Below, one piece after another: positions 1 through 46,184 of a stretch of 46,184 bases of DNA. Origin of the DNA: an uncultured Clostridium sp. Its GTDB lineage: Bacteria > Bacillota_I > Bacilli_A > RF39 > UBA660. The position numbers and the translations under genes are program-made. The stretch is taken from contig CAMKPE010000013.1 of the NCBI GenBank assembly GCA_946414595.1, forward strand, positions 1 to 46,184. Direction: 5' to 3'. Position 1 is the first letter of the stretch, and every line of letters starts with the position of its first letter. The notes below the pieces were generated by a model that made no database searches, was not told the origin of the DNA, and saw only the letters and a list, made by a program, of their open reading frames with translations.

Positions 1-59
1 TCGAACCTATGACCCCTTGCTTGTAAGGCAAGTGCTCTAACCAACTGAGCTAATCCTCC
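1..59 (-). tRNA. tRNA-Val (anticodon TAC), 3' end outside the window
   Basis: Read on the minus strand, the sequence begins with acceptor strand GGAGGAT, then TA and the D-arm GCTCAG. The anticodon stem-loop CTTGCCTTACAAGCAAG presents TAC (complement of 23-25), which reads GTA/GTN valine codons. The T-arm GGTTCGA is cut by the window edge, so the 3' T-arm half and acceptor strand are missing. The 5' half matches the Bacillus tRNA-Val(UAC) pattern as I remember it. Confidence 0.95.
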
Positions 60-142
60 AAGAAAAAATCAATCTCGTCACATATGACAATATACAATAT
101 AACATCTACACTTGCCTTTTGTCAACAAAAATAATAAAGAAA

Positions 143-502
143 TTACTTTTTCTTGCTGTTATTTATTTTTTGTATGCTTGCTTCAATCCACTTTGGTACC
201 ATACTTTCCAATGTTTTAAAACCATTTTTGGTTTCTTCAATTTGACCATACTTATCATTTTTATATTGAATATCCTTAATAGATAGCTTTATATGGCGTG
301 TTTTTTCATCTATATCTAATACCTTCATCTTAATTGTTTCACCAACAGTTGCATAGTCTGCAACATTCTTTACAAAGTCTTCAGAGATTTCAGATATATG
401 AATCAAACCAGTATAATAATCATCAAGGCTAACAAAAATACCGTATGGTTCAATACCGGTAACAGAACCGGTAACAATTTTATCCTTCTCAAATTTAGTC
501 AT
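143..502 (-). CDS. yugI: S1 RNA-binding domain protein, general stress protein 13 (YugI/CvfD) family
   Basis: A 119-residue protein made of one S1 domain (about residues 6-78, with GSVTGIEPYGIFV and GLIHISEIS, the usual RNA-facing strands) plus a short tail containing GFKTLESMVPKWIE. That tail closely resembles the C-terminus of B. subtilis YugI, and length agrees with the family. Such proteins bind the ribosome or mRNA and influence translation under stress. The open frame continues 58 codons upstream, but that part is hydrophobic and not family-like. I start at the ATG at 500-502, preceded by an AGAGGGTG ribosome site. It diverges from the NifU-like gene across about 100 bp. The C-terminus is basic (NNSKKK). 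Confidence 0.85.
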   Translation of the reverse strand: MTKFEKDKIVTGSVTGIEPYGIFVSLDDYYTGLIHISEISEDFVKNVADYATVGETIKMKVLDIDEKTRHIKLSIKDIQYKNDKYGQIEETKNGFKTLESMVPKWIEASIQKINNSKKK

Positions 503-599
503 TAATACACCCTCTGGTAAGATTATAGCAATAATCAAAAAAATAATCAAATATACTTTACATAAATAAAAACTATTTATATAATTATAGCGGTGATGA

Positions 600-830
600 A
601 TGATGGATATTGAAAAAAGAATTATTGAAGAAATTGATAAAATAAGACCATTTTTACAAAATGATGGTGGCAACATTGAATTTGTAAAATATGAAGATGG
701 GAATGTTTACGTAAAGCTAACTGGTGCTTGCGCTGGTTGTTCACTTATAGATGTTACACTAAAAGAAGGTATTGAAGAAATACTAATTAGTGAAATCCCA
801 GAAATTAAACAAGTAATTAAAATAGATTAA
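600..830 (+). CDS. NifU C-terminal domain Fe-S cluster carrier (YutI/Nfu type)
   Basis: A 76-residue protein that is essentially the Nfu domain. It has the RPFLQNDGGNIEF strand and the cluster-binding CxxC (Cys44 and Cys47 in GACAGCSLI), followed by a helix TLKEGIEEIL. Homodimers of this domain hold a [4Fe-4S] cluster between two CxxC motifs and pass it to client proteins. B. subtilis YutI has the same architecture. Two ATGs are adjacent (600 and 603); the GGTGATG ribosome site fits either. The gene converges with the next one, and the two stops overlap by 14 bp. The window's ferredoxin, Fe-S-type TrpRS and possibly others are plausible clients, which is inference. Confidence 0.9.
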   Translation: MMDIEKRIIEEIDKIRPFLQNDGGNIEFVKYEDGNVYVKLTGACAGCSLIDVTLKEGIEEILISEIPEIKQVIKID

Positions 831-1671
831 TTAAAGAGTATAAATAAGATATATCATTATATCTTTTTTTTATTTCATCAAAGATGATTTTTATACCTTT
901 AAAATATATCTGTAAATTACACTCAATATAATAATAATCAAACCAGTCATAGTCTCTTTTAAAACCAGAAATAAAATAAGAGGGCCATATCAATTCTGAC
1001 AACAACAAAATATAATCATAATAATTAAAACTAAAACTATCAATAATACCTATAAAATCCACTTGTTTCTTTTCAATAAAAAAAATATGTTTAATCAATC
1101 TTGCAACACCTATTCCAAGTGGACCATAATTATTATTCACAGTAATTAAATAATCATGAATAGAATAATTAATATTAAATGACTTTATACAGTTACCATA
1201 ACTTATTAATTCTCTCCCTACAGTTTTTAATAACTGTAATGAAGAAAAAGAAAAGCCAAGAAACATATCAACGTTATATTTTTGGTTTAATTGAGGTTTT
1301 GCACTAAAGTATTTTTCTACAGAAGCTATCTTCTCCTTTTTTAAATAGTAATATGATTCATCAAAATAATTTAAAACATTGGTTTCTTTCATCAAATCAA
1401 CTATCAATTCATTTTTATCGGTATTTATAACATCGTAATAAAACACATATAATATATATTTTTTGTTTTCAAAAAGAGAAAAAGAAAAGCCATATTTATT
1501 ATTTACTACCGCGCAATAACTATTATTTAAAATAACACCTTGGCCTTGCTCATCATATTCTTTTAAATAATATTGATGATTATTATAAAAAAATATCTTT
1601 TTATCTCCTATAGATTTTTTTTCTAAATAAATATCATAGTAATAAATTAAAAAATCTCTAATATCATTCAT
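817..1671 (-). CDS. Hypothetical protein, possibly a degenerate spore-coat kinase-like (YutH/CotS-type) protein
   Basis: A 284-residue, Tyr/Phe/Ile/Asn-rich cytoplasmic protein with no signal peptide or membrane segment. I do not recognise it firmly. Size, a two-lobed look, and position beside a yutI-like gene with yutD and yunB nearby recall YutH, a coat-associated protein with a degenerate kinase fold in Bacillus. I cannot find the kinase catalytic Asp-Phe-Gly or HxxDxxxxN motif, so this remains a context guess. The C-terminal third holds IWPSYF and DYDWFDYYY. The start at 1671 has only a weak ribosome site, and the next in-frame Met is far downstream. The stop overlaps the end of the convergent NifU-like gene. 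Confidence 0.55.
   Translation of the reverse strand: MNDIRDFLIYYYDIYLEKKSIGDKKIFFYNNHQYYLKEYDEQGQGVILNNSYCAVVNNKYGFSFSLFENKKYILYVFYYDVINTDKNELIVDLMKETNVLNYFDESYYYLKKEKIASVEKYFSAKPQLNQKYNVDMFLGFSFSSLQLLKTVGRELISYGNCIKSFNINYSIHDYLITVNNNYGPLGIGVARLIKHIFFIEKKQVDFIGIIDSFSFNYYDYILLLSELIWPSYFISGFKRDYDWFDYYYIECNLQIYFKGIKIIFDEIKKRYNDISYLYSLINLF
846..871 (+). terminator. Terminator of the NifU-like gene
   Basis: Stem AAGATATA / TATATCTT with loop TCAT followed by a run of T on the plus strand. It lies inside the 3' coding end of the convergent gene 817-1671, so the two transcription units interlock here. Confidence 0.75.
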
Positions 1672-1692
1672 ACCACAATATATGAGACAAAT

Positions 1693-1721
1693 AAAAAAGT
1701 ATCATTAAAAATGATACTTTT
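1693..1721 (-). terminator. Terminator of the DUF1292/repeat-protein operon
   Basis: On the minus strand AAAAGTATCAT, a five-base loop, ATGATACTTTT, then a T run, 12 bp after the stop of the repeat protein. Confidence 0.9.
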
Positions 1722-1733
1722 ATTATATTTCTT

Positions 1734-4373
1734 TTAAGCAGCTTTCTTAGCTCCCATAACAGCATTATCACTATATCTTAAGAAGTCAAATTCTTTTGAT
1801 CCTTCTAATTGATCTAATAAAAATGTTAATTGCTCTTTTGTACTAGGCTTCTTTGCTTCACCATTTCCTCTAGCCATTCTAATATCAAGATTTTGTTTTT
1901 GAGTAGAACGTAATTTCAAAGGTCTTGATGGTGAATAAATGCTACAAAATCTATCATCTACATCAAATGTAGTGCAGTTCAAACCTTGTAATGATGGAAT
2001 TGTATTATTTGTTACGGATTGAGTTTTTCTCATATCAATCAATTGTTTAGCTTGATCAACGCTTCCATTAACAACATATCGTTTTTCTTCTTCTCCAACT
2101 ATTCTTAAAGCTTGGTCTTTTGCACCACGTCTAATTCTATTTGTTTCATAATTATTTATTAAATTTTGAGCTTGAACAACAGCTCCTCTAACTGCTCTAT
2201 ATTTTTCTTCTTCTCCAACTATTCTTAAAGCCTGATCTTTTGCTCCTTTAACTACTCTTCTAGTTTCTTCAGCATTAACGATTTGTCTAGCTTGCTCTTT
2301 TGCACCAGTTATTACATTATCATCGACTTTTTTCTGTGGAGATGATTTACTAATAAGATTCTTTGCTTGCTCTACTGAACCTGCAATTACTCTATTTGTT
2401 TCATCTTGTGCTACAAATGCTTGAGCCTGTTCTAATGAACCAGCAACGATTTTATTTCTTTCATCAGCATTTACTAATTCTTCTGCTTGTGCTTTTGCAC
2501 CAGTTAACAAATCATCACTTTGAACATTATGATATGCCATTTGGCTTACTAAATCTTCCATAGAATTTGAATCAGAAGCAATATCTATAATATCTACTTC
2601 TTCCTGTACTGGTGTTTTAGATGCTTGTTGTCCAATTAGATTTTTCGCTTGTTCTACTGAACCAGCAACTACCCTGTTTGTTTCATCTTGTGCAGCAAAC
2701 ATTTGTGCTTGTTCCATAGATCCTTTAACAACAGCAACTTTTTCTTCTTCGTTAATTATATTTTGAGCTTGTTCCACTGAACCAGCAATCACTCTATTTG
2801 TTTCATCTTGTGCTACTAGCATTTGAGCTTGTTCTTCTGCACCAGCAATTACATTATTCTTCTCTAATTCGTTTTGTTGTTGCATTTCTGCTTGTTTTTT
2901 CATGAAATCATTTAGTGTTCTTAACATTTTTGCTTGTTCAAGTGAACCTGCTTTTATCATATTAAGTTCATCTTGATCAGCAAACATCTGTGCTTGTTCT
3001 TTAGAACCAATAATTATTTTATTTCTTTCATCTTCATCAACTAATCTTTGAGCTTCTTCTAATGATCCTCTTGCAAGAATCTTATTCTCATCTATTTGTG
3101 TCTTGATTTGTTGAGCTTGGTCTAATGCACCTAAAGATATAACAGTATCTTCAACATCATCACCTAAAGTTACGTTATCAGCCTCAATAACATCAAGCGC
3201 CATAGATTCTTGAGCTTTTTTCTCATTATCTTTTCGTTCTGCTTCCATAATACGATCATAAGAATCTTGTTGATTCATTGTAAACAAGTAATCTTTATGT
3301 ACCAAGTCTTCCATAGTTTGAACAACATCAGGATCTTGATAATGGCTTTCCATTTCAGCAGCTTTTATTTCATATTCCTCTTCAGTTAATGGTTTAGTAT
3401 ATCCAACTATACCTTCAATTAAATCTTGGAATTCTGTATTTTTTCTTTCAAATGTTGGTTTTTTCTTCTTTAATTTAGTATCAATACCAGAAATACTAGC
3501 CAACATACTTAATAGATTATCTTCTCTTTCTTCTAATCCTGAATCAAATGGAGAAGAAAATCCATTTGGACTTGATCTAAGTTTTCTTAAATCTTCCAAT
3601 TCGTCATTTATTTGTGCTAATAATGATCTATGTGAGTAATCAGCAGCAGATACACCTTTTTCAACAGGTGCAACAAAAGTTTCACTTTCTTCTGACTCTC
3701 TTACAGGTTGGCTATTCATTGCTACTGTGACATCATCAACAGTATTAACTCCTGAATTCTCAAATACCTTTCTCCAACTAGGTATTTTTGCAGGAATTTG
3801 TTCATTTATAAGACCATTTTCAGCCAAATACTGATCAACCACATCGGATTTATCAGCTAATTTATATAAATCTATGCTATTTAATATTCTACAATATACT
3901 TTTGAATAAAGAGTAGGAACACTTAAAGCTTTTGGTAAATATTTAGGTTTAACATTAACACCGAAGTGTTCACCTAATGTACCAAAATTACCATCTATTT
4001 TTCGAGCATCAACAAAAAGTCCAGCCATTCTTTTCTTGGCTACACCTACGCTTGATATTTGAGCAACTTGTTCATCTTCTTTGATTAATGACAATCTACG
4101 TGCGTCATCAACAGGAGTTTGTACCTTTTTCTCTGCTTCTGTGATGCTAGCTCTAGCTTCATTTTCTGCAGCAGCAACTTCAGCACTTACAATTGCGTTT
4201 CTTAATTCAGTATAAACATCATTATAATTTTGAATACTCTTCAAAATATCATTATGTTTAAATGACACAATTGTAGGTTCTGTGATTTTTGCCTTACTAG
4301 GTCTTTTACCACTGATTTGCTCTACTCTATTTCCTTTTGTCATGACCTGAGTTAGTTCCAAAATATTGCTCAT
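1734..4373 (-). CDS. Large cytoplasmic repeat protein with 16 GSxEQAQ-type 20-residue repeats
   Basis: 879 residues, highly charged, with no signal peptide or membrane segment. Residues 1-400 form a unique region: a helical Ala/Glu-rich stretch (AEVAAAENEARASITEAEKK) followed by apparently globular and low-complexity parts. From about residue 410 to 785 there are 16 copies of a unit starting G[AS]xxQA, typically 20 residues apart (for example GSVEQAQNI then INEEEKVAVVK). The C-terminal 90 residues are unique and end GAKKAA. The repeat predicts a regular alpha-helical array or coiled coil. It recurs in the proteins at 35206-37242 and 42801-46184. The start ATG has GGAGGTGAC seven bases ahead. 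It follows the DUF1292 gene after 28 bp, probably in one operon. No function is known to me; a scaffold or intracellular structural role is only inference. Confidence 0.85.
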   Translation of the reverse strand: MSNILELTQVMTKGNRVEQISGKRPSKAKITEPTIVSFKHNDILKSIQNYNDVYTELRNAIVSAEVAAAENEARASITEAEKKVQTPVDDARRLSLIKEDEQVAQISSVGVAKKRMAGLFVDARKIDGNFGTLGEHFGVNVKPKYLPKALSVPTLYSKVYCRILNSIDLYKLADKSDVVDQYLAENGLINEQIPAKIPSWRKVFENSGVNTVDDVTVAMNSQPVRESEESETFVAPVEKGVSAADYSHRSLLAQINDELEDLRKLRSSPNGFSSPFDSGLEEREDNLLSMLASISGIDTKLKKKKPTFERKNTEFQDLIEGIVGYTKPLTEEEYEIKAAEMESHYQDPDVVQTMEDLVHKDYLFTMNQQDSYDRIMEAERKDNEKKAQESMALDVIEADNVTLGDDVEDTVISLGALDQAQQIKTQIDENKILARGSLEEAQRLVDEDERNKIIIGSKEQAQMFADQDELNMIKAGSLEQAKMLRTLNDFMKKQAEMQQQNELEKNNVIAGAEEQAQMLVAQDETNRVIAGSVEQAQNIINEEEKVAVVKGSMEQAQMFAAQDETNRVVAGSVEQAKNLIGQQASKTPVQEEVDIIDIASDSNSMEDLVSQMAYHNVQSDDLLTGAKAQAEELVNADERNKIVAGSLEQAQAFVAQDETNRVIAGSVEQAKNLISKSSPQKKVDDNVITGAKEQARQIVNAEETRRVVKGAKDQALRIVGEEEKYRAVRGAVVQAQNLINNYETNRIRRGAKDQALRIVGEEEKRYVVNGSVDQAKQLIDMRKTQSVTNNTIPSLQGLNCTTFDVDDRFCSIYSPSRPLKLRSTQKQNLDIRMARGNGEAKKPSTKEQLTFLLDQLEGSKEFDFLRYSDNAVMGAKKAA
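2030..3150 (-). repeat. Coding repeat array, period 60 bp (20 residues)
   Basis: Sixteen units encode GALDQAQ, GSLEEAQ, GSKEQAQ, GSLEQAK, GAEEQAQ, GSVEQAQ, GSMEQAQ, GSVEQAK, GAKAQAE, GSLEQAQ, GSVEQAK, GAKEQAR, GAKDQAL, GAVVQAQ, GAKDQAL and GSVDQAK. Some segments are almost identical in DNA: 30 bases at 2082-2111 recur exactly at 2202-2231, 120 bp away, and 26 bases at 2389-2414 recur at 2791-2816. This points to recent unit duplication. The register is broken by a non-repeat insert at about 2520-2640 (residues near IIDIASDSNSMEDLV). Confidence 0.9.
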
Positions 4374-4401
4374 ATGGTCACCTCCAATTTGTTCTTATTG
4401 A

Positions 4402-4671
4402 TTATTCAACCGGTTTAGATAATTCCTTTAATACGTTTTTTACTCTTGTCCATTCTTCTTCACTATCTACGCTTCCAAGTCTTGGTTCTCCAGTACTTCT
4501 ATCAACTGATGCAACATAAATAGTTATATTACCATTATCATCAGTCTCATTCTTTGTATAAACCATATACTCAGTATTAGTGTCAGTAAACTTAAAAGAT
4601 AGTAATACTTCTACTTCATCTATTGATCCATCTTCTAAAACTATTGACATTATTTTTTTCTCTTCGTCCAT
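4402..4671 (-). CDS. DUF1292 family protein (YrzB-like)
   Basis: An 89-residue acidic protein. The features are IVLEDGSIDEVEVLLSFKF near the start, then EYMVYT, a strand pair with TIYVASVD, and a C-terminal helix EEEWTRVKNVLKEL. This arrangement is typical of DUF1292, a small family found across Bacillota that usually sits near ruvX/udk-type housekeeping genes. Its function is not established. Here it lies directly upstream of the large repeat protein and probably shares its transcript, an unusual neighbour. The ribosome site is AAGGAGG about eight bases before ATG. A recognisable promoter lies just upstream (4700-4727). Confidence 0.85.
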   Translation of the reverse strand: MDEEKKIMSIVLEDGSIDEVEVLLSFKFTDTNTEYMVYTKNETDDNGNITIYVASVDRSTGEPRLGSVDSEEEWTRVKNVLKELSKPVE

Positions 4672-4699
4672 AAATAGCCTCCTTATTCTTCATATTACT

Positions 4700-4727
4700 A
4701 TTTTATCACATTTACAATACTTTTCAA
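4700..4727 (-). promoter_or_regulatory. Sigma-A type promoter for the DUF1292/repeat-protein operon
   Basis: On the minus strand: TTGAAA, a 16-base spacer, and the extended -10 TGATAAAAT. The distance to the DUF1292 start codon is about 30 bases, which leaves a short leader with the AAGGAGG site. Confidence 0.6.
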
Positions 4728-4737
4728 TATTAATTGC

Positions 4738-5019
4738 TTATTTTTTTATTTTTTCAAGCAAAAAATATTTGCAGTTAAATGCACAATAATTTTGGATATA
4801 TTCATCTAAATAACTCAACTTATTTATAGCAGTCGCACTTTTGTTATCATTGCTATAAAATCCCTTTAATCTCAACTTTCCATATGCATAATCACCAAAT
4901 ATGTAATCATATGGTTTGAAATAATCAGTAGCTAGTTCACTTAAAACCTCATAGTCTAAGCAATCGCTTTCATCTTTTATTACGTTATATTCTTCTTCTA
5001 ACAATTGTATTTTCTTCAT
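4738..5019 (-). CDS. yutD: YutD family protein (DUF1027)
   Basis: A 93-residue protein matching YutD almost end to end. KPYDYIFGDYAYGKLRLKGF corresponds to the family core KYDYIVGDWGYGQLRLKGF, followed by YLDEYIQNYCAFNCKYFLL, in which the two Cys (NYCAFNC) are conserved. The family's biochemical role is unknown; it is widespread in Bacilli. The start has GGTGATAG upstream. It lies just downstream of yunB on the same strand. In B. subtilis yutD, yunB and yutI map to the same general neighbourhood, so this looks like a remnant of conserved order. Confidence 0.88.
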   Translation of the reverse strand: MKKIQLLEEEYNVIKDESDCLDYEVLSELATDYFKPYDYIFGDYAYGKLRLKGFYSNDNKSATAINKLSYLDEYIQNYCAFNCKYFLLEKIKK

Positions 5020-5051
5020 ACTATCACCATTATTAATTATACCATATTTTT

Positions 5052-5750
5052 CTAATAAATATTAGAATTTTTGCTAAACCCAGAAATATAATAATTAGGA
5101 ATTGTTCCATTAACTAAGCTTATAAAAATAGGTATTTTATTCTCAATTGTTACTTTTTTGTTTATAAAAGGCATCGTTATTTGCTCTGATACTCTTATAT
5201 TTATATAGATACTAACCAGAGCATTGTTAATACCATATTCAACAACATCAGTTGATACAAACGATTCAAACTCACCTGTTAAAGAGATTTTAATAGGAAT
5301 TTTTGGTCCAAGATTTGATAAAAGGTAATTATCAAAGAATATTCCACTTGGTATTTCTAAAACAATTCCATCTTTACCATTTGCTGTTGATGTCAAAATA
5401 TTCTCTCTAATATTAATTTTAGAAAGATCTCCATACTCCAACATATTAAACATATTGTAAATTCTATTAGTTATAGAATTTATCAAATCATTTACAACAC
5501 CCGTATCATAAATGATATTTTTGATTTCATTTGAGTCATCCTTCACAATATCATATATATCATTGGCATAATAATTAACTTTTTCGCGCACATAAGCATT
5601 ATTAACTATATATTTTGTTATTTTGCTTGCTATCATTAGTCCATATTCATTAATCTTTTTACTCGAAACAAGATTAATAAAAACAATATTAAAAACAGCT
5701 ACCATCAATAAAAAAATATTAACAATGATTAACTTAGTTTTAAACTTCAT
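5052..5750 (-). CDS. yunB: Sporulation protein YunB
   Basis: 232 residues with one N-terminal membrane segment (about residues 6-26, IIVNIFLLMVAVFNIVFINL) and an extracytoplasmic domain. Family hallmarks seen are NIRENILTSTANGK, a Gly/Pro-rich PSGIFFDNYLLSNLGPKIPI segment with variations, and VEYGINNALVSIYINI. YunB is a SigE-dependent protein needed for proper spore formation in B. subtilis; the mechanism is unclear. The open frame begins 13 codons earlier, but GGTGATAGG immediately precedes the ATG at 5748-5750, so I start there. It indicates a sporulating organism. It may be co-transcribed with yutD, 32 bp downstream. Confidence 0.85.
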   Translation of the reverse strand: MKFKTKLIIVNIFLLMVAVFNIVFINLVSSKKINEYGLMIASKITKYIVNNAYVREKVNYYANDIYDIVKDDSNEIKNIIYDTGVVNDLINSITNRIYNMFNMLEYGDLSKINIRENILTSTANGKDGIVLEIPSGIFFDNYLLSNLGPKIPIKISLTGEFESFVSTDVVEYGINNALVSIYINIRVSEQITMPFINKKVTIENKIPIFISLVNGTIPNYYISGFSKNSNIY

Positions 5751-5773
5751 CCTATCACCATTAATATATATAT

Positions 5774-5803
5774 GAAAAAAAGTTATCACATAATGATAAC
5801 TTA
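5774..5803 (-). terminator. Terminator after the 5801-6649 gene
   Basis: Minus-strand stem AAGTTATCA, loop TTATG, TGATAACTT followed by T7. It overlaps the stop codon of the upstream gene. Confidence 0.9.
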
Positions 5804-6649
5804 ATTAAAACTGACACCTAAAAATTGTAATATAAAGTAACTAACAATTAATACTACAATTAATAATAGTATCGAAATAAATATTATTTTAAATATGTTT
5901 CTATCTTCTTCAACATCTAAAACATTTTCATTTGTTTCTTCTTCAGTAACTTGCTCTATTTCTTTATCTTCTAACAAATCACTACCTGATAATTCTAATG
6001 ACTTAGAATAGAATGAGTTAGTATCGACTGTTTCAGTATGTTCTTTAGTCCCTGCTAATTCTTGTAACTCTTCATTAGATAATTCATTTTCTAATTTGAT
6101 ATCAATTGTTGTTGCAAGTAATTCGCTAAGTAATTCTTTTTCTTCTTCATCTTTGATATCATCAACCAATGTTTTTGATGTTATAGTATCGATTAGTGTT
6201 TTTAATTCCTCGTTGTCCTCTTCAGTAAATCCCTTTTGATGTAAATATTTCTTATTAAGATTATTCAATACATTATAATCTTCATTTTTAAGTTTTCTTT
6301 TACCTTCTAATTCATCTAATTCACGATTCTTCTTAGCTTCTTCTAGTACTTTATTTATATCATAGTCTTTCTTTTTGGCTTTTACGTCCTCTTTAACTTT
6401 GTTTTCTTCTTCTTTTTCATCTTGTAATAGATCTTTGTAGTCTTTTACTCTTTGGTATTCGCTTCTACTTAAATTGTCCATGTCAATAGAAGATAAGTTT
6501 ATTTGCTCACCAGAATTGTAAGTGGGTATTTCTTCATAACCAATTTTACTATTAATCTCTTCATATAAAGCATGATTCTTGTTAACACGAGAACTTTTGA
6601 TTTCTTCATTTTCAACAGAATCCTTATATCTATCGCTTCGTTTTTGCAT
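5801..6649 (-). CDS. Hypothetical charged coiled-coil protein with C-terminal membrane anchor
   Basis: 282 residues, not recognised. About 255 residues are very rich in Glu, Lys, Asp and Asn with heptad-like helices (KEEENKVKEDVKAKKKDYD, EEEKELLSELL). They end in a single hydrophobic segment (about 255-279, IFKIIFISILLLIVVLIVSY) and only a few terminal residues. There is no signal peptide, so the bulk should be cytoplasmic and tail-anchored to the membrane. The ribosome site GTAGGAG is nine bases before the ATG. It is monocistronic by appearance, with a terminator at its stop, and divergent from the ferredoxin gene. No function assigned. Confidence 0.75.
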   Translation of the reverse strand: MQKRSDRYKDSVENEEIKSSRVNKNHALYEEINSKIGYEEIPTYNSGEQINLSSIDMDNLSRSEYQRVKDYKDLLQDEKEEENKVKEDVKAKKKDYDINKVLEEAKKNRELDELEGKRKLKNEDYNVLNNLNKKYLHQKGFTEEDNEELKTLIDTITSKTLVDDIKDEEEKELLSELLATTIDIKLENELSNEELQELAGTKEHTETVDTNSFYSKSLELSGSDLLEDKEIEQVTEEETNENVLDVEEDRNIFKIIFISILLLIVVLIVSYFILQFLGVSFN

Positions 6650-6742
6650 AAGACCAACTCCTACAAATACATTTTAACATACGTACAATAAAAATGAAAC
6701 AATTGAGAAATATGCCTTATGTAAAGTAATGACAAAAAGTAT

Positions 6743-6771
6743 TTGTAATGCGATATTAGTTATTGTATAAT
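6743..6771 (+). promoter_or_regulatory. Sigma-A promoter of the ferredoxin gene
   Basis: TTGTAA, 17-base spacer, TATAAT, ending 21 bases before the ferredoxin ATG. Confidence 0.7.
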
Positions 6772-6792
6772 TCTTATTGAAAGGAATTAGGT

Positions 6793-6981
6793 ATGAAAGC
6801 AAACGTAAACAAAGATGCTTGTATCGGATGTGGAGCTTGTGCTGCAGTTTGTGATAAAGTATTTGAAATTGGAGACGAAGGATTCGCAACTGTAAAAGTT
6901 GAAGAAGTTCCAGAAGAAGAAAAAGAAAATGCTACAGCTGCAATGGAAGGTTGCCCAACATCTGCAATAAGCGTTGAATAA
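6793..6981 (+). CDS. fer: Single [4Fe-4S] cluster ferredoxin
   Basis: 62 residues. Cys10, Cys13 and Cys16 (CIGCGAC) plus Cys54 (EGCPTSAI) supply the four ligands of one [4Fe-4S] cluster. Cys20 remains as a fifth, non-ligand cysteine. The second CxxCxxC set of clostridial 2[4Fe-4S] ferredoxins is absent, as in Bacillus-type Fer. It is acidic (EEVPEEEKENA), as expected of a soluble electron carrier. The gene has its own promoter and terminator, a strong ribosome site (AAAGGA) and an early ATG. Length matches the family (about 60-80). The electron partners are not in this window. Confidence 0.93.
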   Translation: MKANVNKDACIGCGACAAVCDKVFEIGDEGFATVKVEEVPEEEKENATAAMEGCPTSAISVE

Positions 6982-7008
6982 AAAAACTAGTTAAAAAACT
7001 AGTTTTTT
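6981..7008 (+). terminator. Bidirectional terminator between ferredoxin and 6999-7346
   Basis: AAAAAACTAG, loop of eight, CTAGTTTTTT directly after the ferredoxin stop. The inverted symmetry gives a T run on both strands, so it can also end the converging minus-strand transcript, whose stop codon lies in the right arm. Confidence 0.85.
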
Positions 7009-7346
7009 ATTTTTTCAAAATTTATTCCTTCTTGTTGATTATTTATAAATAGTATTAACCCATTATCAGTGAAATTAATTATGTATTTAGAATCATCATT
7101 AGATCTAAATACTTCACCATCATATGCAAATTTATAACTATTGCCATCTATTGTAATATTTAAACTATCATTACTAGATCCTTTAACATCAATAGTTCTT
7201 GAATCATAAATATATTTTCCTTCATATATTGAAACTGATGTTGATACTAAATATCTATCATATAATTCAAAAGCACAATATGATCCAACTCCAATTATAA
7301 AGATACCTGAAAGAATACAAGCTATCCCAATTACTCTTTTCATCAA
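6999..7346 (-). CDS. Hypothetical membrane-anchored extracytoplasmic protein
   Basis: 115 residues with an N-terminal hydrophobic anchor (about residues 4-26, VIGIACILSGIFIIGVGSY) and a small beta-rich outer domain. That domain has alternating short strands (KYIYDSRTIDV, SLNITIDGNSYKFAYDG, YIINFTDNGLILFINN). It resembles small lipocalin-like or copper-amine-oxidase-like beta domains only in composition; I do not recognise the family. Two Met codons open the frame, and GGTGAT fits the second or first. It lies five bases downstream of rluB and presumably shares its transcript. The stop codon lies within the terminator hairpin. Confidence 0.7.
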   Translation of the reverse strand: MMKRVIGIACILSGIFIIGVGSYCAFELYDRYLVSTSVSIYEGKYIYDSRTIDVKGSSNDSLNITIDGNSYKFAYDGEVFRSNDDSKYIINFTDNGLILFINNQQEGINFEKIKN

Positions 7347-7351
7347 ATCAC

Positions 7352-8068
7352 CTATTTACGAACTAAAGCAAATAAAGTTGCAACTTCTTTTGGATTAAGT
7401 TTTCTATATTCACCTGACTTTAGTCCTTTTAAATTCAAGAAAGCAATCTTCTCTCTTTTAAGTTTTAGTACTTCATGTCCAACAGCTTCAAACATTTTCT
7501 TTACTTGATGATTCTTTCCTTCGTGGATTACTATCTCGACAATCGAAGTATTGCTCTCTTTATCTACTTTTCTTACCTTAACTCTTGATCTTCTAGTCTT
7601 AACATTATCGATTTTAACACCTGTTTTCAACATCATCATTTCTTTTGGGCTAAGAGATCCAGTAATCTTTGCTACATAACATTTATCAATTTCATTTTTA
7701 GGATGCATTAATAAATTTGCTAGATCACCATCATTTGTTAATATAATCAAACCAGTAGTGTCATAATCTAACCTTCCAACTGGATATATTCTTTTATCTT
7801 CAGGTATAAGATCAACGACAGTTTTTCTTCCTTTGTCATCTGTTACAGAAGTAATTACTTCTCTTGGCTTATTTAAAATGTAATATACTTTATCTTCTTT
7901 AGATATTAAAACTCCGTTTACTTCAATTTGATCGCCTTTATCTACTTTAGATCCTAAAGTATTAACAATTACTCCATTAACTTTTACTTTATTTTTTAGA
8001 ATTAATTCTTCAGCTTTTCTTCTTGAAGCAACACCGCTATTAGCTATTACTTTCTGTAAACGTTCCAT
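7352..8068 (-). CDS. rluB: 23S rRNA pseudouridine synthase RluB (RsuA family)
   Basis: 238 residues: an N-terminal S4 RNA-binding domain (MERLQKVIANSGVASRRKAEELI, about 1-60) and an RsuA/RluB-type pseudouridine synthase domain. The catalytic motif is VGRLDYDTTGLIILTNDGDL, whose Asp is the nucleophile. The C-terminal part contains IHEGKNHQVKKMFEAVGHEV, another family signature. It modifies U2605 (E. coli numbering) of 23S rRNA in well-studied relatives. The frame could start at a GTG three codons earlier, but GGTGA precedes the ATG at 8066-8068, and Bacillus RluB also begins MERLQKVIA. It sits downstream of the carboxypeptidase gene; in B. subtilis rluB likewise lies near dacB. Confidence 0.93.
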   Translation of the reverse strand: MERLQKVIANSGVASRRKAEELILKNKVKVNGVIVNTLGSKVDKGDQIEVNGVLISKEDKVYYILNKPREVITSVTDDKGRKTVVDLIPEDKRIYPVGRLDYDTTGLIILTNDGDLANLLMHPKNEIDKCYVAKITGSLSPKEMMMLKTGVKIDNVKTRRSRVKVRKVDKESNTSIVEIVIHEGKNHQVKKMFEAVGHEVLKLKREKIAFLNLKGLKSGEYRKLNPKEVATLFALVRK

Positions 8069-8106
8069 CTCAATCACCTATATGAATTATAAAACAAATA
8101 TTGTAA

Positions 8107-9174
8107 TTAATCAAACAAAGAAGTGAAGAAACTAATAAGTTTACTTAAAAAGTTTTCTTTATTTTTTTTATTTACTCTAACATAAACATTTTCTCTAAAT
8201 ATTTCTTCATCGTCTAAAGAAACATATAACTCTCCAACTTTGTCATTATCGGAATAATTATCTAAATTATAAAAGTCTACATTTACTTTAATTGCACTCT
8301 TTTCTTCATCTGTTAATGGATAAGAAAAACTATTATTTACATAAAAAGAATTATTATCAAATTTAATATTATCTTTATCTACTATTAAATTGTTATGATA
8401 CTTAGAAAAAATAAAATCATACAAACTTTCATGGTTATTGTACATATCACCATCATTTAAAGTTACTATTGTTAAATTTAAGTCTCCATTACTTGCAGTA
8501 CTTACAAAAGTTTTACCAGCTTTAGGAGTATAGCCAGTTTTGCCACCAGTTGCATACTTATAAGACTTTAGTAACTTATTTCTATTATTCCAAATGTAAG
8601 AATTATAGTTAGTAGTAAGTTGATATGTTTTGGTACCAGATATTTCTAAATAATCTATGTATCTATTGGCATATTTAGATAAAAGTGCCATATCATAGGC
8701 AGTAGAATAATTTTGTACTTCTTCATCTAACCCATGGCAGTTACGAAAAATCGTATTTAGCATTCCTATTTCTCTGGCTTTTATATTCATTAGTTTTACA
8801 AATTCTTCTTCGCTTTTTGAAACATAATTTGCAATTACTACTGCAGCGTCATTGCCACTTCTTAACATAAGTCCATACAAAAGATCTCTTAGTCTAAGCT
8901 TTTCACCAGGTTTTACATAAATATTGGAACCATACATTTTATTGACTTCTTCGCCTACTATCACCAAGTCATCCAAGTTTTTGTTTTCTATTGCAATAAT
9001 TGCTGTCATTATCTTAGTAATACTTGCAATAAGTCTTTGCTCATTGGCATTTTTCTCATATAAAACTCTTCCACTATCAATATCTAAAACAATAGAAGAA
9101 GATGCACTATCATATGCATATACTACAGTATTAAAATTAAATAACAACAATATAACTACTAGTAGTTTTTTCAT
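8107..9174 (-). CDS. D-alanyl-D-alanine carboxypeptidase (DacF/DacB type penicillin-binding protein)
   Basis: 355 residues. There is a signal peptide (1-20, ending VVYA) and a Peptidase S11 domain. The catalytic SxxK is Ser51-Lys54 (SITK), SxN is Ser106-Asn108 (SGN), and KTG is 212-214 (GGKTGYTPKAGK). A C-terminal beta domain and a terminal amphipathic helix (LSKLISFFTSLFD) give membrane association. The enzyme removes the terminal D-Ala from peptidoglycan pentapeptides outside the membrane. Proximity to rluB recalls the dacB locus, whose product shapes spore cortex, so a sporulation role is possible but cannot be separated from vegetative DacA/DacF by sequence here. The ribosome site is GGTGA. 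Confidence 0.92.
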   Translation of the reverse strand: MKKLLVVILLLFNFNTVVYAYDSASSSIVLDIDSGRVLYEKNANEQRLIASITKIMTAIIAIENKNLDDLVIVGEEVNKMYGSNIYVKPGEKLRLRDLLYGLMLRSGNDAAVVIANYVSKSEEEFVKLMNIKAREIGMLNTIFRNCHGLDEEVQNYSTAYDMALLSKYANRYIDYLEISGTKTYQLTTNYNSYIWNNRNKLLKSYKYATGGKTGYTPKAGKTFVSTASNGDLNLTIVTLNDGDMYNNHESLYDFIFSKYHNNLIVDKDNIKFDNNSFYVNNSFSYPLTDEEKSAIKVNVDFYNLDNYSDNDKVGELYVSLDDEEIFRENVYVRVNKKNKENFLSKLISFFTSLFD

Positions 9175-9200
9175 AATTTCACCAATAAAATATATGTAAA

Positions 9201-9234
9201 TAAAAAAGCATATATTATTTAAAATATATGCTTA
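9201..9234 (-). terminator. Terminator after the thioredoxin-fold membrane protein
   Basis: Minus-strand AAGCATATAT, loop, ATATATGCTT followed by T6, just after the stop at 9243. It separates this gene from the carboxypeptidase gene. Confidence 0.85.
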
Positions 9235-9242
9235 TCATTCAA

Positions 9243-10001
9243 TTATTTCTTTTTAGATTTTGGTTCAACTTTTACAGTAGCACTCTTTCTTAATAAATAC
9301 TCAAGTCTATTAAATCTAGAACGTTCATATAGAATAACTGCAACTGTTCCAGCAGCAACAAATCCTAATGTGCATAAAATAATTAATAAATTTGATTTAG
9401 TATCAGTACCACTTGATTGAGAATTGTTTTCTCCTTCTTCCTCACCATTTAATTCATTAGCAATTTGAATTATTTCATCTTTAGTTGGGAAACCACCTTC
9501 AGCAGCTTTTTCAAATACATCATATCTATCAGCTTTTGGAGTATCATATAATGTTTTAATTGCTTTTACGATGTCTTCATTATATTCTTCTGAATATCCA
9601 CCAAATACTTTTTCACCAATTATGATATAAGGAACACCTTGAGCTAATTGTTTATCTAAGAAATATGATGTTCGATTTAATAGATACCAGTTTTGTTCAT
9701 TGTTCCATACTTCGAATGAAACTAATTTAAAATACTTTCCATATTCTGGAACAATACTATTTATATATGTTAAGAAAGCTCTACAGAAAGAACATCCTTG
9801 ACCTCTAAATAAATAAATTGTAACTTGTTTATCTGACTCACTATAATTTCCAGATAACTGCATTTCTTCGCTTTCTAATGTTTCCTTAAGATTCTTTGTT
9901 TCATAATCATCACCTAAAACAGTTTTGTATCCTGCTTCTACCTTAAAAGGAATTACAAAAAGTGAAGTAACCATTAATAATAAAACTAAATACTTTTTCA
10001 T
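9243..10001 (-). CDS. Membrane-anchored extracytoplasmic thioredoxin-fold protein
   Basis: 252 residues. The signal peptide (1-23) ends VEA. A thioredoxin-like domain spans about 55-170 with redox motif Cys70-Ser-Phe-Cys73 after a YLFRGQG strand, and the cis-Pro loop GVPYIIIG. A Glu/Asn/Ser-rich linker leads to a C-terminal membrane segment (about 206-226) and a basic cytoplasmic tail (PKSKKK). It is therefore a redox-active domain held on the outer face of the membrane. The substrate is unknown; the many Cys in the surface protein at 25412-27763 make an oxidative-folding role conceivable, which is inference. It has a strong ribosome site (GGAGG) and appears monocistronic. Confidence 0.82.
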   Translation of the reverse strand: MKKYLVLLLMVTSLFVIPFKVEAGYKTVLGDDYETKNLKETLESEEMQLSGNYSESDKQVTIYLFRGQGCSFCRAFLTYINSIVPEYGKYFKLVSFEVWNNEQNWYLLNRTSYFLDKQLAQGVPYIIIGEKVFGGYSEEYNEDIVKAIKTLYDTPKADRYDVFEKAAEGGFPTKDEIIQIANELNGEEEGENNSQSSGTDTKSNLLIILCTLGFVAAGTVAVILYERSRFNRLEYLLRKSATVKVEPKSKKK

Positions 10002-10084
10002 ATATACCTCCGTCTATGTTTTTAATTAACATATTAATTATATAACAAAACAAATACGTAAGTAAAACAATATTTTTTAAAAAA

Positions 10085-10108
10085 TTAAAAAAGCACATAA
10101 GTGCTTTA
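10085..10108 (-). terminator. Terminator after the Hpt-receiver gene
   Basis: Minus-strand AAAGCAC, loop TTAT, GTGCTTT then T run; the left arm includes the stop codon of the gene. Confidence 0.88.
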
Positions 10109-10882
10109 TTTTACTGAACTATAATTAATCATCTTGTTAACAACATTTCTTACATCACTTTCAGTAAATGGTTTATTTAATACATCTACTATTGGATAAT
10201 CAAATGCTTTTAACACTGTATCTTTAGAATCATCACCAGTAATAATAGTTACTGGAACATTTCCAAATAATCCATTTGATTTAAAGAAGTCTAATACTTG
10301 GAACCCATCAACTTTTGGCATATTTAAGTCTAATAATATACCTTTTAAGTTTGCTGCTTCTGCGCTTACTATTTTAATAGCTTCTTCTCCATCGTTTGCT
10401 ACTAAAACTGTATATTCAGAAGGAACCATCTTTTGAACAAAACTTCTTATTAAGTTTGAATCATCTGCAACTAGTATCTTCTTTGTATTGTTATTTTCTG
10501 TTGCAACTGTAGCAGTTTGAACAGCTCCACCAGATGTGTAAGCCTTCAACACTTCTAATATTCTATTTGCTTCAGCCATCAAAGCATCATAACTACCAAT
10601 TACAAATCTAACATCTTTTGCCTTACTAGCCATTTCATGGTTATATGCTAAATCAGCAAGTTTTGTAAATCCTAAGTATTTAGAATCACTTTTTAATGAG
10701 TGAACAAGAATAGCATAATTATCCATATCTTGGTTTTCTTTATACTCTTTAATTTTAGCTAATTTATCATTAATTTCACCTAAGAAATCTTGAAGTGTGT
10801 CATTATATGTTTCCATATCTCCAAGAAGTTCTAAAGCTGCATTAACATCTACTCCACCATTAATTAATATATTAGTATCCAC
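10106..10882 (-). CDS. Hpt-receiver fusion protein (phosphorelay)
   Basis: 258 residues. The Hpt four-helix domain (about 10-115) has phospho-accepting His61 in VHSLKSDSKYLGF. A Thr/Gly/Asn linker leads to a CheY-like receiver (135-255) with acidic pair VADDSN, phospho-acceptor Asp185 (ILLDLNMPK), Thr/Asp switch ITGDD and Lys237 (NKPF). There is no DNA-binding or output domain. It can therefore hold phosphate on both His and Asp and act as a relay or phosphate sink for a separate hybrid kinase. I start at the GTG one base after the upstream stop, with GGGTGA five bases ahead; another in-frame GTG lies three codons earlier. It is coupled to the DUF308 gene. The window has no hybrid kinase. Confidence 0.85.
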   Translation of the reverse strand: MDTNILINGGVDVNAALELLGDMETYNDTLQDFLGEINDKLAKIKEYKENQDMDNYAILVHSLKSDSKYLGFTKLADLAYNHEMASKAKDVRFVIGSYDALMAEANRILEVLKAYTSGGAVQTATVATENNNTKKILVADDSNLIRSFVQKMVPSEYTVLVANDGEEAIKIVSAEAANLKGILLDLNMPKVDGFQVLDFFKSNGLFGNVPVTIITGDDSKDTVLKAFDYPIVDVLNKPFTESDVRNVVNKMINYSSVK

Positions 10883-10883
10883 A

Positions 10884-11513
10884 TTAATCACCCTTTTTCT
10901 CTAATAATTTAACATCTTCTTCTTTTGTAGTAATTTGTTCTTTAACTACAACTGCTTCTGTAACCTTTGTATCTGGTTGATCTTTTCTTCCAAAAACAAA
11001 TCCTACCATTTCAGTAATTGCATATAAAGTAATTAAAATACCAACGAAGATTAATGAATCTTCTAATTTAAATACCATTGGAATTATTACTAAAAGTACT
11101 GCTATAGAAATAATTACTGCAGCATTAATAAAGTATGGCTTCTTATTACCTTTAGTCTTAAATGCCATAACAAGTCTATTAACTCCAACATAGAATAAAT
11201 ATATTGCAGAAATAAATCTTAATATTGTTTTAATTTGTCCATAGAATAACCATGCGCAAAGTATTAATGACATTCCTAGAATGATAAATGCTCCGCCATT
11301 GATGATATCCTTTTTATTATTATCTGGTGCCTTATAGTATAAAAGTAATTTGAATACACCAAAAAGTGTTACAAATAATCCAAAAATTGTTAATATCCAT
11401 TGGATAACCCCTTGTGGATCAGTTATTAAAAATATTCCAAAAACAAAGAATATGATAGATGCGAATAATGATTCACCCATTTCTGTAGTTTTTAGTTCAA
11501 TCTTCTTTTTCAT
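10884..11513 (-). CDS. DUF308 (HdeD-like) multi-pass membrane protein
   Basis: 209 residues with about six membrane helices in short hairpins (LFASIIFFVFGIFLITDP, WILTIFGLFVTLFGVFKLLLYY, FIILGMSLILCAWLFYG, ISAIYLFYVGVNRLVMAF, AAVIISIAVLLVIIPMVF, DSLIFVGILITLYAITEMVG). This is the spacing of DUF308/HdeD proteins. The C-terminal 35 residues are charged and cytoplasmic (VVKEQITTKEEDVKLLEKKGD). The function of Bacillota members is not established. Translation of the Hpt-receiver gene starts one base after this stop, so the two products are probably made together, which could suggest a signalling link. The ribosome site is AGGAGG before ATG. Confidence 0.82.
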   Translation of the reverse strand: MKKKIELKTTEMGESLFASIIFFVFGIFLITDPQGVIQWILTIFGLFVTLFGVFKLLLYYKAPDNNKKDIINGGAFIILGMSLILCAWLFYGQIKTILRFISAIYLFYVGVNRLVMAFKTKGNKKPYFINAAVIISIAVLLVIIPMVFKLEDSLIFVGILITLYAITEMVGFVFGRKDQPDTKVTEAVVVKEQITTKEEDVKLLEKKGD

Positions 11514-11576
11514 ACATCCTCCTAAACCTAAGATTATTATATATTAAATCATACAAAATGTATATCTACAATTATA

Positions 11577-12266
11577 TTATTTTTTTAAAAATTCAACATT
11601 CTGTGATAATCCAATAACATTATCTACTGGAATTGAAAAACAAATTCCTCTTCCTTCATGTGAAAGCCCAACAACATTGGATATCTCTTCCATGATTTTT
11701 CTTTTTTCTTCTTTTTCAACAAGTATTAGAACAACATCCTTTTCAGGTTCGATTGTTATACCTAAAAATTTAGTAGCTTCTTTACTTCCAAGTCCTATAC
11801 CATTGATTAGAGTTCCTCCACCTGCTCCGACTTTTTTTGCTGCATCCATTGCAACTTGAGCATATCCTTCAGAAACAATTAAAACGATTAGTTCATATTC
11901 TTTTTCATTTTGCATATCATATTCCTCCTTAATAACAGTTAAATCTTTATACTGATTAGATAAATATCTACTAGCACTCGTAATAGGTAGTGAAAAACAA
12001 ATTCCTTTTCCAGGTTCATACATTTCTAACTTGTTATGCAAGTCATACATAACCTTAGTTTCAAGAAACTCTGGCACCACACTAATTATTACGTCTTTTT
12101 TAATATCACTTAATCCAAAATAACTCATTATTGAACTAGATGCTGTTCCCTTACCATTAATGGAACATGAATAAGTTATTTTATGTCTTCTAAATAATTT
12201 AAGTACTCTTTCAGTTTTATCTTTATCTGTAATGGATATAAATACTTTAGTCTTAACATTTTCCAT
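11577..12266 (-). CDS. P-II-like regulatory protein with two GlnB-like halves
   Basis: 229 residues in two similar halves. The first contains GKGTASSSIMSYFGL and ends GKGICFSLPI. The second contains VGAGGGTLINGIGLGSKEATKFLGI and ends GRGICFSIPVDNVIG. These glycine-rich and C-terminal segments match the P-II ligand-loop architecture (ferredoxin-like fold with a loop after strand 2). P-II proteins normally trimerise and bind ATP/ADP or other ligands to control a transporter or enzyme. It lies five or so bases downstream of the DUF1538 gene, which is very likely its target. I use the ATG at 12264-12266, with AGGAGG seven bases ahead, not the TTG two codons earlier. Confidence 0.82.
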   Translation of the reverse strand: MENVKTKVFISITDKDKTERVLKLFRRHKITYSCSINGKGTASSSIMSYFGLSDIKKDVIISVVPEFLETKVMYDLHNKLEMYEPGKGICFSLPITSASRYLSNQYKDLTVIKEEYDMQNEKEYELIVLIVSEGYAQVAMDAAKKVGAGGGTLINGIGLGSKEATKFLGITIEPEKDVVLILVEKEEKRKIMEEISNVVGLSHEGRGICFSIPVDNVIGLSQNVEFLKK

Positions 12267-12277
12267 AACCAAACCTC

Positions 12278-13771
12278 CTAGTAATCAATAATTTCTTCAT
12301 TATAAACAGTATCTCTGTAAATAATTCTCTTAGTCTTAACCTTATAAATAATTCCAACAAATTGTACTACTATTAAAGGAATAGTGGCAACCATTGCGAT
12401 AAGACCAAATGCATCAGTTAATACATTTCTTCCTAATGATTCAGCTATACCAATTGCAAAAGGAAGCAAGAATGTTGCAGTCATTGTTCCACTTGCAACT
12501 CCACCCGAGTCAAATGCAATAGATGTAAATATTCTTGGTACAAATGGCATCATACATAATGCAAACAAGTATCCTGGGAATATAAAATACCAAATTGATA
12601 TACCTGTTATAACACGTAATATAGATAATCCTGTAGCAAGTGCTACTGCTATTGATAAAGCTGTTTGAATTATCTTTTTCTTAATATTACCATTTGTTAT
12701 TTCTTCTATTTGAGTAGTTAATACACCAACTGCTGGTTCACTACTAATTATAAAGTAACCAATCAACATAGAAAGTGGTACTAAAAGTAGTTTGTAACTA
12801 GCAAGTGTTTTACCTACTAAATATCCCATTGGCATAAATCCAATATTAACACCTGCTAAGAAAATTGATAAACCTACAAAGGTATATAAAATTCCAACAA
12901 ATATTTTGTATATTATTTTTTTATTTAATCTTAAAAATAAAATATCATATGCAGTAAAGAATAATACAATTGGTGAAAGTGAAATAAATACTATTTTAAA
13001 ATATTCAGGAAAATTAGTTAAATAAGCAGAAACTATTTCTCCAAAATTAGCATAATCTGGCAATGAGATTGCAGTATAACTAGATTTAGCGTTATATAAC
13101 ATACCAAGTATTAATACAACAATTACTGGTCCTATTGAACAAAATGAAATAATTCCAAAAGTATCTTCTTTTTTTCTTTTATCGTGCCTTGAAAAAGAAA
13201 GTCCTGCACCAAGTGCAATTATGAAAGGTACACTAAGTGGCCCAGTTGTAACTCCACCAGCATCAAAAGCAAGTGGAACAAATTCTATTGGAGTAAAATA
13301 TGCAAGCACAAATGCTAATAAAACAAATATTGCTAATATAACCGAAAAACTTAATTTAAAAAGCATTCTTAATACTGCAAATAACAAGAATAATCCTACC
13401 CCAAGACCAACAACATTAATCAAAACAGTACTAGATATTGAAGGTACTTGAGATGCTAAAACCCTTAAATCTGGTTCAGCTATCGTGACAATAAAACCAA
13501 TAATAAATGACAGTAACAAGATAAACCAAACTTTTCTTTTTCTTGTTAAATGGCTACCTATTTTGTTACCTATTTCTATCATAGAAATATCACTACCGAT
13601 ATTAAATAAACACATACCTATCACTAAAAAAAGTGATCCAATAATAAAAGATGGAAGTAGATTTGGAAGTCCACTATCAACAAAAATAATGCTGATTAAA
13701 AGCACTATTAAAGTAATAGGAAAAATAGACTTAAGAGAACTATTTAGTTGTTCTAAAAATAACTTCTTCAT
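12278..13771 (-). CDS. DUF1538 family membrane protein, two DUF1538 units
   Basis: 497 residues and about 12-14 membrane helices. Two homologous halves each carry the family signature: FDAGGVTTGPLSVPFI around residue 175 and FDSGGVASGTMTATFLLP around residue 425. A second conserved pair is TIAEPDLRVLA and SSEPAVGVLT. DUF1538 proteins look like transporters, but no substrate is firmly known to me. Pairing with a P-II-like gene immediately downstream suggests regulated transport. I use the ATG at 13769-13771, with GGTGA ahead; the frame extends five codons upstream. An extended -10 (TGTTATAAT at about 13791-13799, minus strand) lies right after the asnS terminator and may drive this operon. Confidence 0.88.
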   Translation of the reverse strand: MKKLFLEQLNSSLKSIFPITLIVLLISIIFVDSGLPNLLPSFIIGSLFLVIGMCLFNIGSDISMIEIGNKIGSHLTRKRKVWFILLLSFIIGFIVTIAEPDLRVLASQVPSISSTVLINVVGLGVGLFLLFAVLRMLFKLSFSVILAIFVLLAFVLAYFTPIEFVPLAFDAGGVTTGPLSVPFIIALGAGLSFSRHDKRKKEDTFGIISFCSIGPVIVVLILGMLYNAKSSYTAISLPDYANFGEIVSAYLTNFPEYFKIVFISLSPIVLFFTAYDILFLRLNKKIIYKIFVGILYTFVGLSIFLAGVNIGFMPMGYLVGKTLASYKLLLVPLSMLIGYFIISSEPAVGVLTTQIEEITNGNIKKKIIQTALSIAVALATGLSILRVITGISIWYFIFPGYLFALCMMPFVPRIFTSIAFDSGGVASGTMTATFLLPFAIGIAESLGRNVLTDAFGLIAMVATIPLIVVQFVGIIYKVKTKRIIYRDTVYNEEIIDY

Positions 13772-13800
13772 ATACTCACCTATCATAATAATTATAACAC

Positions 13801-13827
13801 AAAAAAAGAAAAGATAAATCTTTTCTT
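13801..13827 (-). terminator. Terminator of asnS
   Basis: Minus-strand AAGAAAAGAT, TT loop, ATCTTTTCTT, followed by T5, 16 bp after the asnS stop. Confidence 0.9.
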
Positions 13828-13842
13828 ATTACTAAATTATTT

Positions 13843-15222
13843 CTAAAAATCGCAACTTCCTGGAGTTCTTGGGAATGGTATAACATCTCTTATGTTTTCA
13901 ACACCAGTTAGATAAATAATTAATCTTTCAAATCCCATTCCAAATCCTGAATGGAAGCATCCTCCATACTTTCTTAAGTTAATAAACCAATCAACTACAG
14001 AAGTATCAACACCCATGCTTTCAGCTCTTGCAACAATCTTATCGTAATCATCTTCCCTTTGACTACCACCCATTAATTCTCCTGCTCCTGGAACTTCAAG
14101 GTCAACTGCTGCAACAGTTTTACCATCTGGATTTTCTTTCATATACCAAGCTTTAATATCTTTTGGCCAATCAGTTATAAATACTGGTCCATTAAAGTAC
14201 TCAGTAATATACTTTTCATGTTCTTTTGCTATATCATCATCATAATCTGGAGTAAACTCCCATTTGATATCTGCTTTCTTTAAAATATCAATTACATCAT
14301 GATGAGTAACTCTTGTAAACTCAGAACTTACAAGTTTAGTTAATTTTTCTTTTAATCCAGGTTGAACCCATTTATCAAAGAAATCAATTTCAGTTGCACA
14401 TTTATCTAAAACATATTTAACGATAAACTTAAGCATATCTTCTTCGATATCCATTAATCCATTTAAATCACAGAACGCAATTTCTGGTTCAATCATCCAG
14501 AATTCGTTTGCATGTGTTTTAGTATTTGATTTTTCAGTTCTAAATGTTGGCCCAAATGTATAAATCTTCTTAAATGCCATAGCATAAGCTTCACCATGTA
14601 ATTGACCTGTACCTGTTACAAAAGCAAGTTTTCCAAATAAGTCCTTTGACATATCTGTTTTTCCATCTTTTGTCTTAGGTAAATAATCAAAATCAAGTGT
14701 TGTAATCTTAAACATTTGGTTAGATCCTTCACAGTCTGCTGTTGTGATTAGTGGTGTATGTACATACACATAGTTGTGACTTTGGAAATACTCATGTATT
14801 GCTTCTGCTGCAATACTTCTTACTCTAAATACAGCTTGATACTTATTAGTTCTTGCTCTTAGGTAAGCTTGTTCTCTTAAAAATTCATCTGAATGTCTTT
14901 TAGGTTGCATAGGATAATCTTCTGGGGAATCTCCTTCTAGTTTAATACTAATAACCTTAACATCAAACGCTTGTCCTTTTCCTTCTGACTTTATAACTTT
15001 ACCAACTACTGTTATGGCACATCCAACACGATACTTTTGAATTTCATCAAACTCTTTTAACTTATCATCATATACAAGTTGAACATGTTCAAAACAAGTT
15101 CCATCAGCAAAATCAATAAAACCAAATTCTTTTTGTTTACGATGGTTTCTAATCCATCCTTGTAGTGTAACTTCTTTATTCATGTATTTGTCTACATTTT
15201 TAATTAATTCTACTACGTCCAT
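13843..15222 (-). CDS. asnS: Asparaginyl-tRNA synthetase
   Basis: 459 residues. The N-terminal OB-fold anticodon-binding domain (1-110) includes VTLQGWIRNHRKQKEFGFIDFADG. The class II catalytic core follows: motif 1 near HEYFQSHNYVYVHTPLIT, motif 2 with FGPTFRTEKSNTKTHANEFW, and motif 3 with GCFHSGFGMGFERLIIYLTG. AsnRS rather than AspRS is shown by overall length, absence of the bacterial AspRS insertion, and the Asn-specifying T-box in front. It charges tRNA-Asn in the cytoplasm. Ribosome site AAGGGAGG, ATG start. Regulated by the T-box leader upstream; single gene, terminator downstream. Confidence 0.97.
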   Translation of the reverse strand: MDVVELIKNVDKYMNKEVTLQGWIRNHRKQKEFGFIDFADGTCFEHVQLVYDDKLKEFDEIQKYRVGCAITVVGKVIKSEGKGQAFDVKVISIKLEGDSPEDYPMQPKRHSDEFLREQAYLRARTNKYQAVFRVRSIAAEAIHEYFQSHNYVYVHTPLITTADCEGSNQMFKITTLDFDYLPKTKDGKTDMSKDLFGKLAFVTGTGQLHGEAYAMAFKKIYTFGPTFRTEKSNTKTHANEFWMIEPEIAFCDLNGLMDIEEDMLKFIVKYVLDKCATEIDFFDKWVQPGLKEKLTKLVSSEFTRVTHHDVIDILKKADIKWEFTPDYDDDIAKEHEKYITEYFNGPVFITDWPKDIKAWYMKENPDGKTVAAVDLEVPGAGELMGGSQREDDYDKIVARAESMGVDTSVVDWFINLRKYGGCFHSGFGMGFERLIIYLTGVENIRDVIPFPRTPGSCDF

Positions 15223-15241
15223 AATAAATTCCTCCCTTAAA

Positions 15242-15473
15242 TAAAAAATACTAGTATTCTTCCCAGAAGGGACGAAAAACTAGTATTCCGCGGTACCACC
15301 CAATTTATTATACAAACGTATAATCACTTAATGCCATAACGGGGCTTACCGGCTTAGTCTACTAAATTTCTTTAAGCACTCACGAATGTTATTCATAATA
15401 TATCTCTATTAGTTTCCACCATCCACTAACTCTCTTTAAAAGAATCTATTACTACTTCTTTCGTTCATCGTTT
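15242..15473 (-). promoter_or_regulatory. T-box riboswitch leader of asnS (Asn specifier AAC)
   Basis: On the minus strand the conserved T-box GGGTGGTACCGCGG lies at 15288-15301. It is followed by a terminator stem (ATACTAG...CTAGTAT with loop TTCT region and T6, to 15242) that competes with the antiterminator. Stem I has GGTGGAAACTAA and GTGAGTGC. Between them, GAATAACATTCG offers specifier codon AAC (complement of 15388-15390), which pairs with the GUU anticodon of tRNA-Asn. Uncharged tRNA-Asn would stabilise the antiterminator and allow asnS transcription. This leader and the two divergent promoters fill the 344-base gap between asnS and trpS. Confidence 0.95.
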
Positions 15474-15479
15474 GACAAT

Positions 15480-15508
15480 ATTATAGTAATTAATAATAGA
15501 TTTGTCAA
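15480..15508 (-). promoter_or_regulatory. Consensus sigma-A promoter for the asnS T-box transcript
   Basis: Minus-strand TTGACA (complement of 15503-15508), exactly 17 bases, TATAAT (complement of 15480-15485). This is a full match to consensus and places the start near 15473. On the plus strand a TTGACA at 15472-15477 with a poor -10 (TAATAG) and a separate TATAAT at 15532-15537 are candidates for trpS; neither is clear-cut. Confidence 0.85.
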
Positions 15509-15566
15509 AGAAATTATATTTAAAAAGAATCTATAATATGTTAAAATACTTCTAGGAAGTGATATT

Positions 15567-16574
15567 ATGAAAAAAACAATTTTAACTGGAATTAGACCAA
15601 CTGGAAGACTACACTTAGGTCATTATTATGGTGCAACAAAGAATTGGGTAGCACTTCAAGACGATTATAATTCTTTTTTTGAAATTGCTGATGTTCAAGC
15701 ACTAACTGATAATTTCGATAATCCAGATAAAGTAAGAACTAATGTTAGAGAAATAGCTATCGATTTATTAGCAATTGGAATTGATCCTGAAAAATCTACA
15801 ATATTCATTCAATCAATGATTCCAGAAATAGCAGAACTTACTATTTACTACTCTAACCTAGTTACTATGGCAAGATTATATAGAAATCCAACTATTAAAA
15901 CTGAAATAGCACAAAAGAAAGCATTATTTGGAAATGATGGTGAAAGTGTTACTTATGGTTTTGTTGGATACCCAGTAAGCCAAGCTGCTGATATAACTAC
16001 ATTCAATGGTGAACTCGTTCCTGTTGGAGAAGATCAATTACCTCTTTTGGAACAATGTAGAGAAATTGTAAGAAAGTTCAACAGTATCTATGGTGAAACA
16101 TTTAAAGAACCTGAAGCATACCTAAGTAAGACAAAAAGAGTTAAAGGTCTTGATGGAAATGAAAAGATGGGAAAAAGCTTAGGAAATGCTATTTACTTAA
16201 GAGATTCTGAAGAAGAAATAAGTAAAAAAGTTATGTCTGCAGTAACTGATCCTAATAAGATTAAAAAAGATGATCCAGCTAACCCAGATGTATGTATGGT
16301 TTACTACTATCACAATTTAGTAGAAAGTGAAAATTTAAATACTATATGTGAAGAATGTAAAAAAGGTGCTCGAGGATGTGTACAATGTAAGAAAGAGCTT
16401 ATTAATAGCATCAATAATTTATTAGCACCTATAAAAGAAAAAGCAAAGAAGTATGAAGAAAATCCAGAACTAGTAGATGAAATCTTACTAAAAGGAACTA
16501 AACATGCTAAAGCTGTTGCAGAAGAAACAATGAAGAATGTTAAGAAAGCAATAAAGATAGATTATTACAAATAA
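15567..16574 (+). CDS. trpS: Tryptophanyl-tRNA synthetase with a predicted Fe-S cysteine cluster
   Basis: 335 residues, class Ic synthetase. The HIGH-like motif is HLGH (16-19) after GIRPTGRL, and the KMSKS-like motif is KMGKS (200-204). The Trp-binding core includes GYPVSQAADI and VPVGEDQLPLLE. After the KMGKS loop there is Cys243-x20-Cys264-x6-Cys271-x2-Cys274, with an extra Cys261. This closely resembles the C-x22-C-x6-C-x2-C motif that binds a [4Fe-4S] cluster in Thermotoga maritima TrpRS, thought to aid anticodon recognition. Bacillus TrpRS lacks it as far as I recall. The gene has GGAAGTGAT as ribosome site and its own terminator. I saw no trp T-box or trp leader upstream. Confidence 0.95.
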   Translation: MKKTILTGIRPTGRLHLGHYYGATKNWVALQDDYNSFFEIADVQALTDNFDNPDKVRTNVREIAIDLLAIGIDPEKSTIFIQSMIPEIAELTIYYSNLVTMARLYRNPTIKTEIAQKKALFGNDGESVTYGFVGYPVSQAADITTFNGELVPVGEDQLPLLEQCREIVRKFNSIYGETFKEPEAYLSKTKRVKGLDGNEKMGKSLGNAIYLRDSEEEISKKVMSAVTDPNKIKKDDPANPDVCMVYYYHNLVESENLNTICEECKKGARGCVQCKKELINSINNLLAPIKEKAKKYEENPELVDEILLKGTKHAKAVAEETMKNVKKAIKIDYYK

Positions 16575-16600
16575 AAAAACTCCGAAATGGAGTTTTTTTT
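16574..16600 (+). terminator. Bidirectional terminator between trpS and the lipoprotein gene
   Basis: AAAAAACTCC, loop GAAAT, GGAGTTTTTTTT directly after trpS. A T run exists on both strands, so it can also end the converging lipoprotein transcript, whose stop lies at its edge. Confidence 0.92.
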
Positions 16601-17048
16601 AATTACAACTGAATCCGTTATCAGTAAAGTATTTAGATACTTCTTCTCTAGTAGTTCCAGCTTTAGACTTAGTAGCATCTAAATCAACATCTATAGTGAT
16701 TTTTTGTCCACTATAACTTGATTTTGAAGATTTAAAAGCTTCACCTAAACTTTGTTTGAATTGAGACTCATATTGATCTGTTATGTATTTCATTTGAGTA
16801 TCGATATCGCCTTCGCTCTTAATTGCAGCATATAATTCATCAGATAATGATACAGTTATAGTAACTTCTCCGTCATTAACCTTATCATCAGTGAATCCGA
16901 TTGCGATTTTTTGTTCAATTTCCATACTACCATAACCACTTTGTTGTGTTACTTTGTTTGTACAAACTAATTTATTACCACCACCACAAGCAGTTAAAAC
17001 TAATGCTGAAAAAATGAATAAACTAACAAGCAATAATCCTTTCTTCAT
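16599..17048 (-). CDS. Small lipoprotein
   Basis: 149 residues. The N-terminal signal MKKGLLLVSLFIFSALVLTAC contains the lipobox LTAC, so Cys21 should be lipidated after cleavage and the protein anchored to the outer face of the membrane. The mature part is beta-rich with Cys29 and Cys148 (CTNKVTQQ near the start and FSCN at the end) that could form a disulfide. The layout resembles small DUF1307/YehR-like lipoproteins, but I cannot assign the family with certainty. Strong ribosome site AGGAGGTG. Single gene with a shared bidirectional terminator. Confidence 0.8.
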   Translation of the reverse strand: MKKGLLLVSLFIFSALVLTACGGGNKLVCTNKVTQQSGYGSMEIEQKIAIGFTDDKVNDGEVTITVSLSDELYAAIKSEGDIDTQMKYITDQYESQFKQSLGEAFKSSKSSYSGQKITIDVDLDATKSKAGTTREEVSKYFTDNGFSCN

Positions 17049-17103
17049 TTTGACACCTCCTATATAATAAAATCATATCACATTTAAAGATTAAAATAAA
17101 GCA

Positions 17104-17652
17104 TTATGAATCAATAAATAAAAATCCATTATTTTCTCCATTCATATACTTATCAATTAATTCTTTTAAAGTACATAAACTACTACTATCTTCTGAATTT
17201 AATATTATTAATTCTTCATTATCGATTCCTATAATACTAATAAAATGATTAGTATTAGAAAATCTAAACGGTACTACATTTTTTGAATTAACTAAAGCTA
17301 TTAAAACTTTACCAGATTCTAGATGATTAATTACTTTATTATATAAATCACTAGAATCTTTTTTATATACAAGTTTGCTATCAAAACCATATTTCTTTAA
17401 CACTTCTTGTATTCTACTAAATGTACCATATTTCATTTCTTTAGCTATTTCTTCTACAGAAATATTAGGAACAAATCCAGATAAAATATTTGTCACTGCT
17501 AAAACAGCACAACCACTTTCTTTAACATTACTATCTTCCCAAAAAGGAACATCTTCATAATATTTTTGTTTATACTCTATAAATTTTCTTTCATTAAAAG
17601 TAATGGTCCTAGAGTATTTGCTACCCTTAGGACCAATTATTATTTTATTCAA
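17104..17652 (-). CDS. Papain-like C39-type cysteine peptidase domain protein
   Basis: 182 residues, a single Peptidase_C39_2-like fold without signal peptide. The likely catalytic residues are Cys48 in SGCAVLAVTNIL, His136 in NTNHFISIIGID, and the Asn/Asp in LNSED (152-155). Between them, SVEEIAKEM and IQEVLKKYGF match the helical part of the family. Related domains process leader peptides in bacteriocin transporters or act as stand-alone peptidases; the substrate here is unknown. The start is TTG seven bases beyond the stop of the Big_2-domain gene, with TAGG overlapping that stop, so it appears translationally coupled. A link between the two products is inference. Confidence 0.75.
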   Translation of the reverse strand: MNKIIIGPKGSKYSRTITFNERKFIEYKQKYYEDVPFWEDSNVKESGCAVLAVTNILSGFVPNISVEEIAKEMKYGTFSRIQEVLKKYGFDSKLVYKKDSSDLYNKVINHLESGKVLIALVNSKNVVPFRFSNTNHFISIIGIDNEELIILNSEDSSSLCTLKELIDKYMNGENNGFLFIDS

Positions 17653-17658
17653 ATTAAC

Positions 17659-19383
17659 CTACTGTACAGTAATAGTTGCAACAGCAACAACACCATTAGC
17701 TGATCTTGCATAAATTACTGCATAACCAGCTTTCTTAGCAGTTACTAAACCATTGCTATCAACAACAGCTACAGTCTTGTTACTACTTGACCAAGTAATT
17801 GTTTTATTAGTTGCATTCATTGGGTAGAATACAACAGACAATTGTACTTTTCCATTTACTTTTAATGAAACGCTTGATGGTTCTATTGCAATATTTTGAA
17901 CTGTTACTGCAGAAGCGCTTACATCCACGATACAGTATGCTTCTACTCCATCACCGTTTGATACGACAATTACTGCAGTTCCTGGACTTACAGCTGTAAT
18001 AGTACCATTTTCTACTATTGCAACATTCATATTACTACTTGACCATCTTAATGTCTCTGCAGTTGCATCACTTGGTGAATATGTTGGATTCAATGTTTTC
18101 TTATCACCAGGATTCATAGTAACATTATTTAAATCTAGTGATATACTTTCTATTTCTTTAACTGGACCTTTTTCAGATACAGTAACTTTTACAGTTGTTG
18201 TAATTCCATTTGTTGTAGATGCTGTAATTGTTGTTTCACCATTTCCAACAGCAGTTACTTTTCCTGTTGCATCAACTTTTGCAATACTTTCGTTTGCACT
18301 TGTATAAGTAACTGTTTTATTAGTTGTATTACTTGGTAATACAGTTGCTACTAATGTGAAATCTGTTCCATTTTTCATATTTAATTCAGTTTGGTTAACA
18401 CTTATTGAAACAGCTTTTATTTCTTTTCCATCATCTATAACATCAGGAGTACTACTATCTCCTTTAACTACTGTTAAATATAATTCAGTTTCTATATTTG
18501 CTTTTCTAACTGTAATAGTTGTAGTTCCAGGTGCTTTTGTTTTAATTACTCCATCTTGAACAATAGCAACATCAGTATCACTACTATCCCATGCTAATGT
18601 TACTTTTGCTGTTTTTGGTTCTACTGAATAGTCAAGTGTATATTCAATACCAGCTTTTAAGATAATACTACTTACACCTAAATCAATTGCAGTTATATCA
18701 TCTTCTTCCTCTTCAGCACTCTTAACTTGTACAACACAAATATCTGTATAACCATTACCAGTTTTAACAGTAATTGTACTTGATCCTACTGCTAAAGCTT
18801 TTATTTTACCTTTATCGACAGTTACAACACTTTCATTAGAACTATGCCAACTAAGCTCAACATCTTTAGCTTCCTCTGGAGAAACATTTGCCTTAAGCTC
18901 ATACGTATCTCCTACTTCAAGTTCCAATTTATTTTTATCAAGTTTAATATCAGTAACTACAATTGATGATCCTTCAACATGAACTTTAATCTTGTATGTA
19001 TCATTATCAATCTTAATTGTAATAACTGCATCTCCTTCTTTTAATGCTTCAATCTGTCCATCTTCAGTTACAATAGCAACGTCTTTATTTGAACTATTCC
19101 ATGAGAAAGTATCGCTATTATGTTCAATAGCCATCTTATCTCCTCTTGCTAGTGTAATAGATTTTTCATTAGAAACTTTTTCACCTTCATCACCTGAAGA
19201 AGTCATAGAGACAATAACAACAAGAATAATTAAGAATGCAATAAGTCCAATAATGAACCATAATCCTATTTTCATAATATTCTTCTTAGAATCAGTCTCA
19301 CTACTATCTCCACTTGAATCAGTTTCAAAATCCTTATTATAAGAATTATCCTCTTCTACTTTGTATTCATCTTCATCATTCAT
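17659..19383 (-). CDS. Membrane-anchored surface protein with six Big_2 immunoglobulin-like domains
   Basis: 574 residues. A short acidic/Ser-rich cytoplasmic head (1-40) precedes one membrane helix (about 43-66, IGLWFIIGLIAFLIILVVIV), then six Big_2 domains of about 80 residues. Domain starts resemble VTDIKLDKNKLEL, ITAIDLGVSSIIL, IKAVSISVNQTEL, IESISLDLNNVTM and VQNIAIEPSSVSL; the first begins KSITLARGD. Each has the hallmark W[HD]SS[ND]xxVAxV followed by G(x)ITAxxxGxxxIT. Such domains build extended adhesive or spacer stalks. There is no LPxTG sorting signal; anchoring is N-terminal. The ATG at 19381-19383 is chosen because GGTGA precedes it; a GTG lies six codons earlier. The C39-like peptidase is coupled downstream. 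Confidence 0.9.
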   Translation of the reverse strand: MNDEDEYKVEEDNSYNKDFETDSSGDSSETDSKKNIMKIGLWFIIGLIAFLIILVVIVSMTSSGDEGEKVSNEKSITLARGDKMAIEHNSDTFSWNSSNKDVAIVTEDGQIEALKEGDAVITIKIDNDTYKIKVHVEGSSIVVTDIKLDKNKLELEVGDTYELKANVSPEEAKDVELSWHSSNESVVTVDKGKIKALAVGSSTITVKTGNGYTDICVVQVKSAEEEEDDITAIDLGVSSIILKAGIEYTLDYSVEPKTAKVTLAWDSSDTDVAIVQDGVIKTKAPGTTTITVRKANIETELYLTVVKGDSSTPDVIDDGKEIKAVSISVNQTELNMKNGTDFTLVATVLPSNTTNKTVTYTSANESIAKVDATGKVTAVGNGETTITASTTNGITTTVKVTVSEKGPVKEIESISLDLNNVTMNPGDKKTLNPTYSPSDATAETLRWSSSNMNVAIVENGTITAVSPGTAVIVVSNGDGVEAYCIVDVSASAVTVQNIAIEPSSVSLKVNGKVQLSVVFYPMNATNKTITWSSSNKTVAVVDSNGLVTAKKAGYAVIYARSANGVVAVATITVQ

Positions 19384-19422
19384 AAAATCACCTATTTTCA
19401 CTTATAATTATAATAAAATATT

Positions 19423-19451
19423 AAAAAAAAGAAAAGTAATACTTTTCTTTT
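19423..19451 (-). terminator. Terminator of tex
   Basis: Minus-strand AAAAGAAAAGT, loop ATT, ACTTTTCTTTT with T8 tail; overlaps the tex stop codon. Confidence 0.9.
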
Positions 19452-21591
19452 AATCTTTAAACAAACTAAGAGAAACCTTCTCTTTTTCTAATGAAATGTC
19501 GCTAACATAACAATCTACGATATCTCCAACGCTTAAAATATCCTTAGGGTCCTTTACATATTCTCTTGACAATTTAGAGATATGAGCAAGTCCATCATTA
19601 TGTAATCCAATATCTATAAATGCCCCAAAGTCGACAACATTTCTAACTGTCCCTTGTAATTTATCTCCAATCTTTAAATCTTCAATTTTTAAAATATCAT
19701 CTCTTAAAACAGGTCTTGGCATATCATCACGAGGATCTCTATTTGGTTTAGTAAGATCAGCTACTATATCAGTTAATGTATATTTATCTATCTTTAATTC
19801 TTCACAATATTTATTAATATCAAAATCTTTTAAGGCATCAACAAGTTTAGTAGTACCAATATCATTACTTGATAGATTCATACTTTTAAGAAGTGTTTCA
19901 GTTTCTTTATAAGTATCAGGATGGATACTAGTTCTATCAAGAGGATTATCTCCATCAATTATTCTCATAAATCCTATAGCTTGTTCATAAACTTTAGGAG
20001 TTATTCCTTTAATATTCTTAATCTCTAAACGTGATTTAATCTTACCATTCTTTTCTCTTTCACTAATAATTGCTTCGATTGCTTTTTTATTCATTCCAGA
20101 TACATAAGATAAAAGTGAACTAGAAGCTGTATTAATGTTAACTCCAACTTGGTTAACTGTTTTAGTTACAACGAAGTCAAGTGATTCATCAAGTTTCTTT
20201 GTTGTAACATCATGTTGATAAAGTCCAACACCAATGCTTTTTGGATCTATCTTAACAAGTTCTGCTAACGCATCTTGCAATCTTCTTGCAATACTTATTG
20301 CACTTCGCTTTTCAACAGTTAAATCAGGGAATTCTTCAATAGCAAGTTTAGATGCAGAATAAACACTAGCACCTGCTTCACTAACAATAATATATTCAAC
20401 TTTTCTTTTAGCTTCCTTAATTGTATCTGCAATAAATTTCTCTGATTCACGAGATGCTGTACCATTACCAATAGCAATAATATCAACATTATATTTATCA
20501 ATTAAATCAAGAACTATCTTTTTACTTTCTTCGATTTTATTATGAGGTTCTGTTGGATATATAACAGATATATTCAAAGGTTTTCCAGTTTCATCTACAA
20601 CAGCAAGTTTACAACCTGTTCTAAATCCTGGATCATAACCCATAACAACATGACCTTTAATTGGAGGTGTTAATAAAAGTTTTTCAAGATTATCAGCAAA
20701 ATTTTCAATAGCACGTTCTTCACTAACTTCTGTTAAGTCACTTCTAATCTCACGCTCAACGCTAGGTTTAATCAAACGATTATAACTATCAACAATTGCT
20801 TCTTTAACTAACTCTCCACACTTGTTTTCCTTCTTAATAATTTCTTTATTTAAATAATTAATTATCTCATCTTCATTAATATCTATTGATACAGTTAATA
20901 CTTTCTCATCTTCTCCACGATTAAGTGCTAAAACTCTATGAGGTTTAATTCTATTAACCTTCTCTTGGAAATCATAATACATTTCATAAACTTTATTAGT
21001 ATCATTATTATTCTTTTTAACCTTAGAAATAATAACCCCTTCTTTATAAGTTCTTCTTCTAATTTCTTTTCTATATTTAGCATTATCACTAATGTTTTCT
21101 GCAATTATGTATTTAGCTCCTTCAAGTGCTTCATCAACAGTTTTAACTTTATCATTAATATATTTCTTAGCTTCTTCTTTAATATTAATGTCACTAAAAG
21201 AAAAGATAATCTTACTTAATGGTTCTAGTCCATTAGCAATAGCTTCAGTAGCCTTAGTCTTCTTCTTTTCTTTATAAGGTCTATATAAATCTTCTACATC
21301 AACTAACTTAGAACATGCCATTATATCGTTTTTTAACTCTTCTGTTAACATACCTTTTTCATCAATTAGTCTAATAACATCTTCTTTTCTTTTTAGTAAG
21401 TTAACTTGATACTCATAAACAGTATTAATACTTCTTATTACTTCTTCATCTAAAGCTCCAGTGGCTTCTTTTCTATATCTTGCGATAAAGGGAATTGTAT
21501 TACCTTCACTTAAAAGTTGTAATACAGTTTCAACTTGTTTTTCTTTAATATTTAAATCTTTACTAATTTGTATAATTATATCTTTGTTCAT
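19450..21591 (-). CDS. tex: Tex family RNA-binding transcription accessory protein
   Basis: 713 residues, the usual Tex length. In order: the Tex N-terminal helical domain (GNTIPFIARYRKEATGALDE, about 30-50), a YqgF/RNase H-like domain (VVMGYDPGFRTGCKLAVVD, about 325), HhH helices (VGVNINTASSSLLSYVSG and the following IKNIKGI region), and a C-terminal S1 domain (LQGTVRNVVDFGAFIDIG, GLAHISKLS, near 635-705). Tex binds RNA and influences transcription elongation or ribosome assembly. I begin at the ATG at 21589-21591, preceded by GTGGAGG; the frame runs nine codons further. It is flanked by its own terminator. Confidence 0.95.
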   Translation of the reverse strand: MNKDIIIQISKDLNIKEKQVETVLQLLSEGNTIPFIARYRKEATGALDEEVIRSINTVYEYQVNLLKRKEDVIRLIDEKGMLTEELKNDIMACSKLVDVEDLYRPYKEKKKTKATEAIANGLEPLSKIIFSFSDINIKEEAKKYINDKVKTVDEALEGAKYIIAENISDNAKYRKEIRRRTYKEGVIISKVKKNNNDTNKVYEMYYDFQEKVNRIKPHRVLALNRGEDEKVLTVSIDINEDEIINYLNKEIIKKENKCGELVKEAIVDSYNRLIKPSVEREIRSDLTEVSEERAIENFADNLEKLLLTPPIKGHVVMGYDPGFRTGCKLAVVDETGKPLNISVIYPTEPHNKIEESKKIVLDLIDKYNVDIIAIGNGTASRESEKFIADTIKEAKRKVEYIIVSEAGASVYSASKLAIEEFPDLTVEKRSAISIARRLQDALAELVKIDPKSIGVGLYQHDVTTKKLDESLDFVVTKTVNQVGVNINTASSSLLSYVSGMNKKAIEAIISEREKNGKIKSRLEIKNIKGITPKVYEQAIGFMRIIDGDNPLDRTSIHPDTYKETETLLKSMNLSSNDIGTTKLVDALKDFDINKYCEELKIDKYTLTDIVADLTKPNRDPRDDMPRPVLRDDILKIEDLKIGDKLQGTVRNVVDFGAFIDIGLHNDGLAHISKLSREYVKDPKDILSVGDIVDCYVSDISLEKEKVSLSLFKD

Positions 21592-21617
21592 AAAAGCCTC
21601 CACTAAATATTTTATCA

Positions 21618-21645
21618 CAAAAAAATAGTACCGAAGTACTATTTA
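21618..21645 (-). terminator. Terminator of the 21650-22501 gene, with UUCG-type loop
   Basis: Minus-strand AAATAGTAC TTCG GTACTATTT followed by T run; the CUUCGG tetraloop makes it especially stable. Confidence 0.92.
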
Positions 21646-21649
21646 ATTT

Positions 21650-22501
21650 TTATTCGTTTAATAAATCTCCTGTTTCAGGATCAAAAGCTTTTAATTTAGG
21701 TTTTTTTCTATCATCATTACATAATAACCACAAAGTTGATAATAGTAACAAAACAAATGATGCACATAATCCAAGCCATAATCCTGCAGAATGATAATTT
21801 GTACTAACTAGTGCTGTATACATTGTATAGTAGTGGATAAAAACATACCCAATTCCATAGTTAGCAATCTCTGCAACATTCTTTTTAAGATTAAGTATTA
21901 ATTGTAATAAATATACAACCATAGTTAATATAAGTGCTGTCAAAATCAAAACATTTGTATTCTTAATATCCCAAACAGTATATTTATAACTTCCATCAAC
22001 AATATATGGAATAAACATATTACCAATCAAGAATCCGGCTACTATTAATATTATGATGCTAATAATTCTTCTTGTGGATAAACTATTATGCACATAAGGA
22101 TTATACTTTTCACTTGGACGAATTCTCTTACGCTTTTCATTATTACATAATATGCTTCTTAATATAGAAATAACAAATAATCCAATATAAACACACATTC
22201 CTGCATATGCTCCAACAGTTAATTTTTCAAAGCCATCAATTATTCCATTTATATATACAAAAATAATCGGACCTAAAAGCAAATTAATAAACCATGAAGC
22301 ATGTTTAATCTCAAAGAATAAATCAAATATGAATAACATCATTATTATTCCATGAAACATTAAATATAATCTTGGTTCGTAATATGAAGTATAGTTAAAG
22401 AAACTTAAACCATCATTTATAAATGGCACTAAAAAGTTTATAAGTATAAGTGCAAAAGTTAAAGATGCACCTACTATATCAAAAATTTTTCTAACGTTCA
22501 T
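21650..22501 (-). CDS. Multi-pass membrane protein, paralogue 1 with C-terminal DPETGDLL tail
   Basis: 283 residues and about eight membrane helices. It begins MNVRKIFDIVGASLTFALIL and ends FDPETGDLLNE after a charged linker. The opening M-x-x-RKI[FV]-x-I and the short ring of two- to four-helix units are shared with the two following genes; this one appears to be a doubled form, because a second RRIISIIILIVAGFLIGNMFIPY segment recurs midway and resembles the N-terminus of the 23129-23656 product. The function is unknown. Start chosen at the ATG after GAGAGGA; the frame extends eleven codons. A terminator from the neighbouring gene lies just upstream. Confidence 0.78.
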   Translation of the reverse strand: MNVRKIFDIVGASLTFALILINFLVPFINDGLSFFNYTSYYEPRLYLMFHGIIMMLFIFDLFFEIKHASWFINLLLGPIIFVYINGIIDGFEKLTVGAYAGMCVYIGLFVISILRSILCNNEKRKRIRPSEKYNPYVHNSLSTRRIISIIILIVAGFLIGNMFIPYIVDGSYKYTVWDIKNTNVLILTALILTMVVYLLQLILNLKKNVAEIANYGIGYVFIHYYTMYTALVSTNYHSAGLWLGLCASFVLLLLSTLWLLCNDDRKKPKLKAFDPETGDLLNE

Positions 22502-22521
22502 TTTAAATCCTCTCTTAAATG

Positions 22522-22546
22522 AAAAATAATGCAATAAGCATTATTA
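22522..22546 (-). terminator. Terminator of the 22544-23026 gene
   Basis: Minus-strand AATAATGC, loop TTATT, GCATTATT then TTTTC. It overlaps the stop of the gene, so the three paralogues are transcribed separately. Confidence 0.78.
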
Positions 22547-23026
22547 TTCATAAATTGGTTCTCCTGTTTGTGGATTAAATCCCTTTGGTTTAGCAAAAAT
22601 TGGTTCACCAGTTTGAGGATCATATCCAGTAATCTTTCCACCTTTTGGAGGAGTATTTTTAACAGGAGCTTTATCACTCATAAAGTTCCATAAAATTGAT
22701 AGAACTAATACTGCTAATGAAACAATAGTTCCTAGCCAAATTCCTGCTGCTGTTTCTTTAATTGAAGCAAATAATGTTGTCATATAGAATAACGCAACAA
22801 ACCCTGTTACATAATTAATATATCCCATCCATTTATCTTTAAATATACCAAATGTATTTAATAAATAAACAGTTATTATTCCAATATAACTTAATAATAA
22901 GAATACACCATATGAAGCAGATAATTTCCATATACTTAAACCTGGAACATGATCAATGAACATATTGATGAATAAATATAAAGTTAAACTTGAAATAATG
23001 ATATTAAATATTTTTCTTACACTCAT
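22544..23026 (-). CDS. Small multi-pass membrane protein, paralogue 2 with two PQTGEP tail repeats
   Basis: 160 residues, four membrane helices (about 5-25, 33-53, 68-90, 96-114), then a cytoplasmic Pro/Gly/Lys tail. The tail holds two copies of an octad-like motif: GYDPQTGEPIF and GFNPQTGEPIYE. It starts MSVRKIFNIIISSLTLYLFI, matching the openings of its neighbours. These tails look like short peptide-recognition or low-complexity elements, with no LPxTG-type hydrophobic tail after them. Ribosome site GAGGTG. Function unknown. Confidence 0.78.
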   Translation of the reverse strand: MSVRKIFNIIISSLTLYLFINMFIDHVPGLSIWKLSASYGVFLLLSYIGIITVYLLNTFGIFKDKWMGYINYVTGFVALFYMTTLFASIKETAAGIWLGTIVSLAVLVLSILWNFMSDKAPVKNTPPKGGKITGYDPQTGEPIFAKPKGFNPQTGEPIYE

Positions 23027-23098
23027 TTAAAAACACCTCTTTTCTTTAATTAAAATATATCACAAAAAGTATATATTTACTATATGTTTTTTCAAAAT

Positions 23099-23127
23099 AA
23101 AAAAAAATAGTACTTTCGTACTATTTT
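23099..23127 (-). terminator. Terminator of the 23129-23656 gene
   Basis: Minus-strand AAAATAGTAC, GAAA loop, GTACTATTTT and T run. Confidence 0.9.
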
Positions 23128-23128
23128 A

Positions 23129-23656
23129 TTACCTATACATAGGTCCTTGTGGATTATATCCTCCTTGTTGTGGGTATCCTCCTTGTGGATTTTGATATCC
23201 CATTGGATTATATCCATTAGGTTGTCCGTATTGATTATAACCATATCCATACTTTGGTTTTGCTTCATCGCTTAAAAATTGAGCTACTACTGTTAAAACA
23301 AGGAATGCTGGTCCACATAATGATAATAACCAGAATCCAATTCCTACTCCATCAAGACTTCCATCAGCAATATTAATGAACTCTGTTAAAGTAAGTAAAC
23401 CAACAAAACCTGCTCCAATATAACTTTCTTTTGAATCTTTCATTACTCCTAAAACATGTAATAATAAACAAATTGCAGAAGCAAGTAATCCAACAATCAT
23501 CATAATTCCAAAAATGTGATTCTTGTCATTAAATAATAACTCAGAATATTTCCAAAAATTTTCAGATCCACCTGAAGCATATGGAATAAACATGGCGATT
23601 AGAACTAATACTGCTAAAGACATAGCTACAATTTCCACTATTTTTCTTGTACTCAT
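23129..23656 (-). CDS. Small multi-pass membrane protein, paralogue 3 with Gly/Tyr/Gln/Pro-rich tail
   Basis: 175 residues. It opens MSTRKIVEIVAMSLAVLVLIA and has four membrane helices within about 135 residues, then a 40-residue tail very rich in Tyr, Gly, Asn, Gln and Pro (NQYGQPNGYNPMGY, GGYPQQGGYNPQGPMY). Tails like this occur on Bacillota membrane proteins that may self-associate. The N-terminal FIPYASGGSENFWKYS resembles the FIPYIVDGSYKYTVWD segment in paralogue 1, which supports common origin. Ribosome site GAGGTG. It lies first in the set by transcription order but has its own terminator. Function unknown. Confidence 0.78.
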   Translation of the reverse strand: MSTRKIVEIVAMSLAVLVLIAMFIPYASGGSENFWKYSELLFNDKNHIFGIMMIVGLLASAICLLLHVLGVMKDSKESYIGAGFVGLLTLTEFINIADGSLDGVGIGFWLLSLCGPAFLVLTVVAQFLSDEAKPKYGYGYNQYGQPNGYNPMGYQNPQGGYPQQGGYNPQGPMYR

Positions 23657-23716
23657 TTTTTTACACCTCTATCCTATATATATAGAATAACATATCTTTT
23701 TAAAAAGATAAAGTAC

Positions 23717-24472
23717 TTAATAACCTAATCTTAATATTTCACACTTAATATTCCTTTTTACCCCGAAATCATTAGCATTATTCTCACTTATAAAAAGCAA
23801 GTCAAATAAGGCCCATTTACCTTTTCCTACGGCTCCTCCTCTATCTAAAACAATAGCATAAACATCTTCTCCAAAATAATCCAAATTTTTAATTCTTATT
23901 ATTGTTCCAAAAGGATAACTAGAGTCCCCTGCAACAATTCTTACAAGACCAAACTCTTTATCTTTATAAAAAATATTATTTCCAACAAAAAGTCCCGATG
24001 CAGTATAACCATTACAGTACCCTTCACAGTAAGGAGTAAACGCTGTAATATTACCACTTACTTCTTCTAAAACTTTATAATCTTTTTCTATATAAGTAAC
24101 ACTTGCTACTCTATCTGGATTAGATTTAATAAGATTTATCTTATCTTCATATTTTTTAATAATCTTATCTATTCTTTCTAATCTTTCTAATAAAGTGTTT
24201 TTCATACTATCATCACTAATTGAAGATACATAACTAACTGCTTGATTATACTTTTCTCTATCAAAGTTTTCTTTAGCATCTTTAATTAGAATATTACTCT
24301 TATTATAAAGAGATTTATCATTCAAATAAGTATTGAATACTAAAGCAGAACTAATTGAATAATTAGAAACATCTTCATAATCTTCTTTAAGATTTAAAAA
24401 CTTATTATATTCAATCACAAAAAAAGAAATAATCATAACAAAAATAATCATTAATGGTTTTCTTATCTTCAT
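23717..24472 (-). CDS. Membrane-anchored 3D-domain protein
   Basis: 251 residues. There is an N-terminal membrane segment (about 6-22), a helical/coiled-coil middle (about 60-125, ERLERIDKIIKKYEDKI), and a C-terminal 3D (three-Asp) domain (from about 138). The 3D landmarks are GNITAFTPYCEGYCNGYTASG, AGDSSYPFGTIIRI, and VLDRGGAVGKGKWALFDLLF, followed by ANDFGVKRNIKCEIL. The domain is a double-psi barrel related to lytic transglycosylases such as MltA and YuiC, which cleave peptidoglycan. The first segment carries a Cys pair (YCEGYC) that is common in the family. Ribosome site GAAGTGAT. Probably acts on cell wall; a sporulation or growth role cannot be decided. Confidence 0.85.
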   Translation of the reverse strand: MKIRKPLMIIFVMIISFFVIEYNKFLNLKEDYEDVSNYSISSALVFNTYLNDKSLYNKSNILIKDAKENFDREKYNQAVSYVSSISDDSMKNTLLERLERIDKIIKKYEDKINLIKSNPDRVASVTYIEKDYKVLEEVSGNITAFTPYCEGYCNGYTASGLFVGNNIFYKDKEFGLVRIVAGDSSYPFGTIIRIKNLDYFGEDVYAIVLDRGGAVGKGKWALFDLLFISENNANDFGVKRNIKCEILRLGY

Positions 24473-24516
24473 ATAATCACTTCTTTCTTTTAGTGTATTA
24501 TTCTACCATAATATAT

Positions 24517-25152
24517 TTATTTTTCAAACAAAGATTGATTATTTCTAATTAAACTAAATACTTTATCATAACTATCTAAAAAAAAATCAACACCCTTTAT
24601 TAAAGAGTTATAAACTTCTTTAATATTGTCACATTCTTTATCAAATACTTCTAAATAATAATACTTTAAAACATCATAATTCTTTAAGTAATATCTTTTC
24701 TTAAATTCTTTAATAAGAATTTCTTTTTTAATAACTTCATCTCTTAAAACATATTTATTACTTTTTCTATTAATAATCTTATATGAAAAAGAAGAAGTAT
24801 TAAGAGAATTAACTAACTTATTCGCATAATCTTCATCTTCATAAGAAAGACAACTTCTATACAAAACATTACCTTTCTTATCTACTCCTATTCCTATTGA
24901 TTTATCAGTATTAGATAAGACAAAAATATAGTCTATATTTAATTTCTTATTATAAGAATTATTACTAAGATGTTTTAAAAAGGATTGATCTATTTTTATC
25001 TTATAATTACAAAAGTCATATATTGTTTTATAATCTACTCTAAATAAAGGAAGTTTCTTATTATTAATAATATAATCGTTATTATTCCAATCAAAGTATT
25101 CATATAAATTACTATCAGTAAAATTTAATAATATATCATATAAAAAGTTCAT
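24517..25152 (-). CDS. DUF3603-like protein
   Basis: 211 residues, Tyr/Asn/Lys-rich, no membrane segment. It begins MNFLYDILLNFTDSNLYEYFDWNNND, resembling the DUF3603 opening (YFYDI-like, then a HEW/FDW element). It continues with KKLPLFRVDYKTIYDF and DYIFVLSNTDKSIGIGVD, which match the family's PLLKV and DYCFVVTDG..AVD elements. The C-terminal third is helical (EVFDKECDNIKEVYNSLIKG). The family occurs in Bacillota without a proven function. The ATG overlaps the stop of the small membrane protein upstream (ATGA), so translation is coupled. Ribosome site AAAGGAAA. The long central stretch is more diverged than the ends. Confidence 0.7.
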   Translation of the reverse strand: MNFLYDILLNFTDSNLYEYFDWNNNDYIINNKKLPLFRVDYKTIYDFCNYKIKIDQSFLKHLSNNSYNKKLNIDYIFVLSNTDKSIGIGVDKKGNVLYRSCLSYEDEDYANKLVNSLNTSSFSYKIINRKSNKYVLRDEVIKKEILIKEFKKRYYLKNYDVLKYYYLEVFDKECDNIKEVYNSLIKGVDFFLDSYDKVFSLIRNNQSLFEK

Positions 25153-25352
25153 GTTCTTTTCCTTTCGTAAATTGAAAAAATTATAAGTATGTATCCAATA
25201 AAAAACATTAATGTTTCAAACTTAGTAAATATATACCCCAAATAATCTATAAAAGTATATCCCATTACTAAAAGATTTAAATATATAAGTATATAAGTTA
25301 ATCCAATTGAAGATAGAAAGAATCCTAGTACAAATAAAAATTTATGTTTCAT
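25149..25352 (-). CDS. Small two-helix membrane protein
   Basis: 67 residues with two hydrophobic helices (about 5-30 and 44-61) and a charged C-terminus (YERKRT). It overlaps the next gene by four bases (ATGA), which is good evidence that it is translated. No clear Shine-Dalgarno is visible ahead of its ATG, so the start is less certain. Not recognised; a partner of the DUF3603-like product by coupling. Confidence 0.65.
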   Translation of the reverse strand: MKHKFLFVLGFFLSSIGLTYILIYLNLLVMGYTFIDYLGYIFTKFETLMFFIGYILIIFSIYERKRT

Positions 25353-25385
25353 ATTAAATAGTATGCACTATATTAAAAAATAAAT

Positions 25386-25413
25386 TAAAAAAGTCTTAGA
25401 ATTATCTAAGACT
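25386..25413 (-). terminator. Terminator of the Cys-rich surface protein gene
   Basis: Minus-strand AGTCTTAGA, loop TAAT, TCTAAGACT then T6; overlaps the stop codon. Confidence 0.92.
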
Positions 25414-27763
25414 ATTTATATACTGTTTTACATTTAACTATATCGCTTGAAGAACAACTAGATACTTGATAGTATTCACCAAAGCTTCCGTACTCCTCAC
25501 ATCCACATTCTTTAGTACTACATTCCTTTGGTTTTGTACTACATCCATATTTACATGTATTCTCACCAGTTTTGCATTCATTTAATATCTTATCTCTAGC
25601 ATGATAATATCCGTTGTTACATATCTCGCACTCTGTGTTTTCTTTTTCCTTACACTCGGCCCTAGTTAATGTACATGTTCCCCATTTACCATAATCGTAT
25701 CCTTTTGTACAAGTATTCTTTCCTGTTTTACAATCGCTACAATCATATTCCATCATTCCGCAAACTGCATTTTCACAAGTTTTATACTTAGAACATATTG
25801 CATCACTTCTTAATACTTGTTTTTCAACTTGTATAGTACATGTATTTTGGTTTCCTACACTATCTTTAACTGTATAAGTTTTATTCTCTTTTAAATTATC
25901 TTCTTTAATACTTCCTTTAGTACATCCACTTTCGTTGTCAGAGCATATTACTTCAATACTTACTCCAGACTCATTACCAATTAAAGTTTTGTTTATTGTG
26001 CAAGATGGCTTTGTTTTATCAACGTATATTGATACTTCTCTATTACTACAGTTAACAACATTTCCTGCATTATCTTTTATTTGATAATTTGGTACTGTTG
26101 ATGTTTTAGTAGTTTTATTAAATGTTATACTTCCACCACTATTATCACAACCACTTTCATTATCACTACATCCATAATTAATTGTTACATTTTTATTTGT
26201 CCATGTAGTGTTTTCTCCAGTTATTGTACATACTGGCTCAACTTTATCTATATAGATATTTGCTACTCTTTCACTACATTCAGTGACATTACCTGCATTA
26301 TCTCTTATTACATATGATGGAATTATTGTTGTCTTCATCGTATTAACAAACTCGCTTTCTCCACCACTAAAGTCTTTATCACATCCACTTAATGCATCTT
26401 CACAACCATATTGAATTGTACGTTTCTTATTAGTCCATTTAACTGAATCACCACTATTTGTACAGCTTGGTTTAGTTGAATCTTTCTTAAATGTTTTATT
26501 ACAGAACGCAAAGTTTCCAGCACTATCTTCTACATACCCTATATAAGTTATTGAAGAAGAATCATCTTTATGTATTACAACATCTCTATTATTTCTATCA
26601 AACTTATCGTTCTTAATATTTAAACTTTTATATTTAATTCCACTTGTATCAGAGTTTGGAATAACACTTATTTTAACATCTTTTGTATACCAGTCACTAT
26701 TTCCTATAGAACCATCAAGATTTATTTCGCAACTTGGTTTAGTATTATCTATTCTAATTAAGTATTCACTTGTTTCTTTACTATAATTATTGTGTTCATC
26801 AATAGATCTAAATTTAACTTTTTGATCCATTTCAGTAGTTATTTCAACAACACATGGGTCCCCCTTACAAACAGTTTCCCATTTACCATCTTTATTCCAT
26901 TGATACTCCAAAACTTTTCCAACATTAGTTAGATAATTATCACCTTTATTAAAAGTAATAATTATTTTTTGAGCCCAAGAAAGAGACTTTAAGAATCCTG
27001 TTTCTTTTTTTGTAGAATCATATCCATTTGCCACAATATTTTCATAACCAATGCTTACAATAGGGGCAGGATTTTCATACACGATTACTTTACCTTGAGT
27101 AATAAATCCATCATATTCATATTCGATTATATACTCTCCAATTTTATTAACATCCACTGCTTTAGCATTTTTAGGAGAAATGCTTTTATCTGTCTTAATT
27201 GATGATACTGCTAAGATATTACCACTATAATCTCTTTTTACTAAAGATAAATTAATATTCATTTTATTATCTATAGAACTACCTTTACTAATATAGATTA
27301 AAGGTTCTCTTGAAATACCATAACTAATTGTAGAAGAATCGGCCCATGAAGAATCACAGTACTTATCATTCATATTATTGTATTCATCTTTGCATACTAA
27401 GCATGTCTTATAAACATAATTATTATCTCCCGTTTTAATAATATTTACATAACTATCATCACTACAACTATTTTTGTTGTAATCATTAACTTCATCTATA
27501 TACTTATTAGCTTTCAAAGTCCCAATAGTAACCTTTTGTGATTCAAATATTTCTTTTGGAATATATTTCTTATTATCATTAAAAAAGTCTTTTCCACTAT
27601 CTTTTATACTTGTTAATAACTCTTTATAATAGTCATTTTTGCTTTTATAAAACAACTTATTAAAAGTGCAGAATAAAACAATTGCAATAATAACTATTAC
27701 TACAACAGCACTTACTAATTGAACATGTGAAATTGTCTTTTTCTTCTTCTTTCTTTTGCTCAT
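25412..27763 (-). CDS. Large Cys-rich surface protein with tandem Ig-like repeats
   Basis: 783 residues. A basic N-terminus (SKRKKKKK) and one membrane helix (about 14-36) are followed by a pilin-like amphipathic helix, so it is anchored with the bulk outside. The middle (about 340-640) carries at least four Ig-like units, each opening with a D[NK][TV][KE]PxC element and holding NYGCSDNESGCDNSG-like loops and DNAGN[VF] turns. The last 130 residues are extremely Cys-rich (CxxC pairs, TGxNTCTKG repeated as TGENTCKYG), resembling small disulfide knots. No sorting signal. Probably a cell-surface adhesin or structural protein. The thioredoxin-fold protein at 9243-10001 could assist its disulfides (inference). 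Ribosome site is weak (GAGGTGCAG). Confidence 0.82.
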   Translation of the reverse strand: MSKRKKKKKTISHVQLVSAVVVIVIIAIVLFCTFNKLFYKSKNDYYKELLTSIKDSGKDFFNDNKKYIPKEIFESQKVTIGTLKANKYIDEVNDYNKNSCSDDSYVNIIKTGDNNYVYKTCLVCKDEYNNMNDKYCDSSWADSSTISYGISREPLIYISKGSSIDNKMNINLSLVKRDYSGNILAVSSIKTDKSISPKNAKAVDVNKIGEYIIEYEYDGFITQGKVIVYENPAPIVSIGYENIVANGYDSTKKETGFLKSLSWAQKIIITFNKGDNYLTNVGKVLEYQWNKDGKWETVCKGDPCVVEITTEMDQKVKFRSIDEHNNYSKETSEYLIRIDNTKPSCEINLDGSIGNSDWYTKDVKISVIPNSDTSGIKYKSLNIKNDKFDRNNRDVVIHKDDSSSITYIGYVEDSAGNFAFCNKTFKKDSTKPSCTNSGDSVKWTNKKRTIQYGCEDALSGCDKDFSGGESEFVNTMKTTIIPSYVIRDNAGNVTECSERVANIYIDKVEPVCTITGENTTWTNKNVTINYGCSDNESGCDNSGGSITFNKTTKTSTVPNYQIKDNAGNVVNCSNREVSIYVDKTKPSCTINKTLIGNESGVSIEVICSDNESGCTKGSIKEDNLKENKTYTVKDSVGNQNTCTIQVEKQVLRSDAICSKYKTCENAVCGMMEYDCSDCKTGKNTCTKGYDYGKWGTCTLTRAECKEKENTECEICNNGYYHARDKILNECKTGENTCKYGCSTKPKECSTKECGCEEYGSFGEYYQVSSCSSSDIVKCKTVYK

Positions 27764-27794
27764 TTCTGCACCTCAGTTATCTATTCTATCACAT

Positions 27795-27835
27795 AAAAAA
27801 AGAAAGATGAATAAATACTATTTATCTTCCTTTTT
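27795..27835 (-). terminator. Terminator of the two-component operon
   Basis: Minus-strand AAAGGAAGAT with AAATA, short loop, TATTT and ATCTTTCTTT followed by a T run; imperfect (one G-U and a bulge) but with a clear tail. Confidence 0.72.
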
Positions 27836-29194
27836 ATTTAATTCGAAATAGAAAGTTGTACTCTTTCCTTCTGTTGAAGTTACTCCATATTTAACGTCAT
27901 GCAACTCTAGAATATTTTTAACTATAGAAAGTCCTATACCTGTACCAACTTGTACTCTTGAATAAGTCTTATCAATCTTATAATACTTATCCCAAATAAG
28001 ATTTAAATCTTCTTCTTTTATTCCATCACCTGAATTAGTAATTTCTACTTTATAAGTATTATCACAATCAATTATAGAAATATCTATCTTCTTATCATCA
28101 CCACAATAGTTAATTGCATTATTAAGCAAATTATATATTACTTGTGCAATTCTCTTTCTATCAGCATATACAAATAAGTTTTTCTTTTTCTTATAATTTA
28201 TCTTAAATCCATCTTTTTCTTTATAGATTTCATATCTATTAAGTATTTCTATTACTAAATCATTTAAATCAAATCCACTGTATTCTAACTCTATTGTATT
28301 TGATTGATATTTAGAAAGATCTAATATGTCATTAACAAGAAGATTTAATCTATCAGACTCTTCAATAATAACATTTAAGTTAGCATCTCTTTTCTTCTTA
28401 TCTTTATATGTTAAGTCTCTAACCATCTCTGCATATGCTTTAATCATTGTAAGTGGTGTCTTTAAGTCATGTGAGACATTAGACATAAATTCTCTTCTTA
28501 AGCTTTCAGTTTTAGATAACTCAACGCTTGTGTACTTCAATGTTTCATTTAATTCTTTAATCTCTGTAACAGCAGACTTATCATCAAGAACTAAATCATA
28601 TTCACCTTTAACCAACTTCTTAGCTTCATTATTTATCTTTTCAATTGGTCTTGATAACTTTCTTGATATAAATATACCTATTAATACAGATAACATACAT
28701 ACGAATATTGATACTAGTAATAATTGTTCTTTTAATATCTTAACTGAAGATGATACTGGATCAAGTCTTACTTCTACGAAAGCAAACTTTTCATTTTCAA
28801 GTTTTATACCATACATAAGAGTTTGACTATCTTCAAATCTATCTGAATATCTATATTCCTGTTCATCAATATTATTAAGTATCATATCTCTTTTTTCTCT
28901 ATTTAATTTTGAAAATTCTTTATAACAACTTATTGATGAATAAGACATCATAGTTCCATCATATATTTCAATACACATATTATTATCAAATGATAATCTA
29001 TTTAAATAATCTTCTGATTCATAGTTTTCCACTACTTCATTAACTACACTCTTTAAGTTTCTTCTTACTGATAATTCGTAGTAAGAATTAAAAGATACAA
29101 CTTGTAAAAACCAAAGTACCGCAAGAATAATTAATGAAAATAATATTAGATAACTAAGTATTTTAAAATTAAGTTTATTTTTTAGGTGTTTCAA
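27818..29194 (-). CDS. Sensor histidine kinase
   Basis: 458 residues. Membrane helices (about 12-34 and 158-180) flank an extracytoplasmic sensor loop of about 120 residues. Then a HAMP linker (SRKLSRPIEKINNEAKKL), HisKA with the phospho-accepting His in FMSNVSHDLKTPLTMIKAYAE, and HATPase_c with N box (NLLNNAINYC), G1 (DGIKEED) and G2 (GTGIGLSIVKNIL). It autophosphorylates and passes phosphate to the adjacent regulator. The start is TTG within the regulator's last codons, a 20-base overlap, so the pair is coupled. AGGA lies eight bases ahead. The sensor loop has two Cys (NNMCIEIYD and SSISCYKE), which could form a disulfide. Stimulus unknown. Confidence 0.93.
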   Translation of the reverse strand: MKHLKNKLNFKILSYLILFSLIILAVLWFLQVVSFNSYYELSVRRNLKSVVNEVVENYESEDYLNRLSFDNNMCIEIYDGTMMSYSSISCYKEFSKLNREKRDMILNNIDEQEYRYSDRFEDSQTLMYGIKLENEKFAFVEVRLDPVSSSVKILKEQLLLVSIFVCMLSVLIGIFISRKLSRPIEKINNEAKKLVKGEYDLVLDDKSAVTEIKELNETLKYTSVELSKTESLRREFMSNVSHDLKTPLTMIKAYAEMVRDLTYKDKKKRDANLNVIIEESDRLNLLVNDILDLSKYQSNTIELEYSGFDLNDLVIEILNRYEIYKEKDGFKINYKKKKNLFVYADRKRIAQVIYNLLNNAINYCGDDKKIDISIIDCDNTYKVEITNSGDGIKEEDLNLIWDKYYKIDKTYSRVQVGTGIGLSIVKNILELHDVKYGVTSTEGKSTTFYFELNKKEDK

Positions 29195-29846
29195 ATTTAT
29201 ATCCTAAAGATCTAACTGTTACAATTAAATCTCTATACTTTCCAAGACTATTTCTTAACATTTTTATATGTGTATCAACTGTTCTATCATCACCGAAGAA
29301 ATCATAGCCCCATACTGTTGATAACAATTGTTCACGAGATAAAGCCATTCCTTCGTTACTTATGAAGTTTACTAATAATTCATATTCTTTAGGAGTTAGT
29401 TTAATTTCCTCACCATCTATTTTTACACTATGGGCTTTATAATTAACTTCTAAATCTTCATATTTATAAGTTTCTTCTTTTCTATTATTAGAACGAGCTA
29501 AAACGGCTTTTATTCTTGCCATTACTTCTTTAGGACTAAATGGTTTTGTTACATAATCATCGATTCCTAGATCAAATCCTAGAAGCTTATCGTATTCTTC
29601 TTTTCTTGCAGATAGCATTATTGTTGGATATTTTTTAATCTTAAAGATTTCTTTACATGCACTATAACCATCTAGTCTAGGCATCATTATATCCATAATA
29701 ATAAGTGCTACATCTGGGTTTTGTTCAATCTTTGTAATTGCTTCATGCCCATCTTGTGCTTCAATTACTTTAAAGCCATCAGCTTCTGCATATTCACGAA
29801 TAACATTTCTAATTAATTGCTCGTCATCTACTACTAATATTTTCAA
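29175..29846 (-). CDS. OmpR/PhoB-family response regulator
   Basis: 223 residues. The receiver domain has acidic pair Asp7-Asp8, phospho-acceptor Asp52 (IIMDIMMPRLDGY), Ser/Thr switch (MLSARK) and Lys101 (VTKPFSP). The winged-helix DNA-binding domain (about 128-222) has LTPKEYELL, the recognition helix near DDRTVDTHIKMLRNSLG and the wing TVRSLGYKFE. It is a transcription factor driven by the overlapping kinase. The TTG at 29844-29846 is chosen because it begins MKILVVDDE as family members do and GAGGTGGG precedes it; a GTG lies three codons earlier. It resembles VicR/PhoP/SrrA-type regulators in general; the exact orthologue is not decidable from sequence alone. Confidence 0.93.
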   Translation of the reverse strand: MKILVVDDEQLIRNVIREYAEADGFKVIEAQDGHEAITKIEQNPDVALIIMDIMMPRLDGYSACKEIFKIKKYPTIMLSARKEEYDKLLGFDLGIDDYVTKPFSPKEVMARIKAVLARSNNRKEETYKYEDLEVNYKAHSVKIDGEEIKLTPKEYELLVNFISNEGMALSREQLLSTVWGYDFFGDDRTVDTHIKMLRNSLGKYRDLIVTVRSLGYKFETPKK

Positions 29847-29867
29847 TATTCCCACCTCATAACTAAT

Positions 29868-29897
29868 ATTATACTAAGAATATGTAATTTTCGTGAA
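29868..29897 (-). promoter_or_regulatory. Putative promoter of the two-component operon
   Basis: Minus-strand TTCACG, 18-base spacer, TATAAT, 22 bases ahead of the TTG start. The -35 half is weak (4 of 6), the -10 perfect. Confidence 0.5.
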
Positions 29898-29921
29898 AAA
29901 AAAGACTAAAATTAGTCTTTT
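29895..29921 (-). terminator. Terminator of the 29920-30768 gene
   Basis: Minus-strand AAAAGACTA, loop ATTT, TAGTCTTTT, T run; overlaps the stop codon. The next operon's promoter abuts it. Confidence 0.9.
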
Positions 29922-30768
29922 AAATACTATGTAAACCAGAAGTGAAATTGAACCTTGTCTCATCAACTTTTTCTTGATAGAAATTTTCTACCATTTCAAT
30001 AATTACTGGATTATCTTTATACTTTTTAGATACACCTATATGTCTATGTAAAGAATCTTCTAGAAAATCAATTAATTCTTGAAAAGCTTGTTCTAATTCA
30101 TCACCTTTGTTTTTACCTGCTTGTTCATCTAAATAACATTGTCTATAATATGCCAAATGTTTTAATAAATCCATATTGAACTTTTCACTATTTTCTCTTA
30201 AATCAACTTTAGTTAATATTTTTCTAGGTATTTCTAATGATGGATCTTCTTTTTCATTTATAACATCATTAATCATTTCAACTAGCTTTTCAGCTTCTAT
30301 TATGATTGGTTCATTTTTCAAATTATATTTATCTGCAAGTATTCTTGCAATTTTCTTAGGTATTGATATTGCTGCTACTGTAGCAGGTATTCCAAGTAAT
30401 TTGATACCTACACCAAAAGCATCACCTGCAAAGTTCAATACTGAACCACCAGCTTGTTCCATTTGAGCAACAGCATCGATTTGTGCTTGTGACATTGATG
30501 GATCAACACCAAATGCTGCAGGAACTAAAATGACTAATCCAACAACTAATGCACCTACACCAATGGCAAGTGGCGCAGCAGGAATTGCACTAGAAGCAAT
30601 TAATGCCTTATTGTTTGATTTAGTACCAAGCGTAATAGTATCTCCACCAAACTCATCAATTTTATCAAAAGTATCATTAACTGAATCAAATTTGTCTATT
30701 CTCTTTTGTAATTTGAAAGTAACATTTTGCAACATTTCTAAATTACGAGCAGAACGATATTTAATCAT
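29920..30768 (-). CDS. Hypothetical membrane-associated helical protein
   Basis: 282 residues. An N-terminal charged helix (MLQNVTFKLQKRIDKFDSV) leads to a hydrophobic glycine/alanine-rich hairpin (about 60-92, IPAAPLAIGVGALVVGLVIL) and a further apolar stretch (about 125-150). A long soluble helical part follows (KKYKDNPVIIEMVENFYQEKVDE). The hairpin could span the membrane. Not recognised. The ATG at 30766-30768 is preceded by GGTAGTGAT; the frame extends 17 codons upstream with no such site. Single gene with its own terminator. Confidence 0.68.
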   Translation of the reverse strand: MIKYRSARNLEMLQNVTFKLQKRIDKFDSVNDTFDKIDEFGGDTITLGTKSNNKALIASSAIPAAPLAIGVGALVVGLVILVPAAFGVDPSMSQAQIDAVAQMEQAGGSVLNFAGDAFGVGIKLLGIPATVAAISIPKKIARILADKYNLKNEPIIIEAEKLVEMINDVINEKEDPSLEIPRKILTKVDLRENSEKFNMDLLKHLAYYRQCYLDEQAGKNKGDELEQAFQELIDFLEDSLHRHIGVSKKYKDNPVIIEMVENFYQEKVDETRFNFTSGLHSI

Positions 30769-30852
30769 GCTATCACTACCTTCTACACCAATTATAACAC
30801 CTATGTTGTAAAATAACACTTTATTTACAAATAATTAACGCCATATTTACAC

Positions 30853-30879
30853 AAAAAAATAATCCTTAATGGATTATTT
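30853..30879 (-). terminator. Terminator of the EIIB-like gene
   Basis: Minus-strand AAATAATCC, loop ATTAA, GGATTATTT then T7; the stop codon lies in the left arm. Confidence 0.9.
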
Positions 30880-31182
30880 CATACTATCAATATATTTCTT
30901 AAGTTGTTTAGATTCAGGACCTAAAATAATCTTTAGTTCATTATCTATCTCAACAATTCCCTTAGCTCCTAATTTAGTAATAGCTTCTTTATTAGCCTTA
31001 GTAACATCTTTTAAAGTTACTTTAAATCTAGATAAATTACTTTCACTAGAAACTATATTATCTTTACCACCTAAATACTCTACTAATTTATTAAGTTCTA
31101 AATGAACATCTTTCTTACCTGCTTTTAATACAGCAAGTAAAATAATTAGTATTACAACCCCTACAATTATATATTGCCACAT
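30874..31182 (-). CDS. Membrane-tethered PTS EIIB-like domain without the phosphocysteine
   Basis: 102 residues. One N-terminal membrane helix (about 2-19) is followed by a glucose/GlcNAc-type PTS EIIB domain (about 28-100): LGGKDNIVSSESNLSRFKVTLKD aligns with the family's LGGKENI..DACITRLRVTVKD, and KLGAKGIVEID with ALGAKGVVKVG. The phospho-accepting Cys before ITRLR is Asn49 here, so it cannot carry phosphate by the normal route. No EIIC or EIIA domain is adjacent. It is therefore more likely a sensor, anchor or regulatory relic than a sugar transporter. The ATG at 31180-31182 follows GGTGAT; the frame begins four codons earlier. Some Bacillota have similar short anchored EIIB proteins whose role is not known to me. 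Confidence 0.82.
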   Translation of the reverse strand: MWQYIIVGVVILIILLAVLKAGKKDVHLELNKLVEYLGGKDNIVSSESNLSRFKVTLKDVTKANKEAITKLGAKGIVEIDNELKIILGPESKQLKKYIDSMK

Positions 31183-31308
31183 AAATATCACCATAATAAT
31201 TATACTATATTTTTAAATAAATTAAAACTTTTCTTTCAAAAATAGGTTCTAATCATCAACATTATCATTAAATAGAATATTCTATATTAGATAAAAGGAG
31301 TGAATTAT

Positions 31309-31668
31309 ATGGATAATAATCATTTAATAGATGTTCTTAGATTAATTAATAATTTGCAAAAAGAAGCTACTATTCCAACAAACTCATCTTGTACTAAGCC
31401 TCTTTTAGGAAATATAGATTCTTTTAACACAAGACCAGTTACTTTCTATTCTTGTAATAATAGTTTATTAACTGTTAATTATTATGTAGATAATGTTTTA
31501 AATACATCTAGCGTATTTAGAATTGAGGATGTTAATAACTCTTGTGTAACTGTAAGGCTTTTAGCACAAGATGAAGATACTTATACTGCAACGAACGAAT
31601 TTGCCACAATAAACATTAATTGTATATGTGCAATTAGATGTTTAAATGATATTAATTTAACTATTTAG
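31309..31668 (+). CDS. CotY/CotZ-like spore coat (exosporium) protein 1
   Basis: 119 residues, six Cys. It shares the CotY/CotZ-type layout: an N-terminal helix (LIDVLRLINNLQKEA), a SxxCxxPLLG element, VTFYSCNNS, VFRIEDVNNSCVTVRLL, and the terminal ININCICAIRCL. The Cys positions are 28, 49, 79, 105, 107 and 111. Family members self-assemble into disulfide-linked two-dimensional arrays in the outer spore coat. The ORF can begin nine bases earlier at GTG, but AAAAGGAG (31295-31300) is correctly spaced for the ATG at 31309. It is the first gene of a pair transcribed toward the terminator at 32046. A sporulation promoter is expected, but I could not match one convincingly. Confidence 0.82.
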   Translation: MDNNHLIDVLRLINNLQKEATIPTNSSCTKPLLGNIDSFNTRPVTFYSCNNSLLTVNYYVDNVLNTSSVFRIEDVNNSCVTVRLLAQDEDTYTATNEFATININCICAIRCLNDINLTI

Positions 31669-31681
31669 AAAGGAATTAAAT

Positions 31682-32047
31682 ATGAATAATAATTGTATTT
31701 CAAATATATTAGAAAACATTTTATTACTTCAAGAACGTAGATGTAGAAATGGTGTTGGATGTGCTAAAGAAGTTTTAGGGGATACTTTAGAAACTGCTAA
31801 CACAAGACCAATAAATTTATATACATGTTGCAATAATGCTATATGGACTATGCCATATGATTATCAAGGAACAACTGGTGAATCTACTTTCTTTAGAATT
31901 GAAAGTGTAAATAATAACACAGCAACATTTAGAATATTAATTAATAATGCAGGAGTTTATACTGCAACAGATAATTTCTTTATCATAGATCTTGACTATG
32001 TATCATGTATTAAATGTTTACAAGATACTACAATAACTACAATATAA
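31682..32047 (+). CDS. CotY/CotZ-like spore coat (exosporium) protein 2
   Basis: 121 residues, homologous to the preceding gene: ENILLLQERRCRNGVGCAKE, then a PINLYTCCNNA, FFRIESVNNNTATFRIL and DYVSCIKCL. Its Cys distribution differs (an extra CC pair and an early RRC/GC pair, but fewer at the very end), so the two could form complementary partners in one lattice. The gap from the previous gene is 13 bases, ribosome site AGAAAGGA. Tandem duplicates of CotY/Z genes are common in spore formers (cotY and cotZ in B. subtilis). Confidence 0.85.
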   Translation: MNNNCISNILENILLLQERRCRNGVGCAKEVLGDTLETANTRPINLYTCCNNAIWTMPYDYQGTTGESTFFRIESVNNNTATFRILINNAGVYTATDNFFIIDLDYVSCIKCLQDTTITTI

Positions 32048-32070
32048 AAATTGCTATAAAGCAATTTTTT
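32046..32070 (+). terminator. Bidirectional terminator between the coat genes and the LSm-like gene
   Basis: AAAATTGC, loop TATAAA, GCAATTTTTT right after the second coat gene. It also overlaps the stop of the converging gene 32069-32335. Confidence 0.85.
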
Positions 32071-32335
32071 ATTTTATATCAACAATACTATCTGTATTAA
32101 TATAAACACCACTATTTAATAAAACAGTATCATCTCTAATTGATAAAACTTTACCTACAAGAGTTTCTCCATTATCAAGTTTAATAGTAACTACTCTATT
32201 TAAATAAGAAAACAAATCATATTCTTTTTTAATTACTGGTTTATCCTCATTTATTGATCTATAAGAACATCTATTATTAGATACTATATATCTATTATCA
32301 TGGTATATTTTAGGTAATTTAGTCAATAATATCAC
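32069..32335 (-). CDS. Small protein with LSm/SH3-like beta barrel
   Basis: 88 residues. The C-terminal half, LFSYLNRVVTIKLDNGETLVGKVLSIRDDTVLL ending TDSIVDIK (split across about 40-88), has the strand pattern of Hfq/LSm-like or small SH3-like domains: V-x-I-x-L-D-N-G-E-x-L-x-G-x-V, then D-D-x-V-x-L, and a final I-x-x-I-x-D-I. The N-terminal half is basic and Tyr/Ser/Asn-rich (RYIVSNNRCSYRSIN). Similar small proteins occur in spore-coat gene neighbourhoods of Bacillota, which fits the location beside the CotY/Z pair, but this is context only. The frame starts at a GTG (32335); a TTG three codons later is an alternative. Confidence 0.62.
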   Translation of the reverse strand: MILLTKLPKIYHDNRYIVSNNRCSYRSINEDKPVIKKEYDLFSYLNRVVTIKLDNGETLVGKVLSIRDDTVLLNSGVYINTDSIVDIK

Positions 32336-32396
32336 ATCCCATAATATTTTATGTTATTTAATAATAAAATTTACAAATAATATTAATGGTGATTAT

Positions 32397-33509
32397 ATGA
32401 TTAATCTATTAAAAGACAAAATAATATATATTTATATATTATTGTTTTTATTTATAAGTTATATAAGTATCTATAATACAAAGGACTATATTTCTAAATC
32501 TTTAAAAGATATTTATAACAAACAAGTAATATGGTATCTAATTGGAATATTATTTATCTTGTTAATTAAAAAGACTAATATTAAAAAGATTTATAAGTTC
32601 TCAATAGTTTTTTACATAATTACTAATATTATGTTAATAATGTTATTTAAGTTTGGAACATCTGTTAATAATACAAAAGCATGGTTCAACTTAGGATTTA
32701 TTAATATACAACCAAGTGAAATCATGAAAGTATCGTTAATACTTATTAATTCAGCTATCATAGATAAATATTTTAATAATAAGACAAGTATTAAAAGAAG
32801 AAAAGAATTCAAATTAATAATTAACTTATTAATAGTACTTATTATTCCTAGTATATTAACATTCTTAGAACCAGATACAGGAGCAGTTATCTGTTACTTT
32901 GTAATTACTTTTTCAATGCTTTTTATAAGTGGTATTAATAAGAAATGGTTTATCTATCTAATACTTATTCTAACTATCTTTCTATCTCTTCTTTTCTATA
33001 TTTACTATAATCAACAAGAATTGTTTATAAATATATTTGGAAGTAATTTTTTCTACAGAATGGAAAGAATTCTTAGTTGGAAAGATAAAACAGGGATACA
33101 ACTTAATAACTCATTAATATCAATTGGTTCTTCAGGATTATTTGGTCATAGTAGTGTTCCCCTATATTATCCTGAATCATCGACAGATTTTATCTTCACA
33201 TCATTTTCTTCTTCATATGGATTAATCATCACAGTTATATTTTTAATTACTCTATTATCTTTTGATATTTATTTGCTTAATAAAATTAAAAGTTATAAAA
33301 AGCTTAAATATAGATATACAGTATTTGGTTTAATTGCTCTTATCATATATGGCCAAATACAAAATATAGGCATGGCCTTAGGAATACTTCCAATTGTAGG
33401 TATTACTCTTCCCTTTATCAGTTATGGAGGATCAAGTATAATTACTTATTTAATACTTATAGGCATATTTATAAACATTGATAATTCAAATAAAAAAGCG
33501 TCTTTATGA
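32397..33509 (+). CDS. FtsW/RodA/SpoVE-family SEDS protein
   Basis: 370 residues with about ten membrane helices. SEDS hallmarks are AWFNLGFINIQPSEIMKVSLIL, FLEPDTGAVICYF (Asp in the core, matching RodA's essential Asp region), RILSWKDKTGIQLNNSLISIGSSGLFG and the C-terminal ITLPFISYGGSSI. SEDS enzymes polymerise lipid II glycan strands outside the membrane. The usual RWI/RW-type Arg of GARRWI is replaced by KAW here. SpoVE is the SEDS of spore-cortex synthesis; proximity to coat genes favours this role, but RodA or FtsW cannot be excluded. Ribosome site GGTGAT, ATG start, own terminator, shared with the serpin gene. Confidence 0.88.
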   Translation: MINLLKDKIIYIYILLFLFISYISIYNTKDYISKSLKDIYNKQVIWYLIGILFILLIKKTNIKKIYKFSIVFYIITNIMLIMLFKFGTSVNNTKAWFNLGFINIQPSEIMKVSLILINSAIIDKYFNNKTSIKRRKEFKLIINLLIVLIIPSILTFLEPDTGAVICYFVITFSMLFISGINKKWFIYLILILTIFLSLLFYIYYNQQELFINIFGSNFFYRMERILSWKDKTGIQLNNSLISIGSSGLFGHSSVPLYYPESSTDFIFTSFSSSYGLIITVIFLITLLSFDIYLLNKIKSYKKLKYRYTVFGLIALIIYGQIQNIGMALGILPIVGITLPFISYGGSSIITYLILIGIFINIDNSNKKASL

Positions 33510-33518
33510 CGCTTTTAT
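33492..33518 (+). terminator. Bidirectional terminator between the SEDS and serpin genes
   Basis: AAAAGCGTC, loop TTTAT, GACGCTTTT; T/A runs on both sides allow termination in both directions. The serpin stop codon is in the right arm. Confidence 0.88.
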
Positions 33519-35152
33519 TCAAGTATTCCTTGACTGTTTGGTTCTTTATAATCTGCTCCTTCGTAAACTGCTCCAACAAACCAAACTTCTTTAGTATTCT
33601 TATCTCTTATTATATACATAAATGGTTTATCAAATGTTAAATCAATCTTTTCAACAGGCACTTCAAATAAGTAATCAAAATCACATGCTGCATTTCCTAA
33701 TCCTCCCATTTGAGTTGCTGCTGCTGCTTTAATTCCTTCGTTTGAGAATTCGATGTTTGCCTTATGAGCGGCATCACCAATATACTCTTTTGATGATGAA
33801 ATCTTAGATAAATCAGCTTTATTTTTATCAAATACATCAACAATTCCCATAGATTTTAAATCTTCTTCTAAATCAAGTTCATAATCATAATTGAATAAAG
33901 GAATAGTTCCATATACTTCAGTAATTACTCCATCTTTAAATGAATCAAGTTTAATAGATTTAATACCTTCAAGTAATGTACTTAATTTCTTAGAATTTGT
34001 ATTCTTTACATATTCATCTAATGAAACATTCTTTGGCATAATTGCAATATACTCAAGAGTTGTTTCTCCATATGTTTTAAGATCTTTTGCAAATACTTTT
34101 TCATCTTCTGTATCTAAGAATCTAAAGTCAGTAGAACTATTAACTATTCCATAGTTTGTTTTAAGATCTTTTAAGAATTGTGTTTGAATTTCTTCAACTG
34201 ATTGAGTATAACCACAAACATCTTCTTTTAAGAATTTTTCATATTCTTCAGCAATTTTTTTCTTAATATTTTCTTCACCAAGATCTTTTATAATATCGTA
34301 TCTATTTGCAACAGCAGTAAAACTTACTGCTTTTGTGTTGTTCTTACCATTAAATGTTAATCTTACATAACCAGTATTAACTAATCCTGATATACCATTG
34401 AAGTAGTTTTCATGTAGGAACTCTTGACTATAACCCATTATAGGATGAATTATTTTAACCCATTCCATATCAATTGCTAATGCATTTATTAAAATGAAAT
34501 CTTTATCATTAACATTATCATCAGTAAATAAATCTTTTATTAATCCAAAAGTTTTATCACTAACCCATTTATTTAAGTTAGCAGCAGTACTAAATGAATC
34601 ATATCCAATTTCTGCTCCATATCTATCTTTTAATGTATCTACATAAGTTTTTAAAACTTGATTTTTAAAATCATCTTTTATAAATAATACATTTGCAAAA
34701 GACATATTTGTATTATTCTCATATTTCTTTGCCTTATAATCTCCAAGAACTGCTTCAATTTGTCCATGAGAATCACCATCAGTACCTTCATTTAACATTA
34801 ATAAAGCATACTTAATTGAAAGTGGTGAATAAACAATATTCTTATCTTTTATTTCTTTCTTTAAGAAATAAATATCAAAATCTTGTAACTCATTACCTTG
34901 TAAAGTATATTCTGACTTATACTCTTTGTTTTTAGTTTCTTTTTTATCTTCTTTCTTATCTCCACCTTTAAAGATTAAGAAATAACATAATAATACAATT
35001 ACTGCTATTACTACTAACCCTATTAGGCCATAAATTAACCATTTATTCCCCTTTTTTCCTGTGTTGACTGCTGGTACAGTTTCTTCTTGTACTACGTTTT
35101 CCTGTACTGCATTTTCTTGTACTTTTTCTTCTTGTACGTTGTTTTCTTCCAT
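33515..35152 (-). CDS. Membrane-anchored serpin (serine protease inhibitor family)
   Basis: 545 residues. A VQEx-repeat head (VQEEKVQENAVQENVVQEE), one membrane helix (39-61) and a charged linker precede a serpin domain (about 90-530). Signature points are IVYSPLSIKYALLMLNEG (helix hA/s6B region), NAL/WVKxxxP-type shutter residues, and the reactive-centre hinge NEGIKAAAAT (471-480). The PROSITE-like end signature is LTFDKPFMYII followed by FVGAVY. The hinge has Ala at P12-P9 and so could insert into beta-sheet A, as in inhibitory serpins, though P14-P13 are Ile-Lys instead of the usual Thr/Ser-Glu. The predicted P1 region is Gly-Asn-Ala. N-terminal anchoring places it on the outside of the cell, where gut proteases may be the targets (inference). 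Ribosome site AAGGAAG. Confidence 0.93.
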   Translation of the reverse strand: MEENNVQEEKVQENAVQENVVQEETVPAVNTGKKGNKWLIYGLIGLVVIAVIVLLCYFLIFKGGDKKEDKKETKNKEYKSEYTLQGNELQDFDIYFLKKEIKDKNIVYSPLSIKYALLMLNEGTDGDSHGQIEAVLGDYKAKKYENNTNMSFANVLFIKDDFKNQVLKTYVDTLKDRYGAEIGYDSFSTAANLNKWVSDKTFGLIKDLFTDDNVNDKDFILINALAIDMEWVKIIHPIMGYSQEFLHENYFNGISGLVNTGYVRLTFNGKNNTKAVSFTAVANRYDIIKDLGEENIKKKIAEEYEKFLKEDVCGYTQSVEEIQTQFLKDLKTNYGIVNSSTDFRFLDTEDEKVFAKDLKTYGETTLEYIAIMPKNVSLDEYVKNTNSKKLSTLLEGIKSIKLDSFKDGVITEVYGTIPLFNYDYELDLEEDLKSMGIVDVFDKNKADLSKISSSKEYIGDAAHKANIEFSNEGIKAAAATQMGGLGNAACDFDYLFEVPVEKIDLTFDKPFMYIIRDKNTKEVWFVGAVYEGADYKEPNSQGILE

Positions 35153-35174
35153 AATATCTTCCTTTCCTTTCTAT

Positions 35175-35202
35175 TTAAAAAAAGGCTATGTTACTAGCCT
35201 TG
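35175..35202 (-). terminator. Terminator of the 35206-37242 repeat-protein gene
   Basis: Minus-strand AAGGCTA, loop GTAACA, TAGCCTT then T6, four bases after the stop. Confidence 0.9.
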
Positions 35203-35205
35203 TTT

Positions 35206-37242
35206 TTACAAATACTCCTTTACAGTGTCTATTAGTTTTCTTGAGCATCCCATAAACTTAATAGCATTGTTCATATTATCAAGTACTAGATAATCTGCTT
35301 TATCTGGTGGAATATTATCAACTTTAGATGCAACTATAACAGCATCATCTTTGAATATTCTACATAATTGTTCTAATACATTATCTGTCAATTGATATTC
35401 TTCAAAGAATACATCCATTAAAATATCATCGTCATCATCTTTAACAGAATATAATGTAACTTTATAAGTATCTTCATCAACAGGGCAAAACTTAATTACT
35501 GTATGTCTTCCATACTTTTCATATTGATGACTTGTTACATATGTATTTCTAATCATTTCCAACAATTCTATAACTGGCTTACTTTCAAGCATCTCTTCTT
35601 TTTCTAAAGATGGGAATACAATTTCCTCATGAACAATATTCTTATGAGTAGTAAGATAAGTTATAATCTTTTCTTCCAAGAATGTTAATTCTTGTAATAC
35701 TGTTGGATGATTTACAGCAAAATCAATTTCTTTACAAGATGATATAGCATTTAATAAGTTATTTATTCTATCTATATCTTGAGCTTTAATTGGAGAGTCA
35801 TCAATTATCTCTCTTAATCTTTGCTCTTCTTGCATTCTTCTTTCTCTATTGAATAAGTCTTTAGCATTTTCTTCTGCCATACGTCTTAATTCTTCGTTTT
35901 CTTTTTCAAGTTCAATTATTCTTTGAGCTTGTTCCATAGAAGCATCGATTATCTCTTTATGTTCTTTTTCTTTCATGATTATTTGTTTTGCAAATTCTTC
36001 AGCATCTTTCTTTATTTGATCACGTTCTTGCATTACATCAAATAACATTCTTGCTTGATCTTCTGCTCCACTATATAATCCATCAAAATCGTCAACCTTG
36101 AAGTGATAATCATCTTCATCATCTTCATCAGGTTCATTTATGATTGTTGCAAAAGCCATTTTCTTAGCTTGTATATCTTTCATTGAATTAATGAAACTCA
36201 TCTCATGTTTTCCAACTGAAGGTTGCATTCTATTTTTAAGTTCAGTACTTCTTAATGATTCACCTAAAGAATGAGAATCAAGGAAATCAAGACATATTAT
36301 TTCATGTTGTGCATCTAAAATTGATGAATAGTATTCTTGTTTCTTAATGAAGTGTTCATCATAACTTTCATCAAAGAAGTTAGCTCCATTTTCAACAGCT
36401 GCAATTGCTTCTTGTACAATAGGATCATTGTTATGTAAAAACATATCATGATTCTTTTCAAACTCTGCTAATACTAATGCATCAGTATAAATAGATTCTT
36501 CTCCTAAAGCTATGCTATTGTAACTATCACATATATCTTCTACTGCTTTTTGATCTTTATATGTATTCTTAATTTCTTCCCATAAGTTTTCTTTAGCACT
36601 ACCTTCAAACATATAAGCATATCTTGCTATATTAAGAATTAATAATTGACGAGCTGAAACATCATCTTCATCATTAATACTCTTTTCTATGTCAAGTGCT
36701 AAAGTACTATTTGATTTAAAGTAATTATTCTTATATTGAGCATAATCATAGATAAAGTTATATTTTAAGTAATTATCATATAACATGTTATTATTTTCAT
36801 CTACTATTACTTTCTTATTACCCATGTAATCAGAATCTATTAAATTATTTAATGCTTCAATGAATCCATCTGAAACATCCATAACTTCTTTTGAACAATT
36901 TCTTATAATAAGGCTATCTTTAGAATCTACTCTTTCAACAATATAAGTACCAGTTTCATCATTACCCATGATTCTTCTTGATTTGATACCTACATTTTTA
37001 GATAAGAATCTTTCTACGATTTTTGGTAATACAACTTTATTAAAAGTATCATCATTTTCAAAATCATAAGTAGCTTTCTTTTCTTCATCACCAATAAGCC
37101 CAACTAGAGTAACATACACTTTTCCATCTAAAAGGTAATTAATGTTGAACTTTATTTTTCCACCATATATTAAACTACTATGATATAAATCATATTCTTT
37201 TAATAAATTTTCAGCTAGTCCTAGCGTCACTTTATCTGTCAT
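35206..37242 (-). CDS. Large cytoplasmic protein with two copies of a shared unknown domain and QA-type repeats
   Basis: 678 residues, acidic, no membrane segment. N-terminal (about 25-130) and C-terminal (about 580-678) regions are similar: each has KF...DxxYxVTL, a VL/LP..+.F segment, and a terminal [IR]xCS[RK][KE]xxD motif (IIRNCSKEVMDV and FMGCSRKLIDTV). The middle (about 400-500) carries four QA-type helical repeats of about 21 residues (GAEDQARMLFD, AEEFAKQII, SMEQAQRIIE, AEENAKDLF). The same repeat and the same terminal domain appear in the protein at 42801-46184. The ATG at 37240-37242 is preceded by AAGGTGGTG; the frame extends four codons. Not recognised; function unknown. Confidence 0.82.
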   Translation of the reverse strand: MTDKVTLGLAENLLKEYDLYHSSLIYGGKIKFNINYLLDGKVYVTLVGLIGDEEKKATYDFENDDTFNKVVLPKIVERFLSKNVGIKSRRIMGNDETGTYIVERVDSKDSLIIRNCSKEVMDVSDGFIEALNNLIDSDYMGNKKVIVDENNNMLYDNYLKYNFIYDYAQYKNNYFKSNSTLALDIEKSINDEDDVSARQLLILNIARYAYMFEGSAKENLWEEIKNTYKDQKAVEDICDSYNSIALGEESIYTDALVLAEFEKNHDMFLHNNDPIVQEAIAAVENGANFFDESYDEHFIKKQEYYSSILDAQHEIICLDFLDSHSLGESLRSTELKNRMQPSVGKHEMSFINSMKDIQAKKMAFATIINEPDEDDEDDYHFKVDDFDGLYSGAEDQARMLFDVMQERDQIKKDAEEFAKQIIMKEKEHKEIIDASMEQAQRIIELEKENEELRRMAEENAKDLFNRERRMQEEQRLREIIDDSPIKAQDIDRINNLLNAISSCKEIDFAVNHPTVLQELTFLEEKIITYLTTHKNIVHEEIVFPSLEKEEMLESKPVIELLEMIRNTYVTSHQYEKYGRHTVIKFCPVDEDTYKVTLYSVKDDDDDILMDVFFEEYQLTDNVLEQLCRIFKDDAVIVASKVDNIPPDKADYLVLDNMNNAIKFMGCSRKLIDTVKEYL

Positions 37243-37313
37243 AACCGACACCACCTTATTATTCTATCATATCTATTGTATCACAATTATTCAAAATTAT
37301 ATACCTATAAATA

Positions 37314-37347
37314 TAAAAAACTATAAGATTTTTTCTTATAGTTTTTA
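37314..37347 (-). terminator. Terminator of the glycosyltransferase gene
   Basis: Minus-strand AAAAACTATAAG, loop AAAAAAT, CTTATAGTTTTT with T run, immediately after the stop. Confidence 0.92.
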
Positions 37348-37349
37348 CT

Positions 37350-38357
37350 CTACATTTTCATTACTTCGTCGTATACTTCGTGTAGTTGTTTTCCAACTGT
37401 TTTTATATCACGTTCTATTGCAACTTCATATGCTTTATCAACAACTGATGGTAGTTTTCCAGCAAAGAAATCTTTAATCTTTTTCTCAAATTCATCAACA
37501 TCTTTTGCCTTGTAAACATTAACTCCATCTTCTAACCAACCTTCAAAGATTGGTATATCACGAATTATAGCATTTTGTTTAGTTGCACATGCTTCAATTA
37601 TTGGTATTCCTTCTGTTTCTTCAAGAGTTGGGAATAAGTATAGATTTGCTCCACTCATAGCAGCCTTAATCTTTTCTTGTTCAACATATCCTGCCCAAGT
37701 AAGGTTTGGAAGTTTTGTACTAACTGCTTTTCTAACATCTTTTGTAGCAGCCTTTGGATTACTATATCCAAACCAGATAAACTTGTATTCTGGAAGACGT
37801 CTTGCAAGTTCAACGAAATCTACTATTCCTTTTCTTCTTATGTATAAACCGATACCAATAATAACTTTATCGTCCTTAGTATATCCATATTCTTTTCTAA
37901 ATTCTTCTCCTGCTTTCTTATTCTTTTGGAAAAGAGTCATATCAATTCCATTAGAAATAGCAACAATTTTCTTCTTTTCAAGTCCTTTATAACCTTCAAG
38001 TAATCTCTTTGAATATGGTGTTGGAGTTACAATAATATCTCCTTGTGAATAGCATTTAACAAGCCACCATTTAACAAATCTTGCAGTAGATTTTGAAAAA
38101 ATAAATCCGTTTTTATAATCTTCTTGTGTAGAATGGGCATGGTATACAACCTTCTTACCTTTTTTATGAGCTTTCTTAGCCATTCTATAAGACTTCCAAA
38201 ACCAAGTATTAATATGAATAATATCATAATCATCTTTAGGATCAGTAGTCCATTCAATACCTTCGTTAGTTAAAGCAGTTTTTTGGTGTTCAATAGCTTT
38301 TCCTAAACCACTTTTTCTAACCTTCTTTTCCATTTCTGTATAAAGTAATACTTTCAT
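37350..38357 (-). CDS. GT4-family glycosyltransferase, glycolipid type
   Basis: 335 residues with GT-B fold. The N-terminal acceptor domain contains KSGLGKAIEHQKTAL and YHAHSTQEDYKNGFIFS. The C-terminal nucleotide-sugar domain has SNGIDMTLF, GLYIRRKGIVDFVELARRLP and the E-x7-E signature region EETEGIPIIEACA. It is close to a subgroup I associate with glycolipid or lipoteichoic-acid anchor synthesis in Bacilli (LafB-like), where sugar is added to a glycosyl-diacylglycerol. The usual partner synthase (LafA-like) is not adjacent. It uses GGAGG as ribosome site. The extended -10 TGATATAAT at 38375-38383 lies within the preceding terminator region and may drive this gene. Confidence 0.82.
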   Translation of the reverse strand: MKVLLYTEMEKKVRKSGLGKAIEHQKTALTNEGIEWTTDPKDDYDIIHINTWFWKSYRMAKKAHKKGKKVVYHAHSTQEDYKNGFIFSKSTARFVKWWLVKCYSQGDIIVTPTPYSKRLLEGYKGLEKKKIVAISNGIDMTLFQKNKKAGEEFRKEYGYTKDDKVIIGIGLYIRRKGIVDFVELARRLPEYKFIWFGYSNPKAATKDVRKAVSTKLPNLTWAGYVEQEKIKAAMSGANLYLFPTLEETEGIPIIEACATKQNAIIRDIPIFEGWLEDGVNVYKAKDVDEFEKKIKDFFAGKLPSVVDKAYEVAIERDIKTVGKQLHEVYDEVMKM

Positions 38358-38383
38358 AAGTACCTCCTAAAATAATTATATCA

Positions 38384-38412
38384 TAAAAAACTAAGAGGTT
38401 ATCTTAGTTTTT
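38384..38412 (-). terminator. Terminator of the 38404-39726 gene
   Basis: Minus-strand AACTAAGA, loop TAACC, TCTTAGTT with T6; overlaps the stop codon. Confidence 0.88.
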
Positions 38413-39726
38413 ACATTTGTTCTTATATTTATAATCAGGATACTTTTCATCAATTGTTCCTTCTATTTTATCAATACCATTAGTATATATTTCATATACA
38501 GCTTTTAAGTACTTCATATTATCTTGGCATTCCTTAAGAGAATAAGTTATTTTAGTAATAGTATAATCATATAATGATATACCATAATATCCAACATCGT
38601 TCAAAAGTCCAGGAGTATCAAAATCTTCCTTACGTAAATCTAATGTATAATCTTCTTTTATTTTACTTACAAAATATACTTGAATGTAATTAGTATCTTG
38701 AGGATCATAATACATTTTAAAATATTCATTTTCATGAAGGAGATTCTTCTCATTTTCTATAGCTTTAATATCTCCTTTATTGCTAGTCTTACTAGAATCT
38801 GTTTTGATATTAACTATATACCTATTAATCCATATATCAATTGAATATATTTCCTTAATATTATATTTTTTTAAATCATTATAACTAATACTTAAAACAC
38901 AATCACCTGTTGCTTCATCTTTTGCAATATTAGATTTTGTATATAAATCAGATAAGGCAGTTAAATAGAATCCATTAACTCTATATTTAGGATTAGAATT
39001 ATTGCAGTTATATTCCTTACCATCTTTCTGTTCTACTGAGAATCTTACTTTTGCATAAGTTCCATCAAAAGTAATATCCTTTTGTTTTACTTTCTGTTTT
39101 TCATTTTCAAATACATATTTTTCTTCTATTTTTACTTTACTTAGATTATTAACATACTTTTTCTTTTCTATTTTTTTAGAAATACTTGGTCCAAATAAAT
39201 GGAAACCAATTAAAATGATTGCCAATACCTTAAGTATCTTATTAAGTTTATCTTTAGTAAATAAGTTAATAACTGAAAATAAGAATATAATATATGAAAT
39301 TATTACATATACTAAACAAGCAATTGTAACAAAAGAATATTTAAATTTATCGCCTGAAAGTGCACCAAAAAGAACCCATACTCCAGCAAAATTTGCAACT
39401 GGTCCAGCAATAAATAATACATTTAATAAAGAAAAAATTACAGATTTAATGTTTCTTTTTCTTTGTTGCTCAGCTATTTCTTTTTCAATTTCAGTCATCG
39501 TATCTTCTTTATTTGTTTCAACTTGTACCTGTTTACTAACTGATATTTGAGTACTTTCATTATTCATTACATTATCGTTAGAATATTGAGGAGTACTATT
39601 TACTTGCGAAGCAGCATTATCAATTTCACTATTTGAATTATCATATCCGCATCTTAAACAATAACCAGTTGTAGTAAGTTTTGCTCCACATTTTAAACAC
39701 TCTCTTGTTTGATTATCTTCATTCAT
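38404..39726 (-). CDS. Zinc-ribbon membrane protein with extracytoplasmic domain
   Basis: 440 residues. The N-terminal zinc ribbon is CLKCGAKLTTTGYCLRCG, in the cytoplasm, followed by an Asn/Ser/Thr/Gln-rich linker and a charged helix. Then come three membrane helices (about 98-125, 130-156, 165-185, starting IKSVIFSLLNVLFIAG and VTIACLVYVIISYIIFLF), and a C-terminal domain of about 240 residues, presumably outside. The C-terminal domain has two similar halves with Cys, but I do not recognise it. The ATG at 39724-39726 follows GTGGGTG; the frame extends 14 codons upstream. The architecture, zinc ribbon plus membrane part plus outer domain, is common in Firmicutes and of unproven function. Confidence 0.72.
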   Translation of the reverse strand: MNEDNQTRECLKCGAKLTTTGYCLRCGYDNSNSEIDNAASQVNSTPQYSNDNVMNNESTQISVSKQVQVETNKEDTMTEIEKEIAEQQRKRNIKSVIFSLLNVLFIAGPVANFAGVWVLFGALSGDKFKYSFVTIACLVYVIISYIIFLFSVINLFTKDKLNKILKVLAIILIGFHLFGPSISKKIEKKKYVNNLSKVKIEEKYVFENEKQKVKQKDITFDGTYAKVRFSVEQKDGKEYNCNNSNPKYRVNGFYLTALSDLYTKSNIAKDEATGDCVLSISYNDLKKYNIKEIYSIDIWINRYIVNIKTDSSKTSNKGDIKAIENEKNLLHENEYFKMYYDPQDTNYIQVYFVSKIKEDYTLDLRKEDFDTPGLLNDVGYYGISLYDYTITKITYSLKECQDNMKYLKAVYEIYTNGIDKIEGTIDEKYPDYKYKNKCKN

Positions 39727-39787
39727 AATAACACCCACATCTACTATTAACTTAATTGTATCATACAAAAGTGATAATCTTTAATTT

Positions 39788-40564
39788 TTAAACAATATTT
39801 CCTCTTATTGTGTCAATAGCTTTCTTCTCAATCCTTGATATTTGAGCTTGTGATATACCTAACTCTTCTGCAAGTTCAAGTTGCGTCTTACCAATTACAA
39901 ATCTTTGATCAAGCACATATCTATTTCTTTCTTCAAGGTCATTAATTGCTTCACTAATAGCAATCTTAGTATCTAAATTAATACCATTTGTTTTCTTATC
40001 TTCTATTTGATCACATAAATAGATTGTATCTCCTCCATCATTATAAATAGGTTCAAATAAACTAACTGGAGCACGTCTTGAATCAAGAGAATCCACAATT
40101 AGGAATTCATCTACATCAAGATATTTTGCAATCTCACTTATTGTAGGAGTTCTTCCTAGTGTTATAGATAATTCATCTTTTGCTTTCAAACTTCTATAAG
40201 ATAAATCTTTTAATGATCTACTTACTCTAATACTAGAGTTATCTCTAACATATCTTCTTATTTCTCCTAAAATCATAGGAACACAATATGTGGAAAACTT
40301 AACTCCATAAGATGGATCAAAATTATCAACAGCTTTTAATAATCCTACACACCCTATTTGAAATAAATCATCTTTATTTTCTTCACTATTAGAAAATATT
40401 TTTAAAATAGATAATACTAGTTTTAAGTTACCTTCTACTATTTTTTCTCTTGCAGTTATATCTCCTTTCTTATATAAATCAAATAAATTCTTTGTTTCTT
40501 CACTTGTTAATACTTTGATATTTGATGTATTCACGCCTGTTATTTCAACTTTATGACGTGACAA
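39788..40564 (-). CDS. sigG: RNA polymerase sporulation sigma factor SigG
   Basis: 258 residues. The opening MSRHKVEITGVNT equals the Bacillus SigG opening MSRNKVEICGVDT, and later segments agree: DLFQIGCVGLLKAVDNFD (region 2.1-2.2), VKFSTYCVPMILGEIRRYVR (2.3-2.4), VSLFEPIYNDGGDTIYL, and region 4.2 LAEELGISQAQISRIEKKA. It directs late forespore gene expression. The start is TTG, which the alignment confirms, with AAAGGAG eight bases ahead. Bacillus sigG follows sigE and spoIIGA; those are not here, so the gene has moved or the cluster has been broken. The neighbours are a zinc-ribbon protein upstream and the zinc-ribbon membrane protein downstream. Confidence 0.95.
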   Translation of the reverse strand: MSRHKVEITGVNTSNIKVLTSEETKNLFDLYKKGDITAREKIVEGNLKLVLSILKIFSNSEENKDDLFQIGCVGLLKAVDNFDPSYGVKFSTYCVPMILGEIRRYVRDNSSIRVSRSLKDLSYRSLKAKDELSITLGRTPTISEIAKYLDVDEFLIVDSLDSRRAPVSLFEPIYNDGGDTIYLCDQIEDKKTNGINLDTKIAISEAINDLEERNRYVLDQRFVIGKTQLELAEELGISQAQISRIEKKAIDTIRGNIV

Positions 40565-40615
40565 AAAAATTCTCCTTTCTATATCATTGTGATAAGAAAG
40601 AAGAATTCTTATTCA

Positions 40616-40960
40616 TTATTTAAATACTGTAAAGAATGCTACTACTATAAGTATTAATAATATTATTAAAAGTATTATTAATATTAGTTTTAGATCCGTA
40701 TTATATGATGGCTTCTTACCAGAATTTGTTCCAGGTTGAACATCATAATTTGGATCATAACCACCATAATAGTCATTCTGATTGTAACCATAGCTATTAT
40801 AACTATTATAATCATTTACATAATTGTCATAATTAGATTGTGATTTGGAATAGTCATATGGTAGTCCACCGCTGTTATCAGCAACCAAAGAATTACCACA
40901 TCTTTGACATATATCCATCCAATCTTCGTTTGTTTCACCGCAAACTGGACAAACTCTCAT
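40616..40960 (-). CDS. Small zinc-ribbon protein with C-terminal membrane anchor
   Basis: 114 residues. A zinc ribbon (CPVCGETNEDWMDICQRCG, 4-22) is followed by a Tyr/Asn/Gly-rich flexible linker (YNSYGYNQNDYYGGYDP) and a single C-terminal membrane helix (about 91-111). The domain order, ribbon in cytoplasm and tail anchor, recalls YvoA-neighbour or zinc-ribbon-domain proteins of Bacillota. Upstream of sigG by 51 bases; ribosome site AGGAGGC. No function is assigned. A hairpin downstream lacks a T run, so read-through into sigG is possible. Confidence 0.78.
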   Translation of the reverse strand: MRVCPVCGETNEDWMDICQRCGNSLVADNSGGLPYDYSKSQSNYDNYVNDYNSYNSYGYNQNDYYGGYDPNYDVQPGTNSGKKPSYNTDLKLILIILLIILLILIVVAFFTVFK

Positions 40961-40969
40961 AATTGCCTC

Positions 40970-41968
40970 CTATTTATTCTTATTTACAAAATTCCATGCA
41001 TCTCTACACATTTCTTCAATTTCTAATTCTGCATGCCAGTTTAATAACTCATTTGCTTTCTTTGTAGAAGCATAACAAGCATCAATGTCTCCTGGTCTTC
41101 TATCTACTATTTTATAAGGAACATCAATATTATTAACTTTCTTAAATGTATTAATTAATTGTAATACACTATAACCATTTCCTGTTCCTAAATTGTATTT
41201 ATCAATACCTTTATCTTTTGTTACTTTTTCAATTGCTTTTATATGACCTTTAGCAAGATCTACAACGTGAATGTAATCTCTTACACCAGTTCCATCAACT
41301 GTATCATAATCATTACCAAATACGCTTAATTCTTGTAATTCTTTATTAGCAACTTTAACAATATATGGCATTAGATTATTAGGTATTCCATTTGGATTTT
41401 CTCCAATTAACCCACTCTTATGTGCTCCAATAGGATTAAAGTATCTAAGTATTGCAATACTCCAATCATTATCAGAAATATATAAGTCATCTAAAATCAT
41501 TTCTATCATTAATTTAGTTGTTCCATAAGGATTTGTTGTATGAAGTGGAAAATCTTCAGTTATTGGTAAACTTTGTGGTTTTCCATATACAGTTGCACTT
41601 GATGAGAACACTATTTTCTTACAATTATGATCTTTCATAACTTCAAGTAAAGTAAGTGTTGAATCAAGATTATTTCGATAATACATAAGTGGTTTACTAA
41701 CACTTTCTCCAACTGCTTTAAAACCAGCAAAATGGATAACTGCATCAATTCCTTCTTTATCGAATATTTCATTCATCTTTTCTTTATTACAAATATCTTC
41801 TTTGTAAAATTTAACTTTCTTATTTGTAATTGTTTCTATTTTATCAATTACATCTTCTTTAGAGTTAGATAAGTTATCAACAACTACTACATCATATCCA
41901 CTATCTAATAACTCTACACAGGTATGGCTACCAATATAACCACAACCTCCAGTAACAAGTACTTTCAT
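40970..41968 (-). CDS. galE: UDP-glucose 4-epimerase
   Basis: 332 residues, short-chain dehydrogenase fold. NAD-binding GxxGxxG in MKVLVTGGCGYIGSH, the catalytic Tyr-x3-Lys in NPYGTTKLM with Ser in FSSSATVYG, and the substrate loop NPIGAHKSGLIGENPNG are all present. It interconverts UDP-glucose and UDP-galactose, supplying galactose units for glycolipids or polysaccharides; the neighbouring GT4 enzyme may use them (inference). I use the ATG at 41966-41968 with GGGAGG ahead; the frame extends six codons. Start overlaps the upstream stop region, with one base between stop and start, so translation is coupled to the membrane protein. Confidence 0.96.
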   Translation of the reverse strand: MKVLVTGGCGYIGSHTCVELLDSGYDVVVVDNLSNSKEDVIDKIETITNKKVKFYKEDICNKEKMNEIFDKEGIDAVIHFAGFKAVGESVSKPLMYYRNNLDSTLTLLEVMKDHNCKKIVFSSSATVYGKPQSLPITEDFPLHTTNPYGTTKLMIEMILDDLYISDNDWSIAILRYFNPIGAHKSGLIGENPNGIPNNLMPYIVKVANKELQELSVFGNDYDTVDGTGVRDYIHVVDLAKGHIKAIEKVTKDKGIDKYNLGTGNGYSVLQLINTFKKVNNIDVPYKIVDRRPGDIDACYASTKKANELLNWHAELEIEEMCRDAWNFVNKNK

Positions 41969-41969
41969 T

Positions 41970-42779
41970 TTACCTCCCGAATTCATAAGAATTCACTTTT
42001 ATCTTTCTAACTACTTTAATAATATAAAATACTGTCCATATTAATAATAATACAAATCCAACAAGAAAACAAATAATATATAAATTATCTAAATTAAAAG
42101 TATACTTTTTGAATCCTTTAAAGTATGAATAAAAGTTACCTTCTACATATAATCTTCTAATAAAATAATTATTAAAATAATATAAATAGAATGAATAAAT
42201 TACATATGCTATTCCTGTAATTAATAAGCCTTTCTTCTTTTCAAAATATATTATTAATGCTGTTAAAGCAATAGCAATTAAATATGGAATAAAGTAAAAG
42301 ACTGAATTAACTATTATTAAAGTTGCTTTTAATAGACTAACTACACTATCGTTATTTATCTTGTATGCTATTTCAGTAGCAAATCTTTGTATATCTTTTT
42401 TTACATGTACATATGAATCAGCATTATTTTCTTCATCATATACTGATACAGAATCATATAATAGTCCACTTAGTTTTTCACTATCTAGTACTATCTTTTT
42501 TCTATCAATTAAATTATCTACTGCTTCATATCCAATCTCTTGAAATTTATTAACATCAATATAGTCAAATACTTCTATTGGATATCTGAAATTATTAGCA
42601 CTTTCTATTATATAATCTCTATCTTTAACATATCTTTTAATATCAAAATCTTTTATTTTTTCATTTAAGTAGTCTTTACTAGATATATTCTTAATTGAAA
42701 CCAAAAAAGAGAGGAATAGAAAATCTATAACCAATAATACAATAAATAAAGTTGTTATAAATGGTTTCTTAAGATTCAT
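41970..42779 (-). CDS. Hypothetical multi-pass membrane protein
   Basis: 269 residues. An N-terminal membrane helix (about 7-30) is followed by an extracytoplasmic domain of about 110 residues (KDYLNEKIKDFDIKRYVKD, NNFRYPIEVFDYIDV). Then four helices (about 150-170, 172-185, 190-210, 235-260). Not recognised. It is coupled to galE (one base apart), which could hint at a cell-envelope sugar role, but operon position alone proves nothing. Ribosome site GAGAGG. Confidence 0.68.
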   Translation of the reverse strand: MNLKKPFITTLFIVLLVIDFLFLSFLVSIKNISSKDYLNEKIKDFDIKRYVKDRDYIIESANNFRYPIEVFDYIDVNKFQEIGYEAVDNLIDRKKIVLDSEKLSGLLYDSVSVYDEENNADSYVHVKKDIQRFATEIAYKINNDSVVSLLKATLIIVNSVFYFIPYLIAIALTALIIYFEKKKGLLITGIAYVIYSFYLYYFNNYFIRRLYVEGNFYSYFKGFKKYTFNLDNLYIICFLVGFVLLLIWTVFYIIKVVRKIKVNSYEFGR

Positions 42780-42800
42780 TTTACCTCTCCATATTAGTCA

Positions 42801-45800
42801 TTATAATACCAAAGTATCAGATGCTTGTTTATTTTTCATTTCATTATTCATTAATGTATCTGCCAAATTCAACATTTCTTGTGATGCATTAGACATTTGG
42901 AATAAGTTCTCACTTTCTCCACCTAAGTAGAATAATTCATTCTTCTTTCTTCCTTGTACTTCATAAGCAGGAACTTTAGTTATTTCATTATTCAACTCAG
43001 CAAATTTACTAGTAATAACTGGTAATAATTTTGTCTTTATTTCATCTTGATCAAATGATTGATGGAATAATGTGAATTCATCGCTTCCTGATCCAGTTGA
43101 GAATACTACTTCTCCAACTGATGGATTTTCATTACTGAAGAACACTCTTATAGATGTAGGTACTTTACGAGTTTCATTAAAGTCGTAAGTCATATCCATA
43201 TATCCAGTTAATTCTTCAATAGCTTCATCTATTGTTCCAACCTTAGTTTCTTCTTTTCCACCTAAATCATTAACAATAGGATCTTTTTCTACTGTTGGTA
43301 ATGGTTCATTAATAGGAAGTACTTCATCAGGTCTTTCATTTTCTGCTACAGGTAATACTTCACCTTCATCACCTAATTTATTTTTAATTGGATCTACTTC
43401 CTTATCCTCTACATGTCCTTCTACAGGAAGTACTTCTTTAGGTTCTTCTACGTTATTTACGACAGTCATATTATCTTTTGGTCCATTAATTGTAGTTAAA
43501 GTAACAACTGGTTCTACAACAATAAGATCTTTTGGTTCTTCTTTAGCATTAATTTCTTCTGTTTTTGCTGCTTCGTTTGCTTTAGCAACTTCTTCTGCAA
43601 AAGTCATATCTTTTGTTGGATTTTCCATTTGATATTTACTACATACATAATCAGTCATTTTATTAACGTCTTCTTCGCTTGCAAGTACTCTTTCAGCAAA
43701 ATCATTTCCATCTTCAACGTTACTCATAACTTCGATTGCTTTATATTTATCAACTCTGAAGATATTTAAAATCATATCTTTAATAGTACTTACTAACATC
43801 TTTAATTTAGCAAAGAATCCATTTGTGAATACTTTAGAATCATAATTATTCTCTTTATGATTTCCAAATATATTCTCAAGATGGTTACCCATTTTAATTT
43901 CATTAAGAGCTGTTTCATCAGTAGGTCCTGCTATTTCAGGATTTTCTCTTTCTACTGCCATACCTCTTTCTTCATCATAATCATATTTATCTGTTAATGC
44001 CTTCATATTTTCAAAGTTGTATGGAACAATTCCATGTTCTTTTTCATAATCAGATAAATCAGAAATATGTGCTACATGTTCTCTTATTTCTTCAGCTTTA
44101 CCATCTTTAAACAAGTTATCAAAACATACATCAGCGTTTTCTATTCCGCTTCCTATAAATGCTTCTTTCAAGCTTGCTAAATCAAGTCCGCCTTCTTTTC
44201 CATAAGATTCTAAACATGCATTTGATAATAATGAATATAATTTAGCATTATCAAGTAAGTTAGATATTCCTACACTTCTCATCCAATGATTTCCAAGAAT
44301 TATTGTTGATTTCTCATCTTTTCTTGTTGGATTATATTCAATATTAGTTTCTGAATCATAAATCTTAGTCTCACCATTTTCTTTTTCAACTGAATACTTC
44401 TTAGCATTCTTTTCAAATAATTTAACTAGTGAGTAGTATCCAACTAATTCTGATGGAACTATTTCAGCTTTATTTTCTTCAACAACTGCTTCTTCTTTAG
44501 CTTCTTCTTTAACAGGAGCATTTGCCTTTTCAGCTTCTACTTCAATAAGAGCTGATTGGTTAATAGCATCAGCAAGTTGTTCTTTATAAGTTGCATACAA
44601 TTCATCATATGCTTCTGTAGATAAGCTTCCCTTAGATGTTTCAAGAGTATTAACTCTTTCATTAACATCCATAAGACCTTTGATTCTCTTCATTTCTTCG
44701 CTTGTTAACTTCTTAGTTCTACCTTTTGTAGCTAACTTGAAGTAATCAGCAAGTTCTCTATCTTCTTTAGCTAAATTTAATTTATTAACTCTTTCTTTAG
44801 CTTCTTCTTTAACCTCTTCGGCTTTTACTTCTTCTACAACTGGTTCTTTAGTTGCTTCTAAAGTATTAGATCTCTTTAATTCATCTAGAATTCTATTCTT
44901 ATATGTTTCTTGAATTTCATCAAGTTCCATAGATACGATAAATCTATCAGAGTTACAAGATAATCTAGACATTTCAAGAATTCTTGAAGGTTCATTCTTT
45001 TGAACTAAGTTGATTATCTCATCTTCTTGTTCACGAGTTAGTTCACCACCAACTCTTTCTTTATCAAGTGCAATATAATCAAGTAATTCTCTTGTAACTT
45101 CTGATAAGTTAATTTCTCCTTCTCTTTCTTTAACAGTATCTAATATGTCATAGAAATTATTTTCTTTTCCAGGAATTAACATATCTTCAGGAACTTCAAA
45201 TTCTCTAATAGCATCCTGATATTCTGTGTTGTTTTCTCTTAATAATCTATTGTATTCTTCTTGTTTTTCTCTATATTCTTCGTCAAGTTCTTCAATATTA
45301 TCTATTGAAGCCATTCTATTGAATAATGATTGATATAGCTCTTCATTAGCTTTCTCCATCTCTTCAATAGGACCTTTTTTATTCTTAAGAACATTTAATC
45401 TTTGAATACCTGTTTCAGATAACATACGACTTGCATTTAAATCGAATAGTTTTCTATATTCAGCATATTCTTTAGACATACGTTTATCAAATTCATCAGT
45501 CTTATCAACTTCCATTCCTAAAGACTCTTTGTAGTATTGAGTTACATATTGTCTTAAAGGATCTGTTTTGAATAAACTGTCGAATATTTCTTCAGAATGT
45601 GGAACTTTAGAATCAACGAATTGTCTTTCTAATGATTCAAAGTCAATATCAATATCTCTTTGTAATGATTCTTTGAAGTGAACATCCATTATATCAAATA
45701 ATTTTTTTCCTTCTTCCCCGAATGCAAAATCCATATTTACTGTTTCATTTGCATTTTGATCATTCTTACCTACCATTACACCCCAGTAGTATGCAAATTC

Positions 45801-46184
45801 GATATTTCTCTTTTCTGCTTCATCTTTAGGTGTATATAATTCTTTAGTTTCTTTATTAAAGATTTCAAGTGGTCCATTACTATTAGATATTTTATATTGT
45901 TTTGTATACTCAGCAAGTTGTTCAAAACTTACTGTTGTATCTACTGCATTAACCTTTTCTTTATCTTCAATTGCTCCAACTAATCCATTAAATAATGCAT
46001 CTATCTTTGCTTTCATATCTTCAGCAACTTCATTAGTTGGTTTCTTTTCTTTTTCAATAATACTTAAAGCTTGATCTTTAGCTCCAGCAATTACATTTGT
46101 TCTTTCGCTTTGAATTGCTGCTTCTTCCTTAGCTCCTTTAATAACGTTTGTTCTTTCACTTTGAATTGCTGCTTCTTCTTTAGC
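42801..46184 (-). CDS. Very large cytoplasmic repeat protein, N-terminus beyond the window
   Basis: The frame is open to the window edge: the 168 bases from 46017 to 46184 add 56 codons to the internal Met at 46014-46016, so this is a 5'-partial gene of more than 1,127 residues. The extra part shows two and a half units of AAIQSERTNVI[AK]GAKxE/DQA, a 17-residue form of the repeat in 1734-4373. The rest has a duplicated roughly 70-residue helical module, a duplicated roughly 130-residue module, an amphipathic stretch near KLKMLVSTIKDMILNIF, an acidic PVE/VLPxxE-rich linker, and a C-terminal domain like both ends of 35206-37242. No membrane segment. Function unknown. Confidence 0.82.
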   Translation of the reverse strand, partial: AKEEAAIQSERTNVIKGAKEEAAIQSERTNVIAGAKDQALSIIEKEKKPTNEVAEDMKAKIDALFNGLVGAIEDKEKVNAVDTTVSFEQLAEYTKQYKISNSNGPLEIFNKETKELYTPKDEAEKRNIEFAYYWGVMVGKNDQNANETVNMDFAFGEEGKKLFDIMDVHFKESLQRDIDIDFESLERQFVDSKVPHSEEIFDSLFKTDPLRQYVTQYYKESLGMEVDKTDEFDKRMSKEYAEYRKLFDLNASRMLSETGIQRLNVLKNKKGPIEEMEKANEELYQSLFNRMASIDNIEELDEEYREKQEEYNRLLRENNTEYQDAIREFEVPEDMLIPGKENNFYDILDTVKEREGEINLSEVTRELLDYIALDKERVGGELTREQEDEIINLVQKNEPSRILEMSRLSCNSDRFIVSMELDEIQETYKNRILDELKRSNTLEATKEPVVEEVKAEEVKEEAKERVNKLNLAKEDRELADYFKLATKGRTKKLTSEEMKRIKGLMDVNERVNTLETSKGSLSTEAYDELYATYKEQLADAINQSALIEVEAEKANAPVKEEAKEEAVVEENKAEIVPSELVGYYSLVKLFEKNAKKYSVEKENGETKIYDSETNIEYNPTRKDEKSTIILGNHWMRSVGISNLLDNAKLYSLLSNACLESYGKEGGLDLASLKEAFIGSGIENADVCFDNLFKDGKAEEIREHVAHISDLSDYEKEHGIVPYNFENMKALTDKYDYDEERGMAVERENPEIAGPTDETALNEIKMGNHLENIFGNHKENNYDSKVFTNGFFAKLKMLVSTIKDMILNIFRVDKYKAIEVMSNVEDGNDFAERVLASEEDVNKMTDYVCSKYQMENPTKDMTFAEEVAKANEAAKTEEINAKEEPKDLIVVEPVVTLTTINGPKDNMTVVNNVEEPKEVLPVEGHVEDKEVDPIKNKLGDEGEVLPVAENERPDEVLPINEPLPTVEKDPIVNDLGGKEETKVGTIDEAIEELTGYMDMTYDFNETRKVPTSIRVFFSNENPSVGEVVFSTGSGSDEFTLFHQSFDQDEIKTKLLPVITSKFAELNNEITKVPAYEVQGRKKNELFYLGGESENLFQMSNASQEMLNLADTLMNNEMKNKQASDTLVL
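46017..46184 (-). repeat. 17-residue GAKEEAAIQSERTNVI repeats at the window edge
   Basis: On the minus strand the codons spell AKEEAAIQSERTNVIK, then GAKEEAAIQSERTNVIA, then GAKDQALSII. The two full units are near-identical in DNA (for example GAAGCAGCAATTCAAAG twice, 51 bp apart). Each is three residues shorter than the 20-residue unit at 2030-3150. The array clearly continues past the window. Confidence 0.88.

Follow-up and report, generated by a model that had tools for sequence, protein, structure and literature searches.

The gene P0001, near one end of the window (the whole stretch of DNA analysed, 46,184 nucleotides), raises the question of what a protein carrying one short element in tandem does in the cell, and how it relates to two further genes, P0002 and P0003, in which an earlier note had recognised the same element. 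P0001 (1734..4373, minus strand) is an open frame of 879 residues with orthologs in all 12 genomes of its genus. We put at about even the chance that it is a cytoplasmic scaffold-type protein of the growth phase, lengthened by a genus-specific helical rod, and that P0002 and P0003 carry compatible rods. The interest of the locus lies in a lineage-specific, putatively rod-forming repeat that was incorporated into an already existing conserved protein and is common to two unrelated genes of a small-genome gut bacterium.

A tandem unit of 20 residues

The array of P0001 lies at 2004..3131 on the minus strand (residues 415-790) and consists of 16 G[AS]xx[QE]A units of period 20 with two spacers, predicted to form a long alpha-helix. 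The 16 copies counted in the earlier note are all present: 15 units follow the strict G[AS]xxQA pattern and one reads GSLEEA, within residues 415-775 and spaced mainly by exactly 20 residues. Composition shuffles of the protein yielded a mean of 0.05 strict units and a maximum of 2, and the sole strong peaks of the autocorrelation, at lags 20 and 40, stood far above the shuffles. The consensus of 124 units is G1 A2 E3 E4 Q5 A6 x M8 L9 xxx N13 xx A16 x L18 V19 x, with Ala6 in 95% of them, an apolar residue at position 9 in 92% and the Gly in 69%. Position 1 is Gly or Ser in most units and is often preceded by Asn; the Gly, which had been described as fixed, gives way to Glu, Arg or Met in a number of orthologs (to Met or Glu in G007 and G011, with the period kept) and is completely lost in some.

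Across the genus, the P0001 orthologs carry about 5 to 18 tandem 20-residue units, homogenised within each species. Since copy number and unit sequence differ among species while both ends of the protein are retained in the ortholog alignment, the array may be read as a spacer. It could instead be a linker that expanded neutrally or under weak selection and was homogenised by slippage and recombination, without a specific structural role. Such an origin would fit the homogenised units, the equivalent region in other genera, which is of low complexity and unalignable, and the several contigs that terminate inside arrays of the P0001-P0003 type. It agrees less well with the apolar and Q-A pattern kept in 12 species with N-terminal regions that share 26-74% identity with that of the P0001 of the window, with the retention of the unit type in three separate genes, or with the prediction of helix rather than disorder for the units. 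We consider neutral expansion unlikely and keep to the spacer reading.

Distribution of the repeat

P0001, P0002 and P0003 gave nothing significant in Pfam, NCBIfam or PDB sequences, and the repeat alone likewise had no significant match there; the gas vesicle GvpC repeat (PF01304) was hit by 2 of 15 repeat blocks, at a non-significant best E of 0.035. Literature searches covering YutD/YunB/DUF1292, the bacterial order and helical repeats likewise turned up nothing about the 20-residue unit. Judged from these comparisons the repeat is previously undescribed, as had been suspected.

A 60-residue profile derived from the orthologs of P0001 and P0003, without any row from P0002, was searched against 395 Bacilli genomes representing 192 genera and matched only the two members of the genus in that sample. 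In the 12 genomes of the genus, the P0001, P0002 and P0003 loci alone matched; the P0002 of this genome was found at 1.1e-8 despite its exclusion, which bears out the claim that one element recurs in three genes. Orthologs of P0002, like those of P0001, occur in 12/12 genus genomes, and P0003 has matches in 10/12, whereas 47 genomes of other genera held no ortholog of P0001 or P0002. By sequence search, the repeat is confined to a single genus of uncultured Bacilli from gut and rumen, among the 192 genera sampled, and the lineage specificity proposed from the window alone is supported.

An older family at a conserved locus

The genus as a whole retains the gene order DacA-RluB-(c7)-YunB-YutD-DUF1292-P0001-YutH-like-YabR. 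In the window, the minus-strand genes for YunB, a sporulation protein (5052..5789; PF09560, 1e-21), YutD (4738..5019; PF06265, 8.4e-24) and a DUF1292 protein (4402..4671; PF06949, E 1.7e-8) precede P0001, the last of them 28 bp upstream of it and probably on the same transcript. On the other side, also on the minus strand, are a YutH-like gene of the bacterial spore kinase family (817..1671) and, at the end of the slot, a gene for a YabR-type S1 RNA-binding protein (143..676; PF00575, 2.3e-18). The genus profile of the YutH-like protein reaches L104:6161 (9.6e-44), which scores 1.7e-13 against TIGR02905, below the family cut-off.

P0001 has a conserved N-terminal region (3174..4373, minus strand; residues about 1-400), of which profile positions 16-85 are common to other genera, and a conserved C-terminal tail (1737..2003, minus strand) with the motif RYxSxxxPSKPI..., mostly ending in AA or VA in the ortholog alignment. 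A profile of the N-terminus drawn from the genus only matched, at 1.1e-6, a 604-residue protein of another genus (G224) that occupies exactly the slot of P0001 and is without the repeat. Extended with this protein, the profile matched proteins in genera g77, g80 and g105 (2.6e-18 to 3.0e-4 and 4.3e-4; given also as 2.8e-8 to 4.3e-4), and all six of the better matches that were inspected lie directly behind YutD or DUF1292. The slot-X proteins of these three genera have no 20-residue repeat and share with P0001 the N-terminal motif KLTGxTxxSLR..., followed by [PR][KR]A[IL]xVP. Two weak matches outside the slot (L173 and L175, E above about 6e-4) were put down to chance, and the slot proteins L104, L107, L108, L109 and L111, which by eye looked similar, are classed as positional equivalents only, since their profile scores are not significant.

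P0001 itself follows YutD/DUF1292, precedes the YutH-like and YabR genes and carries the cross-genus motif. It resembles the slot-X proteins found elsewhere in its bacterial family in its slot after DUF1292, its N-terminal motif and its size range, but their middle is acidic, Pro-rich or heptad-like and lacks 20-residue helical repeats; in the family's other genera, different proteins occupy the slot, frequently of low complexity or fused to DUF1292, a fusion found in some of these genera. Because the same slot and N-terminus recur in relatives without the repeat, P0001 represents a fast-evolving protein found throughout the family, to which the array was added in one genus. P0001 thus belongs to an older family at a conserved locus, with only the array genus-specific, and of the 'new family' announced in the earlier note the undescribed repeat stands and the novelty of P0001 itself does not. 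The slot-X family beside DUF1292, YutD and YunB is an unnoticed fast-evolving family in its own right. We propose that the conserved N-terminal module of P0001 belongs to the slot-X protein encoded after DUF1292, and that the variable middle of that protein may have been replaced or lengthened in this genus by the tandem units.

Among P0001 orthologs and certain slot proteins, the C-terminus is mostly AA or VA (KKAA, KLAA, RVAA, RRVA), which recalls C-terminal degradation tags.

P0002 and P0003

P0002 (35206..37254, minus strand; 682 residues) has an end domain at both ends and a helical segment of GA/QA type at about residues 396-470, with one strict unit (GAEDQA) and about three to four looser ones. 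The loose copies reported there, about four, were recovered; their period is 21 (autocorrelation lags 21 and 42), not the 20 that had been given. The window holds the C-terminal 1,127 residues of P0003 (42801..46184, minus strand), truncated by the contig end, with a C-terminal end domain and GAKEEA units at the edge. These units are indeed of 17 residues (51 bp, GAKEEAAIQSERTNVIK), in about 2.1 copies according to TRF. The 5' half of the gene, which was split by the assembly, sits on contig C9 of the same genome (G000): positions 46130-46184 of the window are identical over 55 bp to C9 1-55, in the correct orientation and inside the 51-bp tandem repeat, and each half of the gene, compared separately, aligns with the corresponding half of a single G006 frame of 2,489 residues. 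The full P0003 would have about 2,190 residues, so that 'very large' was an understatement in its case, while P0001 and P0002 are large and not giant. The P0003 orthologs of G001, G003 and G011 have the unit in a 20-residue form.

P0002 and P0003 each start and finish with a related end domain; profile comparisons scored P0002-C against P0003-C at 95%, P0002-N against P0003-C at 92% and P0003-N against an internal copy at 97%. The two are related beyond the repeat, through a separate end domain, and P0001 has in common with them only the helical unit. In P0001, in P0002 and in that part of P0003 which the window covers, no hydrophobic segment reached the length of a membrane helix, and 30% of the residues of P0001 are charged; the cytoplasmic location proposed for the three proteins fits their sequences.

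A predicted continuous helix

Five consecutive P0001 units, modelled with AlphaFold2 from a shallow alignment made up largely of shifted copies of the block itself, came out as one unbroken helix of 98 residues (the best model reached a pLDDT of 82, the remaining four 58-66). The model of full-length P0001 shows residues 415-580 as one helix and long helices overall, at a low-confidence pLDDT of 42, and was too poor to use beyond this helical trend. On these models the units most likely form long helical rods.

The stacked alpha-solenoid suggested in the earlier note, if Gly-1 were the turn between helices of 15 residues, would be in keeping with the Gly or Ser at position 1, often following Asn, as a possible helix end. 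It is nevertheless very unlikely: the prediction is one unbroken helix, several orthologs have Glu, Arg or Met instead of the Gly and keep the period, 20 residues are short for a helix-turn-helix repeat, and there is no match to a known repeat family of the TPR/HEAT/ARM kind. A Foldseek search of the repeat model found no match in the PDB either, which says little in the case of a single helix.

As for the kind of rod, a straight helix turns by 200 degrees over 20 residues (20 x 100 degrees modulo 360). The period of P0001 therefore does not return successive units to one face of the helix, and its repeat is not a canonical two-stranded coiled coil; accordingly, P0001 shows no 7-residue apolar period, and the period of 21 in P0002 is compatible with heptads. 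The apolar patches of the P0001 rod would alternate on opposite faces, which would suit packing among several rods better than a plain two-stranded coil.

Promoters and the spore coat

Proteins of the spore coat or of coat morphogenesis, lineage-specific and comparable to the large repetitive mother-cell proteins found elsewhere, offer another reading of P0001 and perhaps of P0002 and P0003. We initially preferred it on account of the YunB, YutH, CotZ, SigG and SpoIIGA neighbours, and the richness of the P0001 neighbourhood in spore genes still speaks against the scaffold reading. P0001 lies between YunB/YutD and the YutH-like gene, CotZ-type genes and sigG are near P0002, sigG is near P0003, and another large protein adjoins spoIIGA-sigE. 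The genome carries SpoIIGA and SpoIVA, the latter present also in nearly all relatives, which fits RF39-type orders as described (PMC10868615). In B. subtilis, YutH is controlled by sigma-E and packaged into the coat (PMC2860764).

The promoters tell against this reading. A sigma-A-type promoter, TTGAAA-N16-TAAAAT, precedes the DUF1292-P0001 pair at 4700..4727 (minus strand), and all 12 orthologous upstream regions have TTGAAA or a near variant, a spacer of 16-18 bases and TAaAAT, against a shuffled mean of 0.09 of 12; none of the 12 has a CATAT-type box. Boxes of this type resemble sigma-E/K -10 sites. They were found by a strict pattern at 8/12 YunB genes and 2/8 YutH-like genes, with more by eye, and the YutH-like gene of the window has its own CATATATT box at 1677-1684. 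For YunB, the box stands just upstream in most orthologs. In most genomes the boxes of both genes lie behind terminators that divide the units, such as the terminator-like hairpin and T run that separate P0001 from the YutH-like gene (1692..1718, minus strand), with similar hairpins in orthologs. Extended -10 boxes precede P0002 in 5/8 and P0003 in 5/7 regions (expected, 0.8 and 0.5). As the orthologous regions are related, all these counts represent conservation and not independent events. The contrast between a sigma-A-type promoter in 12/12 genomes and the CATAT boxes of the flanking spore genes makes expression of P0001 in the growth phase likelier than use in the coat. Sporulation genes, moreover, occur family-wide and the repeats in one genus only, and P0001 is related to YutH/BSK, CotZ and YunB by adjacency or proximity of genes in a sporulation-gene-bearing organism, not by homology, and differs from YunB and YutH in promoter type. 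The sigma-A-like promoters of the three genes lowered the coat reading to an improbable one, which remains the main rival to a scaffold.

As to the great abundance once supposed, P0001 ranked 114th of 195 ORFs in codon adaptation, P0002 62nd and the window part of P0003 22nd; codon usage does not suggest that P0001 is abundant.

In most genomes of the genus, the terminator hairpin runs into the yunB CATAT-type box, and its T-run overlaps the promoter.

Possible assembly of the rods

Under the scaffold reading, the units would make up straight helical rods, by which the two conserved ends of P0001 would be spaced or cross-linked; P0002 and P0003, a separate pair with a common end domain, would carry the same kind of rod, and their rods would probably pack against that of P0001. 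The P0001 units are slightly closer to P0003 and P0002 units of the same genome than to those of other genomes (10/720 and 137/20,000 permutations, kinship ignored), a weak test whose outcome agrees with co-assembly. Since the units of P0003 and P0002 have 17 and 21 residues in this genome and those of P0001 have 20, a common lattice is not obvious. It seems quite improbable that all three co-assemble through matching helical units into a genus-specific intracellular filament or scaffold, a cytoskeletal element with no known relatives. If the rods do co-assemble, this uncultured genus would possess an internal scaffold of its own.

Bacterial helical rod and coiled-coil scaffolds are likewise cytoplasmic and charged, with long predicted helices, Ala/Leu/Ile stripes, Asn within the apolar stripe and variable repeat number, and the period of 21 in P0002 equals three heptads; the period of 20 in P0001 is no multiple of a heptad, and the sequences match no described family. 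Attachment-organelle scaffolds of Mycoplasma (HMW1/HMW2/P65 type), from relatives of the Bacilli, are also large, lineage-restricted and cytoplasmic, but Pfam scans revealed no similarity to P0001-P0003 and the likeness is one of analogy only.

Genes around P0002 and P0003

The CotZ-type spore coat genes near P0002 are a tandem pair (31300-32047) conserved in that position, the first matching PF10612 at 7.7e-10. P0002 is adjoined by a gene for a serpin-like protein (by eye) with an N-terminal membrane helix (33515-35152), which did not cluster with genes of the relatives examined. Two small WXG100-like proteins (L079:2894-3549) and further secretion-type genes, recognised by eye, lie 5' of the P0003 gene. 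The large protein beside spoIIGA-sigE has 1,364 residues and one likely membrane helix (L082:6447-10541, contig C5 of G000); its gene is followed downstream by a deacetylase-like gene, spoIIGA and sigE, and at least five genomes of the genus retain it. The protein has a helical module of about 80 residues in common with P0003, and it is preceded in 5/5 loci examined by a 778-residue surface-type protein with internal repeats (L082:4094-6430).
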